NCBI RefSeq assembly: GCF_000017185.1
Contig: NC_009635.1
Coordinates: 1,201,189 to 1,265,188 of the forward strand
From: Methanococcus aeolicus Nankai-3
GTDB lineage: Archaea; AGJL01; Methanococci; Methanococcales; Methanococcaceae
Reading direction: 5' to 3'
DNA length: 64,000 nt
The translations under genes were made by a program, and so were the position numbers. Below are positions 1 to 64,000 of the stretch, piece after piece. The notes beneath the pieces are model-generated. The model was given only the letters and a program-made list of their open reading frames with translations, ran no database searches and was not told the origin of the DNA. The number at the start of each line of letters is the position of its first letter. The first letter of the stretch is position 1.

Positions 1-84
1 ATATGAATATAATTAACATATACAATAATATAAAATAAATTTGAGATAGGATTATAAATTTGGGAGCTCTATTAGAGAGATAAT

Positions 85-1209
85 ATGGATATAATTGATA
101 GTGTAGCAAAAGATTTTTTAACAAATGATATTTGGATAATGCCCACAGATAGAGAAGATATTCTTGAATTGGACGACATCGGAAATATTAAAATAGTGGA
201 TACCATACCAATTATAAGAACACTTGCTACTCCATCATTAAAAAAAACATTGAAAAGACTATTATATATTATAAAAGATAAAATGGTGTTATTTGATAGC
301 ACAAAAAACAGTGAAATACAAATCAATATTATGAATTATATTAATAAAAAATATTTTGATGCCAAAAATAAAAATTATTATCGTGCAAAAAAAGCATGGT
401 ATAGATTTATAGGGGACATATTTAATAATATCGAAAAAAACGAAATTAAAAAGGCACTAACTAAAATAATAGTGCTTTTAAAAGTATTAAATCCTATATT
501 GGTATTTGAAGTTCATAATATATCTAAATGGAATTATCCAATGGGCTTTAAAAGATTTATAGATTATCTCCATACCAACGGAATAAGCATAGTAATAAAA
601 TGCCCAGTTGAATCAAAACAGAATTTAAGCACATTATTCGAAAACTCGAAAATAAATGATATAGCAATAGTAAAATATTATGCAAAATTAAAAGGAAGAT
701 TTATTTCTACAACTGTGGCAAAATATTTATTAAATATATCCAATGGAAACACTAACATTATAGATATATTATTATTAAAATCAAAGAGGGAATTAAAAAC
801 CCTAAGAGATTTAAAAGTGCCATGGTTAAAAATACTCCCGATTATAGTTCCAAGTAAATATCAAAAAATTATAAATATAATTTGCAATATTAAAAAATTT
901 AAAATAAATGATATTGAACAATTATTGGATTTAAAAATACCTACAATATATGCCTATTTAAAAGAATTGGTAGATATGGGTATAATTACCAAAAGAAGAA
1001 TAAATAATAGGATTGGTAGGCCGTCTAGAACTTTTTTATATAAATTAAGCATAAATAAAGAAATATTATTTGATTACCTTGACAATTTGCCATATAACGA
1101 CCTATATTTTACTGTTTTTCATAATGCAAATAGTCAAATTTTAACGAGAAATAACACGGAGCTCCGAAAATACTCAAATAGTAGGTTTCGGGTTTTCGGA
1201 TTAGGTTGA
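85..1209 (+). CDS. Degenerate AAA+-like protein with C-terminal winged helix
   Basis: A 374-residue protein that I cannot assign to a named family. The middle (about residues 150-240) reads like the second half of an AAA+/STAND ATPase fold: a Walker-B-like strand (ILVFEVHN) followed by a sensor-like strand (ISIVIKCPV), but no Walker A loop is visible. Residues about 275-345 look like a winged helix (NDIEQLLDLKIPTIYAYLKE, then a basic wing with KRRINNRIGRPSR). The start ATG follows GAGAGATAAT. The last codons run through a copy of the TTTCGGGTTTTCGG repeat, so the C-terminal tail may not be conserved. It borders the proposed origin opposite the Orc1/Cdc6-like gene, which suggests an initiator-related DNA-binding role; that is inference. 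Confidence 0.6.
   Translation: MDIIDSVAKDFLTNDIWIMPTDREDILELDDIGNIKIVDTIPIIRTLATPSLKKTLKRLLYIIKDKMVLFDSTKNSEIQINIMNYINKKYFDAKNKNYYRAKKAWYRFIGDIFNNIEKNEIKKALTKIIVLLKVLNPILVFEVHNISKWNYPMGFKRFIDYLHTNGISIVIKCPVESKQNLSTLFENSKINDIAIVKYYAKLKGRFISTTVAKYLLNISNGNTNIIDILLLKSKRELKTLRDLKVPWLKILPIIVPSKYQKIINIICNIKKFKINDIEQLLDLKIPTIYAYLKELVDMGIITKRRINNRIGRPSRTFLYKLSINKEILFDYLDNLPYNDLYFTVFHNANSQILTRNNTELRKYSNSRFRVFGLG
1186..1199 (+). repeat. Origin-type repeat R1 (TTTCGGGTTTTCGG)
   Basis: First and fullest copy of a G-string motif that recurs across the 1.2-2.9 kb region. It overlaps the 3' end of the upstream coding region. A half-copy in the opposite sense (ACCCGAA) follows at about 1214-1220. Confidence 0.7.
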
Positions 1210-1349
1210 TTTTACCCGAATAACAACTATTTTTAATAAATTATTACTAAGTATGTTTTGTGCATAGTTATGACACAACTTAATTTTTACTATTAGGTTT
1301 CAAAATCATACAATAAGAAAATACATATATAAACACTTTTCTTAATATG

Positions 1350-1363
1350 TTTTCGGGTTTTCG
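1350..1363 (+). repeat. Origin-type repeat R2 (TTTTCGGGTTTTCG)
   Basis: Forward copy of the motif, at the left edge of the most AT-rich stretch of the gap. Confidence 0.7.
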
Positions 1364-1707
1364 AGTGCGATATATATATAGAAAATAAAAATATATGTCC
1401 AAAGTTATAAGAAAAAAATTATCACAACTTTTTATTATTATATTATATTATTACTCTTATTATGTATATATAATATATATAATATATATTTTTAATAATA
1501 TATTGATTAAACTATAATTAAATTGAAATAATTAAATAAAAAACAGATAATTTTTATTAAAAAACAGTGTTAATTGTCCATAGTAAATAATAGATACATG
1601 GCCAAAGCTAAACAAAAAAATAAGCCTTTTTAGCCCAATAATTTTTTAGGAATAATTTTAAAACAACATTTCCATATACACTTCCCAACCCCTATACATA
1701 TATCAGA

Positions 1708-1721
1708 CCCGAAAACCCGAA
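1708..1721 (-). repeat. Origin-type repeat R3, inverted (CCCGAAAACCCGAA)
   Basis: Reverse-orientation copy just downstream of the wHTH-SWIM gene stop codon. With R1 and R2 it brackets the AT-rich segment. Confidence 0.7.
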
Positions 1722-1724
1722 TTA

Positions 1725-2246
1725 CTACTTTTTCAGCTCTTCGTAGTAATTTTTAAGATAGTTTATGTGTCTGCATGCCCTCGACTGGCAAGATGTACAC
1801 CACCATGCACCTTCATTTGACCTATACACATTAGATATTAGATCTCCTTCACTATCGTAGAAGCTATACTGTTTTCCGCCTACATAATCAACAGATTCTT
1901 TTATTTCTAAACCTATTCTATTGACTGGGTAATACTTAGTTCCATATTTCTTTTTCGGTAAAGACCCGAAAAGACCCGAAAAGCTACGGTCAAAAATTTC
2001 GGGCGATAATCGCTTTAAAATAGACATTCCTTTAACAGTTATTGAGTATAGTACTTTATGTCCACTTCTACTTCTTTTTACAATATTTAAAGCAGTACAT
2101 AGTCTTAAAAATTGAGATGGGAGTCCCTTTGATATTTTTAGGTTTTCGGTTATCTGTTTGGGGTAAGTTGTGCCACGAATTAACACAAAATGTAAAATCA
2201 ATTTTCTAATCGGCGTTGCTATGCTTTGATTTATTATATTTTCCAT
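1725..2246 (-). CDS. Winged-helix protein with SWIM-type zinc site
   Basis: 173 residues when started at the ATG at 2246, which has an AGGTGA ribosome binding site; the longer reading frame to 2309 has none. Residues about 1-85 form a winged helix (TYPKQITENLKISKGLPSQF). The C-terminus has WWCTSCQSRACRHINYL, a variant of the SWIM zinc motif in which CxC is replaced by CxxC, followed by CxH. SWIM domains bind DNA or protein. The gene sits inside the proposed origin, between its two AT-rich gaps, and its own coding sequence contains two tandem copies of AAGACCCGAA (1961-1980). A role in origin binding or autoregulation is inferred from position only. Confidence 0.65.
   Translation of the reverse strand: MENIINQSIATPIRKLILHFVLIRGTTYPKQITENLKISKGLPSQFLRLCTALNIVKRSRSGHKVLYSITVKGMSILKRLSPEIFDRSFSGLFGSLPKKKYGTKYYPVNRIGLEIKESVDYVGGKQYSFYDSEGDLISNVYRSNEGAWWCTSCQSRACRHINYLKNYYEELKK
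1961..1983 (-). repeat. Origin-type repeat R4, tandem pair inside CDS
   Basis: AAGACCCGAA occurs twice head to tail, followed by AAG. It lies within the wHTH-SWIM coding region, reads as TTCGGGTCTT on the gene strand, and shares the CCCGAAAA core with R3. A partial copy (TTTCGGG) follows at about 1998 and a half-copy GGTTTTCGG lies at 2141-2149. Confidence 0.55.
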
Positions 2247-3100
2247 ATTTTCACCTTTATATTTAATTATATGCGTCGTATGATTTGTATTATGGTATAT
2301 CTCAATCATATGGTATTTTTAAATATATTTTAAGTTTTGATTCATTTTACGATTTTTCTAAGCTAATTTATTATAATATCTCTGATAGTATATAATGTTT
2401 ATCATTATTATTTATTATCATATATTTGTTATATGCTGTTTTTTTATTATTTTGGAGATAAATATGTGTTATTATTGTTATATATTTGTTATATATTTGT
2501 TATATATAATATTATAAAGTGATTCATAGTCTATATTATTTTATTTAATGAATTCACGGGTTATATTTTAGTATATATACTAAAAAGTCAATTCAAAAAA
2601 ACTTTATTGCCATAGTGATAGTTTATATACTTTTAAAATTTTATTAAAGTTTTTTTTATATCTTTTTTAAGCAATTCTAAGGGAGATAATTTATAAATTA
2701 TAAATTGATTCACAAGATATTTATAATATTATCTTTGATTCACAATATTTTAAAAATGAACATAATTTTGATAATAATTATACATTTAAAAATTTATTTA
2801 TTAATATAAATATATATACAACAATTACTTAGAAAAATTAATGGTTTTCGGGTTTTCTATCGTTTAGAAAATAATCAATTAGAAATACCGAAAACTATAA
2901 AAATAGGGGGTGTGTAAGATATTATACTTTATTATAGTCAATCGCAGAACACCCTGCATAAATATTCATTATTAAATAAGCAGTATCTGTCGTTTATTTG
3001 CAAAAATATTCAATAATATTCAATAATATTCAATAAATATTTTTTAGATGATTTGACCCTCTATGTCATATATTTCATGATTGACTATACTGGTGGTATT
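2247..3100. other. Second AT-rich gap with iteron-like repeats
   Basis: No gene is seen in this 850-base stretch. It holds three copies of TATTTGTTATA (2423, 2483, 2494), four of TGATTCA (2338, 2520, 2706, 2736; the last two extend to TTGATTCACA), a forward G-string motif with an inverted half-copy (2843-2895), and a 10-base unit AATATTCAAT repeated exactly three times in tandem (3005-3034). It is the upstream region of both the wHTH-SWIM gene and the Orc1/Cdc6-like gene, so it must also carry both promoters. Confidence 0.5.
2843..2857 (+). repeat. Origin-type repeat R5 (GGTTTTCGGGTTTTC)
   Basis: Forward copy, followed 30 bases later by an inverted half-copy (ACCGAAAAC, 2887-2895). It lies about 245 bases upstream of the Orc1/Cdc6-like start codon. 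Confidence 0.65.
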
Positions 3101-4327
3101 ATGATAGACCCAATAGAATTTATACAAAATGCTTCTTCAATAACAAAAAAATCTATGAATAAATTGAAGTTAAAAACCAACCCCTTCTCCGAAAAGCCCA
3201 TACGGGGTAATACTAAGTTTTTTGTAGGTAGGACTACTGAATTAATTGAAATTGCAGATATATTGGGGGCAGCCCAATATGGCAGTATATCAAATGCAGC
3301 AATAGTGGGAACAAAAGGTATAGGCAAAAGTTCTTTATTAAATGTAATTTATTATGCTGCAAAAAGACAAAATCACTGGACTGTTGAGTTAGAGGCTTCC
3401 CAGGTAACTCCAAGGCAATTTTTAATACATTTGATGTATGGTATTATTAGGGATAATATATTTGCAATGGATGGAACATTATCTACTGATTATATGGAAC
3501 ATTCTCAAAAAATAATTGATATATATCGTAGATTGGAGTCTTTTTCTGATAAAACGCCCGTTCATTATCCGAGGGAGAAAATAGAAAGGGATTTGGATTA
3601 TTTATTAAATAATGTAAAAGAAGAAGGTAAATTATGTATTATATTAATAGATGAGGCCGACCAATTTGCCAAAAAAAGTTGTTTGGGATTATTGCAATTT
3701 TTTCATTCATTTTTATATGATGAAGGAATATTGTCATTTTTTGCAGGTTCTCCAACACTTATGGAAAATTTGACAAAGGTTTCTCCTGCTATGAGGGATA
3801 GATTCCCCAAAATTATAAATATGCCACCTTTATCTAAGGAAGAGGCTTATGATTTAATATTAAGGCGGTTAAAAGATGCTCAAACAGTAAAGGCAAATGG
3901 TTATGACCCATTCACGGAAAATGCCATTAACACAATTGTTGAAGAATGCGATGGAATTCCCCGAAGAATAATTATGACTTGCTCTGAATCAATATCAATA
4001 GGTCTAAAAAAAGGATTAACAGAGATAGACGAAAATATTGTTAAAACAGCTATGAAAAAATTGGGTATTAGTATAGGGCATCAAATATTAAATCATTTAA
4101 CGCCTGCACAATCGAAAATAATAAAAGCACTGGCTGAATCAGGTGGAAAATCAACTGTCACAGAACTGGCTAAAATACTAAATAATTCTCCTGGAACAAT
4201 TGGAACACATTTATCGGACATATATGAAATGGGATATATTTACAAAGACCGTTCTGGAAGTAATGTATATTATATATTGTCCAAAGAATTAAAAGATGTT
4301 TTGATACCCGAGGAAGAAAATTTATAA
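3101..4327 (+). CDS. Orc1/Cdc6-like AAA+ ATPase (MJ0774-type)
   Basis: Likely replication initiator and helicase loader of the divergent Methanococcales type. I start it at ATG 3101, preceded by GGTGGT; the longer frame uses TTG at 3053 without a good site. In 408 residues: an Orc-like lead-in (NPF, then FVGRTTELIEI at about 41-51), Walker A GTKGIGKSS at 70-78, Walker B CIILIDEADQF at about 179-189, a sensor-1-like strand FFAGSP, a sensor-2-like arginine region GIPRRII, and a C-terminal winged helix (TVTELAKILNNSPGTIGTHL). Methanococcales lack a canonical Orc1/Cdc6; MJ0774 has been proposed as the distant homologue. The next gene here is mptA, as MJ0775 follows MJ0774. Clustered repeats upstream support an origin role. 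Confidence 0.75.
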   Translation: MIDPIEFIQNASSITKKSMNKLKLKTNPFSEKPIRGNTKFFVGRTTELIEIADILGAAQYGSISNAAIVGTKGIGKSSLLNVIYYAAKRQNHWTVELEASQVTPRQFLIHLMYGIIRDNIFAMDGTLSTDYMEHSQKIIDIYRRLESFSDKTPVHYPREKIERDLDYLLNNVKEEGKLCIILIDEADQFAKKSCLGLLQFFHSFLYDEGILSFFAGSPTLMENLTKVSPAMRDRFPKIINMPPLSKEEAYDLILRRLKDAQTVKANGYDPFTENAINTIVEECDGIPRRIIMTCSESISIGLKKGLTEIDENIVKTAMKKLGISIGHQILNHLTPAQSKIIKALAESGGKSTVTELAKILNNSPGTIGTHLSDIYEMGYIYKDRSGSNVYYILSKELKDVLIPEEENL

Positions 4328-4458
4328 TGTTTATCTATATATTTTTTTAATTAAATCAATGTTAATGTAATAGTTATATGGTCAATGACATATATAGTTA
4401 AATAGGATTATATGTGTAATATGGTGTAAATATATTTTTAATAATTATCGGTGAAATA

Positions 4459-5388
4459 ATGTTTTGTGATGTTCAAGCAACGGAACCTGATGTAAAGGTA
4501 TCATTAACAAGGGTAGGAATTACAAATTTAAAAAAACTAATTAAAATTACAAGGGAATCAAAAAGACCCATAATATTGCTTCCAACTTTTGAAGTTTTTG
4601 TAGATTTACCAAGCTCCCAAAAGGGAATACATATGTCAAGAAGTCCAGAAGTAATTGAAGAAATTATAGAATCTATGGTCGATAATGAAGTATATGGAAT
4701 TGAAGAACTTTCTGTGGACATTATAAAAAAATTGTTCGAAAAACACGAATATGCGACAAGGGCAGAAGTTTTAATGTATGGAGAATATATGATGGAGGAA
4801 GAATCCCCCATCACTAAGCGGAGCTCCCAAGAAATTTGTAAAATTATGTCGAAAGCTCATGGTACAAAGGATGGGAATAACAATATAATAATTAAAAAAA
4901 TGGTGGGGGCTGAGGTTGTAGGTATCACAGCATGTCCTTGTGCTCAAAATCTTTTAAAAGAAAAAGCCATTAAAAAATTAAAAGAAAAAGGATTTTCTGA
5001 TGAAGATATTAAAAATATACTGGATTCTGTCTCAATAGCCACCCATAACCAAAGAGGAATTGGAACAATTATGATTGAAGTGCCTGATGGTTATGAAGTG
5101 GGCATTTCTAAAATTATAAATATTATTAAAAAATCAATGAGTGGGGAAGTATATGAGCTTTTAAAACGAGTTGATGAAGGATATGTCGTAGAGGAAGCAC
5201 ATAAAAATCCAAAATTTGTTGAAGATTGTGCAAGAGAAATGATAAGAAGAGTTGTTGGAGAGTTTAACTATCTTCCAGATGATACAGAAGTATTGGTAAG
5301 ACAAGTCAATAAAGAAAGTATCCATAGGCATGATGCTTTCGCAGAGCGGAGCTCCACATTAGGGGAGTTAAGAAATGAATTGAAATAA
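4459..5388 (+). CDS. mptA: GTP cyclohydrolase MptA (archaeal FolE2 type)
   Basis: Fe(II)-dependent enzyme that converts GTP to 7,8-dihydro-D-neopterin 2',3'-cyclic phosphate, the first step to the methanopterin pterin. The 309 residues match the family over their whole length: N-terminal VQATEPDVKVSLTRVGI, the conserved GITACPCAQN with its metal-binding cysteine at about residue 154, SIATHNQRG, and the C-terminal VNKESIHRHDAFAE. The start ATG follows GGTGAAATA. In M. jannaschii the orthologue (MJ0775) also follows the Orc-like gene. The coding sequence holds two GGAGCTCC palindromes (4820, 5349). Confidence 0.93.
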   Translation: MFCDVQATEPDVKVSLTRVGITNLKKLIKITRESKRPIILLPTFEVFVDLPSSQKGIHMSRSPEVIEEIIESMVDNEVYGIEELSVDIIKKLFEKHEYATRAEVLMYGEYMMEEESPITKRSSQEICKIMSKAHGTKDGNNNIIIKKMVGAEVVGITACPCAQNLLKEKAIKKLKEKGFSDEDIKNILDSVSIATHNQRGIGTIMIEVPDGYEVGISKIINIIKKSMSGEVYELLKRVDEGYVVEEAHKNPKFVEDCAREMIRRVVGEFNYLPDDTEVLVRQVNKESIHRHDAFAERSSTLGELRNELK

Positions 5389-5439
5389 CATACACGAATA
5401 AGTAAAATTTTGAGATTTTTTTATCTTTTTATTTTTATG

Positions 5440-5523
5440 GTTTGTTCGGGAACTCATTATGGATATTTTAAGCATATTTTCATTAATCTTTTGACCTATG
5501 ATGAACACAATTTTTGAACAAAC
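5440..5523. repeat. Small TATA-flanked inverted-repeat element (GTTTGTTC ends)
   Basis: The 84-base stretch begins GTTTGTTCGGGAA and ends TTGAACAAAC, an inverted repeat of eight to ten bases, with TATG on its left and TATA on its right. The flanks resemble those of the GTYAATCTTC elements elsewhere in the window, so it may be a related mini-element. Only one clear copy was found, so the call is weak. Confidence 0.35.
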
Positions 5524-5565
5524 TATAATATTTCTATTTTTTAAACAATAGTTTTCAGTGATTTT

Positions 5566-6810
5566 ATGAATATATTGGTAGTTGGAGTTAATACTCGACC
5601 GATTGCAAATTCCGCGAAAAAATTAGGGCATACAGTTTATTCGGCATCATATTATAATCCAATGGATTTAAATGCAGATGTAAAGGAGTATATTGTAGAT
5701 GATAATAATCATGGACATTTTTATGACCACTATGACGAAAAAAAACTTTTAAATATGGCGGAAAATATAATTAATAATTACCATATTGACCATGTGGTTA
5801 TAGCATCAGGAATATTTGAAAATGCAAATTCAAAAACACCAGATTGGGATGTTATAGGCAACACACCAAAAAAAATTAAAACCGTTAGTAATAAATATAA
5901 TACATCCAAAAAATTGGAAAATTTAGGATATGATATCCCTGCAACATATGTTGCATATAATTCAAAACAAATTGAGAAATATTTATATACTCTAAATTAT
6001 ATAATTATAAAAACCGTTTATGGAAGTGGGGGGACTGGGGTTCATTCTCTAAGTTTGGATAATCTCGATTGCGATGTCCACGATGCAATTGATAATTTAA
6101 ACTTACAATATCCTGTTGTAGTTCAGGAAAAAATATTTTCAAGTAGTTATAGTGCTTCATTTATTGGTTCAAATTTTCTATGTTTCAATAAACAATTGAT
6201 TAATAACAATATGTATGTTGGGAATATAACCCCATATAAAATTAACAACATCGATAATGTCAATAAGTGCATTGACTCATTTAAGGATATAATGTCTTCA
6301 TTTGATTTATCTGGTATGAATGGAATTGATTTTATGGTTAAGGACAATGTTCCAGTTATAATTGAGATAAATCCAAGAATATTGGGGACATTTGAAACAA
6401 TAGAACTATCTTCAAATAAAAATTTAATGGATTTGATTATTAAATATGGGGGAGTTAATAAAAGGAGCTCCCCTGAATTACCAAGATTAATAAATCCAAA
6501 TAATCAATATTTGAAAAAAATATTGTTTGCAAAACAAAAAGTAATAAGTTATATCGGAGCCCAAAATAATTCACAAAATCTCAAACATATAAATCAAGTT
6601 TTACAATCCCATAAATTTTCCAAAGAAAAATTTGGTGACATTAGAATATGTGATATACCAAAATATGGAGCTATAATAGAGAAAAATGAGCCACTAGCGA
6701 CAACAATTATTAAAGCATCCGTCATTAACGACACAATAATAAATAATATTTCAAAGATGGTGGTTAATTATGAATATGACAAAAGAAGATGTATACGATA
6801 TGTTAAATAA
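5566..6810 (+). CDS. ATP-grasp family protein, substrate unknown
   Basis: A 414-residue member of the ATP-grasp superfamily, which joins a carboxylate to an amine or similar nucleophile through an acyl-phosphate. Seen here: an N-terminal Rossmann-like start ([21 protein letters not shown]), a lysine and glycine-rich loop [16 protein letters not shown] (about 148-163), the ATP-binding VVVQEKIF, and the metal-binding [26 protein letters not shown] (about 248-273). The C-terminal 130 residues are extra. The ribosome site is AGTGATTTT. It overlaps tfe by 41 bases, so the two are probably cotranscribed. I do not recognise the substrate. Confidence 0.75.
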
Positions 6811-7321
6811 TCCAATCATCCAACAAGTATTATTGGAGATATTGGGTGACGATATTAATGGATTTAATGTATTAGAAGCCCTCACCGAACTGACAGAAGT
6901 TACAGACGATGAAATTTCAAGACAATTGGATTTAAAATTAAACACTGTAAGAAAATTACTTTATAAATTATATGACGCTCGGCTTGTAGATTATAATAGG
7001 GAAAAAGATGAAGAAACAAACTGGTATAGCTACACATGGAGGGCAACATTTACAAAATTACCGGGGGTCGTTAAAAAAAGGATGGAACAACTGTTAATCG
7101 ACCTTAAAGAACAATTGGAGGTTGAAGAAAATACTTTATTTTTTTATTGTCCAAGATGTGAATTCAAATATTCTTTCGACGAAGCAATAGATTATGGATT
7201 TAGATGTTCGCAATGCAATGGAGTTTTAAAAGAATACAATAATAAAAATGATATATTAATGATTAAAAATCAAATAAAAATAATTGAGGAAGAATTAGCC
7301 CTCAATCCTTTATTTTCTTAA
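6770..7321 (+). CDS. tfe: Transcription initiation factor E, alpha subunit
   Basis: Archaeal homologue of TFIIE-alpha; it helps TBP/TFB and RNA polymerase open promoters. The 183 residues show the N-terminal winged helix ([30 protein letters not shown], about 45-75) and a C-terminal zinc ribbon (CPRC at about 125 and CSQC at about 149). The start ATG at 6770 has GGTGGT upstream and lies within the ATP-grasp gene, a 41-base overlap that implies coupled translation. TFE next to an ATP-grasp gene matches the M. jannaschii order as I remember it (MJ0776-MJ0777). Confidence 0.92.
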
Positions 7322-7372
7322 TTTTTTGACCTATGTCCCAATTCATTTAGATTTATATGTTGGATGATTATT

Positions 7373-8029
7373 ATGCCTGGAAATAATGATTTTTTTTTAG
7401 AATCGGATATTATAGATAAATTAAATATTATTTATAAAATTAATTTCAATAATCCTTGTTTTTATAAAGAATACTATGATAAATACTTGAAATATATATT
7501 TTCAAGGTCATTTAAATTTAAATTTATCGAATCTTATGAGTTATTGCATTCATCATGTGATAACAATGTAATTATGCACTGTTTGACGGTATCTTTATAT
7601 GCCTATGAAATTGCATCGAAAATAAAACAGAAAAATGATATATCTGTTGATTTGGACTTAATTATTTTGGGGGCCCTATTACATGATATAGGTAGAAGTA
7701 AAACTCACAGCATATCCCATGGTGTTGAGGGTGCGAAAATATTGAAAAAATACAATTATAATGACAAAATAATTCGAATCGCTGAAACTCATATTGGTGC
7801 AGGAATTCCAAAAAATGAAGCAATTGAATTAAACCTTCCGCCAAAGGATTACCTACAAAATACATTGGAGGAACAAATAGTGGCACATGCTGATAACCTT
7901 ATATCGGGGATAAAGATAGTAAGGATTAATGATGTTATTGATAAATTTAAGAAAAATACAAATGAAAATCATCCGTCAATAAATCGCATTATAAATTTAA
8001 ATAAAAAAATAAATGATTTAATATTATGA
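7373..8029 (+). CDS. HD-domain hydrolase (TIGR00295-like)
   Basis: A 218-residue HD-superfamily metal-dependent phosphohydrolase. The motif order is H (NNVIMHCLTV), HD (LGALLHDIGRSKTHSISHG, about 101-119), H (AETHIGAGI) and D (VAHADNLIS), as in HD phosphatases and nucleotidases. Start 7373 is preferred over 7364 because GGATGAT lies at the right distance. It is the last gene of the plus-strand run with tfe and ends just before the convergent pilus genes. In some archaea a related domain sits beside or is fused to the tRNA Cm56 methyltransferase; the substrate here is unknown. Confidence 0.75.
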   Translation: MPGNNDFFLESDIIDKLNIIYKINFNNPCFYKEYYDKYLKYIFSRSFKFKFIESYELLHSSCDNNVIMHCLTVSLYAYEIASKIKQKNDISVDLDLIILGALLHDIGRSKTHSISHGVEGAKILKKYNYNDKIIRIAETHIGAGIPKNEAIELNLPPKDYLQNTLEEQIVAHADNLISGIKIVRINDVIDKFKKNTNENHPSINRIINLNKKINDLIL

Positions 8030-8076
8030 ATTTATAGTTATATTTTTTGAAGGACTTCTTCGGAGCTCCGAATCTG

Positions 8077-8964
8077 TTATGAAAATAAAAATCCCGAACC
8101 CATTGAAATACCATAAAACACAACAATCCCGCCAGTCATACATATGGCACAGGTAATAATCATTCTACTTAAATTTAATCCAAATAATGGAATGGAAAAT
8201 AATAATCCAAAAATACCAGTTCCTAGCTGTATTAATTCGTAGCATTTTGCTATTTGCTCGGGACTCGGAGCAGGCATATTTGGTGACATTGTAGATAATA
8301 CTGTTAAATATCCTCCAATTAAACCAGCTGTGGCAGGAATAACTCCACATAAAATAACTAAACCAACAACAAGACCATTTGCAGTTGTACTTAATAATTG
8401 CTGTTTAATATTCATTAAATCTTCAAGAGTTTTTGCAAGTGTTCTAAGGGTTGAAGCGAGCTCTCCGCCTTGTTTCCTATTTTCTATTATTAACCTACCA
8501 ATCTGTCTAAATACCATAGAATCTGAATTTTCTGTTATGGTGGTCATAGCATCTTCAAAACTATATTTTTTTTCTATAATTAAATACAATATTTTCATAA
8601 ATTCTTTGTCTACTCCATTAACTCCTGCATTTATAACTTCTTCAATAGCTTCTGTGACGGAACGACCAGAATCAAGCGATAGCGTCATTACATATAATGC
8701 CTTAGGTATATTTTTTTCAAACTTTTCAATTTTTCCTTCATATATAATGGAAGGAATACTTAGGAAAACACCCAGATAAACTAAAAACAATATAAATGTA
8801 GTTTTAATATTTAAATGCATAAAATGATTAAATAATAGTGGGATAATAATCGAACCAAAAATGGTTAATCCAATATATAATTTTGCATTGGTTTTAATCC
8901 CTGATTTTCTCAATATAAATATATTACGGGATATGGTGTAGCTGTAAATTTGTTTTAAATCCAT
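8077..8964 (-). CDS. Type IV pilus platform protein (GspF/TadC family), second copy
   Basis: Integral membrane protein of 295 residues, with GspF-type membrane anchors around the conserved cytoplasmic segment KALYVMTLSLDSGRSVTEAIEEV and a repeat near RKQGGELASTLRTLAKTLEDLMNIKQQLL. Membrane spans are visible near residues 30-75 and in the C-terminal third. Start 8964 is chosen for its GGTGAAAAT site. It follows another GspF-type gene and a secretion ATPase on the same strand, the layout of the M. maripaludis EpdJ/EpdK/EpdL pilus assembly genes as I recall them. It probably forms half of the inner-membrane platform. Confidence 0.8.
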   Translation of the reverse strand: MDLKQIYSYTISRNIFILRKSGIKTNAKLYIGLTIFGSIIIPLLFNHFMHLNIKTTFILFLVYLGVFLSIPSIIYEGKIEKFEKNIPKALYVMTLSLDSGRSVTEAIEEVINAGVNGVDKEFMKILYLIIEKKYSFEDAMTTITENSDSMVFRQIGRLIIENRKQGGELASTLRTLAKTLEDLMNIKQQLLSTTANGLVVGLVILCGVIPATAGLIGGYLTVLSTMSPNMPAPSPEQIAKCYELIQLGTGIFGLLFSIPLFGLNLSRMIITCAICMTGGIVVFYGISMGSGFLFS

Positions 8965-9015
8965 ATTTTCACCAAATAAGAATATGAGTATATGGGGGAG
9001 TATGACCAATATATA

Positions 9016-10044
9016 TTACTCTATTTTTATTTTAACAAATATTGCAAACATAATTGTAGATATTGGTCCTATTTTAGTTAAAACTAAATCAATAGTATTA
9101 TTGATTCCATCAAAACCCCCTCCCCCGGTCAATGCAGATTGAAGCATACCTGAAAATGGTAGTATTAATCCAGTTCCAAATACGAGGTTTCCTAAATTTC
9201 CAATTTGAAATTTAGAATTGTCTAATGTAGACATGGTTTCTCTAATAATTTCGCCATATAAATTTTGCAACAATAATTGACCTTTACCTTGATTTGAAGC
9301 AGTTATTAATTGAGCATATAATTTTTCCATCAACGAAATGCCTGTCCTATTTTTAGCTCGTTCAAGAGATTCTTTAAAATTATATCCTCCTCTCACAATA
9401 TCATATATAACATTTTTAAACTCAAAAGATACTATCCCATAATCTGAATTCGAGCCTATATTTTTTATACATTCTTGAAGTGATGCACCAGAGTTTAACA
9501 TTGAAACCATATGTAACATTGCCATCATTATTTGTAATTTCACTTCTCCTTTAAATAACATTAATTTTATTTTTGGATAAAATATGCCCCCAATTAAAAA
9601 TAATAAAAATACAACAATACTTTGAGTTATGGCATATATTACATCCCCATCGACTAACTGAATCATCAAAAATAATACGCCAAAACCAAAGGATTTAATA
9701 AGGGTTTTTAAAAAATAGCCATTTAAATCACTAACGCCAATATATTGATAATCTCGTTTAGATGGTAAAAATGAAGTTTTATTAACTGTTTCTACTAAGG
9801 ATTCAGAGGATTTTGATAGAAAACTATCAGAGGGGATTATTTCTTCAATATTTTTTACAATTTTTCCATCCTCGTATGATTCGTAAAATTCCAATTCACC
9901 TTCTTCGAATAGTTTTTTTAATACCCTAATCCCTTTAATTGGTGTTGATGTGGCAGATATGCTTTTTCTTTTTTTAAACCCTAATTTATATAATAAATTA
10001 TTGACAAATATTTTAAGTGTGCTATCTTTTTTAGCTTGTGCCAT
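9016..10044 (-). CDS. Type IV pilus platform protein (GspF/TadC family), first copy
   Basis: 342-residue platform protein. A hydrophilic N-terminus of about 110 residues precedes hydrophobic spans and the conserved cytoplasmic segment (LQIMMAMLHMVSMLNSGASLQECI, then GGYNFKESLERAKNRTGISLMEKLYAQLI). Start 10044 follows GGTGGTTAAT; the frame to 10056 starts with TTG that is itself part of the ribosome site. It lies 12 bases after the ATPase gene stop and 51 bases before the second platform gene, so the three form one operon. It probably corresponds to EpdJ or EpdK of M. maripaludis; I cannot say which. Confidence 0.8.
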   Translation of the reverse strand: MAQAKKDSTLKIFVNNLLYKLGFKKRKSISATSTPIKGIRVLKKLFEEGELEFYESYEDGKIVKNIEEIIPSDSFLSKSSESLVETVNKTSFLPSKRDYQYIGVSDLNGYFLKTLIKSFGFGVLFLMIQLVDGDVIYAITQSIVVFLLFLIGGIFYPKIKLMLFKGEVKLQIMMAMLHMVSMLNSGASLQECIKNIGSNSDYGIVSFEFKNVIYDIVRGGYNFKESLERAKNRTGISLMEKLYAQLITASNQGKGQLLLQNLYGEIIRETMSTLDNSKFQIGNLGNLVFGTGLILPFSGMLQSALTGGGGFDGINNTIDLVLTKIGPISTIMFAIFVKIKIE

Positions 10045-10056
10045 ATTAACCACCAA

Positions 10057-11691
10057 CTATCCAATCTTGCTCATAACTTTTTCCGGATTTTCTTGATAAC
10101 TCAATATAATTTTTCCAACATTTTTTATGCCGTTAATATTATTATTAATCATATATTTCAATACTTCTTCCCTATCTATCCTATCTTTTATTAATTCGGT
10201 TCTGTCAATACCTGCAATTCTACAAACTTCTTCTTCCCACATACATATACCAGTTTTAACAATCTCGTCATTCATACCGTCATATTTAAACAATTCAGTT
10301 TTGGTTATGTTCTCTCCTTCTCCCCCTATTTCCATTATACTTAATATCCTTCTAATGGTTTTTCTATTTCTTTTAATTCTTTGCTGGTTTATAATAAAAT
10401 CCAATGCTCCAACCATAATTTTGGGAACTGACATCGGAGGATTAATTAATCTAGAAATGGCCTCATCGGCACTGTTTGCGTGAAGTGTTCCAGAACAACC
10501 GTCATGCCCTGTATTCATTGCAGTTAATAATGATTGGGCCTCTGGGCCCCTAACTTCTCCTACAAATATTCTATCGGGCCTCATTCTTAAAGTGTTTTTA
10601 ATTAAATCATTCATTGTAACTTCATATCCTTCAATACCTGGTCTTGCAGGTCGGGTTATCATTTTAACAACATGTTTATGTGGAATTTGTAACTCGGGCG
10701 TATCTTCAACAGTTATAATTCTATCGGTATACATTGAAAATAGTGAAACGACATTAAGGGTAGTAGTTTTACCTGAACCAGTACCTCCTGCAATCAGCGT
10801 ATTTGCGGGCTTTGAACCAAAATAACCTTCAACAGCTTGCCATAAAAATGCAGCAAGCTCTATATTAAATGTCCCAAACTTTATTAAATCTACAATAGTT
10901 AACGGGTCTTCTGAGAATTTACGTATTGTCAGGGTAACTCCATTTAATGTTACATCTGGTGTTGTAGCATTTACCCTACTACCATCCGGTAAAAAAGCAT
11001 CTAACATTGGAGTTCTTGAATCAATGGTTCTATTTGCCAGCATAGCAATGCCTTCAACAACCCTCATTAATTCATTATTATCTAATTTCATATGGGTTTC
11101 ACACATATCATATTTTCTATGTGCAACAAATGTAGGGGCACTATTTCCATTTACCATTAATTCCTCTAAATTACTATCATGCAATGGTATTTCTATCAAT
11201 CCAAGTTTTCCCAATGATAAATAATAATATTTGGATAGTGATTCAATTTCCTCTTTTTTCAATATTATATTATATCTTTCACAAAATTCGCTTAAATATT
11301 CCCTTAGATTTTTTATATCTTCGAAAATTTTACTACTAAGTTCGTTTTTTAGATTATCTAATATTTCTATTGAGAATTTATCCCATATTTTATCTAATGA
11401 GTCCATTTCGGGCACGGCATAATATATGACGCCATTAATTTTTTCAAGAACTATATCAAATGGAGCTCCATCAACAGTTACTTCATAACTATCAATAATT
11501 TCCTTTTCCCCATAAGATTCATCGCCCATATATTTTGCAGTTGAATCTGTTTTGCCTATTGAATTTTGAGCTGTATTTTTTTGCAGGGAAGTTATTTTAT
11601 TTTTAGTATCTTTGGGAGCTCCTACTTTACTTACTTTACTTTTATTTAATGTTCTGGATGTTGGTTTTTTTGATTTATCAAATAGTCCCAT
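10057..11691 (-). CDS. epdL: Pilus assembly ATPase (GspE/VirB11 family)
   Basis: Cytoplasmic secretion ATPase that powers type IV pilus assembly. The 544 residues include the N-terminal domain with LMVNGNSAPTFVAHRKYDM and DSRTPMLDAFLPDGSRVNAT, Walker A GGTGSGKTT at about residue 299, the Asp box ITVEDTPELQIPHKH, Walker B RPDRIFVGEVRGPEA, and the His box GHDGCSGTLHANSADEAISRL. A charged, low-complexity tail of about 60 residues leads the N-terminus. The ribosome site is AGTGATAAT. tfb lies just upstream on the same strand, as in M. maripaludis and M. jannaschii by memory. The symbol is by analogy to the M. maripaludis pilus ATPase. Confidence 0.85.
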   Translation of the reverse strand: MGLFDKSKKPTSRTLNKSKVSKVGAPKDTKNKITSLQKNTAQNSIGKTDSTAKYMGDESYGEKEIIDSYEVTVDGAPFDIVLEKINGVIYYAVPEMDSLDKIWDKFSIEILDNLKNELSSKIFEDIKNLREYLSEFCERYNIILKKEEIESLSKYYYLSLGKLGLIEIPLHDSNLEELMVNGNSAPTFVAHRKYDMCETHMKLDNNELMRVVEGIAMLANRTIDSRTPMLDAFLPDGSRVNATTPDVTLNGVTLTIRKFSEDPLTIVDLIKFGTFNIELAAFLWQAVEGYFGSKPANTLIAGGTGSGKTTTLNVVSLFSMYTDRIITVEDTPELQIPHKHVVKMITRPARPGIEGYEVTMNDLIKNTLRMRPDRIFVGEVRGPEAQSLLTAMNTGHDGCSGTLHANSADEAISRLINPPMSVPKIMVGALDFIINQQRIKRNRKTIRRILSIMEIGGEGENITKTELFKYDGMNDEIVKTGICMWEEEVCRIAGIDRTELIKDRIDREEVLKYMINNNINGIKNVGKIILSYQENPEKVMSKIG

Positions 11692-11727
11692 ATTATCACT
11701 ACCATATGAATTATTGTATATATGGGT

Positions 11728-12732
11728 TTATAATGTTACATCAATATCTAAATGTTCGGTTAATTCTTTATATCTGTTCCTTATGGTGACTTCGGTAACC
11801 CCTGCAACATCTGCGACTTCTCTTTGGGTCTTTCTTGTTCCATGTAAAACACTTGCAATATATATGGCAGCAGCTGCAACCCCTGTTGGTCCCCTCCCAC
11901 TGGTTAATCCTTTATCGCCTGCTTTTTGAAGTATGGATATGGCTTTTGATTCAACTTCCCCTGGTAATTTTAGTTCGGATGCAAATCTTGGCACATAATC
12001 AATTGGGCTTGTTGGGGCCAACCTTATTTTTAATTCTCGGGATATAAATCTGTATGTCCTACCTATTTCTTTCCTATCTACTCTGGACATTTCTGCAATT
12101 TCGTCCAGCGTTCTTGGGACTTTACATCTTCTACATGCTGCATATAATGCAGCCGCAGCTACTCCTTCAATACTCCTTCCCCTAATTAGTCCTTTTTCCA
12201 CAGCTCCCCGGTATAAAACCGCAGCATTTTCCCTAACATTTCTAGGTAATCCTAATTTTGAAGCAATTCTATCTAATTCCGACAATGCAAATGCTAAATT
12301 TCGTTCCGACGCATCTGATACCCTAATTCTTCTTTGCCATTTCCTTAATCTATATAATTGTGCCCTTTTATCGGCCGAAATGTCCTTCCCGTAGCTATCT
12401 TTATTTCTCCAATCTATCACTGTGGATAATCCTTTATCATGGATTGTGTATGTCATTGGAGCTCCTACCCTACTTCTCTTAACCCTTTGTTCGTGGTCAA
12501 ATGCTCTCCATTCTGGACCAACATCAAATAAATTGTCCTGTAAAACACATCCACAATCTTCGCATACGATTTCTGCCTTTTCATAATCTTTAATTATGTT
12601 TTTACTATCGCACATAGGGCATACTAGCTCTTCGTCTTTTTCGACAATGACACTTTTAGATGCATGCAATTCACTTAATAATTGTTTTCTTTCTTCAATA
12701 TTTTTCTTTTTTGATATTAGTTTAATATCCAT
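11728..12732 (-). CDS. tfb: Transcription initiation factor B (TFB)
   Basis: Archaeal TFIIB homologue that binds TBP-DNA and recruits RNA polymerase. In 334 residues: zinc ribbon CPMC at about 38-41 and CEDC at about 57-60, the conserved linker ([37 protein letters not shown], shown in parts as GPEWRAFD and KGLSTVI), and two cyclin-like repeats ([19 protein letters not shown] and [20 protein letters not shown]), each closing with a helix-turn-helix ([39 protein letters not shown]). The M. jannaschii orthologue carries an intein; this one is uninterrupted. It is followed by the pilus operon on the same strand. Confidence 0.96.
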
Positions 12733-12795
12733 AATAACACCAAGAAGCCAAATATATGGGGCATAGTGAATAAATTATAACATTGAATTTACCCA

Positions 12796-12872
12796 ATAAT
12801 TTCCAAGGGAAATTATCGGATAGAAGCGAAGCTTCTATACCCAAATCAGAGATTTGTGAATTCCCGAGGAAT
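12796..12872. repeat. Four tandem short palindromes with 3-base loops
   Basis: Four different perfect hairpins stand nearly end to end between tfb and gar1: ATAATTTCC-AAG-GGAAATTAT (12796-12816), ATAGAAGC-GAA-GCTTCTAT (12820-12838), CAAATC-AGA-GATTTG (12842-12856) and ATTCC-CGA-GGAAT (12860-12872). The arms are unrelated in sequence; only the three-base loop is constant. The same design recurs throughout the window. Confidence 0.8.
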
Positions 12873-12890
12873 ATGGTAAAATTAACTATA

Positions 12891-13190
12891 TTATTTTTTC
12901 CCAAATCTTTTTCCACTATCTCTTTTATTTCTTCTTTTTTTATCTTCATTTGAAATATATGCCTCCTGCGATTTAAGGGCACTTTCTGCTGTTGAATCGT
13001 TTAGCGGGATTATTTTTACATAGGGCTTATTCGCAGGTCCAAAAATATCGTAAATTTTACCTATTTTTTTTTTACCATCTTTAAAAAAAACGAATGAATT
13101 TATTTGTGGTTGGACAGATGTTATCCCGATAAGTTTTCCTTTTGGAGTTCTATGTAATAATTTTACTTTTTTTAAAATAATTACACCCAT
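12891..13190 (-). CDS. gar1: H/ACA RNP protein Gar1
   Basis: Small beta-barrel protein of the H/ACA guide RNP, which makes pseudouridine in rRNA with Cbf5, Nop10 and L7Ae. The family core is visible: LLHRTPKGKLIGITSVQPQ, KDGKKKIGKIYDIFGPANKPYVKIIP (about residues 35-60), then a basic tail KKRRNKRDSGKRFGKK typical of Gar1. The only in-frame ATG is 13190, but the expected GGGTGTAATT site lies inside this reading frame and points to an ATT codon at 13178, so initiation may be unusual. It lies upstream of tfb on the same strand, with a block of palindromes between. Confidence 0.85.
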   Translation of the reverse strand: MGVIILKKVKLLHRTPKGKLIGITSVQPQINSFVFFKDGKKKIGKIYDIFGPANKPYVKIIPLNDSTAESALKSQEAYISNEDKKRRNKRDSGKRFGKK

Positions 13191-13754
13191 GATAATATAT
13201 TTAATTATATATATAGAATAATTAATTTATTGATATGTAACATTGAAATTTATTGTTAATAAATATTCAATAGATATTCATAGTATATAAATGTTTCGAA
13301 AAACATATATAGGTATTTTTCTTTTTTCAAAAATATGGTTTAGATTGTAGTATATGGGAGCTCCCTGCAATAATAAACTATTGTAAATAAAATACTGTAA
13401 ATATATATTATTAAATATGAGTTAATTTAACTTATTTTTTCTGACCTTTTGAACAATATATATTAATATATGGGGAACAGTTATTGAAGATTAACAGATA
13501 GTCAATCTTTGGTCTTTTTCAATAAACCGTCTCAAAATCGCAAAGCGATTTTTACGATCGTATAAATTTTTCAGAGAAAAATTTAGAGATCATATTAAAG
13601 CTAAAATCTTTATCATGTCGCCAACAAATGAAGAAATTTATAATAAGTTAGGACAGATAAAGGACATTTATTGAAGATTAACTATATATGATAACCATAT
13701 ATACATATTATGCCATAATAGAAATTTTTAAAATTAATATTTATAGGGGATACA
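13191..13754. other. 564-base gap made largely of mini-element sequence
   Basis: No gene is seen. The left half is AT-rich upstream sequence of gar1 with one GGAGCTCC (about 13356). From 13472 to 13682 it holds a solo element end (GGAACAGTTATTGAAGATTAAC) abutting a complete TATA-flanked element. The promoter of the radical SAM gene must lie in the last 70 bases or inside the element. Confidence 0.5.
13501..13682 (+). repeat. Family-1 mini-element (GTYAATCTTC termini), 182 bases
   Basis: It starts GTCAATCTTTGGTC and ends ATTGAAGATTAAC; the ends are imperfect inverted repeats. GATA precedes and TATA follows. Inside are two three-base-loop palindromes: AAAATCGC-AAA-GCGATTTT (13534-13552) and TAAATTTTTC-AGA-GAAAAATTTA (13563-13585). 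There is no open reading frame, so it would need a transposase in trans if it is mobile. A second right end (13472-13495) lies five bases to the left. Confidence 0.7.
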
Positions 13755-14810
13755 ATGGATGCCATAGAGGTATTTGAAAATTCAATAAAAGCATATAAAT
13801 TAACCACAAAAAATTTTGGAAACAATATTGATTTAAAGAGAGCTCTGTTTTTAGGGTGGTATTGTAATTTAACAGACCCATGCAAATTTTGTTTTATGTC
13901 CTCTCAAAAATCAAAAATAAAGAATCCATCAATTGCAAGAAGAAGACCTGAGTCAATGTTGGCAGAAGCCATAATTATGAAAAGAATTGGCTGGAAATTA
14001 GAATTTATTTCTGGGGGTTATGATTATAATACAAATGAATTAAATGATATAATTGAAATGATAGCCCATATTCAAAAATCAAAGCAGTATATTAATGTAG
14101 GTATTGTAGATTTTGAAAATTTAAATTTGGATACAATTGAAGGCGTAGTTGGGGCAATTGAAACCGTTAATCCTAACCTGCATAATGAATTATGTCCTCA
14201 AAAACCAATTGAACCCACAAAAGAAATGCTTTTAAAGGCAAAAGATTATAATTTAAAAACAGGAATAACCATAATATTGGGGCTCGGGGAAAAGGAGGAA
14301 GACATTGAAGAACTATTAAATTTAATTGAAGAACTAAATTTAGATAGGATTACATTTTATTCCCTTAATCCACAAAAAAACACAATATTTGAGGGAGCTC
14401 CCTCAATTACCACCATTGAATATATGAACTGGGTATCCTCTGTTCGTTTGAACTTTCCAAAACTTGAAATAATTACTGGAACTTGGGTGGATAAATTAAC
14501 AAACATTGGACCATTGGTTATGAGTGGGGCAAATACTATTACAAAGTTTCCATTATTTAGTATGTATGGAAAAAAAGAAGGTATCACCGTCGAAAATGAG
14601 ATAAAATCAACTGGAAGAGAATTAATTAGTTCCTTTTCTGATATTGAAGCACTACAAGGAAAAAAGAAACTAAATACGCCACAATATATTGATGAAAATA
14701 TTAATATAAGTGATAAAAACCTTGAAATATTGTCTGCTCTTGAAAACGATATAAATAAAAAAGTGGACATGTATGTGTCAAAAACATTAAAAAGAATTAA
14801 TAAAAATTAA
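13755..14810 (+). CDS. Radical SAM protein, HmdB/HcgA-like
   Basis: 351-residue radical SAM enzyme. The cluster motif is CNLTDPCKFC, that is C-x5-C-x2-C at about residues 37-46, instead of the usual CxxxCxxC. This spacing is the hallmark of HmdB (HcgA), which acts in synthesis of the iron-guanylylpyridinol cofactor of [Fe]-hydrogenase. Further conserved features are EFISGGYDY and a C-terminal half with GITIILGLGEKEEDI. The start ATG follows AGGGGATACA. In M. jannaschii the homologue lies near tfb, as here. No hmd gene is in the window, so it could be a paralogue with another role. Confidence 0.72.
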   Translation: MDAIEVFENSIKAYKLTTKNFGNNIDLKRALFLGWYCNLTDPCKFCFMSSQKSKIKNPSIARRRPESMLAEAIIMKRIGWKLEFISGGYDYNTNELNDIIEMIAHIQKSKQYINVGIVDFENLNLDTIEGVVGAIETVNPNLHNELCPQKPIEPTKEMLLKAKDYNLKTGITIILGLGEKEEDIEELLNLIEELNLDRITFYSLNPQKNTIFEGAPSITTIEYMNWVSSVRLNFPKLEIITGTWVDKLTNIGPLVMSGANTITKFPLFSMYGKKEGITVENEIKSTGRELISSFSDIEALQGKKKLNTPQYIDENINISDKNLEILSALENDINKKVDMYVSKTLKRINKN

Positions 14811-14945
14811 TAAATTAAGTAAATTATATGGTTTAATTATAATAGTAATAAAAAATAGATAATAAACAAAATAGTTATTATATATTATCCCATTGTATAT
14901 TATATATAGATATAAAATATAGAAGCTATTGTAGCTGTTGATATT

Positions 14946-15437
14946 ATGAAACACAGACATTTAAAAGATGAAGAATTAAAAATAATTAAAACTCAATTAA
15001 ATAATTATATTGATGTATCTCTTTTTGATTTCGATAAGTTGTATATAATGGAAGATGAAAAAATCGAAGTAATATATGCCACAAAAGAAGTAATAGAGAA
15101 TGCCCATAAATTTACAAATATTCATTTTATTGGAATATCCTTTGGCTCATTTGAATTAAAACAAACCGGAAAATATAAATTTACAATGTCATTAGAGGGC
15201 ATGTCTATTATTGCCGACAATATCTCTAAAAATTATATTGTAGTCAATGATAAAAGTGAAACCTTATTTTTATATGGTCGAGATATATTTAAATCCTCAA
15301 TTATTGAGATGAATGGGGCCGGAAGAGTTGCCGTATTGAATGAACAAAGGGAGCTCCTTGGAATGGGAAATTATGCCGGCGGAGATATTGTTAAAACTGT
15401 GGTTGATAAAGGATGGTATTTGAGAAAAGGGGGCTAA
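14946..15437 (+). CDS. PUA-domain RNA-binding protein
   Basis: 163 residues. The C-terminal 80 read as a PUA domain (NYIVVNDKSETLFLYGRDIFKSSIIEMNG, then GRVAVLNEQRELLGMGNYAG), the fold used by tRNA and rRNA modification factors. The N-terminal 80 residues resemble the pre-PUA domain of NIP7-type and TIGR00451 proteins. The ribosome site is weak (GTTGATATT). It stands alone between the radical SAM gene and a mini-element. The RNA target is unknown. Confidence 0.65.
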   Translation: MKHRHLKDEELKIIKTQLNNYIDVSLFDFDKLYIMEDEKIEVIYATKEVIENAHKFTNIHFIGISFGSFELKQTGKYKFTMSLEGMSIIADNISKNYIVVNDKSETLFLYGRDIFKSSIIEMNGAGRVAVLNEQRELLGMGNYAGGDIVKTVVDKGWYLRKGG

Positions 15438-15472
15438 ATAAATAATAAAAATAAAATAAATAATTATATATA

Positions 15473-15595
15473 GTCAATCTTCGGACAATTTCACTAAACC
15501 CATATATTAAAATGCAAAATCACCATAAAATTAGCAAAAATAAAACAATATTATAATGCGTTGGGACGGATTAGGGACAGTTTTTGAAGATTAAC
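15473..15595 (+). repeat. Family-1 mini-element, 123 bases, perfect TATA flanks
   Basis: It runs from GTCAATCTTCGGACAATTTC to GGGACAGTTTTTGAAGATTAAC and is flanked by TATA on both sides, consistent with a 4-base target duplication or TATA-specific insertion. It is one of the best copies and has no internal palindrome module. Confidence 0.75.
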
Positions 15596-15632
15596 TATAC
15601 TCATATAATATAGCAAGTTGCAAGGTTATAAA

Positions 15633-16478
15633 ATGAATCTACCCAAATCAAAGATTTGTAAATTTTCTGACGAAAATAAAATAAACTCAAAAGAATTAAT
15701 TGATAAAATATTAATAGATATATACAATAATTTAGATGAATATTCAAAGGATTTAATAAGGGCATATAATTTTGATGTGGAATTTAAGAATCTATACCTT
15801 GTAGATTGCGAAACAGGTAAAAAGAAAATATTAAAAGATTTAATAGATTGTGAATATATTGAATCATTTGAAGCACTTCCAAGAAAATATAAAATAAAAA
15901 AAGTGGATATGAAACAATATAATGAATATATTTTAACAATCCATTTGAACTCACGAAAATCAGACCATTATTCATTTGAAAAATATAATTATGAAGTCAT
16001 ACCCCCAGCCGTTATATTAACTAATGAACATAGGGACAGAATACAACAATGGAGCTCCCTGACTGATGAAGAATTAGATGGAGTATTATTTGAATTTGAT
16101 AAATTACTCGGAAATATATTAACGGAACTTACTGGCGATAAAAATAAAGACGATATTGTAATATTTATGGATGTATTTATGGAATTGGAAAAAATTGTCA
16201 ATGTTGTTGATGATTCTAATGATATATTGATGATATGGATACATCCACTATTTGTTTATTCTGATAGGGACATACTTAAAGGATTAATTGCATATGAATT
16301 ATCGAAATACGACAAAAAATGGCTTGAAAAACATTATAAATATATTTTAAAATATTGCAAAGAATACAATCTATTAACAGGTAAAAATTTAGAAATTTTA
16401 AAGAGAATTAGGGAAATAGCCATAAAAAGAAAGGATAACAACACAATAAACATAATCAATGAGTTAGAATTTATCTAA
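15633..16478 (+). CDS. Unrecognised protein, lineage-specific
   Basis: 281 residues when started at ATG 15633 (AAGGTTATAAA upstream); the frame opens with TTG at 15618. I do not recognise a family. It is acidic and helix-rich, with IFMDVFMELEKIVNVVDD and LKGLIAYELSKYDKKWLEKHYKY, which hint at an alpha-helical or degenerate peptidase-like fold, but there is no clear catalytic motif. Codons about 4-10 lie within a short palindrome, CAAATC-AAA-GATTTG (15644-15658), that belongs to the dispersed family of the window, so the N-terminus (LPKSKICKF) may be repeat-derived. A family-1 element lies immediately upstream. Confidence 0.6.
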   Translation: MNLPKSKICKFSDENKINSKELIDKILIDIYNNLDEYSKDLIRAYNFDVEFKNLYLVDCETGKKKILKDLIDCEYIESFEALPRKYKIKKVDMKQYNEYILTIHLNSRKSDHYSFEKYNYEVIPPAVILTNEHRDRIQQWSSLTDEELDGVLFEFDKLLGNILTELTGDKNKDDIVIFMDVFMELEKIVNVVDDSNDILMIWIHPLFVYSDRDILKGLIAYELSKYDKKWLEKHYKYILKYCKEYNLLTGKNLEILKRIREIAIKRKDNNTINIINELEFI

Positions 16479-16561
16479 TTAATTAATTTTTTTTATTTAT
16501 TATTAATCTTATATTGGTATTTATTATTTATTAATTATTTTAACATTTCAGGTAATATATT

Positions 16562-17761
16562 ATGAAATTAAGGCAAACTAATGGCGATTTCATTGTAAAT
16601 GAGATATTGGACAATGAATTTATAAAAGAAAATCCATCGGGCAATTATAGTTTATATATTTTAAAAAAATCAAATATTGAAAATTTAAAGGCATTAAATT
16701 ATATCTCTAAAAATTGCAATATTCCGATAAATGATATAGGATACTGCGGTTTAAAAGATAAATATGCTATAACAACACAATATATTTCAATACCTACAAA
16801 ATACGATAAAATTGAATTAAATGAGAAAAATTTAACATTAAAATATTTAAAAACAATAAATAGTCCCTTAAAAATTGGTAGTTTAATGGGAAATTCTTTT
16901 AAAATTACAGTTAGGGCAATTGATAAAAACGATTTTTCAAATATTTCTAAAAATTTACAGAATTTGGAGCAAGGAGCTCCTAACTATTTTGATGACCAAA
17001 GATTTGGAAGTGTATTTCATAATCAATTTATAGCAAAATATTATTTAAAAGGAGAATATGAAAAAGCATTAAAAATAATACTTACAGAATATACAAGAAG
17101 TGAAAATAAACGAATAAAGGACTTAAAAAGAAACATAAAAAAGAACTGGAATAAATGGGACAATATAATAGAATATATTAAAAATAATAAAATAAACAGT
17201 AAAATGTTTGTCAACATTATAAAATATTTAAATAATCCAGAACGAAATAACAACTATAAAGAAGCTTTTAAATATGTTGATAATCGATTAAAAAAGCTTT
17301 TTGTATTATCCTATCAAAGTTATTTATGGAATGAATGTATAAAGGAGCTCCTAAAAACTAAACTACCAAAGGAACAAAGAAAATATGTAGATTATAGCTG
17401 TGGAACATTCTTATATTATTCAAAAATAGATAATGAATTATTTAATACCTTAAAAAAAGATAAATTCCCAACCATCGCCCCCGATATAGATTATAATAAT
17501 CATAAAGACGAATACTATAACATAATATTAAAAATATTAAGAAAAGAACGAGCCTCTTTAAAAGATTTTAATAATTTAATGGAATTAAATAAACTGTCTT
17601 ATGTGGAACGGGATATATTAAATATTCCAAAAAATATTAAATATGGGGATTTTGAGCCCGATGAGTTTAACAAAGGAAAATATAAAATAACAATAGAATT
17701 TGAATTAAATAAAGGTAGTTATGCCACCATAATCATAAAAAGAATATTTAATATTCAATAA
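16562..17761 (+). CDS. truD: tRNA pseudouridine synthase TruD
   Basis: Makes pseudouridine 13 in tRNA. The 399 residues show GYCGLKDKYAITTQ with the catalytic aspartate at about residue 66, the N-terminal DFIVNEI motif, NYFDDQRFGS (about 140-149) and the later FVLSYQSYLWNE motif (about 250). The archaeal/Pus7-like insertion domain is present and lysine-rich. The start ATG follows AGGTAATATATT. It ends seven bases inside the convergent membrane-protein gene, so the two stop regions overlap. Two GGAGCTCC palindromes lie within the gene. Confidence 0.92.
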   Translation: MKLRQTNGDFIVNEILDNEFIKENPSGNYSLYILKKSNIENLKALNYISKNCNIPINDIGYCGLKDKYAITTQYISIPTKYDKIELNEKNLTLKYLKTINSPLKIGSLMGNSFKITVRAIDKNDFSNISKNLQNLEQGAPNYFDDQRFGSVFHNQFIAKYYLKGEYEKALKIILTEYTRSENKRIKDLKRNIKKNWNKWDNIIEYIKNNKINSKMFVNIIKYLNNPERNNNYKEAFKYVDNRLKKLFVLSYQSYLWNECIKELLKTKLPKEQRKYVDYSCGTFLYYSKIDNELFNTLKKDKFPTIAPDIDYNNHKDEYYNIILKILRKERASLKDFNNLMELNKLSYVERDILNIPKNIKYGDFEPDEFNKGKYKITIEFELNKGSYATIIIKRIFNIQ

Positions 17762-18423
17762 TATATATCAAAAATATATTTATTCCATTTTTCCCATAAA
17801 TCTGTAGTATTTTTATTTATTTCAAAGAATCCCATTATCATATAATAATTTCCTATTTTTCTAACATAACAATAACTTGTTGTTGTATTTCCGTAATTAG
17901 TCGTATATGTGTATTTAATGTAATCTCCATATTTAAATTGCATATTTGTTTTTTGGACTGAAATATATTCTGGATTATCCAAATCAGGTTTATAATTTCT
18001 TATATCGAAATTTATGGCAACATTATTCAATTTATATTGTTTTATTTTTCCCTCTTGACTTCCTTTTGTTAAGTCAATGGTATTGAAATAATTTAAGTCG
18101 GGCATAAATAAACTATTTAATGGTATTTTTTTGGAATAATCAATATTATAATTTATTGTATTTGTATTATTATTTGTAGGAGTGGTATTTTCTACATCCC
18201 GTGTATTTGTGGTATTTTCTTCTTTTGGTGTTATATAATAATATTCGCCGTTATTTGTTATACTATTATTATAGTTTTTATCTGTTGTTGGTGTATTATT
18301 TATCGGGTTGTTGTTTATGTCAGTTTGGGAGCTCCCAAATTTATCATATAATATATATGCTCCCATCATTGTAATAATAATTAAAAGAAGTGGGATAATT
18401 ATATTGTTAGTATTTTTATCCAT
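17755..18423 (-). CDS. Membrane-anchored secreted protein, unknown
   Basis: 222 residues. An N-terminal hydrophobic segment (IIIPLLLIIITMMGAYILY, about 8-26) serves as signal anchor. An Asn/Thr-rich linker of about 80 residues (many N-N-T runs, likely glycosylated) leads to a C-terminal globular domain of about 120 residues (KYGDYIKYTYTTNYGN, SYCYVRKIGNYYMIMGFFEI). This suggests a surface-exposed domain. Of two adjacent ATGs the second (18423) has the usual five-base spacing from GGTG. It lies 11 bases downstream of rio2 on the same strand. No family is recognised. Confidence 0.7.
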   Translation of the reverse strand: MDKNTNNIIIPLLLIIITMMGAYILYDKFGSSQTDINNNPINNTPTTDKNYNNSITNNGEYYYITPKEENTTNTRDVENTTPTNNNTNTINYNIDYSKKIPLNSLFMPDLNYFNTIDLTKGSQEGKIKQYKLNNVAINFDIRNYKPDLDNPEYISVQKTNMQFKYGDYIKYTYTTNYGNTTTSYCYVRKIGNYYMIMGFFEINKNTTDLWEKWNKYIFDIYY

Positions 18424-18434
18424 CATAGCACCGA

Positions 18435-19319
18435 TTAACCGCCAATTATGTAATTATAAATTTTATTTAAATCTTCATTTATGCCGTATTTTTTAAAATG
18501 TCGTAATATATTACCTATATCTCTTTTTAAATAAAATTCTATATCTTGGCTAAATTCTCCAGGTATTTTATCGAATTTTTGACCTTCTTCATTTATATTT
18601 AGTGCCTGTGGGAAGTCGATTATAATAAAATCTCCATCTTCCTTAATTAATATGTTAAATTCGCTTAAATCACAATGAACATAATTTAATTTATACATTT
18701 TTTTTATTTCTTCAATTATGTCCCAAAATAATTTATAAATATCAACATCTAATTTTTTTAAATCAACCTTTTTTAATTCCGCTCCGTCTATTTTTCCCAT
18801 AATTATGGCATGTCTATTTTGTTCGATAGGTTCTGGGACTTTTACAATTGGAAATAATTCATTTAATACTTCAAATTCCTTTTGAGCCGTTAATCTTGAA
18901 GCATAAAGCCAACTAATATGTCTTTTTTCTGCCAAATAACTTCTATATCTTTTCCCCATTGAAAAGCAAGTTCTTCCTATATTGTGGAATTTTAGCACTG
19001 CTTCTCTTTTATTTGTGAGTATTACATTATATACATCCCCTTCTTTTCCAACACCTAATTTTCCACCTATTGCAGATAGGAGCTCCTTTTTAATAAATGT
19101 GTTCAATGCCAAGGCATCATATCCCCAGTGGGATAGTCGGTATCCATAGGAGCTCCTATTGATTAATTTATGTTTATCCAATATTCTCAATCGATATAGT
19201 GCCTCTTTTTTATTTGTTTTGGTTTTTTTAATTATTTCAAATAATGGCACCCATTCATAATGTTTCATGGATATTTCTATGATTTTTAAAGTTCTCCATT
19301 CATTATCATTTAATTCCAT
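18435..19319 (-). CDS. rio2: Serine/threonine kinase Rio2
   Basis: Atypical kinase/ATPase for maturation of the small ribosomal subunit. 294 residues: N-terminal winged helix (residues about 1-80, KTKTNKKEALYRLRILDKHKLI), a P-loop with GGKLGVGKEGDVYNV (about 85-99), the ATP lysine in REAVLKFH, the catalytic loop YVHCDLSEFNILI (about 218-230) and the metal motif IIIDFPQAL (about 237). These fit Rio2 rather than Rio1. No strong ribosome site is visible before ATG 19319. The gene carries two GGAGCTCC copies. Confidence 0.93.
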   Translation of the reverse strand: MELNDNEWRTLKIIEISMKHYEWVPLFEIIKKTKTNKKEALYRLRILDKHKLINRSSYGYRLSHWGYDALALNTFIKKELLSAIGGKLGVGKEGDVYNVILTNKREAVLKFHNIGRTCFSMGKRYRSYLAEKRHISWLYASRLTAQKEFEVLNELFPIVKVPEPIEQNRHAIIMGKIDGAELKKVDLKKLDVDIYKLFWDIIEEIKKMYKLNYVHCDLSEFNILIKEDGDFIIIDFPQALNINEEGQKFDKIPGEFSQDIEFYLKRDIGNILRHFKKYGINEDLNKIYNYIIGG

Positions 19320-19509
19320 AATTGTGTTAATTATTCTGTCTATATTTGCACCCTTTGTATTTTTTATGTTTTTTATATATTTTTTATTATTATTTTATTT
19401 TAAGTTTTATGTTTTTTATATATTGTTTTTATTGTTATATTTTTATATGGTTGTTAATATACACATAATAAATATGCAGTGTAATATTATATTATTTTTG
19501 GTGATTAAA

Positions 19510-20094
19510 TTGAATACCAAACCAATAAAGGAACTTATAAAAAAACTAGAATTATTCTACAAACAGGCACCAACTAATTCGGATTTACTATTAAATAATA
19601 TAATTAATACAAAGTCCGAAAGCTCGAAAATATATATATATGGTATTGGGCGAAGTGGTTTTGTTGGAAAGGCATTTGCTATGAGATTGATGCACTTGGG
19701 ATTTAAATCCCATTTTATCGGTGAAGCAACATGTCCAGCAGTATCCAACAACGATTTATTAATCGTAGTGTCAGGAAGTGGGGAAACATATTCAATTGTT
19801 AATTTATTAAATAAAATAAATAAAATAAATAATAAATTGGAGTTAAAAGGCAAAAATAAAATAAAAATAATATCCATAACACACAATAATAATTGCACTT
19901 TAAAAGAATTATCGGATTTCATTGTAAATTTAGCTATTGACGAAAGTGATAAAACGGAAAATAAATGTTTTCCCATGGGGACCCTATTTGAAGAAATTGC
20001 CTTTATTTATTTGGATACCATAATATACAATTTAATGGAAAAATTAAATATCTCTGAAGAAGATATGAAAAAAAGACATTGTAATTTTTTATAG
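19510..20094 (+). CDS. 6-phospho-3-hexuloisomerase (SIS domain)
   Basis: Interconverts 3-hexulose-6-phosphate and fructose-6-phosphate; in methanogens lacking the oxidative pentose phosphate pathway this route supplies ribulose-5-phosphate. 194 residues with a single SIS domain: GIGRSGFVGKAFAMRLMHLG, the catalytic-region GEATCPAVSNNDLLIVVSGSGET, and the C-terminal CFPMGTLFEEIAFIYLD. The frame is open from 19267, but its first 81 codons are a hydrophobic run of AT-rich DNA overlapping rio2. GGTGATTAAA directly precedes a TTG at 19510, which I take as the start. AroB' follows, as PHI precedes it in M. jannaschii (MJ1247, MJ1249). Confidence 0.9.
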   Translation: MNTKPIKELIKKLELFYKQAPTNSDLLLNNIINTKSESSKIYIYGIGRSGFVGKAFAMRLMHLGFKSHFIGEATCPAVSNNDLLIVVSGSGETYSIVNLLNKINKINNKLELKGKNKIKIISITHNNNCTLKELSDFIVNLAIDESDKTENKCFPMGTLFEEIAFIYLDTIIYNLMEKLNISEEDMKKRHCNFL

Positions 20095-20215
20095 GAAAAC
20101 CTATTTTATAGAATAAAATCAATAAAAATAAAATACTAAATAATATATAATTATAATTAATTTAAAAATATAAAAGATATAATATAAATAAAATTATTAA
20201 TAAAAAGGTGATTTT

Positions 20216-21304
20216 ATGAAATTTGGATGGATAATGGCAAATGATGAGGATTGGGAAGAAAGAAAAGAAACAGTAAAAGATTCCCTTGAAAGTTCAATAC
20301 CTGCTGTGATGGTTTATGAAGAAGATATTGAAAAAGTTAAAGAATTAGGAAATATTAAAACAATATCTAAAAATCCAAATTCTGACATCGTAGTAATCGA
20401 TAAAGGCGACGATTTAACTATTTTATTTGATGCAAAAAAAGAAGGAAAGGAAACTGGCGTATTTATCTCTATCGAATGTAAAGAGGATGAGGAATACGCA
20501 TCAGAGGTAAGTAGATACGATTATGTGGATTACATAATATTAGAGGGAAAAGATTGGAATATTATCCCATTGGAAAATTTAATTGCTGATTTATTTGATG
20601 AAAATATAAAAATAGTTTCATTGGCAAAAGATATAAATGATGCAAGAACAGCTTATGAAATACTTGAAAGGGGAGTTGATGGAGTTCTTTATGTCCCAAA
20701 AGATATAAATGATGTAAAAGACTTTGCAACATTAATTGAAAAAATGAATTCTGAAAAGTTGGATTTAGATTGTGCTACAATTACGAAAGTTGAGGCTATT
20801 GGAAGTGGGGATAGAGTTTGTATAGATACATGCTCAATGATGGAAATGGGAGAAGGTATGCTCATAGGCTCATATTCTAGGGCTTTATTTTTGGTGCATG
20901 CTGAAACTGTGGAAAATCCTTATGTTGCCACACGACCATTTAGAGTAAATGCAGGTCCTGTTCATGCCTATGTATTATGCACTGGAAACAAAACAAGATA
21001 TTTAAGTGAATTAAAAGCTGGCGATGGGATATTGATTGTAGATAAAGATGGAATGACAAGAGAGGGAATTGTAGGCAGAGTAAAAATAGAAAAAAGACCT
21101 TTGATGTTAATTGAAGCTGAATATGTGGGGGGGGAAATTGTAAGAACCATAGTACAAAATGCTGAAACAATCAGATTGGTTAATGAAAATGGAGCTCCTA
21201 TATCTGTGGTAGATTTGAAGGTGGGCGATAAAGTAAAATTAAAAATAGATACTAATGCTAGACATTTTGGAATGGCTATACAAGAAACAATAATTGAAAA
21301 ATAA
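20216..21304 (+). CDS. 3-dehydroquinate synthase II (AroB')
   Basis: Second enzyme of the methanogen shikimate route: oxidative deamination and cyclisation of 2-amino-3,7-dideoxy-D-threo-hept-6-ulosonate to 3-dehydroquinate, with NAD. The 362 residues match the MJ1249 family: start MKFGWIMANDEDWEERK, the central VEAIGSGDRVCIDTCSMM and GEGMLIGSYSRALFLVHAE (about 192-235), and RPFRVNAGPVHAYV. The ribosome site is AAGGTGATTTT. Only 24 bases separate it from the GGGP synthase gene, so they are probably an operon. Confidence 0.93.
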   Translation: MKFGWIMANDEDWEERKETVKDSLESSIPAVMVYEEDIEKVKELGNIKTISKNPNSDIVVIDKGDDLTILFDAKKEGKETGVFISIECKEDEEYASEVSRYDYVDYIILEGKDWNIIPLENLIADLFDENIKIVSLAKDINDARTAYEILERGVDGVLYVPKDINDVKDFATLIEKMNSEKLDLDCATITKVEAIGSGDRVCIDTCSMMEMGEGMLIGSYSRALFLVHAETVENPYVATRPFRVNAGPVHAYVLCTGNKTRYLSELKAGDGILIVDKDGMTREGIVGRVKIEKRPLMLIEAEYVGGEIVRTIVQNAETIRLVNENGAPISVVDLKVGDKVKLKIDTNARHFGMAIQETIIEK

Positions 21305-21328
21305 ATATTTAGTGTATGAGGAACAAAA

Positions 21329-22075
21329 ATGTTTGGAAAAGTTGAAGAAAAATTAAATAATGTATTAAAAACAGAGGGAGCTCTCTATTTTATACTCATA
21401 GACCCAGACGAAAAAAACTGTTTAGAAATAGCGGAAAAGGTAAAAGATTATGCAGACGCCATAATACTCGGAGGTAGCATAGGCATCACAAATTTGGACG
21501 AAACTACAAAGCAAATCAAAGAAATTATTGGGGATATTCCTATTATATTATTTCCCGGAAATGTAGATGGTTTAACCCCTTATGCTGATGCAGTGTTTTT
21601 TATGAGTTTTATGAATTCAAATAATACTTATTGGACTACAACGGCACCAACATTAGGGGCAATTACTGTAAAAAAATATAACTTAGAACCTATCTCAATG
21701 GCTTATTTAGGTATTGAACCTATAAAAAGAACAGCCGTTGGATTTGTTGGCGAAGTAAATGAGATACCACAGCGAAAACCTGAAATAGCAGGAATGTATT
21801 GTCTATCAGCTAAATACTTTGGTATGAGGTGGGCATATTTGGAGGCAGGAAGTGGTGCGGAGCTCCCCGTTAGTAATGAAATTATAGGCATATCAAAAAA
21901 GTTGAGCGGAATAAATATTATTGTGGGCGGAGGGATAAGAACACCTGAAACAGCATATCAAAAGGTTTTAAGTGGTGCTGATGCCATAGTCACAGGAACA
22001 CTTATTGAAGATAATCCCGATGCAGTAAAAGAAATGAGAAATGCCATTAAAAAAGCAGGAATAGATAAATTATAG
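21329..22075 (+). CDS. Geranylgeranylglyceryl phosphate synthase
   Basis: Prenyltransferase that joins geranylgeranyl diphosphate to sn-glycerol-1-phosphate, the first step to archaeal ether lipids. 248-residue TIM barrel: FILIDPDEKN (about 21-30), IILGGSIGIT, PIILFPGNVDGL, YLEAGSGAELPVS (about 170-182), IIVGGGIRTPETA and DAIVTGTLIED. The start follows GAGGAACAAAA. The stop codon TAG consists of two bases of the TATA target plus the first base of a mini-element inserted right there, so the original C-terminus may have differed. Confidence 0.93.
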   Translation: MFGKVEEKLNNVLKTEGALYFILIDPDEKNCLEIAEKVKDYADAIILGGSIGITNLDETTKQIKEIIGDIPIILFPGNVDGLTPYADAVFFMSFMNSNNTYWTTTAPTLGAITVKKYNLEPISMAYLGIEPIKRTAVGFVGEVNEIPQRKPEIAGMYCLSAKYFGMRWAYLEAGSGAELPVSNEIIGISKKLSGINIIVGGGIRTPETAYQKVLSGADAIVTGTLIEDNPDAVKEMRNAIKKAGIDKL

Positions 22076-22212
22076 TTAATCTTCAATAACCGTCCCTTAT
22101 CCGCCCTAATATATTAAATAAAATCTCTTCGAGATTTTTTCGTGTTCCTTAATTCGATAGGATGGTGTAGTTTAATTTAGAGTATATTTAATGAAATTGT
22201 CCGAAGATTGAC
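22075..22212 (-). repeat. Family-1 mini-element, 138 bases, TATA both sides
   Basis: It lies in reverse orientation: it begins GTTAATCTTCAATAACCGTCCC and ends AATTGTCCGAAGATTGAC, with exact TATA at 22071-22074 and 22213-22216. Internal palindrome AAAATCTC-TTC-GAGATTTT at 22120-22138. Its first base completes the stop codon of the GGGP synthase gene. Confidence 0.75.
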
Positions 22213-22247
22213 TATATATAAATAAAAAAATATTCTTTTATCTTCTT

Positions 22248-24170
22248 TTAAATAACTTTTATTTTTCCGTTGTCCCATTCGATATATTGACTACCATTTT
22301 TGGACATATCGATTATTGGAATCCTTGCAGGAGTAGGGTGAATTCCCATTCTTTTCTGGAAATCCGTCTGTTCTTGAAATGTTCCACTGTTTATTAATGT
22401 TGTTCCTTTATACGCCCCATATCCGTTAATGTGAATATGTCCAGTATGGAATATATCTGGTTCATTATGAATTACTAAATAATCTTCTTTTTCTGGGGCT
22501 ATTGGACATCTTCCCCCATAAGTTGGGCATAAATGTCTTCTTTTTAATAATTCTTTCATAATTGAGGTGGGGTCTTGATAACTTGCCGAAGATATTTGTC
22601 CTATCACATCGTCAAAGCTTCTACCATGATATAATAAAAAATCCAAACCATGTATATTTACAAATCCAGGATTGCTAACAAAATGCACATTATTTAATCC
22701 ATCAAATAAATCTAAAATTCTTTTAGGAAATATTGGCTGTGGTTCGGCTGGTCTAAGGGCATCGTGGTTTCCCGGGGAGATTATAACATCAATATGTTCT
22801 GGAATTTGCTCAATATATGTTGCCACTTCTTTATATTGGGATATAATATCCACATCATATAAATCATATTCTTGACCTGGGTATATCCCTACACCATCCA
22901 CTAAATCTCCTGCAATTGAAATATATTTTAATCTGCTTACTATTTTTTCTTCCAATCCGTTTTTTGTATCTCCATTTAATAGCTCTATGAATTTTTTAAA
23001 TGAGTCCTCTAAAAACTCGTAGCTCCCTATATGAACATCGGATAAAAATGCAGTGTATATTTTTTCGTCTATACTTTTCGGAGGTTTTGGGGTGATATCT
23101 GGTCTTATGCAATTATTGGGAAACATCACGCCCCCATCTTGGGATATTGCCCCTTCAAATCCTATGACTTCGTCTAACAATATATCGTCGGGGAGCTCCC
23201 CTTTTTCAATTTTATCCTTCATAATAATTACGGAAAATATGGCCTCATCATCTTCAATTACTACCCTTTTGTGTCCTTTTTTAGTGGTATTCATATCCGT
23301 AACAATTCCAACTACAAAAACATCTTTTTCGTTTTTCATTCTTTGAATTTTACTTAATGGATATGCCTTTTTATTTATCTTTCTTTCAATCATGGCTTTA
23401 ATTTTTGAATATCTATCATTAAAATACCCAATAAAATCGTTAAGACTTCCTTCGCAGGTGGATTTTCCAGAAATATCCCATTTATCATATATATGTATTT
23501 GAGAATCAATATCCTTTGCAACATAGTTTATTTTATTAAATACACTATTTTTGATTGATTTTATTTTATTTATTCTGTGGATTCTTTCTTTTTCTAATTT
23601 TAATAATCTTTCATCCAATGTATTTTTGGGGGTTTCTAATTTTTGTATTTCTTCTTTTTGTTCGATATCTGTTGGGGCGGTATTGTGTGTATTGGTTGCA
23701 ATATTAGTTGCAATATTGGTATTATCTTCTTTATTTTCCGTTTCTACTGTATCATTGTATGGATTATAATTATAATCCATTTCATCTAAAATTTCCCCTA
23801 TAAATTCATCTTCAACATTTTCTTCTGCTTTTAATTCATTATTTTTTATTTTTGAGGCATCAACATTTTCTTCTGTAATATATGTATTATTGTAAAAATC
23901 GCTTTGCGATTTTGGGAGCTCCTCATTTGAAATATAGCAGGATATAAAATCAAAATCTTTATAATTATTAATTATTTCGTCAAGAGGATGGTTTAAAAAT
24001 AAATCTAAAAAATGGTTATTTAATAATATTAATTTATTATTTATAGTTTTAAATTTTTTGATATTATTGAGTAAATGGGTTAATTCATTATCTTTTAATT
24101 TTTTAATTCTATTGTATGTTTTGGGCCCCAATAATATTTCAATATTTAAAAATTCATTGATTATATCCAT
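22248..24170 (-). CDS. polB: DNA polymerase D small subunit (DP1)
   Basis: Exonuclease subunit of the archaeal replicative polymerase D. 640 residues: an N-terminal domain, an Asn/Thr/Glu-rich linker (about 95-180, with NIATNIATNTHN), an OB fold (VFVVGIVTDMNTTKKGHKRVVIED), then a calcineurin-like phosphoesterase with DVHIGS, ISIAGDLVDGVG, VIISPGNHD, LLYHGRS and FHTGHIH, the full metal ligand set for 3'-5' exonuclease activity. The ribosome site is AGTGAAATA. An in-frame palindrome AAAATCGC-TTT-GCGATTTT followed by GGAGCTCC (23895-23923) interrupts the N-terminal region. It lies 17 bases after the primase gene on the same strand, so the two replication genes are probably an operon. Confidence 0.94.
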   Translation of the reverse strand: MDIINEFLNIEILLGPKTYNRIKKLKDNELTHLLNNIKKFKTINNKLILLNNHFLDLFLNHPLDEIINNYKDFDFISCYISNEELPKSQSDFYNNTYITEENVDASKIKNNELKAEENVEDEFIGEILDEMDYNYNPYNDTVETENKEDNTNIATNIATNTHNTAPTDIEQKEEIQKLETPKNTLDERLLKLEKERIHRINKIKSIKNSVFNKINYVAKDIDSQIHIYDKWDISGKSTCEGSLNDFIGYFNDRYSKIKAMIERKINKKAYPLSKIQRMKNEKDVFVVGIVTDMNTTKKGHKRVVIEDDEAIFSVIIMKDKIEKGELPDDILLDEVIGFEGAISQDGGVMFPNNCIRPDITPKPPKSIDEKIYTAFLSDVHIGSYEFLEDSFKKFIELLNGDTKNGLEEKIVSRLKYISIAGDLVDGVGIYPGQEYDLYDVDIISQYKEVATYIEQIPEHIDVIISPGNHDALRPAEPQPIFPKRILDLFDGLNNVHFVSNPGFVNIHGLDFLLYHGRSFDDVIGQISSASYQDPTSIMKELLKRRHLCPTYGGRCPIAPEKEDYLVIHNEPDIFHTGHIHINGYGAYKGTTLINSGTFQEQTDFQKRMGIHPTPARIPIIDMSKNGSQYIEWDNGKIKVI

Positions 24171-24187
24171 TATTTCACTTTTATTTT

Positions 24188-25309
24188 TTATATTTTATTT
24201 TTCTGTTCAATATCCTTATTATTTTTATCGTTATTTTCTTTATTTTCTTTATTTTCTTTATTTTTTTGATATTCTTTTATTTTATGGCATAAATAATCCA
24301 ATGGATGTATTACATTTTTAAGATTGCAAATTTCATCTGGTTTGCAGTAATATCCTAATCCTTTTCCCCCGTCATCTCTCCAATTTTTACAATATTCGCA
24401 ATGTGTGATATGATTGGCTACACGATAGCCTATATTATGACTTATGTAGTATTTAGTTTTACCTTCGTCAAAGTCTCCTACTGTATTATACATTGCCACA
24501 ATTTCATTTAAAAATCGTTCAATTTCATCTTCCGAAGCAATATCTAGTGCCCTTACATTTGCAATGCCTCCGTCCATAATTGGTCGTAGATTTTGGTCAA
24601 ATTTTGCCACAAACCAGTAAGTCACAAAGCTCCTCCTAGCGTAGTGGGAGGGAGAACCGCCACTTAAAATATCGTCAAGTATTCCCCTAATGCAGGGGGG
24701 ATGCCATTCTTTTAATATATTTCCTTCAAAATTGGATATTTTGATGCCTTCAACTCCTTCAAATTTAATATTTTCATCAAGAAATTTAAATAATTCTTTA
24801 ATATTTTCATTATTTAATATTTCTTCTGGGAGCTCCACTTTTTTAATTTTTTCAATCATTTCTTTAAGTTTTAATCTGGTGAGCTCTATGGCATAAATTC
24901 TTTTAATTTTTGTTAAATTAACCTGTCCTTGCTCCAAATTTACTCTTTCTAAGTGTAAATCATTATTTCGAGATGTTGAAGCAACTTCGATAAATTCCCA
25001 AATTGATATTTCATCTGGTAATTTGTCCTTTATTTTATTGTATTTTTTGTCAGAATATTTTTTTATATATAAATTGTGGTATTTTGTATTTGATATTATT
25101 ATTAAGGCTAAATAATTAATTAGTGTTTCTTTTGCAATTATATCAATTCCTATCTGTTCCCTTATTTTTAAATCATTATAATATGTATCATATCCTTCAA
25201 TATCAAATATATGGCCGAATAATGCCTTTATTAATTTCAAATTATCTTTGTTGGTAATTTCCTCAAAAAAATCAAAATCTTTTATTTTATGTAAATTTTC
25301 CCAGAACAT
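24188..25309 (-). CDS. priL: DNA primase large subunit PriL
   Basis: Regulatory, iron-sulfur subunit of archaeo-eukaryotic primase. 373 residues when started at ATG 25309; the frame to 25324 starts at a TTG that is part of the GGTG ribosome site. The C-terminal iron-sulfur domain shows PPCIRGILDDILSGGSPSHYARRSFVTYW (about 218-246; first cysteine in PPC) and cysteines in HCEYCKNW and KPDEICNLK. The last 25 residues are a Lys/Glu/Asn repeat (KENKENKEN) of low complexity. The cotranscribed neighbour polB is also a replication gene. Confidence 0.92.
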   Translation of the reverse strand: MFWENLHKIKDFDFFEEITNKDNLKLIKALFGHIFDIEGYDTYYNDLKIREQIGIDIIAKETLINYLALIIISNTKYHNLYIKKYSDKKYNKIKDKLPDEISIWEFIEVASTSRNNDLHLERVNLEQGQVNLTKIKRIYAIELTRLKLKEMIEKIKKVELPEEILNNENIKELFKFLDENIKFEGVEGIKISNFEGNILKEWHPPCIRGILDDILSGGSPSHYARRSFVTYWFVAKFDQNLRPIMDGGIANVRALDIASEDEIERFLNEIVAMYNTVGDFDEGKTKYYISHNIGYRVANHITHCEYCKNWRDDGGKGLGYYCKPDEICNLKNVIHPLDYLCHKIKEYQKNKENKENKENNDKNNKDIEQKNKI

Positions 25310-25434
25310 AAAGTTTAACACCAAATTAACTAAAAATTATTATTATAATATTATATATTTGTTAATTATATATGTATGTTATATTATGTATTTATGTTAT
25401 TTTATATTATTATAATAATTTAGGTGAATGAATT

Positions 25435-26898
25435 ATGCAAAAAAATAATGAAAATATATTGAGGAGAGGGAGATTGGGGAGCTCCACAAAAAAGGAAGTT
25501 ATGAATTATATGACTAGTTTAAGTTTTGATAAAGAAATATTTGAAAGTGATATATTTTGCGACATAGCCCATACAAAAATGCTAATGGAACAAAATATTA
25601 TTTTGGAAGAGGATGGAATTAAAATAATAAATGAATTAAAAAAAATATATAATAATGGAATGGATTGTTTAAATCTTGACCCATCTCTTGACGATATACA
25701 TATGGTAATAGAAAGTGAATTAATAAAAAACCTCGGAGAAGATGTTGCTGGAAGAATGCACACAGGAAGAAGTAGAAATGATGAAGTGGCAACAGATTTA
25801 AGAATGGCATTAAGGGATAAAATACTAACAATATTAAAATTATTAATAAATATGCAAAAAAATATATTAAATCTTGCAAAAGAGCATAAAGAAACACTAA
25901 CTATTGGATATACTCATTTACAACATGCTCAACCAATAACATTTGGACATCATCTTTTAAGTTATGCTTCTCCGATGGAGCGGGATATATTGAGATTAAT
26001 AGACACCTATAAGCGAGTAAATATCTGTCCTCTTGGAAGTGGGGCATTTGCTACAACTGGATTTAATATTAATAGAAATGCCACAAAAGAATTATTGGGC
26101 TTTGATAGTGTTATTGAGAATTCTATGGACGGAGTGGCATCAAGGGATTTTATATTGGAAACTATGGCAAATTTATCAATATTGGGAACAAATCTCTCAA
26201 AAATTTGTGAGGAAATGGTGCTTTTCTCCTCCTGTGAATTTGGGACTATTGATTTGGCTAATGAATATACTTCAACATCATCAATAATGCCACAGAAAAA
26301 GAATCCTGATGTTGCAGAAATTGCAAGGGCAAAATTATCTACATTAAATGGAAACCTTGTAACTGTGCTTACAATATTAAAGGCACTTCCAAATACATAT
26401 AACCGGGATTTACAGGAAATAAGTCCCCATTTGTGGGATAGTGTATATACCACAATTGACACTCTAAAAATAATAGATGGAATGATTTCAACAATAAAAG
26501 TAAATGCCGATAGAATGAAGGAATTAACGGAGAAAAATTATTCCACAGCAACAGAATTGGCTGATACACTTGTGAGGGAATGCAATATTCCATTTAGGAC
26601 GGCACATGGTATTGTGGGGGAAGTTGTAAGGCTATCAATTGAAAATAATAAAAATATGAATGAAGTAATTAGGGATGTTTTGGATAAATTTAATTTGAAA
26701 CTTGATGATTCAAAAATAGAAAAAGCATTAAATCCTATGGAAAATGTAAAAATGAGAAAAGTTATTGGGGGTCCAGCTCCTGAGGAAGTAGAAAGAGCCA
26801 TAAATTCATATTATAGTAGAATAGAAAATTACGAAAAAGAAGTAAATGATAAAATTGAAAAGATTGAAATTATTAAAAATAATTTATTGAATTTATAA
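25435..26898 (+). CDS. argH: Argininosuccinate lyase
   Basis: Splits argininosuccinate to arginine and fumarate in arginine synthesis. 487 residues of the fumarase/aspartase superfamily: DDIHMVIESEL, HTGRSRNDEVATDLR (about 105-119), GYTHLQHAQPITFGHH (about 158-173) and the signature TSSIMPQKKNPDVAE (about 279-293) with its catalytic serine. The start ATG follows GGTGAATGAATT. It is a single gene divergent from priL. One GGAGCTCC falls within the N-terminal codons. Confidence 0.95.
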   Translation: MQKNNENILRRGRLGSSTKKEVMNYMTSLSFDKEIFESDIFCDIAHTKMLMEQNIILEEDGIKIINELKKIYNNGMDCLNLDPSLDDIHMVIESELIKNLGEDVAGRMHTGRSRNDEVATDLRMALRDKILTILKLLINMQKNILNLAKEHKETLTIGYTHLQHAQPITFGHHLLSYASPMERDILRLIDTYKRVNICPLGSGAFATTGFNINRNATKELLGFDSVIENSMDGVASRDFILETMANLSILGTNLSKICEEMVLFSSCEFGTIDLANEYTSTSSIMPQKKNPDVAEIARAKLSTLNGNLVTVLTILKALPNTYNRDLQEISPHLWDSVYTTIDTLKIIDGMISTIKVNADRMKELTEKNYSTATELADTLVRECNIPFRTAHGIVGEVVRLSIENNKNMNEVIRDVLDKFNLKLDDSKIEKALNPMENVKMRKVIGGPAPEEVERAINSYYSRIENYEKEVNDKIEKIEIIKNNLLNL

Positions 26899-26972
26899 AT
26901 ATTTATAAATTATTTTTTATTATCTGTTTTATAGTATGCCATACCACAAGGAGCTCCGAACATACATAATAA

Positions 26973-28037
26973 TTATAAATTATTATTTTTTGAATTAATA
27001 ATTGCGTTAATGACATATTCGTCAGATATTCTTTTAGCATCTTTTGAGCAAAAATCAATTCTAAGAGTTTTACTTGCTCCAGGCATTCCTCCTGCGGTGA
27101 TGGTTATTATTCCATAATTTTCAAGCATTTTTAAAGCAATGTTTATATATTCTTCATCGGATAAATTTGTAATAATAAATCCAGTTGGGGTTTTTTCATA
27201 TTTCAATCCTGCATTTACCAAAGAGGATAAATCTATGTTTTTTGCTCTTTTTAAGGCGTCCTTTAAATTATCTAATTTAAAATTTTTTAAAGCATTTATC
27301 ATAGCACATAATATTGGGGCCTGAGCTTCTAAACCATATTTAAGTCCTTCGGAATATATTTTATCAATTAATTCTTTTTTACCACTTAATAATCCTGCCC
27401 TTGGACCATTCATTAATTTGTCCGTGCTTGAAACCGCCAAATCAGCACCAATTTTTAGAGCTGGTGGCTGGTTATAAAGCAATCTTAATCTTGCACCAGA
27501 TGCATCATCTACAAATACAATGCTGTTTTTTTCTTTACAATATTGTATTATTTCTTTTAAATCATCTAAATTTATCATTTTATGGTCCATTGTAGCTCCA
27601 GTGATAATAGTTAGGGTTTCACCGTCTATTTTATTTAACATTTCCTGTAAATTATCGCTTTCAAAATAATTCATATCAAATATGTCGCAACTTCGCGGGA
27701 TAGATGGATGGGACGGTAATTTTGGAACAAAATGCACCACTGTTTTAATATCCTTGGATAATGCACAAATCGTGGAGAATATGGCTGAAGAAGTTCTATT
27801 AAAACCAACGGCTTTATGGATAGATGGGCTCCCTCCGAAATGACTTATTCCAACGGCATTTAATTGCTCTGAGAATATTGCTGGACCTACATATGTTTCA
27901 AGGAGCTCCATGTCTGAATCAGATATTTCGAATCCTCCCGATAATCCAGTTAAATCATATATCTCCTTTCTTCCCTTTTCATTTATTATTTTTCTTATTA
28001 TTTTTCTTGTTTTGTTTATCCTTTTTAATTCTGACAT
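26973..28037 (-). CDS. PLP-dependent SelA-like enzyme (MJ0158 family)
   Basis: 354 residues of the fold type I PLP family related to bacterial selenocysteine synthase SelA; archaeal members (MJ0158) are not the working Sec-tRNA enzyme and their role is open. Visible: GGSPSIHKAVGFNRTSSA near the N-terminus, VFVDDASGARLR with the PLP-binding aspartate, AVSSTDKLMNGPRAGLLSG with the likely Schiff-base lysine, and a C-terminal GIITITAGGMPGASKTLRIDF. Start 28037 is chosen for the GGTGCAAAAT site; the frame to 28067 would begin within a mini-element end. Confidence 0.8.
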   Translation of the reverse strand: MSELKRINKTRKIIRKIINEKGRKEIYDLTGLSGGFEISDSDMELLETYVGPAIFSEQLNAVGISHFGGSPSIHKAVGFNRTSSAIFSTICALSKDIKTVVHFVPKLPSHPSIPRSCDIFDMNYFESDNLQEMLNKIDGETLTIITGATMDHKMINLDDLKEIIQYCKEKNSIVFVDDASGARLRLLYNQPPALKIGADLAVSSTDKLMNGPRAGLLSGKKELIDKIYSEGLKYGLEAQAPILCAMINALKNFKLDNLKDALKRAKNIDLSSLVNAGLKYEKTPTGFIITNLSDEEYINIALKMLENYGIITITAGGMPGASKTLRIDFCSKDAKRISDEYVINAIINSKNNNL

Positions 28038-28055
28038 ATTTTGCACCAAATTATA

Positions 28056-28181
28056 GTGAATCAACAATAAATGTCCTTAATTGGTCAAAGATATCCAATT
28101 ACATTGACCGTTATTTCATATATCTAGTCATACTTATCGACATATGGCAGGCAATATAATGCCAAGTGTCCGTTGATTTAC
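28056..28181. repeat. Family-2 mini-element (GTRAATCRAC termini), 126 bases
   Basis: It begins GTGAATCAACAATAAATGTCC and ends GTCCGTTGATTTAC, an imperfect inverted repeat, with TATA on the left and TAT on the right. No gene inside. It sits directly upstream of the SelA-like gene. Confidence 0.6.
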
Positions 28182-28443
28182 TATCTGCTGTATAAATTTT
28201 TATGGTCCTGGGATTTATTGCATGGAGCTCCGCACACACCATAATAAAAAAATAAAATAAAAAATATGGTAAATCGATAATTAAATGTTATTAGGTGCTC
28301 CAATGATTAAGAAGATAAGCTCTATATATTGGAGTGTGTTTGGAAAGATTATATTATATATTGTGGTTTTTATTACTATGAAAAGTCCTCGAATTATTAT
28401 GTCTCTAAATTAACGCAACAGTCCGTCGATTTACTATAATATA
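28182..28443. other. Intergenic stretch with two mini-elements
   Basis: The spacer between the SelA-like gene and the DUF2098-like gene is about 400 bases in all and contains only elements: family-2 copies at 28056-28181 and 28269-28434, and one GGAGCTCC (about 28224). I see no gene. Confidence 0.5.
28269..28434. repeat. Family-2 mini-element, 166 bases
   Basis: It starts GTAAATCGATAATTAAATG and ends AGTCCGTCGATTTAC, flanked by TATG and TATA. It contains no open reading frame of note. Termini match those at 28056 and 49905. Confidence 0.55.
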
Positions 28444-28722
28444 TTAACCTGCTCCGCAAGTTTCTATATCTACATCAATATCTGTTATTTTTTCATCATC
28501 TAACATTTTTTCTATTTCTTCTTCATTTATTTCAGATTTGGCATATTTTTTATGTTCTATTATTTCCAACATTTTTGGGTTATACATTAAATCATTGTCC
28601 AATATGACCCATATTTTACCATTTTCTTCTTTAATATCTTTCACGGTGCCCTTGGTTCCTGTATTTATATACCTAACATAGGAATTTACATGGAGCTCCT
28701 TATTGTTTATGTCAGTTGGCAT
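28444..28722 (-). CDS. Small conserved methanogen protein, DUF2098-like
   Basis: 92 residues when started at ATG 28722 with GGTGATAAT. The first half reads as a small beta barrel (LHVNSYVRYINTGTKGTVKDI, KIWVILDNDLMYNPKMLEII), which resembles DUF2098 proteins of methanogens. The second half is acidic (EEIEKMLDDEKITDIDVDIE) and ends in ETCGAG, with a single near-terminal cysteine. Function unknown. It lies divergently upstream of the rRNA operon. Confidence 0.65.
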   Translation of the reverse strand: MPTDINNKELHVNSYVRYINTGTKGTVKDIKEENGKIWVILDNDLMYNPKMLEIIEHKKYAKSEINEEEIEKMLDDEKITDIDVDIETCGAG

Positions 28723-28982
28723 ATTATCACCTAACAAATATTGTATAAATGTAATATCCAACTTAATATATAATTATAATATACATTGTTCCTAACCTAA
28801 AAACAATACAATACACAAACCACCAGCATATTATGCAAATGTGATAGCTTGAAGATAAGAAATAGTTCAAGTTTGATGTAAGCCCATAACCAAGTGATAC
28901 TTGATAACGACCGAGTCAATTCCAAAATATATTGACCAACTCCTAAGAGTGGTTGTAAGGTTGTTTTACAGCCTTACAATTA
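28723..28982 (+). promoter_or_regulatory. rRNA operon promoter and leader region
   Basis: The 260 bases before 16S contain no gene. A TATA-rich block (ACTTAATATATAATTATAA, about 28761-28779) is the best promoter candidate and would start transcription near 28800-28810. The leader then contains the left arm of the 16S processing stem (28882-28912). The exact promoter is uncertain. Confidence 0.4.
28882..28912 (+). other. 16S processing stem, left arm, with bulge-helix-bulge
   Basis: GCCCATAACCA pairs with TGGTTATGGGC at 30482-30492; AGTG pairs with CACT; CTTGATAACGACC pairs with GGTCGTTATCAAG at 30462-30474. The 4-base-pair middle helix is bounded by 3-base bulges, ATA on this arm and AAA on the other. 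This is the canonical bulge-helix-bulge substrate of archaeal splicing endonuclease, which excises and circularises pre-16S. Confidence 0.9.
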
Positions 28983-33572
<4,590 letters not shown>

Positions 33573-33626
33573 TTGGAATATCTGGACACTTAAAGATACA
33601 GGAACCTATGTTTGTGTTGAAATAAC

Positions 33627-33634
33627 TTTTTTTT
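33627..33634 (+). terminator. Likely rRNA operon terminator (T8)
   Basis: A run of eight T residues lies 17 bases after the end of the 23S processing stem (33610), the usual type of archaeal termination signal. Convergent with the end of cdhC at 33746. Confidence 0.5.
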
Positions 33635-33745
33635 ATACTCATTATAATCGATATATATTAATATATAAATATATTCGGAGTCCCCATATTTTTTCAAAAT
33701 TTTTCTAAAAAAAATAAAAAAAGAAAAATAAAATAAGTATATAGT

Positions 33746-36037
33746 TTATTTTTTACCGCTCTCTCGAGTGATTATTATTTGTTCAGCCTTTATAACTGCA
33801 TTTTTTAATACTATTTTAATATCTTTTGGAAGTCCTCCAAATCCAGCAGGCATGGTCATTGTAGGTACTGTAATGGTGCCCTCTTCCTCGCCTTCTGTAT
33901 CTCCCATATATTCCTCTTCTTCTGTATGGGTTTCTACTACTTCTATATCCTCTGCATCCATATCCAAACCTATATTTTCAGCAACTGGGTGATTGTTCTT
34001 TTTCAAGAAATCAATTAATTCCTCAATACTGGATACATCTTCTTCTGTTGCAATTTTTGGAATCATTTCCTCAGGTATTCCATCAATTACCTTATTTTTT
34101 AATTCTGAAGGTAGCCATACAACTCTTTCCCAGCCACCATCGGCCTTAAAGAATTTTGAAGATTTCATATAGGATACAGAGATGCCGCAGAATCCTTCAA
34201 CCTGGTTTCCGCCACTACATTGTCCAGCAAGTGCTGAAAATGGAACTCCCATTGGTGTTTCCCCTTTAAAACTTCTATCTACTATACCAAATCCATCAAC
34301 TTCTGGGATATAAAATGTAATTGCCTCAAAACAACCGCAAGAGGTAGATGGTCTATCCAATACACTATGTAATGTTATTGATTCAATTGCCCCTTGGGAT
34401 TTATCTTGGACAACTTCATTTACTGAATCATATATTCCTTTTTCTTCATCCAAACATTCTCCTTTTTCAATTGCAAATATTGGTCCATCTGGGTCAATTT
34501 TTGCCGCAGCTCTTGCATCGAGGTAATTAATACCACCACATAATGCAGGTTTATCGGGTGTAATTATACAAACATGGGAAGGTGCAAAGCTTTGACACAT
34601 AATACATCCATAAAATACATCTACATCTTCCTCATGGAGATTTTTGGTTTTTTCATCTCTAAATTTATATATCTCTTTTACTTTTTCTAATTCTTCTTTC
34701 ACTATGTCAGCATCAGTTATTAATTTAACATCTATATTTTCTATGAATGGAAACTCTGATTTATATATATCTTGTATTATTTTTCCGATATGGATTAAAT
34801 TTAATCCCTTTTCGGCGGATTCTTTATTAATTCTAATCCATACGCTATCTCTCTGGTTTAGGTGCATAACTCCTTCAATATAATTAAATATCTCATGAAC
34901 TCTTCTTTCCAATACGCCCTCCAAATCATCTTCTAATGTTTTCCCGCTTACATTTATTATTACAGCAAATGGTGTTTTTGTACCGGCTTCCATCTCTCCG
35001 ATATCCTTTCCAATAATCTCAATTTTATCGGATGCATCATCCACTACTTTAACAAGTTCAAACCCATACTGTTTAGGTCCTGCTAATTCAACAAACATGT
35101 CAGGCCCCCTTACTCTTTCTCCTTCATTCATCGGACCTACCGAAACAGGTATATTTACATCTTCTATTGACATTTCTTCCACCTTAATATTTTTCATTTT
35201 AAGGGCATTTTCAATAATATTATCTATATCTGAGCTCCCCAATGCACCTTCAATTTCTGGTACAGGATTATTGGTAATTACTGGAATGCCCGCTTTTATA
35301 CAACCTGCACCTGCGGCAAGTGTTATATCATCAACTTCACCTAATGCTATAACAATGGCAGGAACTCTGTTTGCAATATATTCGATAACTTCTTCTGTTT
35401 TTCCTCCTTCAACGCCCCCGTATATCAATGGAGCTCTAATGGCTAAATTTGCAGCATGTATTGCTGAGGTTATGCTATCTCCAACAGGAACTAGAAGTTT
35501 ATCAAGACCCAATTCAATATTGGCATCTTCCATTTCTTTTACAATATCTCCAATGAATAATCCTAATATATTTCGTTTTCTAATTTCGTTAATAAGGGAT
35601 TTTAATTTTTCTTCATCTCCTACTTTACCTATCACAACAAGTATTGCTGGTATTTTTCCATTAACAAGTGGAACCCCTAAATCTCTTAAAATTTTATCCG
35701 GGATAAATCCAGTATATGGGGCCTCATATGGTGTTTCATTATCCATATATTTTAGGGCTTCAAGAGCTTCCGCACAAATTAATGTTTTAACACCGGCATC
35801 AAGGGCATCATCTAGCGTAGCATCAGCATTATCTTCAATTTCAAGAGAATTAATTAACTCTTTTAACTGACCAATATTTTCTATTTTTTTACCTAATATT
35901 CCATATATTGTAGGCAAATAATAATTTGTTTCAAGAAATCCAATTTTTTTACTATCTTCATCTTTGTTATTTTTTAATGTATCAACGGTTAGATTTAATA
36001 CAGTTTTTCCGCCTGCGATTATGTTTTTAATAACCAT
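33746..36037 (-). CDS. cdhC: Acetyl-CoA decarbonylase/synthase beta subunit (acetyl-CoA synthase)
   Basis: Makes acetyl-CoA from CO, methyl-corrinoid and CoA at the nickel-iron A cluster. The A-cluster ligands are visible: YGCIMCQSFAPSHVC with a following cysteine in ALCGG, and the Cys-Gly-Cys of TSCGCFEA that holds the distal nickel. At 763 residues it is far longer than the roughly 460-residue Methanosarcina CdhC; about 300 extra N-terminal residues resemble the first domain of bacterial acetyl-CoA synthase. The start follows GAGGTAAAAA. A Glu/Thr-rich stretch and Met-Pro segment precede the C-terminus. Last gene of the cdhA-cdhB-ferredoxin-cdhC run. Confidence 0.93.
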   Translation of the reverse strand: MVIKNIIAGGKTVLNLTVDTLKNNKDEDSKKIGFLETNYYLPTIYGILGKKIENIGQLKELINSLEIEDNADATLDDALDAGVKTLICAEALEALKYMDNETPYEAPYTGFIPDKILRDLGVPLVNGKIPAILVVIGKVGDEEKLKSLINEIRKRNILGLFIGDIVKEMEDANIELGLDKLLVPVGDSITSAIHAANLAIRAPLIYGGVEGGKTEEVIEYIANRVPAIVIALGEVDDITLAAGAGCIKAGIPVITNNPVPEIEGALGSSDIDNIIENALKMKNIKVEEMSIEDVNIPVSVGPMNEGERVRGPDMFVELAGPKQYGFELVKVVDDASDKIEIIGKDIGEMEAGTKTPFAVIINVSGKTLEDDLEGVLERRVHEIFNYIEGVMHLNQRDSVWIRINKESAEKGLNLIHIGKIIQDIYKSEFPFIENIDVKLITDADIVKEELEKVKEIYKFRDEKTKNLHEEDVDVFYGCIMCQSFAPSHVCIITPDKPALCGGINYLDARAAAKIDPDGPIFAIEKGECLDEEKGIYDSVNEVVQDKSQGAIESITLHSVLDRPSTSCGCFEAITFYIPEVDGFGIVDRSFKGETPMGVPFSALAGQCSGGNQVEGFCGISVSYMKSSKFFKADGGWERVVWLPSELKNKVIDGIPEEMIPKIATEEDVSSIEELIDFLKKNNHPVAENIGLDMDAEDIEVVETHTEEEEYMGDTEGEEEGTITVPTMTMPAGFGGLPKDIKIVLKNAVIKAEQIIITRESGKK

Positions 36038-36187
36038 TTTTTACCTCTTTATAACATCATAATATATACAATATGTCATTATTAATCGTTATAATATGTA
36101 TTAAAATTATCAACAAATATATATATATAATTAGTTATGAATAAATAAAAAATAGTATTATTATGTAATAATAAATGAAAATATCGA

Positions 36188-36643
36188 TTAAATATCCTCT
36201 CTCCATTCATCAGATATTATTTTCATTAGTTTTTTTCTTCTTTCTTCTTTTATTGAATCGATACATTCATCGCATACTAGTTTTAAAGCCTTATCTTTAC
36301 AGGCTTCAAGACATGCAGGAGTTATTCTATCAGTATCTAAGCAAAGTGAACATTTATGGGCATATAATTTATCAATGAATATTGAACCAACAGGACAGAC
36401 AATTTCACACATGCCACAACCAATACATCTTTCTTTTTTTACAAGTGGTATCCCATCTTTTAAATAAATGGCATCTACGGGACAAATATTATAGCAAGGT
36501 GCATTTTCACACTGCATACAAAATACAGGAACATTATTTGCTTTTTTTATCCTACTTATCCCATGAATTTCTTTACATTTATTGACACAATCATCACAGT
36601 TTGTGCATTTTGATGGGTCAAGAACTATTAATTTTGGATTCAT
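36188..36643 (-). CDS. 4Fe-4S ferredoxin of the CooF/HycB type
   Basis: 151-residue polyferredoxin with cysteine groups CTNCDDCVNKC (about 13-23), CMQCENAPCYNICP (about 42-55), CIGCGMCEIVCP (about 73-84) and CSLCLDTDRITPACLEAC (about 97-114), enough for four [4Fe-4S] clusters. CooF-like proteins carry electrons to and from CO dehydrogenase. The position between cdhB and cdhC supports that role here. The ribosome site is GGTGAAATT. Confidence 0.85.
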   Translation of the reverse strand: MNPKLIVLDPSKCTNCDDCVNKCKEIHGISRIKKANNVPVFCMQCENAPCYNICPVDAIYLKDGIPLVKKERCIGCGMCEIVCPVGSIFIDKLYAHKCSLCLDTDRITPACLEACKDKALKLVCDECIDSIKEERRKKLMKIISDEWREDI

Positions 36644-36733
36644 AATTTCACCAGATTCAATGAATTATTTGGTATTATATATTATTATTTATAAATAATA
36701 ATATATGTATCGTAATATTAATAACATTGGTAA

Positions 36734-37165
36734 TTATTCTTTATATAGCATAATCAATCGTTTAATAGACTCTTTATGCTCATTTTCTTCCATATTGGGA
36801 AATGAATAATGTGCATTTGGATTATAATATCTATCCAATGTTAATGTCGTGGCATTGGAGAAATGCTTTAAATGAGTAATGCTTTGGGCCAAATAATAAT
36901 ATGTAATGTTTGAAAATATAACTAGGTCATTTCCCTGCTCTATTACTTTTTTCATGGCAAGTAGTAAATTCATATCTTTTGGTGTGTGTATTGTTTCAAT
37001 ATTTAAATCCAATAAGTTGTTATTATATTCTTCCTTAGAACCAATTATTAATATCGGGTTTTTACTTCTTTTAATCATGCTTAATGCTAATTTTGTGCTT
37101 ACAATCTCTGCATGGTTTAGATTTGTTCCAGCTGTTGGCTGATATGGTGTAGTCTTTCCTATCAT
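36734..37165 (-). CDS. cdhB: Acetyl-CoA decarbonylase/synthase epsilon subunit
   Basis: Small partner of CdhA in the alpha2-epsilon2 CO dehydrogenase part of the complex. 143 residues with the family start PYQPTAGTNLNHAEIVSTK, the Rossmann-like strand NPILIIGSKE (about 37-46) and VIFSNITYYYLAQSITHLKHF. The ribosome site is GGTGAAATT. It is the second gene of the cdh operon, 67 bases after cdhA. Confidence 0.9.
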   Translation of the reverse strand: MIGKTTPYQPTAGTNLNHAEIVSTKLALSMIKRSKNPILIIGSKEEYNNNLLDLNIETIHTPKDMNLLLAMKKVIEQGNDLVIFSNITYYYLAQSITHLKHFSNATTLTLDRYYNPNAHYSFPNMEENEHKESIKRLIMLYKE

Positions 37166-37232
37166 AATTTCACCAAATGATATTAAGTAAATAAAAAATA
37201 AAATAATAATATAAAATAAAGATAAAATTAAT

Positions 37233-39593
37233 TTAATATAATAAGGTAGGTTCTTTTGGTAGTTCTTCTCTAGGTTTCCATCCTTTTTCTTTTAGATATT
37301 CTAATACTTTATTTTTCATCATAAGTGGGATATCCTTTTCAGTTCTAACGAATTTTTCTAAATCTGGAGGCATACAACCGAGGTATTTCTCATAAACGCT
37401 TATATAATGATATAACTTCATACTCCTACCTTTTGCTCCATCATTTGGTCGCATGCACAATTTAGGAATTGCACACATGCACTCGGCTAAGTTTTCCGCG
37501 GGGGTTATTAGGTGTTCTGGCGTAGGGTCTATTTTTATAATTTTGTTTGCCTTTTTGTCAAATACCTCAAAATCATTTCCATCACTTAAATACATTCTTC
37601 TGTATTTAGTTGAATGTGGCCCAACTATTACGGGAATTCCCCATCTATTCACTCCTGTTGCAATTGCGGCGGCTTTTTGAGACATTGCTCCCCATGCTAA
37701 ACCAACAGCTCCAACTTTATTTAATATATAGTCGGCAACTTCCTCGTAGTTTCCTCTTAATGGGAGTTTTGCAAACACATTTGCCACTTTAATACAAGCT
37801 CCTGTAATATGGCAATTACTTAAACAACTTCCTACATTTACCAATCCTCCAGATTTAAATTCACCAGGGTATTTCTCATAAAGTGTTTTACCGTCTTTAT
37901 CTTTCCACATTCCGACGGACATGGCAGCACAACCAGATATAAGCACAATATATTTCCTTTCTAAAAATTCTTTTACAATAAGGGCAATTTCCTCATCTCC
38001 ATTGGGGTAATTGGAACATCCCACTAATGCTACAATTCCAGGGATATCTCCAAATACAATAGGAGCTCCCACATTTCTTATTTCAATATCTTGAATAGGG
38101 CCTCTTCCAGCTCTCATATTATAGTGTAAATCGTCACAGAAGTGGTCTCCTATTTTTGTTGTCATGGAAACGATGGGAATATTTCTTTCACATATTTCCT
38201 CACATCTTCCACATCCATAACATACCTCATATAATTTCCTAAATTCAGTATAATCTTCATTTTTTGCCCCTATCATTGAGTCCATAACTTTAAATGAATT
38301 TGGACAGGACCTATCACACCATCCACATTCAGTACATTCTTCGGCAAGTTTTCGGAGCTCCGTCAATGAATTTGGCAAACATTTATTGTATCTATTTTTA
38401 TCATTATTGTCTTTATTTTTTCTTTCCTTTGATACAATTTTTGCCAATTCAACGGCTACTTTACCTACTTTTACTTCATCAAGAATTAAGGCACTTCTAT
38501 TTCTTAATATATAATTTATCATTTCATCTTCGCTTAAATGAGATATATCCTCTAATCCTAAACACATTTTTTCATTTGTGGCTATTAAAACAGCACCCGT
38601 TTTTAGAGTTTCTTCAAGAATATCTGTTCTTATACATTGTTCATCAATTACAACAACATCTCCGATTCCTCCTCTGATATACATTAACTGTCTTGAAAGA
38701 GGGCCTATAACTTTTGATTTTGTGGTATATCTACTAATATCTATGGCAGAACAGCAAATTCCTGCTATTTCTATTTCATCCTCTATCCCCTGTTCCTCCA
38801 TATAATCAATCATGGCTACACCTGGAACCATATTATGTCCAATACATAATATGTTGGGTTTGTTTGGGTCTACACATTTCATACCTAATTCAACCAATGG
38901 AGCATCAATGTCTCCTTTTGGTAGATTAAATCCAACAATTTGGGCAAGGTCTCCTGCTTCTCTGGCTAAATCATCAATCATACCAGCATGGAATGATTTA
39001 CTTTCAAAATCAATATGGCTACCTTCCTGTCCAGTATGTGTGGAAGATAATAAATGGGAAATTTGTTCCTCACAATATTCCAATACTTTCTCCAAATCTC
39101 CAAGTGTCTTCGGTTTCATGCCCATAATGGTCCTAATTATTGGGGCTTCTACTTCTATAAAATTGCCTAAATCAATAGGATAATCTTTTCCAAGCCTTTC
39201 TATTAGCGTATGTATCATATGCCTACTGTGCCCAGCGTGGCACGATGTTCCAATACAGCAAGCTATTAATACTATTCTGGCCTGTTGGGATTTTATATTT
39301 AATCCACAAGCACCTTTTTTACCATGGGATAAATCACATTTTCCGAATGTACATAGACAACACATATCACAAATTGGCATGTAAAATGGAGGATATCTTT
39401 TTAATAATTTGAAATCCCAGTTTCTAAGTGTTGGAATTTTTGGCTTAGGGGATGGCCCCATCTTTTCACTCCAATCATCATCGTGATTGTCGGTCGTGGA
39501 ATTGCCGCCTATTACAATATTGCCTGAAAATTTCAGGTTTTTAGATTTTACCAGTGGCGATAAAACTTTTTTTAGGTCTCCTTCTATATTCAT
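37233..39593 (-). CDS. cdhA: Acetyl-CoA decarbonylase/synthase alpha subunit (CO dehydrogenase)
   Basis: Nickel-iron CO dehydrogenase of the Wood-Ljungdahl pathway; reduces CO2 to CO for CdhC. 786 residues when started at ATG 39593 after GGTGAAATT; the frame to 39635 lacks a site. Visible: N-terminal B/D-cluster cysteines (MPICDMCCLCTFGKCDLS), two ferredoxin-like motifs CTECGWCDRSCP and CYGCGRCEEICE that mark the archaeal alpha subunit, and C-cluster cysteines in ALVGCSNYPNG, ISGCAAMSVG and VGSCLSNCHITG. First gene of the cdh operon; cdhD and cdhE are not in the window. Confidence 0.95.
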   Translation of the reverse strand: MNIEGDLKKVLSPLVKSKNLKFSGNIVIGGNSTTDNHDDDWSEKMGPSPKPKIPTLRNWDFKLLKRYPPFYMPICDMCCLCTFGKCDLSHGKKGACGLNIKSQQARIVLIACCIGTSCHAGHSRHMIHTLIERLGKDYPIDLGNFIEVEAPIIRTIMGMKPKTLGDLEKVLEYCEEQISHLLSSTHTGQEGSHIDFESKSFHAGMIDDLAREAGDLAQIVGFNLPKGDIDAPLVELGMKCVDPNKPNILCIGHNMVPGVAMIDYMEEQGIEDEIEIAGICCSAIDISRYTTKSKVIGPLSRQLMYIRGGIGDVVVIDEQCIRTDILEETLKTGAVLIATNEKMCLGLEDISHLSEDEMINYILRNRSALILDEVKVGKVAVELAKIVSKERKNKDNNDKNRYNKCLPNSLTELRKLAEECTECGWCDRSCPNSFKVMDSMIGAKNEDYTEFRKLYEVCYGCGRCEEICERNIPIVSMTTKIGDHFCDDLHYNMRAGRGPIQDIEIRNVGAPIVFGDIPGIVALVGCSNYPNGDEEIALIVKEFLERKYIVLISGCAAMSVGMWKDKDGKTLYEKYPGEFKSGGLVNVGSCLSNCHITGACIKVANVFAKLPLRGNYEEVADYILNKVGAVGLAWGAMSQKAAAIATGVNRWGIPVIVGPHSTKYRRMYLSDGNDFEVFDKKANKIIKIDPTPEHLITPAENLAECMCAIPKLCMRPNDGAKGRSMKLYHYISVYEKYLGCMPPDLEKFVRTEKDIPLMMKNKVLEYLKEKGWKPREELPKEPTLLY

Positions 39594-39644
39594 AATTTCA
39601 CCATATATTATGAAAGTATAATTTTTAAAAATCACTGCGTTTGA

Positions 39645-39658
39645 TTTAGGAATATATA
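39645..39658 (-). promoter_or_regulatory. Candidate cdhA promoter (TATA box)
   Basis: On the minus strand the sequence ATGTTTATATATTCC lies about 55-65 bases before the cdhA start codon, at the right distance for a TATA box with a leader of about 30 bases. Other AT-rich choices exist nearby. Confidence 0.35.
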
Positions 39659-40106
39659 AACATACACTACAAAAATAGGCATTTATACTAATATGGCGTA
39701 TTCAAGAGTTCTATTCGATGATAAATCCTAAATTAATATTTCATTCATATGTAATACCTGTAATCAATCAATTTTAATCTTTTATGGCCTACCATGAACA
39801 AACTTGAACACACCATAGATAAAATAAATATAATTATCATTATTAATCATTATAGACTTTATTATCTATTATATTTATATATATACTTTATTATTACAAT
39901 ATTTAAAAATAGTATTACCATTTATGGGATAAAATATATTTGGAGAATAGCAAGAGGTTTTTTACAATCATACGCCCCATATCATTTATATTTTTGAACC
40001 TACTTTAACCAATTAAATAATAAAAAAACATATAATTATATTCCTGGGAGCTCCATTATTATATATATTCTACCGTTGAATATAGAAAATAAAACAAGGC
40101 AATATA

Positions 40107-40230
40107 GTCAATCTTCAAAAACTGTCCCTAATCCGTCCCATACCATACACACAATTTATAATATTTTTTGCCAATTATACTGATTTTGCATATTAATAAG
40201 AGTGTTTATTGAAATTGTCCGAAGATTGAC
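40107..40230 (-). repeat. Family-1 mini-element, 124 bases
   Basis: It begins GTCAATCTTCAAAAACTGTCCC and ends AAATTGTCCGAAGATTGAC; TATA precedes and TATG follows. Size and ends match the copy at 15473, in the opposite orientation. Confidence 0.7.
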
Positions 40231-40265
40231 TATGGTATAAAAAACAATATATATTAAAAATTATA

Positions 40266-40273
40266 TTTATATA
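40266..40273 (+). promoter_or_regulatory. Candidate ilvC promoter (TTTATATA)
   Basis: TTTATATA lies 128 bases before the ilvC start. Initiation about 25 bases downstream would leave a leader of about 105 bases that contains the hairpin at 40350-40366, close to the ribosome site. Confidence 0.35.
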
Positions 40274-40349
40274 GTAAGAATACGAAATATTCATAAGGCA
40301 AATATTGATGGCGAATATAATTAAATAAATACATAGGCGAAAAAATTTA

Positions 40350-40366
40350 CAAAATCAAAGATTTTG
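40350..40366. repeat. Three-base-loop palindrome in the ilvC leader
   Basis: CAAAATC-AAA-GATTTTG, within a larger imperfect dyad (AAAAAATTTA before, GAATTTTTTT after), ends 34 bases before the ilvC start codon. It could fold in the mRNA leader; a regulatory effect is not shown. Confidence 0.6.
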
Positions 40367-40400
40367 AATTTTTTTCCCACATAACAAAGAGAGTGAAACT

Positions 40401-41390
40401 ATGAAAGTATATTATGAAGAAGATGCAAATTATGATGCAGTAAAAGATAAAACAATAGCTGTAATAGGATACGGAAGTCAAGGAATGGCTCAGTCATGCA
40501 ATATGAAAGATAGCGGATTAAATGTAATTGTTGGATTAAGACCAAATGGAGCATCATGGGAAAAGGCAAAAGCAGACGGACATACAGTAATGAGTGTAGA
40601 GGAAGCAGCAGAAAAAGCTGATATTATACATATACTCATACCCGACGAAGTTCAAAAAGATGTTTATAACAACCAAATAAAACAACATTTAACAGAAGGA
40701 AAAACACTTTCATTCTCCCACGGATACAATGTTCATTTTAAATATATCGACCCCATAAAAGGAGTAAATGTAATTATGGTGGCTCCAAAATCCCCCGGGG
40801 CAATGGTAAGAAGAACATACACAGAAGGATTTGGTGTTCCAGGATTAGTTTGTGTAGAAAGAGATGAAACAGGAGATGCATTAGACATAGCACTTGGAAT
40901 GGCTAAGGCAGAAGGATTAACAAAAGCAGGAGTAATTAAAACAACATTCAAAGAAGAAACAGAAACAGACCTTTTCGGAGAACAAGCTGTTTTATGTGGT
41001 GGAGTTACAGAACTTATAAAAGCAGGATTTGATACCCTTGTTGAAGCTGGATACTCACCAGAGATGGCATATTTTGAAACATGCAATGAGTTAAAATTAA
41101 TCGTAGATTTAATATACCAAAAAGGATTGGCTGGAATGTGGAATGATGTATCTAACACAGCAGAATACGGAGGATTTGTTACAAGAGAAAGAGTAATAAA
41201 TGAAGAATCCAGAAAAGCGATGAGAGAAATATTAAAAGAAATCCAAAATGGTAAATTTGCAAGAGATTGGGCATTAGAAAATGTAAGTGGAATACCACAT
41301 TTAAATGCTATGAGAAGATTAGAAGATGAGTCCTTGTTGGAGACAACAGGTAAAAAATTAAGAAAAATGTGTGGATTACAAAAAGATTAA
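40401..41390 (+). CDS. ilvC: Ketol-acid reductoisomerase
   Basis: Converts acetolactate or acetohydroxybutyrate to the dihydroxy acid in valine, leucine and isoleucine synthesis, with NAD(P)H and Mg2+. 329 residues, the short class I form: Rossmann motif [13 protein letters not shown] (about 20-32), [29 protein letters not shown] (about 130-149, in parts), metal ligands in [10 protein letters not shown] and [18 protein letters not shown]. The ribosome site is GAGAGTGAAAC. No GGAGCTCC occurs in the gene. Codon choice looks stronger than the neighbours, consistent with high expression. Confidence 0.96.
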
Positions 41391-41411
41391 TTTAATATTA
41401 ATTATTATATG

Positions 41412-41568
41412 GTCAATCTTCGGACAATTTCATTACTGTACCACAATAAGCAAAATCTTCATATTACTAAATAAAGAAATTTTATTTACAAAATCTTCGA
41501 TTTTGTACAAAATCCTAAAAGGATTTTGTTTAATTGGGATGGAGAAGGGACAGTTCTTGAAGATTAAC
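41412..41568 (+). repeat. Family-1 mini-element with two internal palindromes, 157 bases
   Basis: It begins GTCAATCTTCGGACAATTTC and ends GGGACAGTTCTTGAAGATTAAC. Inside are adjacent hairpins ACAAAATC-TTC-GATTTTGT (41488-41506) and ACAAAATCCT-AAA-AGGATTTTGT (41507-41529). Flanks are TATG and TCTA. Confidence 0.7.
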
Positions 41569-41666
41569 TCTAATTTTACATTTTTATATTTATCTTATTT
41601 TTATTATACGATTTATATATATAATTATTATATTATTTTCAAAATTTAAACATATTTTGTGATAAA

Positions 41667-42524
41667 ATGGATTTATTCATTGTTTTAATATTGCTTCTGT
41701 TGGGGGCCCTAGTAGGTTTTATATCTGGGTTGCTGGGTTTAGGTGGTGGATTTATAACTGTTCCAGCATTGATTTATCTTCTGGATTATCTCGGAGCTCC
41801 GCCAAATCAGTCTATAAAAATAGCCATAGGAACAAGTTTATTTGTTATTTTTTTAAATAGTATTGCAGGAATATATAAACAATCCAAGCATAACAATGTA
41901 ATTTGGAAAAATTCATTATTATTGGGCTTATTTGGGATAATTGGTTCAATCATAGGACTTAAAATTTCAATGAATTTAAATGGGGAGCTCCATAAATTTA
42001 TTTTTGGATTACTTTTAATATTGCTATCTTTAAATATTGGACGAGAGTTATATTTAGATTATAAAAAAGAGCATAAAGAAACAAAAGTGGCAAATAAAAT
42101 TAATAAACTAAATAAAAATAATAACCATAAAAATATGGGAATTATGGGGCTTTTAGCAGGTATTTTTTCCTCAATATTCGGAATTGGTGGCGGCATATTG
42201 GTAGTTCCATTTTTACACCATTTTTTAAAATGCCCTATAACAAAATCAATAGGGACTTCAACAGGAATGATATCTATAATCTCATTTTTTGGATTAATTG
42301 GTTATATATTAATGCCTATTAATTTGGGTACAATATACAACTCAGTTTTAAATCAATTATATTTGGTGGGCAATGTTTCTCTTTACATAGGTTTAATAAT
42401 GGTTATTTCTGGGAGTATATTTTCCCATTTGGGCGCTAAATTTTCAAATATTGCAGATACAAGAACATTAAATATTATATTTTCAATTATTTTATTAATT
42501 GTTGGAATTAAAATGGTAATTTAA
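41667..42524 (+). CDS. TauE/SafE family membrane permease
   Basis: 285-residue integral membrane protein with about eight hydrophobic spans. Two related halves each start with a glycine-rich signature: FISGLLGLGGGFITVPALIYL (about 18-38, in parts) and GIFSSIFGIGGGILVVPFL (about 165-183). The family exports sulfite or carries sulfonates and other organic anions. The ribosome site is TGTGATAAA. The next gene is a PAPS-reductase-like PP-loop protein, so a sulfur-compound role is plausible but inferred. Confidence 0.82.
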   Translation: MDLFIVLILLLLGALVGFISGLLGLGGGFITVPALIYLLDYLGAPPNQSIKIAIGTSLFVIFLNSIAGIYKQSKHNNVIWKNSLLLGLFGIIGSIIGLKISMNLNGELHKFIFGLLLILLSLNIGRELYLDYKKEHKETKVANKINKLNKNNNHKNMGIMGLLAGIFSSIFGIGGGILVVPFLHHFLKCPITKSIGTSTGMISIISFFGLIGYILMPINLGTIYNSVLNQLYLVGNVSLYIGLIMVISGSIFSHLGAKFSNIADTRTLNIIFSIILLIVGIKMVI

Positions 42525-42600
42525 AATAATAAATTATTAATAAAAAATTAACCTATAATTAATATTATAAATATTATAATTAAATAAAAAAGGTAGAATT

Positions 42601-44130
42601 ATGAAGACAATATTGGGAAAATTGCATTTAAGATGGTGTATGGATTGTAATATGCCTGTTCTTGATAAAAAATGTGGAATATGTGGAAAAAACACAACGG
42701 AGGTAAAAATAACTCCACCAGCCGACCCGAGACCAGCATTTGACGAAGATATAACCATGATAAGTAAAATATTAAAAAATCAATTTGGAATAACATTAAA
42801 TAACAACGGACAAAGCAATATATTCAAAAATAAAATAGTTTTAATAAATAAAATCCCTGGAACTGACTATATGAAAGAGATAATGTTGGATGGGATATTA
42901 TTTGGGATTATAAAATATAACGAGGAAAAAAACACATGGGTAATAATGCCATCTGTTGATGGGGCTCGTAGAATAATCAATGAAAATGCCAATAAAAAAT
43001 TAATTGTAATAAATAGAGAAGTAATACCATTTGTATTAAAAAAACATGCTTCTATATTAAGACCGGGAGTAATATGGGCATCAGAAGATATTGAAGTTGA
43101 AGATGATGTAATAATATTGGTTGAAAATGATAATAACAAAAACAACGACGATTTTAAAGATATTGATGTTTTAGGTGTTGGAAGAAGTAGAATGAGCTAC
43201 CATGAAATAGTCAATTCAGAAAAAGGAATGGTAGCAAAAGTTAGAAAATCCGAAAACCCGAAACCTGCAAATATATTGAAAGAAACAGGAGCTCCCAGCG
43301 AAAACATTGAAAAAATGATTGAAGCTAATAAGGAACCAATGGCTAAATTTATTAATAATTCCGTAGGTTTTATGAGGAACACCATAAAAGAGCGAACAAA
43401 TAAACCGCCAGTTGTGGCATATTCGGGCGGAAAAGATAGTCTTGCCGTGTTATTATTGGCATTTGAGGCATTTAACAATGAAAATATAAACTTTGATGTA
43501 ATATTTTCGGATACAGAATTGGAACTCCCTGAAACTTTAAAAAATATACAGGATATTGAGGAAACATACGGCATAAACATAATAACGGCAAAATCTACGG
43601 AATTTTGGAAGAAATTGGAAGAAATGGGCCCTCCTGGTAGAGATAATAGGTGGTGCAGTGAAGTATGTAAAATGAAGCCACTTGAAAAAATAATAAATGA
43701 AAAATATGAAAAAGGTTGTTTAACTTTTGTAGGGCTTAGGAAATATGAATCAATGAATCGTTCAAAAAAGCCGAGAATTTGGAGAAGTCCTCACATTAAA
43801 AAACAAATGTTATCAGCACCAATATTAAATTGGACGGCTATGCATGTTTGGATATATTTGTTTATGAAAGGAGCTCCCTACAATAAATTATATGAGCAAT
43901 GTTTTGATAGGGTAGGATGTTATATGTGTCCAGCTATGGAATTGGGGGAAATGGAGCTAATTAGAAATATTTATCCTGACTATTGGAAAAAATGGGATAA
44001 TTTTTTAGAAAAATATGCAGAAACTCACAATTTGGATGATAATTGGATTAAAAGCGGTTGGAGATGGTCATATAAACAAGAAAATAACAAAAATAATATT
44101 CAGGATAAAAGTATGGGAACTTATGAATAA
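42601..44130 (+). CDS. PAPS-reductase-like PP-loop protein (MJ0066-type)
   Basis: 509 residues. N-terminal zinc-ribbon-like cysteines (RWCMDCNMPVLDKKCGICGK), a central region of about 180 residues that may include a PUA-like domain, then a PP-loop adenosine-nucleotide domain with PVVAYSGGKDSLAVLLLAFE (about 273-292) and a C-terminal segment with DNRWCSEVCKMKPLEK and GCYMCPAMELGEM, cysteines able to hold an iron-sulfur cluster. The family resembles PAPS/APS reductase but archaeal members of this build are uncharacterised; sulfur transfer or tRNA thiolation are alternatives. AGGTAGAATT precedes ATG 42601. It follows the TauE-type permease. Confidence 0.75.
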   Translation: MKTILGKLHLRWCMDCNMPVLDKKCGICGKNTTEVKITPPADPRPAFDEDITMISKILKNQFGITLNNNGQSNIFKNKIVLINKIPGTDYMKEIMLDGILFGIIKYNEEKNTWVIMPSVDGARRIINENANKKLIVINREVIPFVLKKHASILRPGVIWASEDIEVEDDVIILVENDNNKNNDDFKDIDVLGVGRSRMSYHEIVNSEKGMVAKVRKSENPKPANILKETGAPSENIEKMIEANKEPMAKFINNSVGFMRNTIKERTNKPPVVAYSGGKDSLAVLLLAFEAFNNENINFDVIFSDTELELPETLKNIQDIEETYGINIITAKSTEFWKKLEEMGPPGRDNRWCSEVCKMKPLEKIINEKYEKGCLTFVGLRKYESMNRSKKPRIWRSPHIKKQMLSAPILNWTAMHVWIYLFMKGAPYNKLYEQCFDRVGCYMCPAMELGEMELIRNIYPDYWKKWDNFLEKYAETHNLDDNWIKSGWRWSYKQENNKNNIQDKSMGTYE

Positions 44131-44272
44131 TATAAATACAAATATAATATTATATAATAAATAATTATAAAATATAATATAAATATTTTATGCGCCAATA
44201 GATAATAAAGAACATAATTAAAAATCAATAAAATCAATAAATGAATATTTATTATTGATTAACTAGAAAATC

Positions 44273-44318
44273 GGTGATAATATCTACTAAAAATCTAGAT
44301 TTTTAGATTATTATCACC
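44273..44318 (+). promoter_or_regulatory. Long hairpin carrying a ribosome-site mimic
   Basis: The left arm GGTGATAATATCTA and right arm TAGATTATTATCACC enclose a perfect 20-base palindrome CTAAAAATCTAGATTTTTAG (44287-44306). The left arm repeats exactly the true ribosome site and start (GGTGATAATATG at 44335) of the next gene, within a 15-base direct repeat AATCGGTGATAATAT. The right arm TATTATCACC (44309-44318) can therefore pair either with the left arm or with the real ribosome site. This would permit mutually exclusive folds, if transcribed. Confidence 0.55.
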
Positions 44319-44343
44319 TAAAAATAAAAAAATCGGTGATAAT

Positions 44344-44628
44344 ATGCCTAAAATGGTACTACTTCCAAAATTGACAATGGCTCTTGGGGGATATATAAGG
44401 GAGACTACAATGCCCTATACTGAAGACGAAGCAAAACCATTTCCGCATAGGAATGTCATTGTAGGAAATCCTAGCAATGAACCCATAAAAATAGATGTTC
44501 CTGCCTATGATGATGGATGGGTTGAAAGACATAAAAATCTTGGTTTAATCGTTGTTCCAGTTAGTGAAGATGATGATTTTGTCGGAATGTATAAAATGGT
44601 TTTAGAAAAAGTTAAAAGAAGTGAATAA
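44344..44628 (+). CDS. Small conserved methanogen protein (possibly EhbP-like)
   Basis: 94 residues: PKLTMALGGYIRETTMPY, NVIVGNPSNEPIKIDVPAY and GLIVVPVSEDDDFVGMYK. The pattern (a beta strand with GGYIRE, then NPxxEPIxIxVP) recalls the small EhbP subunit of energy-converting hydrogenase B, but I am not sure. The ribosome site GGTGATAAT is duplicated in the hairpin upstream. It lies 35 bases before the HAD gene and is probably cotranscribed with it. Confidence 0.6.
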   Translation: MPKMVLLPKLTMALGGYIRETTMPYTEDEAKPFPHRNVIVGNPSNEPIKIDVPAYDDGWVERHKNLGLIVVPVSEDDDFVGMYKMVLEKVKRSE

Positions 44629-44663
44629 CCAACCATAAATAATCTAAATGATTGGGTGTAATT

Positions 44664-45359
44664 ATGGCAATAAAGGGAGTGTTATTTGATTTAGATGACA
44701 CATTATACAATTCTTCAAGTTTTGCGGATAGGGCAAGAAAGGAGGCCGTGAGAATGATGGTAGATGCGGGACTAGATACTACGGAAGAAAATGCTCGAAA
44801 AGTTCTCCAAAAAATAATATCTCAAAAAGGTTCAAATTATTCGGGCCATTTCAATGACCTTGTAAAAACAATCACTGGAACTTATGATCCTAAATTAATA
44901 GTAACTGGTATAATTACATACCATAATATTAAATTTGCACTATTAAGACCATATCCAAATACAATAAAGACATTGGTGGAGTTAAAAAAGATGGGGTTAA
45001 AATTGGGAGTAATGACTGATGGAATAACTTTAAAACAATGGGAAAAACTTATAAGGCTTGGAATAGTTGATTTCTTTGATGTGGTAATTACTTCGGAAGA
45101 ATTTGGATTGGGGAAACCAAATACAGAATTTTATGAATATGCAATTAAAAAAATGGATTTAAATCCTGATGAGATTGTATTCGTTGGGGATAGAGTGGAT
45201 AGAGATATAATTCCAGCTAAAAAGGTAGGTATGGACGCAATTAGGTTGTTGGAAGGCAAATATAAAAATGCAGAGGACACCGTAAGTCAATATAAAATAA
45301 AGGATATATATGAAGCTGTGGATATTATAAAAAATTTAGTATCTTCAAATGAACCGTGA
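44664..45359 (+). CDS. HAD-superfamily hydrolase (TIGR02253-like)
   Basis: 231-residue phosphatase of the haloacid dehalogenase type: nucleophile motif GVLFDLDDTLYNSS (about 5-18), motif II VMTDGIT, the conserved lysine in GLGKPNTEFY and motif IV IVFVGDRVDRDI (about 169-180). The substrate is unknown. Start 44664 follows GGGTGTAATT; the frame from 44652 begins in that site. Its stop overlaps the upstream part of the cobS frame, which suggests translational coupling. Confidence 0.85.
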   Translation: MAIKGVLFDLDDTLYNSSSFADRARKEAVRMMVDAGLDTTEENARKVLQKIISQKGSNYSGHFNDLVKTITGTYDPKLIVTGIITYHNIKFALLRPYPNTIKTLVELKKMGLKLGVMTDGITLKQWEKLIRLGIVDFFDVVITSEEFGLGKPNTEFYEYAIKKMDLNPDEIVFVGDRVDRDIIPAKKVGMDAIRLLEGKYKNAEDTVSQYKIKDIYEAVDIIKNLVSSNEP

Positions 45360-45363
45360 AAAT

Positions 45364-46155
45364 ATGTTAAAAAAAATAATAAATGGAATTGATGCCATAA
45401 GAGGTTTAATGGCATTTATGACCAAAATACCCATGGGAAATTTTAAAAGTGGTTTTAAAGAGATGTCTCATCATTATACATTTATTATTTTTATTGGTCT
45501 TTTTATTGGATTAATTGGAGCTCCATGTTCATATCCATTTTATTATTTTGATATAGGAGGCATTATTGTTGGAGTTGTGGTTCTTTTTGTTATGTTGTAT
45601 ATTCAAGGATTTCATCATGTAGATGGTTTGGGGGACTATGGGGACGCCTGGATGGTAATGGGAGCTCCCGAAAAAAAATTAATAGTAATGAGAGATAAAT
45701 ATATGGGAGTTGGAGCTTTTGCATTTATATTTTTTGTGGAGCTCCTATCTATATCCGCAATATCCGCAATATATTTAAATTCTACATTTTTACAATTTGT
45801 AAAATTAATAATTTTGGCAGAAGGCTGTTCCCGATTAGGTAGCTTATGCTGTGCAAGTTTGGGAGCTCCTTCAAATAGTGGCACAGGAAGGTATTTTATT
45901 GAAAATACTAAAAAAATTCATTTATTTATTGGAATAATTATATTATTATTCATAAGCTATTTAATTGGAATTTTTAAAATTGGTTTAATGGCTGTGGCTG
46001 TGGCTGTGCTGGTTGGAATAGTCATTGTAAAAAGTTCAAAAAAATCTTTTGGATGTATCACGGGGGATATACTGGGAGCTTCCTGTGAGATAACAAGGGC
46101 ATTTGTGTTATTAATAATGGTTTTTTTGATAAATATTAATATGGGCATAATATAA
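45364..46155 (+). CDS. cobS: Cobalamin synthase (adenosylcobinamide-GDP ribazoletransferase)
   Basis: Joins adenosylcobinamide-GDP to alpha-ribazole in corrinoid synthesis, which feeds methyl-transfer proteins. The membrane protein has about seven spans and the family motifs GFHHVDGLGDYGDAWMVMGAPEKKLIVMRDKYMGVGAFA (about 80-118, e.g. HHVDGLGDYGDA) and RLGSLCCASLGAP. Start 45364 has GTGAAAAT upstream and sits four bases after the HAD stop; an in-frame ATG at 45349 overlaps the HAD gene and has no site. Four GGAGCTCC palindromes occur in this one gene. Confidence 0.9.
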   Translation: MLKKIINGIDAIRGLMAFMTKIPMGNFKSGFKEMSHHYTFIIFIGLFIGLIGAPCSYPFYYFDIGGIIVGVVVLFVMLYIQGFHHVDGLGDYGDAWMVMGAPEKKLIVMRDKYMGVGAFAFIFFVELLSISAISAIYLNSTFLQFVKLIILAEGCSRLGSLCCASLGAPSNSGTGRYFIENTKKIHLFIGIIILLFISYLIGIFKIGLMAVAVAVLVGIVIVKSSKKSFGCITGDILGASCEITRAFVLLIMVFLININMGII

Positions 46156-46175
46156 AAAATAAAATAAAAAATAAA

Positions 46176-47051
46176 TTATGCTTTACATATTATTTTATCA
46201 ACACATACGGAACTATCTTTTCCTTTTACCTTTAATTCTCCATTGTCGATATAAATAATATCTCCTTCTTCATATTCTCCTTTAATTTCAATTTCATTAT
46301 ATAAATTAGGGTTAGAACATATCGTATCTATTGCAAGATGGTTTTCATCCAATACTAATTTACCATTTTTGATATACCCCACTTCTCCATTAATTTCTAT
46401 TTTTTCTGCAATAAGCATAGTTTTTTTAATATCTATCATTTGCTGCCTTAATCCGTTCCTATATTCCTTTAAGTCATTTATGTCTTTTTTTATTAATTCC
46501 TTGAAATTATTGTGTTTGTCTTTGGTATGTAATAATATTATTTCTTCCGATACCGTTGGACCATCACATCTTTTAATGGCATTTTCAATGATATTTTTTA
46601 CCTTTTCAATAGGCATATTTTTAAAGTTTGGTGCATCTTTTTTTAGTTCGTTATGCACAATTTCCTTCAAATACCTATTTCCAAATAAAATAAGTCCATG
46701 CCCTACATTTGACGATTTTTTTGTAATTGTGTCATTTAATATATCGATAATGGCACAATTTCCCGTTGATAAATACATTCTTCTTCTTTGGGAATCTGTT
46801 CCTATTGATTTAACTTCTCCAACCAATACCCCATTTACTTCTCTAACTTTAAGCTGTTTATCTTCAATATATACTTTTATGCCGTATTCATCTGCAATTT
46901 TTTTAAATTCTTCGTCGGTTTTTATATTTCCAGAATATAATAATTTTTCAAGTTCCTCTCTCTGTTCAGCGTTTCCCCTAAATATTATGTTCCTTTTGTC
47001 TCCTCCAACAACAGCACCATTTGCACCATAATAACCTACTATAATACTCAC
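46176..47051 (-). CDS. Ntn-hydrolase-like methanogen protein (DUF2121-like)
   Basis: 291 residues. The N-terminus SIIVGYYGANGAVVGGDKRNIIF resembles the proteasome beta-subunit start (TTxVGVxxxDGVVxAADKR), which suggests an Ntn-hydrolase fold. Residue 2 is serine; if the initiator is removed it could be the nucleophile. A central MYLSTGNCAIIDI also fits the fold, and the C-terminal 70 residues form an extra beta-rich part. It starts at GTG 47051 after GGTGATAAT. It appears restricted to methanogens; function unknown. Confidence 0.65.
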   Translation of the reverse strand: MSIIVGYYGANGAVVGGDKRNIIFRGNAEQREELEKLLYSGNIKTDEEFKKIADEYGIKVYIEDKQLKVREVNGVLVGEVKSIGTDSQRRRMYLSTGNCAIIDILNDTITKKSSNVGHGLILFGNRYLKEIVHNELKKDAPNFKNMPIEKVKNIIENAIKRCDGPTVSEEIILLHTKDKHNNFKELIKKDINDLKEYRNGLRQQMIDIKKTMLIAEKIEINGEVGYIKNGKLVLDENHLAIDTICSNPNLYNEIEIKGEYEEGDIIYIDNGELKVKGKDSSVCVDKIICKA

Positions 47052-47368
47052 ATTATCACCTATTAAACATATTTTTAATTATGATAAATAATAATTTAAT
47101 ATATTATTATTTTTGGTGATATATATAATTTTCCATATGTTATTATAGTTCCTTTTTTTTATTTTTTATTTTTTAAATGTAATATATTATATAAATACAC
47201 AAAAATAGTATGTTATTCATACGATATATTTAAATAATGGTAAAAAACTATTATTAATTATTAATTATTAATACTAATATTAATTATAATATCTTTTTAT
47301 TTATAATATATTATAAAAAAATAAATAAAAACTTTTTAAGTTTTCAAATTATTAACGAAGGTGAAAAA
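47052..47368. other. Divergent AT-rich region upstream of nikR
   Basis: 317 bases, almost all A+T, with simple repeats of AATTATT near 47250. No gene is seen. It carries the promoters of the DUF2121-like gene and nikR. I do not find a clear NikR operator dyad by eye. Confidence 0.4.
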
Positions 47369-47794
47369 ATGGTGGATATGGATAGAATAAGTATATCTCT
47401 ACCTACTAAATTATTGGGAGAATTTGATGAAATAATTGGCGATAGAGGATATGCCAGTAGAAGTGAAGCAATAAGGGATTCTATACGAGATTATATTATA
47501 AAACATAAATGGATACATAGTTTAGAAGGAGAGCGGTCAGGAACAATAACAATCATATATGACCATCATGCATCGGACCTCATGGAAAGAATAACGACCA
47601 TACAGCACGATTATAGTAATTTAATTGTAGCTACGCTACATATGCATATGGATCATGACAATTGTATGGAGGTCGTAATTGTAAGGGGAGACGCTAAAAT
47701 AATAAGGGAATTAACTGATAGATTAACTTCTCAAAAAGGAGTAAAACAGGTTAAATTAAATGTAATGGTTCCAGGAGGCAATATACCCGAATAA
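47369..47794 (+). CDS. nikR: Nickel-responsive regulator NikR
   Basis: Ribbon-helix-helix repressor with a C-terminal ACT-like nickel-binding domain. 141 residues: RHH RISISLPTKLLGEFDEIIG and SRSEAIRDSIRDYI (about 6-46), then the nickel-binding histidines and cysteine in LHMHMDHDNCMEVVIV (about 90-105) and a further His in YDHHASDLMERI. Nickel matters here for hydrogenases, methyl-CoM reductase and CO dehydrogenase. The start follows GAAGGTGAAAAA. Convergent with the LysR-like gene with a gap of only nine bases. Confidence 0.93.
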   Translation: MVDMDRISISLPTKLLGEFDEIIGDRGYASRSEAIRDSIRDYIIKHKWIHSLEGERSGTITIIYDHHASDLMERITTIQHDYSNLIVATLHMHMDHDNCMEVVIVRGDAKIIRELTDRLTSQKGVKQVKLNVMVPGGNIPE

Positions 47795-47803
47795 TTACAA
47801 GAT

Positions 47804-48685
47804 TTAATAATAATCTACTAATTCAAATCCTTTATTTTTCAATTCTTTTTTCTTTTTGAATATTATTTCTTCAATATTTTTATGTTCTACATTTTTATTA
47901 TTTTCATCATATAGGGGTATAATATTTATTGTATGTTTGGTTTTATCGTAAAAATATGGTTTTTCTACAATATATTCTTTTTTAATGTATTGTTCAAAAC
48001 ATTTATTTATATATAAACTATATCCTTTTTCAACCAAATCAAGGGCATAAAATGGATTTTTCACAGTTTTTGTGATTTTATGGGTTATATTCTCACTTTT
48101 TAAAATATTCCAAATTATGCGTTGAGGGGAATATCTTATGCCTATTAAATTATTATGATTAAATTCATATTTTGGACTATGCACCTTAATAAAATAATCA
48201 TAAGCCACAGGTATGGGGTCGTAAAAACTCCTTTGGAATTTTGAAACTCCAAAATCCATACTCCAATAGGGGTCATCTATGCCAATAATAGACAGCAAAT
48301 CCATTTTATATAACTTTAATATGTTATCAAAAGATGAAATAATTATATTATCAAATAATATTTTTCCAATTTCCCCACTTATATATCCGCAACCAATGAA
48401 TTTATCGGAAGATATTCTTTTTTTTCTTAATTCGTAGTATTTTACTATTTCTTGGGCAGTTTCTGTTAGTATTGTTCCATATGTAGAGGAGTATATTAAT
48501 TGCACCCCAAGTTTTTTTTCAAGCCGTTTTATCTGTATATTCACTGCGGAAGGGGGAATACTGAGGAGCTCCGCAACTTTATTTTGGGATTTTTTTTCAG
48601 AGATTAATCTAAGTATTCTTATCTGTCGTTCTGTTATGGGAGCTCCATTGTAATTTATTCCTATTGTGGTGGTTAGTTTATTCAT
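47804..48685 (-). CDS. LysR-type transcriptional regulator
   Basis: 293 residues. N-terminal LysR helix-turn-helix at about 17-75: ITERQIRILRLISEKKSQ, VAELLSIPPSAVNIQIKRLEKKLGVQLI. The C-terminal 200 residues are not obviously a standard substrate-binding domain; residues about 150-235 (YDYFIKVHSPKYEFNHNNLIGIRY, in parts) may be its remnant. The ribosome site is weak. It is divergent from fni, which it might regulate, and convergent with nikR. Ligand unknown. Two GGAGCTCC copies sit in the HTH-coding part. Confidence 0.75.
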   Translation of the reverse strand: MNKLTTTIGINYNGAPITERQIRILRLISEKKSQNKVAELLSIPPSAVNIQIKRLEKKLGVQLIYSSTYGTILTETAQEIVKYYELRKKRISSDKFIGCGYISGEIGKILFDNIIISSFDNILKLYKMDLLSIIGIDDPYWSMDFGVSKFQRSFYDPIPVAYDYFIKVHSPKYEFNHNNLIGIRYSPQRIIWNILKSENITHKITKTVKNPFYALDLVEKGYSLYINKCFEQYIKKEYIVEKPYFYDKTKHTINIIPLYDENNKNVEHKNIEEIIFKKKKELKNKGFELVDYY

Positions 48686-48819
48686 ACTCTAATTTTTGCG
48701 TATGTATTATATATAATATTTGTTATTGTATTATTTAAGAAATATAATAGCAGGGAATCTATAAAATTTATTATTTAAATATATGAATTAACACAATACT
48801 TATATATTACGGTGATTTA

Positions 48820-49890
48820 ATGAGTAATGATATTGAATTTCGGAAACTTGAACATCTCTTTGTGTGTAATTATTGCGATGTTGAATATAAAAAGGGAACA
48901 CTCCTTGAAGATGTGGAATTAATCCATAGCGGAATTTCAAATTGTGATTTGGAGGATATAGACACATCTATAAATCTTTTTGGAAAAAATTTGGGAGCTC
49001 CCATAATTGTAGCAGCAATAACTGGCGGACATTCTAAGGCAAAAGAAATAAATAAAAATATAGCCATTGCAATAGATGAGTTAAATTTAGGAATGGGCGT
49101 AGGTTCTCAACGAGCTGCTCTTATTAATGAGGAATTGATGGAGACATATTCCGTAGTGAGAGATTATACCTCTTCGTTGGTATTGGGCAATCTTGGAGCC
49201 GTAAATTTCATAGAGGACGGCTGGGATGAAGAAACAATACACAAAGCCGTAGAAATGATAGATGCCGATGGAATGGCAATTCATTTTAATCCACTTCAAG
49301 AGGCAATCCAACCCGAAGGAGATTATAATTTTAAAGGAATAGAGATATTAAAAGATATAATGGAAAATTACAATAAAACATATAATAATAAAAGTAATAA
49401 GAAAATTCCATTTATCGCAAAACAGGTCGGAGAAGGATTTTCAAAAGAAGATGCTTTATTATTAAATGGTCTTGGGTTTGATTCAATCGATGTTGGAGGA
49501 AGTGGCGGAACATCTTGGGCGGCCGTGGAGTATTATAGAATAAAAGATGAAGAATCTAAAAAGTTTTCCAAAAAGTATTTAGAGTGGGGCATTCCAACGG
49601 CGGCATCTATATTGGAAGTTAAACAAAATTTCGACAAACCAATAATTGCCACAGGAGGAATCAGGTCTGGAATGGATATTGCAAAATCAATGGCTATTGG
49701 GGCTCAATGTTGCGGTGTTGCATTACCGGTATTAAAGGCAGCACTAAGGGGCTCCGAGGATGTTATAAAGTTGATTGAAAATTATATCGAGGAATTAAAA
49801 ACTACAATGTTTTTAATGGGTTGCGATAATGTCAATGAATTAATGAATTCGCGATATATAATTAAAAATGAGTTAAAGGAATGGATTTAA
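48820..49890 (+). CDS. fni: Isopentenyl-diphosphate isomerase, type 2
   Basis: FMN- and NADPH-dependent isomerase of isopentenyl and dimethylallyl diphosphate. 356-residue TIM barrel: RKLEHLFVC at the N-terminus, PIIVAAITGGHSKAKEIN, MGVGSQRAAL (about 92-101), AIHFNPLQEAIQPEGD, FIAKQVGEGFSKEDA, VGGSGGTSWA (about 227-236) and IATGGIRSGMDIAKSMAIGA. The start follows GGTGATTTA. RNase J and IdsA follow on the same strand, the same trio as in M. jannaschii, so IdsA gets its substrates from this neighbour. Confidence 0.94.
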   Translation: MSNDIEFRKLEHLFVCNYCDVEYKKGTLLEDVELIHSGISNCDLEDIDTSINLFGKNLGAPIIVAAITGGHSKAKEINKNIAIAIDELNLGMGVGSQRAALINEELMETYSVVRDYTSSLVLGNLGAVNFIEDGWDEETIHKAVEMIDADGMAIHFNPLQEAIQPEGDYNFKGIEILKDIMENYNKTYNNKSNKKIPFIAKQVGEGFSKEDALLLNGLGFDSIDVGGSGGTSWAAVEYYRIKDEESKKFSKKYLEWGIPTAASILEVKQNFDKPIIATGGIRSGMDIAKSMAIGAQCCGVALPVLKAALRGSEDVIKLIENYIEELKTTMFLMGCDNVNELMNSRYIIKNELKEWI

Positions 49891-49904
49891 TAGATATCAG
49901 ATTA

Positions 49905-50084
49905 GTAAATCGACGGATACATCTGGTATAATTCCAAATAAATAATAAAGACCGAATTATGTTTTTTAATTATTACTATTGGTTTTATGCCATTAGTATG
50001 GTATGTTCAAAAAGTTGTTCTTTAATGTCCTAAAATGTTCCTGAACTACTCTATTTTGAACATAATCTGTAAATGTTGATTTAC
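49905..50084. repeat. Family-2 mini-element, 180 bases, degenerate
   Basis: It starts GTAAATCGACGGATAC and ends GTAAATGTTGATTTAC. The termini agree with the copies at 28056 and 28269; the flanks (ATTA, CATA) are weaker. It lies in the 320-base gap between fni and the RNase J gene, where no gene is seen. Confidence 0.45.
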
Positions 50085-50211
50085 CATATTTATAATATAT
50101 ATGTGTAAAAAAGAACAAAAAACACAGCAAATAAAAATTAGAGAAATATAAAATATAAAGAAATATAAAATTTATTATAAACAGATATATTATATGAAAA
50201 GAAGTGATAAT

Positions 50212-51558
50212 ATGCAATTAGAAGTAGTAGCAATAGGGGGATATGAGGAGGTCGGAAGAAATATGACGGCCGTAAATGTCGATGGGGAAATAATTATATT
50301 CGATATAGGTTTAAGGCTAGATAGAGTAATGATACATGAGGATACTGATGTATCAAAAATGCACAGTTTAAATTTAATTGAAATGGGGATTATTCCAGAC
50401 GATACTGTAATGAAAAACATAGAGGGGGAAGTTAAGGCAATAGTTTTGTCCCATGGACACCTTGACCACATAGGGGCAATTACAAAATTAGCCCACAGAT
50501 ATAACGCCCCAATTATCGGGACGCCGTATACCTTGGAATTGGTAAAAAGGGAAATATTAAGTGAAAGAAAATTTGATATAAGAAACCCACTTATTACCCT
50601 TAATGCAAAAGATACAATGGATTTAACTTCCAATTTATCCCTTGAATTTGTAAAGGCCACACACAGTATTCCCGACGCAGTATTGCCAGTTTTACATACG
50701 CCTTATGGTGCTGTATTGTATGGGAATGATTTTAAATTTGATAATATTCCTATCGTTGGCGAAAGACCTGATTATAGGGCTTTAAAAAGAGTTGGTAAAA
50801 AAGGAGTATTATGTATGATTTCGGAGAGCACCAGAGTAGATTTTGAAGGTAAAACTCCATCGGAGGGACATGCAGCAAATCTTTTAAAGAACGATTTGTT
50901 ATGGACAGATAATGAGAAAAATGGAGTTGTAATTACTACATTTTCATCACATATCGCAAGAATTAAATCTATAACAGATATTGCCGAAAGAATGGGGAGA
51001 ACCCCAGTATTAATTGGTAGGTCAATGTCAAAATATTGTGGTATTGCAGAGGATATAGGAATAGTAAAATTCCCTGAAAATACTAGAATGGCAGGAGACC
51101 CAACATCTGTTGAAAGAACGCTAAATCAAGTGATGAAAGATGGAAAAGAAAAATATTTATTGGTAGTTACCGGACATCAAGGAGAGGAAGGAGCAGTTCT
51201 TTCAAGGATGGCTACAAACAAACTACCATTTAGATTTGAGAAATATGACCAAGTTGTATTTTCCGCAGATGTAATTCCAAATCCTATGAATGCGGCACAA
51301 AGATATTTATTGGAAGCTAGATTGGGATTAATGGGAGTAAGATTGTTTAAAGGAGCGCATGTTTCAGGACACGCAGCAAAAGAAGACCATAGAGATATGT
51401 TAAGATGGTTAAATCCAGAACATATAATTCCTGCACATGGTGATTTTAATCTTACTTCAAAATATGCAAAATTAGCAGAGGAAGAAGGATATAGATTGGG
51501 AGAAGATGTCCATCTTTTAAGAAATGGACAAAGTTTGAATTTTGAAAGAATTATGTGA
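50212..51558 (+). CDS. Ribonuclease J (beta-CASP metallo-beta-lactamase)
   Basis: 5'-3' exonuclease, possibly also endonuclease, of archaeal RNA turnover. 448 residues from ATG 50212, which has AAGTGATAAT upstream; the frame to 50194 lacks a site. Motifs: VLSHGHLDHIGAI (about 84-96) with the HxHxDH metal site, THSIPDAV, VLYGNDFKFD, the beta-CASP motifs ISESTR and FSSHIARI, VTGHQGEEGAVLSRM, and the C-terminal HVSGHAAKEDH and IPAHGDF. Orthologous to MJ0861 by sequence type and position between fni and idsA. Confidence 0.92.
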   Translation: MQLEVVAIGGYEEVGRNMTAVNVDGEIIIFDIGLRLDRVMIHEDTDVSKMHSLNLIEMGIIPDDTVMKNIEGEVKAIVLSHGHLDHIGAITKLAHRYNAPIIGTPYTLELVKREILSERKFDIRNPLITLNAKDTMDLTSNLSLEFVKATHSIPDAVLPVLHTPYGAVLYGNDFKFDNIPIVGERPDYRALKRVGKKGVLCMISESTRVDFEGKTPSEGHAANLLKNDLLWTDNEKNGVVITTFSSHIARIKSITDIAERMGRTPVLIGRSMSKYCGIAEDIGIVKFPENTRMAGDPTSVERTLNQVMKDGKEKYLLVVTGHQGEEGAVLSRMATNKLPFRFEKYDQVVFSADVIPNPMNAAQRYLLEARLGLMGVRLFKGAHVSGHAAKEDHRDMLRWLNPEHIIPAHGDFNLTSKYAKLAEEEGYRLGEDVHLLRNGQSLNFERIM

Positions 51559-51723
51559 TGTTATTTATATAATATAAATTATATTATGGTGTGTTCGGAG
51601 CTCCTTGCAGTAAAATAGATACTACAAATATATTGACATACTATGGAAAAACACAATATATATCCTATCTAATTTTTTAATAAATTTATATTTTTATCAT
51701 ATATTGCCATATGGGGTGAAATC

Positions 51724-52686
51724 ATGGAATTATTTGACAAAACCATATTATTGAAAATTGAGGAAGAATTAAATAGACAAGTAAATAAAGAAGGCAAGCT
51801 ATATGAAGCATCGAAACATCTTTTATTTGCAGGGGGTAAAAGAATTAGGCCTTATCTGTCTGTTTTAACCTATCTATTAAAGAAAGATGATATTGATGAG
51901 GTTCTAACCCCTGCTGTCTCTGTGGAATTAATCCATGGTTATTCCCTTATCCATGACGATATTATGGATAATGACAGTGAAAGGAGAGGAAAACCTACTG
52001 TTCATATAGTATATGGGGAACCTATTGCAATTCTTGCAGGGGATTTACTTAATACTTTGGCATTTAATGCAATTTCTCAAATGGAGAATTTAGAAAAGGC
52101 ACACGAAATATTAAAAATAGTAAGTAAAGCATCTGTGAAGGTTTGCGAAGGGCAGGCAACAGATATGGAATTCGAAGAAAGAGAAGTAATTCCTACAATT
52201 GATGAATATTTTGACATGATTTCAAAGAAGACAGGAGCATTAATTGTAGCACCTATTGAAATAGGGGCAGTAATGGCAGATTTTACCGAAGAAGAAAGAA
52301 AGGCAATATGCGAATATGCTAAAAGAATAGGTATGACATTCCAAATACAGGATGATGTTCTTGATTTAATCGGGGATAAAAATACCATTGGAAAACCAGT
52401 TGGAAGCGATATAGTGGAAGGTAAAAAAACTATTATGGTATTACATGCACTTCAAACACTTCCAGAGCCTGAAAAACAAAGGTTTTTAAAAATATTAGGA
52501 AATAGCAATGCAACAGATGAAGAAATTAAAGAAGCTATTGAAATGTTGGGCCCTTCTATTAATTATGCAAAAGATATTATGAAAACTGCCACAATAGAAG
52601 CAAAAGATTATTTAAAAATATTTGATGAAGAAAAAAGGAAAAGATTAGAAAATATCGCTGAGTTTATAATTGAACGGGTTTTCTAA
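51724..52686 (+). CDS. idsA: Geranylgeranyl/farnesyl diphosphate synthase
   Basis: Trans-prenyltransferase that builds C15 and C20 isoprenoid diphosphates for ether lipids. 320 residues: GGKRIRPYLSVL, first Asp-rich motif LIHDDIMDND (about 76-85), the short spacing of archaeal/type I enzymes, KKTGALI, and the second Asp motif FQIQDDVLDLIGD (about 207-219). The start follows GGGGTGAAATC. It works downstream of fni and upstream of GGGP synthase; all three are in the window. Confidence 0.93.
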   Translation: MELFDKTILLKIEEELNRQVNKEGKLYEASKHLLFAGGKRIRPYLSVLTYLLKKDDIDEVLTPAVSVELIHGYSLIHDDIMDNDSERRGKPTVHIVYGEPIAILAGDLLNTLAFNAISQMENLEKAHEILKIVSKASVKVCEGQATDMEFEEREVIPTIDEYFDMISKKTGALIVAPIEIGAVMADFTEEERKAICEYAKRIGMTFQIQDDVLDLIGDKNTIGKPVGSDIVEGKKTIMVLHALQTLPEPEKQRFLKILGNSNATDEEIKEAIEMLGPSINYAKDIMKTATIEAKDYLKIFDEEKRKRLENIAEFIIERVF

Positions 52687-52726
52687 AAATACATTAAATA
52701 TATATGTATATATTTTATTTTTTTTA

Positions 52727-53254
52727 CTATCTATCGTGCTCCCAATATATTGCATCCAACAATATGGCAACAGGAGCTCCCATAGTTTCAGCATAATCCG
52801 AGCCCAAACAAATATATTTATATGCTTCCTCAGGGGTTTTTGGGCAATAATATGGTATATCCACAGTTTCAAGTAATTTTTTAGTCCATTTCCCCATGGG
52901 TATTTGGGCAGGTATCTGTTCTTTTAATTCTCCCCTATGACTAATTATAAATAATATCGGGATATCATATATTTTGCAGAATGAACCAATGGCATTTATG
53001 CAATTTCCAAGTCCTGAATTTTGCATCAATATTGCCGTTCGTTTGTTTGCAAGGTGGGCACCCCCACAAATTCCAACAGCTTCTTCTTCTCTGGTGGCAA
53101 TTACATATTGTATGTCGCTTTCTTTTTTATTTTTTCCATCTTTTTTATTTTCAATTAATTTAATTAAATTATCTAAATTTGCACAGGGAACTCCTGCTAC
53201 AAACGATATTCCTGAATCAATTAGGGCGTTATAAACCGATTTACTGGCTTTCAT
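52727..53254 (-). CDS. comD: Sulfopyruvate decarboxylase, alpha subunit
   Basis: With ComE it decarboxylates sulfopyruvate to sulfoacetaldehyde in coenzyme M synthesis, using thiamine diphosphate. 175 residues, the pyrimidine-binding half of a TPP enzyme: GISFVAGVPCANLDNLI (about 14-30), the catalytic glutamate in YVIATREEEAVGICGGAHLA and AILMQNSGLGNCINAI. The start follows GAGGTAATACACT. In M. jannaschii comD and comE are adjacent, but no comE lies next to this gene. Confidence 0.9.
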   Translation of the reverse strand: MKASKSVYNALIDSGISFVAGVPCANLDNLIKLIENKKDGKNKKESDIQYVIATREEEAVGICGGAHLANKRTAILMQNSGLGNCINAIGSFCKIYDIPILFIISHRGELKEQIPAQIPMGKWTKKLLETVDIPYYCPKTPEEAYKYICLGSDYAETMGAPVAILLDAIYWEHDR

Positions 53255-53339
53255 AGTGTATTACCTCGATTATATAATATATAAATATATGTGTAGTTAA
53301 ACAATAAATAACCAATATAAAATAAACAATTGTGATATA

Positions 53340-54689
53340 ATGAATTTAAAAACATTAAAAATATTCATAGAAGGATATGGTTGCACACTTAACACAGCAG
53401 ATACAAACATAATAAATAATTCTATAAAGAAATTTAAGAACTTTATTATTGTAAATAATTTAGATGATGCCGATATTGTGGTCATAAACACTTGTGTTGT
53501 TAGGTTAGAAACAGAGCACAAAATGATTTCGCGTATAAATTATATTAAATCATTAAATAAATACATTGTTATAGCTGGCTGTATGCCGAAGGCACTAAAA
53601 AAGAAAGCCGAGAAAATAAATCCAGATATATTAATAATGCCAAAAGAGGCACATCTTATAGGGGATATAATATATAATTATTTTAAAAATAATATAGGTA
53701 ATGAAAATAATGCCGATAATAAAATAGAGGACAGTATGAAATGTGGGGAGCTCCCTCATAATCAGGCTTCATCCAGTGGCAACTATAACGACATTGATAA
53801 TAAACTAACCCAATTAAAACCAAATAATTTAATAATGCCATTACCTATATCGGAAGGATGCACTGGAAAATGCACATATTGTATCGTAAAAATAGCAAGG
53901 GGTAGATTGGCCTCATATAATCCCGATAAAATAATAAATAAAGCAAAAGAATTTGTAGATAATGGAGTAAAACAGATGTTAATTACTTCGCAGGATACGG
54001 CATGTTATGGATTTGATAAAAACACTACGCTACCAACATTATTAAATGAAATATGCCAAATTAAAGGAGATTTCAACATAAGAATAGGAATGATGCATGC
54101 TAAAAATGTCCCTATGATTATCGATGAATTGATAGACCGTTATAAAGATGATAAAATTACAAAATTTTTCCACCTTCCAATCCAAAGTGGAGATGATGAT
54201 GTTTTAAGGGCAATGAAAAGAGAATATACTGTTGATGAATATATGGACATTGCAATGGAATTTAAACGAAAAATAAAGGATTTAAACTTTAACACTGATG
54301 TTATTGTGGGGTTCCCAACTGAAACAGAGGATAATTTTAATAATACAATAGAATTATTAAAAAAATTAAAGCCTGATGCAATACATGGGGCAAAATATAC
54401 TCAACGAAAAGGAACAGAGGCAGATAGATTAAAACAAGTAGATACCAAAATACGAAAGGAGAGAATGAAGATATTGGATAAATTAAGAAAAGAATTTAGT
54501 CTGGAAAATCATGAGAAATATGTTGGAAAAATTATGCCTTGTCTCATTGTTGGAAAAAATGAGGGTATAACTCACAACTGTAAAACTGTAAAATTTGAAA
54601 ATTGTGAAGATGTTAAAATAGGGGAATTTAGAAAAATAAAAATAAAAGAGGCTTTAACATTTGGTTTATATGGGGAAATAATTAATTAA
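53340..54689 (+). CDS. tRNA t6A37 methylthiotransferase (MtaB/CDKAL1 type)
   Basis: Radical SAM enzyme that adds a methylthio group to t6A37 of tRNA. 449 residues: N-terminal MTTase domain with cluster cysteines in IEGYGCTLNTAD, VINTCVVR and IAGCMPKAL; radical SAM cluster GCTGKCTYCIVKIARG (CxxxCxxC, about 179-194); a C-terminal TRAM-like part. An acidic, Asn-rich linker (about 115-160) separates the first two domains. The start follows TGTGATATA. Divergent from comD. Confidence 0.9.
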   Translation: MNLKTLKIFIEGYGCTLNTADTNIINNSIKKFKNFIIVNNLDDADIVVINTCVVRLETEHKMISRINYIKSLNKYIVIAGCMPKALKKKAEKINPDILIMPKEAHLIGDIIYNYFKNNIGNENNADNKIEDSMKCGELPHNQASSSGNYNDIDNKLTQLKPNNLIMPLPISEGCTGKCTYCIVKIARGRLASYNPDKIINKAKEFVDNGVKQMLITSQDTACYGFDKNTTLPTLLNEICQIKGDFNIRIGMMHAKNVPMIIDELIDRYKDDKITKFFHLPIQSGDDDVLRAMKREYTVDEYMDIAMEFKRKIKDLNFNTDVIVGFPTETEDNFNNTIELLKKLKPDAIHGAKYTQRKGTEADRLKQVDTKIRKERMKILDKLRKEFSLENHEKYVGKIMPCLIVGKNEGITHNCKTVKFENCEDVKIGEFRKIKIKEALTFGLYGEIIN

Positions 54690-54762
54690 AAAATTAAAAA
54701 CAAAAGTAAGAAATTAAAAGTAAGAAATAGAATTGATTTGATATTATACTTATTTAAATATT

Positions 54763-56655
54763 TTATCTAAATATTGGCTGTAATGAGCAATATAAAGGCA
54801 AACTTAATGGCCTGTATGGGAATCCTTTGGTTTCTTCTTTTATTTTTTCGATTAACTCTTCAACAGTCAAATTTTCCTTAACTGGCTTTTTTAATGTGGA
54901 TTTTTCTCTTATTGTGGTTGTTAATATATTATTCTCAACCTCTTTATCCCCTATAACTATAACAAATGGCACCCAGTCCTTACCAGCATTTCTTATTTTT
55001 TTACCGACACTTTCTTCTCTATCGTCAAAGTCTGCTCTTATTCCGTTTTCTCTTAGTTTTTTGGCAACTGATAGGGCATATTCAGAATGTGCATCAGCCA
55101 CAGGTATTACTCTTGCCTGTATTGGGGATAACCAAACTGGCAACATTGGTGGAGCTCCTGCATCTGCATCTAATGAAGCCTTTTCCAAAAGTCCGCATAA
55201 TACTCTTTCTATACTTCCAGTTGGGGAACAGTGAAGTATGACTGGATAGGTTTTTTCATTTCCATCATGCACAACTATATTGAATCTTTTTGCACTTTCA
55301 ACATCAATTTGAACAGTTGGATTTTCAATAGGTCTTCCAAAGCTATCTATAACAGCCATATCTACTTTTCCTACCCAGTAGTGTTTTCTTTCTGGAATCA
55401 ATTCAAGAATTACATCTTTTCCATATTTTTCTTTATATTCTTTTGCCACTTTAAAGAACCATTCTTTATTTTCTTCAAAGAAATCCTCTGTAAATCTAAA
55501 TATTGTAGAATATGGCGTATTAAGGTCATCTCCTGTTTTTAAGCACATCCAGAATTGATTTTCAAATTCCTCTATTGTCTGTTTGGTATCTTTACAAACA
55601 GTATGCATATCTGGCATGGTGAAGCCCCTAAGCCTTTTTAATCCTACGAGCTCCCCTCTTTGTTCATATCTAAAACTGTATGTGCTGAGCTCATATAATT
55701 TTAAAGGCAAATGTTTTGGAAGTATGTACATATCCTTTTTCATCATAAATTGTCCAAAACATGCCGCAAATCTAAGCATTAAATCCTTGTTTCCCTGTTT
55801 AAATCTGTACTGTCTTTCTCCAAATTTATCTGCATGTTCTTTTATTGCTTTATTTCCCAAATCATACATTACAGGTGTTTCAACAGGCATACCGTTGTTT
55901 TCTACAACCATATTATAAACATAATCCTGCAAAAGGTCTCTTATGAGTTTCCCCTTTGGATACCATCTAAAATGTCCGGCATCGGAAGAAGGTTCATAGT
56001 CGCAGATTTCTTTTTCCGTAATAAATTTAACATGTGGTGGCTCTATATCCTTTTCTTTACCTCCATGCTTTATTCCCATTTCATGCATGGCTACGGATTT
56101 TAAACCTTTATCTTTTAATTTTTTAACCTTTTTTTCATCTAATTCTTTTAATCCTTCCTCTCCTTTTTCTCCATCAAGGATGTAGAATTTATTTTTGGGT
56201 CTGTCTTTTGCCTCCGTTTCTCCTTTTTCCTCTTTCCGTTCTGTGGTTATTTTTCTAGATAATTCACTTAATGGATGTCCTTTACAGCTAATCTTAAATG
56301 ATTTATACCAGCCAAATGGAGCTCTCAAAACAGAATAATTTTTTTGTTTTAATTCTTCTTCAATTTTCTGTAAAACTTCTTTTGCAACCTTTGGGGAGCT
56401 TAACTCACTTGATAAATGGGCATAAGGATAAACAACCACATTATTAATTTTTAAGTTTTCGGCTGTTTTTATTATCTCATCTACTGTATTATATATTACA
56501 TTTTGCGGATTTTCTTCATCCTCTTTCTCAACAGCCATAAAAACAGTTAAACATTCCTCCATTTTTCCATTTAATATGTCTGTATCTTCTGCAATTTTTG
56601 TTTTTTGTTTTGCTTCAAATTCCAAATAATCTGAGTGAATCAATAAAACTTTCAA
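54763..56655 (-). CDS. thrS: Threonyl-tRNA synthetase, archaeal type
   Basis: Charges tRNA-Thr. 630 residues: an N-terminal archaeal editing domain related to D-Tyr deacylase (MKVLLIHSDYLEFEAKQKT; KINNVVVYPYAHLSS), a class II catalytic core (motif 2 TYSFRYEQRGELVGLKRLRGFTMPDMH in parts, motif 3 PVILHCSPTGSIERVLCGLLE) and an anticodon-binding domain (LPVWLSPIQARVIPV; KIRNAGKDWVPFVIVIGDKEV). The best start is TTG 56655, preceded by GAGGGATAA. One GGAGCTCC lies at about 55151. Confidence 0.94.
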   Translation of the reverse strand: MKVLLIHSDYLEFEAKQKTKIAEDTDILNGKMEECLTVFMAVEKEDEENPQNVIYNTVDEIIKTAENLKINNVVVYPYAHLSSELSSPKVAKEVLQKIEEELKQKNYSVLRAPFGWYKSFKISCKGHPLSELSRKITTERKEEKGETEAKDRPKNKFYILDGEKGEEGLKELDEKKVKKLKDKGLKSVAMHEMGIKHGGKEKDIEPPHVKFITEKEICDYEPSSDAGHFRWYPKGKLIRDLLQDYVYNMVVENNGMPVETPVMYDLGNKAIKEHADKFGERQYRFKQGNKDLMLRFAACFGQFMMKKDMYILPKHLPLKLYELSTYSFRYEQRGELVGLKRLRGFTMPDMHTVCKDTKQTIEEFENQFWMCLKTGDDLNTPYSTIFRFTEDFFEENKEWFFKVAKEYKEKYGKDVILELIPERKHYWVGKVDMAVIDSFGRPIENPTVQIDVESAKRFNIVVHDGNEKTYPVILHCSPTGSIERVLCGLLEKASLDADAGAPPMLPVWLSPIQARVIPVADAHSEYALSVAKKLRENGIRADFDDREESVGKKIRNAGKDWVPFVIVIGDKEVENNILTTTIREKSTLKKPVKENLTVEELIEKIKEETKGFPYRPLSLPLYCSLQPIFR

Positions 56656-56778
56656 ATTATCCCTCTTATAAAATTTGTCATGGTTATAAAATTATAGTTA
56701 TTTTAAAAATATATGCGTTTCAATTATATAAACTTTATAAACTTTAAATTATTTAAAAAAAAGAAATATGTAATTATA

Positions 56779-56867
56779 GTCAATCTTCGGTCGTTTTCAC
56801 TAAACTGTATCAAAACTCCGAAGGAGTTTTTACGATAGGACAAATAAAAGATAGTTATTGAACTTAC
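56779..56867 (+). repeat. Family-1 mini-element, degraded, 89 bases
   Basis: The left end GTCAATCTTCGGTCGTTTTCACTAAA (in parts) is good; the right end GTTATTGAACTTAC is decayed. TATA flanks on both sides. Internal palindrome AAAACTCC-GAA-GGAGTTTT (56812-56830) occupies the same place, with the same flanks, as AAAATCGC-AAA-GCGATTTT in the copy at 13501. Confidence 0.6.
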
Positions 56868-56918
56868 TATATTGCTTGGAGCTCCATAATATATGCAAAA
56901 TATAAATATAAATATATA

Positions 56919-57173
56919 TTATTCATCCATTCTTTGAGTTCTTCGCACCGTAAATGCAAAAAATGCTGGAAGAACAGCACCGCCCAATATGGCTTCTGTT
57001 AATGCCACATCGGGAGCAAGAAGGGAGCTAAATATATATGCCAAGCCCAAACCCCCTAAACCAGTTAGCACCACACATTTTATTAAATCTTTTTCAAGGA
57101 GAGCTCCGACATAGGATAATATTACCAATAACAATATCCCTATGTCCATAATTAAACTATAATTAAAATCCAT
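56919..57173 (-). CDS. ehbD: Energy-converting hydrogenase B subunit D
   Basis: 84-residue membrane subunit with two to three spans, related to MbhD/DUF4040 parts of antiporter-like hydrogenase modules: LVILSYVGALLEKDLIKCVVLTGLGGLGLAYIFSSLLAPDVALTEAILGG (about 16-66, e.g. APDVALTEAILGG, the conserved signature). Ehb uses the ion gradient to drive ferredoxin reduction for CO2 fixation, which would feed the CO dehydrogenase of this window. The start follows GGTGATTATAAT. Directly downstream of ehbC. Confidence 0.82.
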   Translation of the reverse strand: MDFNYSLIMDIGILLLVILSYVGALLEKDLIKCVVLTGLGGLGLAYIFSSLLAPDVALTEAILGGAVLPAFFAFTVRRTQRMDE

Positions 57174-57247
57174 ATTATAATCACCTATAAGCCCACATGC
57201 ACATATATAATATATGTAAATTATTTTAATAATTGGTAAATGATATG

Positions 57248-57538
57248 TTAATTAGTTTCCTTTAATTCATCATAATAATCTCCATTGGCAATTGCATGAG
57301 CTGCAAATGGACATAGAATTAAATATATTAATGCCAATAATGGCTGATTTAATACTAATAATATGACAATACAGGCAATATCTACAACTCCCGCAATGTG
57401 AAGTCGTGCATAAACCATATTTTTGCCATCTTTTTGAATCCAAAGTCTGACTGATGCTATAAGTATCCCCAATGAACATATTATTAAAACAATATCTTTA
57501 ACAATATTTATGTTAACAAATGTATATATATCAATCAT
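57248..57538 (-). CDS. ehbC: Energy-converting hydrogenase B subunit C
   Basis: 96-residue membrane subunit related to MnhG/PhaG: IVLIICSLGILIASVRLWIQKDGKNMVYARLHIAGVVDIACIVILLVL in parts, with the signature YARLHIAGVVDIA at about 45-57. Start 57538 has GGTGTAATT; the frame to 57586 does not. ehbD follows after 74 bases. The rest of Ehb is not in the window; the dispersed arrangement is known in Methanococcales. Confidence 0.8.
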   Translation of the reverse strand: MIDIYTFVNINIVKDIVLIICSLGILIASVRLWIQKDGKNMVYARLHIAGVVDIACIVILLVLNQPLLALIYLILCPFAAHAIANGDYYDELKETN

Positions 57539-57720
57539 AATTACACCAAATCCAACAATATTAATTATATTATCATTATTAATCATTATAGTTTTTACAT
57601 ATAAATATTTAATGGAAAGTTATTGATGTATTATATATTATTATATGTTAATATTGTATATGATTAATAGCAATATGATTTAATAGGAGCTCCCACCCAT
57701 TTAAAAATTAAATAGTTAAA

Positions 57721-57761
57721 TAAAATCCTTTTAGGATTTTATACAAAATCGAAGATTTTGT
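57721..57761. repeat. Two tandem three-base-loop palindromes
   Basis: TAAAATCCT-TTT-AGGATTTTA (57721-57741) and ACAAAATC-GAA-GATTTTGT (57743-57761), about 65-100 bases before the aminotransferase start. A GGAGCTCC lies at about 57686. Not inside a recognised mini-element, so the palindromes occur independently of it. Confidence 0.75.
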
Positions 57762-57824
57762 AAATAAATAATATTAATTAGATAAATAATATATAGATTG
57801 ACATATGTAATATGTGGTGAAATT

Positions 57825-58952
57825 ATGATTTCCAACAGATGTAAAAACATAGAACCTTCGGAAATAAGGAAAATATTTAATATGGCTACAAAGGATTCTA
57901 TAAATTTAGGAATTGGAGAGCCAGATTTTGACACTCCACAACATATAGTTGAGGGAGCAAAAAAAGCACTTGACGAAGGTAAAACACATTACACACCAAA
58001 CAATGGAATACCGGAGCTCCGCGAAGCAATATCCCATAAATTAAAAATTGATAATAATTTAGATGTAGATGCCAACAATATTATCACAACATGCGGAGCT
58101 TCTGAGGCTTTAATGCTTTCCCTTATGACACTGGTTAATAAAGGAGATGAGGTTTTAATATCAAATCCTGGTTTTGTATCCTATAATAGTTTAACGCAAT
58201 TATGCGAAGGAAATATTATCCCGATGAAATTAGATGAAAAATTTAACATTGACATTGAAGAAGTCAAAAACAGCATCACAAATAAAACAAAATGTATAAT
58301 GTTAAATTCGCCTGCAAATCCAACCGGTAAGGTTATGGATAAAAGCGAGATAAAAGCAATATGTGATATAGCAGAGGATAACAATATAATTATAATATCC
58401 GATGAAATTTATGAAAAAATAATATATGATAAAAAACATTATTCTCCTATGGAGTTTACAGATAATTGCATACTTATAAATGGTTTTTCAAAATCTCATG
58501 CTATGACTGGTTGGAGAATTGGATATATAGGAATTAATGAGAATTTAAATAAAAAATATGATTTAATAGAAAATATGACTAAAATACATCAATATGGATT
58601 TGCCTGTGCAACTTCATTTGCTCAATATGGAGCTTTGGAGGCATTAACTGGGAGTCAAAATTGTGTTAATGAAATGTTAAATGAATTTAGGAGAAGAAGA
58701 GATTTAATGGTAAATGGATTAAAAAATACCTTTAAATTAACTGTTCCAGATGGGGCATTTTATGTATTTCCAAATGTTGAAGAATATGACAATGGAATGG
58801 AAATATCTCAAAAATTAATTGAAAATAATATTTTATGTGTTCCCGGCATTGCATTTGGTAGTGGCGGGGAAAATTATGTTAGATTTTCTTATGCTACAAA
58901 ATATGAGGATATAGAAAAAGCGTTGGAAATAATAAATAATTTATTTGAATAA
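57825..58952 (+). CDS. Aminotransferase, class I/II (aspartate aminotransferase-like)
   Basis: 375-residue PLP enzyme of fold type I. Motifs: INLGIGEPDFDTPQHI (about 29-44), THYTPNNGIPELREAI, ITTCGASEALMLSL, NSPANPTGKV (about 166-175), ISDEIYEKIIYD and the PLP lysine in NGFSKSHAMTGWRIGYIG (about 225-242), which closes with the arginine that binds the alpha-carboxylate. The start 57825 follows GGTGAAATT; the frame to 57798 has none. Substrate could be aspartate, aromatic or other amino acids. Confidence 0.88.
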   Translation: MISNRCKNIEPSEIRKIFNMATKDSINLGIGEPDFDTPQHIVEGAKKALDEGKTHYTPNNGIPELREAISHKLKIDNNLDVDANNIITTCGASEALMLSLMTLVNKGDEVLISNPGFVSYNSLTQLCEGNIIPMKLDEKFNIDIEEVKNSITNKTKCIMLNSPANPTGKVMDKSEIKAICDIAEDNNIIIISDEIYEKIIYDKKHYSPMEFTDNCILINGFSKSHAMTGWRIGYIGINENLNKKYDLIENMTKIHQYGFACATSFAQYGALEALTGSQNCVNEMLNEFRRRRDLMVNGLKNTFKLTVPDGAFYVFPNVEEYDNGMEISQKLIENNILCVPGIAFGSGGENYVRFSYATKYEDIEKALEIINNLFE

Positions 58953-59001
58953 TATGTCTATATAATCTTAAATAATATTATTAAATATGCTGGTGCGTTA
59001 A

Positions 59002-59475
59002 ATGGAAAATTCAAATTCAACAACTGGATTAAAAATACAATTAAAATCAAAAATAAAACCAACAGAAGATAGAGAAAAAGTAATAAAAGCTATGAAAAAC
59101 ATATTTACTGATGCAGAAATTGTAGTCCCCGAAACAGACAAAATATATATTACAGTAGAGGGAGAAGCAAAAAATATTGAAAGATTTAAAGAATTGATTA
59201 GAAGTCAGGCAATACTCGACACAGCCCGAAGTGTGCTCGAAAAAGGTTCAAAAGGAAACTACACAAAATTTAAAATAAACAAACAAGCAGCATATTCGGA
59301 AGTAGTTAATTTTGATAAAGACATACATGGCGGAATTTATGTAAAAATAATATGTTCCGATGAAGACGAACTAATAAAAGCAATAAAAGACATAGCTCCA
59401 AGAACGAAATATGGAAAAATAATAAATGAAGACGAAGAAATTGAAAATGAATATGAAAATAAAAATAAAAAATAG
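59002..59475 (+). CDS. UPF0201-type RNA-binding-like protein
   Basis: 157 residues. The family core is recognised: LQLKSKIKPTEDREKVIKAM-like start, NIFTDAEIVV, FKELIRSQAILDTARSVL (about 75-92) and TKFKINKQAAYSEVVNFD (about 100-118). Members have an L5-like fold and are thought to bind RNA; no reaction is known. The C-terminal 25 residues are a charged Glu/Asn/Lys tail. The ribosome site is GGTGCGTTAA. It follows the aminotransferase after 49 bases. Confidence 0.75.
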   Translation: MENSNSTTGLKIQLKSKIKPTEDREKVIKAMKNIFTDAEIVVPETDKIYITVEGEAKNIERFKELIRSQAILDTARSVLEKGSKGNYTKFKINKQAAYSEVVNFDKDIHGGIYVKIICSDEDELIKAIKDIAPRTKYGKIINEDEEIENEYENKNKK

Positions 59476-59557
59476 ATAGGGCAATAACTTTTTTTATTTA
59501 TTTTATTATTTTATAGTTTATTTTATTATGATAAATCGACGGACATTTGATATTATA

Positions 59558-59670
59558 GTAAGTTCAATAACTGTCATTTATCTGTCCTAAATATTAATTT
59601 CTTCATATTTTGATAAGGTGGAGAGATTAGCTTTAATTGGGCAGTTAGATGAAAATGTCCGAAGATTGGC
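59558..59670 (-). repeat. Family-1 mini-element, 113 bases, one decayed end
   Basis: The left end is decayed (GTAAGTTCAATAACTGTC); the right end AAATGTCCGAAGATTGGC is good. TATA before, TATA after. Just before it, 59531-59550 (ATAAATCGACGGACATTTG) is a solo family-2 end, so the two families lie side by side. Confidence 0.55.
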
Positions 59671-59744
59671 TATAAATATATCTCTGTTATTTTACCATAT
59701 TTTTTAATACTTACTTTTATATATTCAATTTACACGGTGATTTA

Positions 59745-60884
59745 ATGAACAATAAAAACAAAATTAGAAGGGTTCCAGCAAAGAAAATAGCCCACAAAAT
59801 AATTAACGAATGTGATGTTATTTTAATGGTTGTAGATGGGAGAAATCCAGAAGGAACAAGAAACATGCAATTAGAGGAAAGAATAAAAAAAGAAGATAAA
59901 AAAATGATTTTAGTATTAAATAAAGCTGATTTAGTTCCAAAGCATGTAATTGAAAAATGGAGCTCCAAGTTTAAACAAGAAAATCCAAATACTAAAACAG
60001 TATTTGTGAGTTCTACAAACAAAAAGGGGACAAAAATATTGAGAGATGATATAAAATACTATCTTCAAATAAACAAAATAAATGAGGGAAAAGTTGGGGT
60101 AGTAGGATATCCAAATGTTGGAAAATCTTCTTTAATAAATGCTTTAACAGGTAAAACAAGTGCTTTAAGTGGATTAACTGCAGGACTTACCAAGGGGGAG
60201 CAATGGATAAAACTTACAAAGAAAATAAAATTATTGGATACTCCGGGAGTAATTGAGCCAAAAGATGAAGATGAGCTTGTAATGATTGGAGCAATTAGAT
60301 ATGAGAAAATAGAGAATCCAGTAGACCCAGCAATAAAAATATTAAAATTATTGGGTTCATTTGATATGGATATAGTAAGAAAATACTGTGGCGACACCAT
60401 TGAAATAAATGATGTAGAAGAAATAAACGAGAAGCTTATAGAAAAAATAGGTAAAAAATTCAATTTCCTTGGAAAGAATGGTATAATTGATATGAAAAGA
60501 ACCGCAAAATACATAATAAAAGATTATCAAGGTGGAAAATTAAATTATTATGAGGTTAAGAAAAAAAGTAGGGAACAAATAAGATCTACAAATATAGGAT
60601 TTATTACAAAACATTTGAAAGATTTCTTATTTATTGATGACGCAAATGCCGTAGTGTCCCATTTATCAGATATTAGTGAATTATCTGATGTGAAAGTTAG
60701 AAAGCCCATAATCGGCTCAAAGAAAATTGATGACGCCACAGTTATAATATCTTTTGGGGAAAAAACAGCAAATGCAGGTAGAAAAAAGGTGGAGGAAAAG
60801 GCAAAAACAGACGGAATAACATTGTATTCCCAAGGTGGCGGACGATGTGGGAAAAATAGAATATTTATAGGAGTTGGCGAATAG
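59745..60884 (+). CDS. Circularly permuted GTPase (YlqF/Nog2-like, MJ1464-type)
   Basis: 379-residue P-loop GTPase with permuted motif order G4 (LNKADLV, about 65-71), G5 (FVSSTN), G1 (GYPNVGKSSLINAL, about 122-135), G2-like (GLTAGLTKG) and G3 (LLDTPGVIEP), as in ribosome-assembly GTPases. About 100 C-terminal residues (residues about 280-379) include VRKPIIGSKKIDDATVIISFG and a glycine/cysteine-rich GGGRCGKNRIF, perhaps an RNA-binding extension. The start follows CGGTGATTTA. Likely acts in large-subunit assembly. Confidence 0.88.
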   Translation: MNNKNKIRRVPAKKIAHKIINECDVILMVVDGRNPEGTRNMQLEERIKKEDKKMILVLNKADLVPKHVIEKWSSKFKQENPNTKTVFVSSTNKKGTKILRDDIKYYLQINKINEGKVGVVGYPNVGKSSLINALTGKTSALSGLTAGLTKGEQWIKLTKKIKLLDTPGVIEPKDEDELVMIGAIRYEKIENPVDPAIKILKLLGSFDMDIVRKYCGDTIEINDVEEINEKLIEKIGKKFNFLGKNGIIDMKRTAKYIIKDYQGGKLNYYEVKKKSREQIRSTNIGFITKHLKDFLFIDDANAVVSHLSDISELSDVKVRKPIIGSKKIDDATVIISFGEKTANAGRKKVEEKAKTDGITLYSQGGGRCGKNRIFIGVGE

Positions 60885-61033
60885 CCGTGGTAACGCATAT
60901 GGAGTTATAATTATATGGAGCTCCCTAAAAATTATAGAACAAACTTCTGAATATACTATAAAAATAGAAACTTATTTATTTTAATAGGTGTTATTTTAAT
61001 AAAAAATATCATTTCAAAATTTGAGGTGTCATT

Positions 61034-61894
61034 ATGAAAATATATTTAAATGGCGAATTTGTCGAAAAAGAACAGGCAAAAATTTCAGTTTATGATCACG
61101 GTTTATTATATGGAGATGGAGTATTTGAAGGAATTAGGGTATATGATGGGGTAATATTCAAGTTAAAGGAACATATAGATAGATTATTCGATTCTGCAAC
61201 TTCTCTTCAAATGGACATACAAACATCAAAAGATGAAATATCAAAAATCGTAATTGATACAATTAGAATAAATGAATTAAATAATGCATATATTAGATTG
61301 GTAATTACAAGGGGAGTTGGGGATTTGGGATTAGACCCTAGAAAATGTCCAAAACCGACCATTTTTTGTATTGCCGAACCTATGAATCCATTGCTCGGCG
61401 AAGATGGCATAAAAGTAATTACTTCTTCAATTAGAAGGTTACCTGTTGATGTTTTAAATCCTGCTGTAAAATCATTAAATTATTTAAACAGTATATTGGC
61501 AAAAATTCAGGCAAATTATGCCGGATGTGATGAGGCATTTTTATTGGATAGCGAGGGCTATGTGGCCGAAGGAACCGGGGACAATATATTTGTAATAAAA
61601 AATGGAAAAATAAAAACCCCTCCTGTGTCTTCCAGTGTTTTAAAAGGAATTACAAGAGATGCCGTAGTTGATTTGGCAAAAGAACAAGGATATGAAATTA
61701 TAGAGGAGAAATTAACTCTCCACGATTTATATGTTGCCGACGAGTTATTTATCACTGGAACAGCTGCGGAATTAGCTCATGTTGTTGAAATAGATGGAAG
61801 AGTTATAAACAACAGGGAAATGGGAGTAATTACAAAAAAGTTGAGTGAGGAATTTAAGAAAATAAGAAAGATTATGGGGACAAAAGTTTATTAA
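61034..61894 (+). CDS. ilvE: Branched-chain amino acid aminotransferase
   Basis: Last step of valine, leucine and isoleucine synthesis. 286 residues of PLP fold type IV: MKIYLNGEFVEKEQAKISVYDHGLLYGDGVFEGIRVYDG in parts (YDHGLLYGDGVFEG at about 20-33), the PLP lysine in PAVKSLNYLNSILAKIQA (about 153), EAFLLDSEGYVAEGTGDNIF (about 177-196) and LFITGTAAELAHVVEIDGR. The start follows GAGGTGTCATT. Complements ilvC at 40.4 kb. Confidence 0.93.
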   Translation: MKIYLNGEFVEKEQAKISVYDHGLLYGDGVFEGIRVYDGVIFKLKEHIDRLFDSATSLQMDIQTSKDEISKIVIDTIRINELNNAYIRLVITRGVGDLGLDPRKCPKPTIFCIAEPMNPLLGEDGIKVITSSIRRLPVDVLNPAVKSLNYLNSILAKIQANYAGCDEAFLLDSEGYVAEGTGDNIFVIKNGKIKTPPVSSSVLKGITRDAVVDLAKEQGYEIIEEKLTLHDLYVADELFITGTAAELAHVVEIDGRVINNREMGVITKKLSEEFKKIRKIMGTKVY

Positions 61895-62013
61895 TAATTT
61901 TTTTATTGTTTTTTTAATTTTTTAACCTACGAAATTTATTTTTTTATTTTTATTATAATATTTTAATTTATTAATTATCAATTATTTATTAATTTAATTA
62001 ATTTTGTGATATT

Positions 62014-62709
62014 ATGGATTATAAAGACATATACGACGATAAAATCAAAGAAAGGGGAGGGCAATATTATAAAAATAATCTTGTTAATTTCTGTGTAAAA
62101 TTTGAAAATAAATTATATGGCAAAGTTGTTGGAGGGGATTTATACAGAACCACTGTGGATTTAAAAGATTATGCTGGAATTTGCTCCTGTCCATATAAAT
62201 ACAATTGCAAACATGCCTACGCTTTAATTGAAGCATATAAAAATAATAATTTCATTAATGGGGACGAATTATTTAATAATTTAAAAAATAAACCAAAAGA
62301 TGAATTAATTGATATTTTGAAAAATATTGTTGTCGATGGCTTTTTTTGGGGGGAGCTCCTTGAACGGAACAATAAAAATAATCTTGTGGAAAAAGGAAAA
62401 TCTATTTTAAAATTAATTCCTATTGAAAATAAAAATATATATACATTTAAGTCATTTTTAAGAAATAGATTTTTAAAAAATGCCACTAATGAGGAATTAT
62501 TGGATTTATTGGAAGAAATTGCAAATAATGAGTATCTTGAAGCTGAAAATAGGGATACCATTGAAATAGTTGAAATGATGGTATTGGAAATATTTGAAAG
62601 AAATAATAAAGAATTGGTAAAAAGTGCTTTAAAATTATACAATAAACGAAAAAATAAATTATGGCTTGTAAATGAATATTATATTGATTATTTTGGAATT
62701 GAATATTAA
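62014..62709 (+). CDS. SWIM zinc-finger protein
   Basis: 231 residues. The N-terminal 75 residues carry a SWIM domain: YYKNNLVNFCVKFENKLYGKVVGG then CSCPYKYNCKHAYAL (CxCx5CxH, about 53-67). The remaining 150 residues are helical and charged (LKNKPKDELIDILKNIV; NEELLDLLEEIANNE) with no named fold. SWIM proteins may bind nucleic acid or partners such as recombination factors. The start follows TTGTGATATT. The second SWIM-type protein of the window, unrelated outside the zinc site to the one at the proposed origin. Confidence 0.78.
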   Translation: MDYKDIYDDKIKERGGQYYKNNLVNFCVKFENKLYGKVVGGDLYRTTVDLKDYAGICSCPYKYNCKHAYALIEAYKNNNFINGDELFNNLKNKPKDELIDILKNIVVDGFFWGELLERNNKNNLVEKGKSILKLIPIENKNIYTFKSFLRNRFLKNATNEELLDLLEEIANNEYLEAENRDTIEIVEMMVLEIFERNNKELVKSALKLYNKRKNKLWLVNEYYIDYFGIEY

Positions 62710-62783
62710 TCAATATATAAATATATACTTAAAAATAATGGTATAAAAATAGTAAAAAAATAGAAAATAAATATTTATTCATA

Positions 62784-62994
62784 GTCAATCTTCGGACTTT
62801 TTCACTAAATCACACAGATTAAGCTAAAAATATCTACCCATTACTAAAAAATAAAGAAATTTATTTACAAAAGCTATGCTTTTGTACAAAATCCTAGAAG
62901 GATTTTGTTTACAAAATCTTCGATTTTGTATAAAATCTCGAAGAGATTTTGTTTAATAATAAGCCGGATAAGGGACAATTATTGAAGATTGCCT
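62784..62994 (+). repeat. Family-1 mini-element with four tandem palindromes, 211 bases
   Basis: It starts GTCAATCTTCGGACTTTTTC and ends GGGACAATTATTGAAGATTGCC, flanked by CATA and TATA. Inside, 62867-62952, are four three-base-loop hairpins almost end to end: ACAAAAGC-TAT-GCTTTTGT, ACAAAATCCT-AGA-AGGATTTTGT, ACAAAATC-TTC-GATTTTGT and TAAAATCTC-GAA-GAGATTTTG. This is the largest copy. It lies just after the guaB stop. Confidence 0.75.
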
Positions 62995-63000
62995 ATAATT

Positions 63001-64000
<1,000 letters not shown>

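Follow-up and report, generated by a model that had tools for sequence, protein, structure and literature searches.

How the Methanococcales start chromosome replication is a long-open question. In a review, origin recognition in this order was described as unknown, and skew-type analysis of M. maripaludis S2 as inconclusive (PMC3984812). For the order, earlier publications already describe a divergent ORC-like gene and, next to it, a predicted origin (PMC5333045, PMC2643942, PMC4164010). We analysed a stretch of 64,000 nucleotides of the Methanococcus aeolicus Nankai-3 chromosome (hereafter the window; NC_009635.1, positions 1,201,189 to 1,265,188), in which a first-pass annotation had placed a replication origin beside a gene of this kind. 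From the sequence comparisons described below, we predict that the locus is the chromosomal replication origin, with a probability of about 0.8. This interpretation is supported by a skew extreme beside the locus and by conservation of the motif at orthologous loci. The locus proposed by the annotation held up, but its placement of the core directly upstream of the ORC-like gene did not, and the core likely lies between two other genes.

The locus contains, in order, gene A (plus strand), a first gap, gene B (minus strand), a second gap and the ORC-like gene C (plus strand), so that A and B are convergent (Table 1). Both gaps had been reported as AT-rich, and this proved correct (1210-1724 and about 2250-3100). 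The four full motif copies listed by the annotation at 1186, 1350, 1708 (inverted) and 2843 were recovered within a few bases of those positions, and are called O1 to O4 here. Its tandem variant at 1961 (AAAGACCCGAAAAGACCCGAAAAG) also exists, falling inside gene B, as do the half-copies at 2141 and 2887, and we found a weaker copy at 2136-2149. The annotation recognised only one other full copy in the window; that copy is exact (43250-43263, in an ORF at 42601-44130), but another one inside gene A (638-651, minus strand) had been overlooked. The window holds 9 matches with at most 2 mismatches compared to 0.34 expected, and this number was reached in none of 100 shuffles. In the whole genome (1,569,500 bp), we found 2 exact copies and 6 copies with at most 1 mismatch, 4 of these 6 in the window. 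These counts confirm the motif and show that it is strongly over-represented in the window.

Table 1. Features of the predicted origin locus, in window coordinates
Feature	Position	Strand	Remarks
Gene A, winged-helix protein	85..1209	+	374 aa
Site O1 (TTTCGGGTTTTCGG)	1186-1199	+	exact copy, within the last codons of gene A
Box TTTGTGCATAGTTATGACACAACTTA	1257..1282	+	left of O2; alignable in many relatives
Site O2, extended 30-bp element, left arm	1351..1380	+	core copy 1351-1364, 1 mismatch
AT-rich spacer between O2 and O3	1381..1692		312 bp, 82% A+T; candidate unwinding element
TTATCACAA box	1419..1427	+	68 nt from O2 start
Site O3, extended 30-bp element, inverted right arm	1693..1722	-	core 1709-1722, 1 mismatch
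Gene B, ArsR-type winged helix	1725..2309	-
GATTCA repeat 1	2339..2344	+
GATTCA repeat 2	2521..2526	+
GATTCA repeat 3	2707..2712	+
GATTCA repeat 4	2734..2751	+	exact DoriC/Ori-Finder 2 Methanococcaceae ORB motif; sole exact match in the genome
Site O4	2846-2859	+	2 mismatches; upstream of ORC-like gene C
Gene C, divergent ORC/Cdc6-like AAA+ ATPase with C-terminal ArsR-type winged helix	3101..4327	+

The product of gene C has the layout of Orc1/Cdc6, an AAA+ core with Walker A and B motifs followed by a C-terminal winged helix (about residues 335-400). The sequence GTKGIGKSS is invariant and LIDEAD nearly so. Against the TIGR02928 model it scored 22.8 bits, far under the curated Orc1/Cdc6 cut-off of 181.3, a cut-off that was passed by no protein in any Methanococcales genome searched; in most Methanocaldococcus genomes, the best match to the Orc1/Cdc6 model was C. 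A profile search of the PDB returned Cdc6 as the best AAA+ match without significance (E 0.085), and the hhalign alignment to one haloarchaeal Orc1/Cdc6 was collinear (E 7e-4, probability 27%). The AlphaFold model of C (pLDDT 42) was too poor for fold comparison, and the search of viral contigs and plasmids for relatives of C returned nothing useful. Such proteins have been treated before as a divergent Orc or Cdc6-like putative initiator (PMC5333045, PMC2643942), and MJ0774 was not named in the literature that we searched.

Gene A showed no Walker A motif in its alignment. Its AlphaFold model has moderate confidence (pLDDT 74), and the top Foldseek matches of this model were human ORC, Sso Cdc6/Orc1 and Ape ORC1 (E 1.6e-4 to 2.8e-3), with probabilities of about 0.99 yet TM-scores of just 0.2. 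The hhalign comparison of A with Orc1/Cdc6 was not significant. The predicted fold of A may resemble that of ORC/Cdc6. Gene B carries an invariant C-x2-C-x4-C-x-H motif, and its true start is probably the internal ATG at 2246.

We aligned the first gap across the order. It is a convergent intergenic region of near-constant length, containing an inverted pair of the extended site TTTCGRGTTTTCGRGTTGCATGTATGTATA, and O3 is placed just 3' of the stop codon of gene B. Together, the pair and its spacer form a mirror-symmetric element of about 375 bp with near-fixed dimensions over most of the Methanococcales. In 24 of 25 genomes, O2 and O3 are separated by an inner distance of 314.9 +/- 7.4 bp; the single outlier has 581 bp. 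Identity across the order was 78-82% in the arms and 43% in the spacer (33% for shuffled sequence); the spacer keeps its length, and its sequence is poorly kept. A mirrored second box, TTATCACAA, stands 66-70 bp from each arm in most genomes of groups g5 and g4, where the right-hand copy is 66-69 nt from the end of O3; in the window, the left copy of this pair is intact and the right one degenerate.

In 18 genomes, the extended 30-bp pattern with up to two mismatches gave one forward and one reverse match, both of them in the A-B gap and none elsewhere; 15 of these genomes are at least 90% complete. The reversed pattern, used as a control in the same genome search, gave no match, and the extended motif was absent from the viral contigs searched. 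In genus g2, the pattern has drifted and one or both arms fall under the two-mismatch threshold; the pair is still recognisable. Further sites were found by a 13-position matrix derived from O2 and O3. In most genomes, this matrix placed O1 within the final codons of A; all 25 loci have an O4, which precedes C by about 40-255 bp. The motif occupies conserved places in the 25 loci, namely the final codons of A, the inverted pair in the A-B gap and the promoter region of C. In many species, O4 directly adjoins a CGAAA-TATA promoter, so that ordinary promoter sequence may make up its second half and contribute part of its score. The annotation had named an even spread over the genome as evidence against an origin; its distribution proved uneven, and the orthologous loci of both families have kept it. 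A conserved noncoding RNA could in principle account for a long conserved convergent intergenic region, and this candidate was rejected, as the spacer is hardly conserved and there was no relevant Rfam match.

We then examined the distribution of the module. The phylum-level search yielded the same 36 Methanococcales genomes, and the scope of the homologues is therefore the order. Gene C was found in 27 of the 36 genomes (69-88% identity in the 26 relatives), and A and B in 26. The order A, first gap, B, second gap, C is kept in 25 loci; C adjoins A-B in 25 of the 26 genomes having A and B. In the window's genome, the MCM helicase gene lies directly before A, just outside the window. The same holds for 12 of the 13 Methanococcaceae loci reaching that far, with MCM 1.4 kb before A in the thirteenth, and MCM is not directly before A in genome G004. 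At L077:3401-5215, we also saw another MCM homologue, which shares 46% identity with the A-adjoining MCM of genome G017.

The exception is genome G003. Here, the element and a GRTTCA array stay with A-B at 104-107 kb, while C lies at 297 kb, 192 kb away, with no site upstream of the relocated C. This indicates that the element belongs with A-B and not with C, and it supports placing the likely core between A and B. Eight relatives (G022, G024, G025, G026, G027, G028, G031 and G032, which are of the window's genus) have neither A, B, C nor the motif, suggesting that the system is dispensable in some lineages. One of them, G028, is a single-contig genome. The module-less genomes that we checked retain MptA, the gene 3' of C in other genomes, and two of them have the same different neighbour beside it. 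Genome G011 also lacks A, B and C, but it is only 81% complete. A candidate element is thus parted from the ORC-like gene in one species, and a sister clade is without the entire module.

Furthermore, we computed compositional skew on 20-kb stretches that together cover about half of each chromosome; for the window's genome, 39 such stretches were used in addition to the window. In the window's genome, compositional strand asymmetry switches at the locus, and a weaker switch was seen in a second species. The annotation had named a skew minimum elsewhere as evidence against its proposal; across the evenly sampled half of the window's genome, the minimum of GC skew fell in the sampled block beside the locus. 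Specifically, cumulative GC skew and intergenic GC skew were both minimal in block 1176001-1196000, which ends 6 kb before the motif cluster (the window starts at 1201189), and both were maximal near 510 kb. At fourfold-degenerate sites, plus-strand genes contrasted most strongly with minus-strand genes at the boundary 1201189, whichever width was used, with permutation p values of 0.48 (k=4), 0.02 (k=6), 0.0015 (k=8) and <=0.0005 (k=10 and 12). In genome G017, the GC-skew minimum was at block 1542080 and the next sampled block begins at the locus; the fourfold-site contrast had its minimum near the antipode, k=12 was the sole width at which the permutation p value (0.04) was under 0.05, and the AT and intergenic cumulative skews disagreed. 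The best skew boundary of genome G003 was at 85-130 kb, by A-B and not by C; this signal was weak, with p 0.036 at a single width. Conservation, symmetry, uniqueness, gene context and a compositional switch were all observed at the locus.

These features suggest how the origin may work. The inverted 30-bp sites O2 and O3 would bind an initiator and bracket the AT-rich spacer of about 315 bp, which could melt, and O1 would extend the left platform. The ATPase C would be the most likely initiator, perhaps acting with A as a degenerate ORC-like partner. The core motif stayed constant where B has diverged to about 25% identity and C is kept near 78%, which favours C as its putative binder. MCM, encoded beside A, may then be loaded onto the spacer once this has melted. 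Through O4, which lies at the C promoter, the initiator may repress its own expression. In the B-C gap, the GATTCA direct repeats could serve as a second set of sites, perhaps for B.

The arrangement resembles the Orc1/Cdc6-dependent origins of Pyrococcus, Sulfolobus (oriC1) and Haloferax in its AT-rich region with inverted flanking recognition sites, an adjoining ORC-like ATPase gene, a nearby MCM gene and a compositional switch. In contrast to these origins, the unit here is a TTTCGRGTTTTCGRG direct repeat with a ATGTATGTATA tail, and the core lies between convergent winged-helix genes and is separable from the ORC-like gene. The canonical common ORB had no match in the window with up to 3 mismatches, and the mini-ORB occurred at chance level in the window, with none in the gaps. 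Leaving aside any homology of A or B to WhiP, the arrangement is also like that of Sulfolobus oriC3 and WhiP, where a winged-helix protein that is not a canonical Orc1/Cdc6 stands beside the origin. The most economical reading is a replication origin at an already suspected location, with a recognition element that is new relative to the accessible literature, in which we found neither the motif strings nor, within reach of our search, the symmetric four-site architecture. A bolder proposal, which we put forward only tentatively, is a separate class of archaeal origin. In it, a mirror-symmetric element of fixed size, tied to A-B and not to the ATPase gene, would be recognised by the divergent ORC-like ATPase C and a Walker-less ORC-like A, and the whole unit would have been lost in one clade that then replicates without a recognisable module.

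There is some chance, well short of even, that the core of the origin is the B-C gap with its GATTCA repeats and that the TTTCGRG sites are accessory. An oriC of M. jannaschii, predicted by Zhang and Zhang in 2004, is cited in PMC5333045. This Z-curve prediction reportedly placed it at 694,540-695,226. We take this interval to be the B-C gap of genome G004, in which C starts at 695,227 and the gap measures 687 bp; the element of G004 is located further left, between A and B (693,632-694,007). The Methanococcaceae ORB motif derived from DoriC was published with Ori-Finder 2, and it points to the same locus with its motif in the B-C gap, but the published table gives the GATTCA repeat and not the inverted TTTCGRG element of the A-B gap (PMC4164010). 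The motif matches exactly, and uniquely in the genome, at 2734; it was possibly derived from records including this species, so that the match is not independent. Direct GRTTCA repeats keep their spacing in Methanocaldococcus, and partly in the window's genome, the B-C gap is as AT-rich as the A-B gap, and the array of G003 likewise stays beside B. However, the array has shrunk to TATTCAC in g2 and to one or two GATTCA in several other genomes while the inverted pair persists, it shows no inverted symmetry, and in 17 of 25 genomes the 100 bp of lowest duplex stability in the region belong to the A-B gap. The two gaps are less than 1.5 kb apart, and thus skew cannot separate them. Just upstream of C, tandem 10-bp copies of ATATTCAATA were also seen at 2996-3035.

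It is unlikely that the sites form a centromere-like partition site, bound by B or A and separate from an origin close by. Weak matches to AspA, the pNOB8 partition protein, were obtained with B and with the winged helix of C, but these are no better than the matches to other ArsR-fold proteins. Partition sites are often near origins, and core copies outside the element concentrate within about 45 kb of it in many genomes, mostly on the A side. However, an MCM gene and an ORC-like ATPase gene adjoin the element, and no ParA-like gene was seen in the module.

Very unlikely is the reading of the sites as operators of a transcription regulator for A, B, C and a few other genes. The position of O4 at the promoter of C would fit, as would a full-length site 11 kb further left, beyond the window (genome position 1191182; L094:15182-15195), which the annotation had overlooked. 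This site, 11-12 kb from the element, lies at the end of an rRNA operon, between 5S rRNA and RNase P RNA and before the gene for the PolD large subunit, and it is common to the window's genome and G017 (L169:12319-12332), which belong to two genera. But O1 to O3 are at the 3' ends of convergent genes and not at promoters, an operator needs no fixed symmetric spacing of 315 bp, and the skew switches at the locus.

The predicted origin between A and B offers a candidate element that is short and precise, has defined sites and occurs order-wide. The order includes the genetically tractable M. maripaludis, and the start of replication in the Methanococcales becomes directly testable.

Two minor observations concern the surroundings of the locus. 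The PolD large subunit of the window's genome (L094:9462-14459) has 1665 aa, compared to 1134 aa in G017, and its inserted block looks like an intein. Within the window, GC content rises to 0.48-0.50 at 28000-34000, which is probably an rRNA operon.

Follow-up and report, generated by a model that had tools for sequence, protein, structure and literature searches.

The leader of the ehbP gene holds two copies of a Shine-Dalgarno (SD) sequence and, between them, a strand complementary to both. The question raised by this locus is whether such an arrangement is a translational switch or the trace of an insertion. The window, which is the whole stretch of 64,000 nucleotides that was analysed, belongs to an archaeal genome of 1,569,500 bases, assigned to the Methanococcales by its genes and relatives. 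The gene itself is a 94-aa ORF identified by Pfam as EhbP.

From a repeat analysis of the window, the 11-nt SD copy GGTGATAATAT occurs at 44273-44283 and again at 44335-44345, where it comprises the SD and the AT of the start codon (ATG, 44344-44346). An earlier note on this DNA had placed the two SD copies within 15-base direct repeats; both copies are exact, while the repeat measures 17 nt (AAAATCGGTGATAATAT, 100% identity, 44267-44283 and 44329-44345, spacing 62 nt). The same note held that the intervening strand can pair with either copy, and this is borne out: the inverted arm TATTATCACC (44309-44318) complements the first SD copy at 100% over 44273-44282, and a 20-nt stretch (44299-44318) pairs with the second (44335-44354) at 80%. 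The 3' end of the 16S rRNA encoded in the same window reads GGATCACCTCCT; the local SD is therefore GGTGAT, and the arm repeats ATCACC, the anti-SD sequence. A 141-nt RNA covering the locus (44240-44380) has a folding energy of -28.1 kcal/mol (z -4.7), which none of 200 shuffles equalled. The parts of the locus are as follows.

44273..44283, + strand: first SD copy (decoy), GGTGATAATAT, followed by C where the ATG has G
44284..44334, + strand: insert core of 51 nt with inner hairpin, anti-SD arm and A-rich spacer, delimited by comparison with other copies and with the insert-free sites of relatives
44287..44306, + strand: inner palindrome CTAAAAATCT/AGATTTTTAG, the type A inner hairpin (inverted-repeat analysis, covariation helix 2)
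44309..44318, + strand: anti-SD arm TATTATCACC, which pairs with either SD copy (repeats, covariation, folding)
44319..44334, + strand: A-rich spacer TAAAAATAAAAAAATC (sequence, comparison of copies)
44335..44345, + strand: second SD copy, which serves ehbP and runs into the AT of its start codon (repeat analysis)
44344..44628, + strand: ehbP, 94 aa, energy-converting hydrogenase B subunit P (PF10622, E 4e-37)

A family of inserts at gene starts

Sequence and covariance searches of 36 Methanococcales genomes, with a strong match defined as a covariance E of at most 1e-3, identified strong matches at 16 gene sites in three genomes of one genus: six in the window genome (G000), four in G023 and six in G029. 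All 16 copies are in the sense orientation and end at the ATG of a gene on the same strand. The genes at these sites were named by Pfam, and the G029 rubredoxin by its own sequence. Judged from sequence, the ehbP repeats are one copy of a family of hairpin-forming inserts found in a few related methane-making archaea and placed exactly at gene starts.

BLAST of the 80-nt element against its own genome returned four long copies, at ehbP, an Amidohydro_1 gene that we take to be dadD, a PK alpha/beta-domain gene and a histidine phosphatase, the last three being 85-91% identical to the ehbP query (E 1e-17 to 2e-26). The same element was found by BLAST of the 36 genomes before rubredoxin in G023 and G029. 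Covariance models R1 (8 units, the ilvC copy left out) and R2 (14 units, the ilvC copy included) added members with other inner hairpins: mtrB and S6e in G023; L18a, S6e, purB (a Lyase_1 gene, presumably purB) and a response regulator with three tandem units in G029; purB and ilvC in the window genome; and the Obg-like GTPase sites of G023 and G029. The host genes, ehbP, ilvC, purB, mtrB, rubredoxin, S6e, L18a and others, are unrelated. For R2, an alignment of 21 rows (A4) was reduced to its 14 best rows (A5; E at most 4e-5) by dropping antisense and weak rows; A5 also leaves out tandem units of L187 and L009 wherever these overlap with a better match. A second member lies within the window.

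40328..40406, + strand: ilvC member, type C and more diverged (R1 35.3 bits, E 3.4e-5; R2 61.6 bits), GGCGAAAAAATT ... AATTTTTTTCCC with inner hairpin ACAAAATCAAAGATTTTG
40401..41390, + strand: ilvC, ketol-acid reductoisomerase (KARI_N and KARI_C)

In a 464-kb sample of the window genome, R2 recovered the six known copies at E of at most 1e-9 and the next match stood at 0.035, the scores of R2 for its own training rows being high by construction. A single match at E of at most 1e-3 was found outside the three carriers (L191 in G033, E 2e-4); it has a hairpin and ATCACC and shows no clear SD copy. Other genera gave weak matches only, and L192 to L195 and L197 to L200 appeared chance-like by eye. 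Short repeats are common in AT-rich DNA, yet chance is hardly credible as the source of the arrangement. A scan of the 464 kb for a word, its complement and the word again (k=8) returned 11 clusters against 0-3 in five shuffles, and these proved to be the known copies, their mirror readings and one weak extra place. Together with the z-score of the ehbP RNA and the E-values of the three further copies in the same genome, this speaks against chance; the BLAST copies in the window genome and the 36 genomes and the covariance matches refute it.

Each member has the same order: an SD copy ending in AT, an inner hairpin, the anti-SD arm, an A-rich spacer, and the gene's own SD copy with its ATG. 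In the upstream copy, AT is never followed by G; the next base is C or A, or T at ilvC. Four sequence types of inner hairpin were distinguished by eye. Between copies from unrelated genes and species, the type A inner hairpin and spacer agree to 85-99%, whereas the repeats on either side of each core are specific to the locus. Units also occur in tandem, with two before dadD, whose inner hairpins differ, and three before the response regulator (L187), of which units 2 and 3 are identical. Repeated insertion is therefore suggested; with at most three tandem units (L187), no array-like organisation of the tandem satellite or CRISPR-like kind was found.

Related structures were also observed. At L196 (G000:C1:1436646-1436712 and upstream), two tandem 44-nt copies with a different hairpin (AAAAAAAGGTTAAGCTAATCAGAGATTAGCTAAACC...) lie directly 5' of an SD and ATG and follow the same logic. 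At L224 (G029:C20:12114-12301), about 165 nt with several hairpins lie between two copies of GTGAAAATAT, 5' of ribulose-phosphate 3-epimerase. Composite inserts also stand 5' of obg in G000 (L223) and G033 (L226). A 27-nt stretch in G023 (L067, G023:C2:1128952-1128978) is identical to the element's spacer, SD and ATG and lies before a gene that has no hairpin; it may be a remnant or an ordinary leader.

A conserved leader peptide was considered for type A copies and rejected. Only before the PK-domain and histidine phosphatase genes is the upstream SD followed by an ATG and a frame of seven codons; the other type A copies have CTG or CTA in place of this ATG, and neither rub23 nor ehbP keeps the frame intact.

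Insert-free sites and the duplicated target

Presence and absence of the insert at the same gene in near relatives was found at seven sites (ehbP, dadD, the PK-domain gene, rubredoxin, S6e, mtrB and the response regulator), with the empty sites judged from the SD and gene start only, the A-rich leaders not being alignable base by base. The window genome has the insert at dadD and ehbP, where G023 and G029 have none, and at the PK-domain gene, where G023 has none and no G029 orthologue was found. Conversely, rubredoxin has a single SD and no insert in the window genome and carries one in both G023 and G029; S6e, mtrB and the response regulator likewise have a single SD in the window genome and are filled in relatives. 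The obg site is filled in G023 and G029 and holds a composite form in G000 and G033, whereas three loci from another genus lack the insert; some insertions may therefore be old or recurrent.

The earlier note had proposed a comparison of the locus in relatives. Of 30 ehbP loci fetched, the 17 on the plus strand were readable, and the element was present in the window genome's own leader and absent from 16 of 16 relatives, a result that supports insertion and weighs against a dedicated ehbP switch. At dadD, G035 has a palindrome-rich insert flanked by a duplicated end of the upstream gene (L117), as seen by comparison with G034 (L118).

The SD copies match at 11/11 positions in 10 of the 19 tabulated copies, at 10/11 in two and at 9/11 or less in seven, which are mainly type C and composite copies (ilvC, purB, obg). 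The poor matches include obg29 and S6e23 (8/11 each) and obg00 (7/11); at ilvC the expected pair, spaced by 56 nt, matches at 7/11 and is not the best match of that member. The repeats follow the locus, with AATAT at ehbP, ACTAT at rub23, AACAT at L18a29 and ATTAT elsewhere; that of mtrB23 is GAAATTAT. In rub29, rub23 and mtrB23 the stretch shared by the SD copies has its boundary immediately before GGTG, as would be left by a target duplication of 11 nt that ends at AT^G. When 11-mers copied upstream of ATG and of other triplets were counted, ATG as a whole was not singled out against other triplets (12 of 18,403 ATG sites, others being similar); only the three known SD copies stood out.

The suggestion in the earlier note that the direct repeats mark the insertion of a palindrome is thus well supported by the comparisons, through the copies at other genes, the insert-free sites and an 11-nt duplication fixed to the start codon.

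Folds of the leader RNA

Several copies lie where transcription would be expected. One stands between mtrC and mtrB inside a gene run, one 12 nt after an ORF that we take to be RNase Z-like, and one between a presumed desulfoferrodoxin gene and rubredoxin. From these positions, at least the hairpins inside gene runs are probably transcribed. A scan for bacterial-type intrinsic terminators, which is of little value for archaea, found none.

In the mRNA, the upstream SD copy would pair with the anti-SD arm around the inner hairpin; this decoy pairing would hold the arm away from the true SD, with the A-rich spacer coming next. If the decoy were blocked, the arm may mask the true SD instead. Across the family, the decoy SD, the inner hairpin and the arm vary together. 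The decoy hairpin is paired in 97.3% of cells (score 0.390 against 0.138 in shuffles), and 9 of its 19 pairs have two-sided compensatory changes against a mean of 6.1 in shuffles and 3-5 when the helix is slid, in an alignment of family members that was fitted to the structure, so that the covariation is partly by construction. At S6e, which is filled in G023 and G029, the decoy helix differs at three positions, all of them still paired via G-U, while the true SD has drifted, a small sign that the decoy pairing itself may be kept.

By default, the computed accessibility of the true SD is modest (0.03-0.65). With the first SD copy barred from pairing in folding at 37 °C, the mean accessibility of the true SD was 0.00-0.05 in 10 of 13 units; masking was incomplete in the three type C units (purB, obg and ilvC). 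Barring the decoy pairing costs 1.7-8.4 kcal/mol over all 13 leaders at 37 °C. The two folds are close in energy at ehbP, with the decoy hairpin winning over 44240-44380 and the masked fold over a shorter stretch, and L18a29 and rub23 also favour the masked fold at 37 °C. Since the winning fold depends on the amount of upstream sequence included, a bistable leader is a fair reading for ehbP from these models.

These folds bear on a true translational switch, in which a ribosome, an antisense RNA, a protein or 5' processing takes the decoy and the freed arm masks the true SD. Masking in most units upon blocking of the decoy, the energy that this costs and the near balance of the ehbP folds would favour this reading, as would the pairing of the arm with the second SD copy, retained in 94.0% of cells and nearly as good as that with the first (95.6%). 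The latter, however, follows automatically once the SD is duplicated, and masking is incomplete in type C units. Moreover, the genes share no pathway, orthologues in sister species do without the element, and neither a conserved ligand-like domain nor an Rfam match was identified: at gathering scores Rfam recognized only rRNAs in the window, and no riboswitch, thermometer or leader at E up to 1 over 44130-44420. A switch is therefore unlikely. As to the earlier claim of alternative folds that free or mask the true SD, the mutually exclusive folds were obtained by computation, with masking falling short in the three type C units, and regulated switching is hypothetical.

Origin and significance of the inserts

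Insertion at translation starts is indicated by the position and orientation of the copies, by the duplication and by presence or absence in relatives, and the family is best explained, with reasonable though not high probability, as short (about 50 nt) palindromic insertion elements targeted to start codons. Insertion would duplicate some 11 nt that end at the AT^G of the start codon. In this way the gene would keep an adjacent full SD and ATG, and the upstream copy would lose the start codon, becoming mostly ATC or ATA. We infer that the family moves as an element and that the decoy pairing is retained mainly for sparing the host gene; a mild effect of the insert on translation is possible.

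Several features count against an element. Direct repeats that match an internal arm are unexpected for an ordinary transposon, and the seven tabulated copies with a match of 9/11 or less fit the duplication poorly. The insert ends (CTAC.../...AAATC) show no inverted symmetry, since the inverted repeats lie inside the element. No transposase was identified, and BLAST of the 80/81-nt element against its own genome and the 36 genomes gave the start-codon copies and short low-scoring matches only, with no larger element or partner transposon found by a search that could miss a diverged partner. A viral origin was rejected as well, as an 18-nt piece occurs in 32 viral stretches and none of them matches R2 at E up to 1; a search of plasmids gave no match.

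Three accounts of the match between arm and target remain. Selection may keep the arm from pairing with the true SD, the arm may have been generated from the target, or the target may have been chosen through pairing with the arm. At ehbP (AATAT) and mtrB23 (GAAATT) the arm agrees with the local SD. In rub23 and obg29 it keeps the family sequence despite the local repeats, which speaks against generation from the target. The same observations bear on an origin without any mobile element, in which the SD region is duplicated in tandem, a quasi-palindrome is corrected in place by template switching, and the product spreads by recombination or gene conversion between A-rich leaders. Such an origin would account for arms that match the local SD and for the identical units before the response regulator. 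In its favour, a 43-nt tandem duplication that carries the SD, giving two SD copies with no hairpin, occurs before ehbP in another genus (L097 in G015). It is nevertheless distinctly unlikely, given the arms of rub23 and obg29 and the type A hairpins and spacers that are nearly alike across unrelated genes and species inside locus-specific repeats.

Within the insertion reading, the arm could be a guide complementary to the SD, by which tiny non-coding elements find ribosome-binding sites through base pairing and insert at AT^G, where the 11-nt duplication restores the site. The arms of the subfamilies (TAATATCACC, TGTTATCACC, ATTTTTTCAC and AAATTTCACC) would then address SD variants, and the hairpin would shield the host gene from the element's own anti-SD. 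This proposal is speculative and quite improbable as it stands.

The inserts may be compared with several known systems. ERIC, REP/BIME and Rickettsia palindromic elements are short, non-coding, hairpin-forming and multicopy and can enter transcripts, all of which applies to the start-codon inserts. To our knowledge, repeats of the ERIC and REP kind have no fixed relation to the SD, whereas every strong copy of the insert is sense, lies at a start codon, duplicates the SD and has an arm complementary to it. MITEs are short non-coding inserts flanked by target duplications, and the start-codon inserts share this organisation with a duplication of about 11 nt that is constant in length in the exact copies; unlike MITEs, they have no terminal inverted repeats and no partner transposon detected by BLAST, and an internal arm matches the duplicated target. 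Presence and absence at the seven gene sites is what mobile elements in general display. Translational riboswitches and RNA thermometers exchange SD and anti-SD strands, as the arm of the insert does in choosing between two partners of which one masks the SD, but the inserts share neither a pathway nor a ligand domain and come and go at the same gene in sister species. Finally, the guide sequences of IS200/IS605 and the EBS/IBS of group II introns recognize targets by base pairing with the element. Recognition of this kind would explain the agreement of arm and target; in contrast to those systems, the inserts show a target duplication, and no protein, ribozyme or catalytic RNA was identified for them. 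Searches of an open-access library, judged by titles and the openings of abstracts, gave no description of such a family.

The repeat family is tied in position to the translation start. Its insertion preserves the ribosome-binding site instead of destroying it, and a repeat that spreads in this way, leaving genes intact, looks unusual. Built-in anti-SD alternatives also come to sit before housekeeping genes. Two questions become testable: whether the inserts are harmless passengers or modify translation, and by what means a short non-coding repeat locates start codons.
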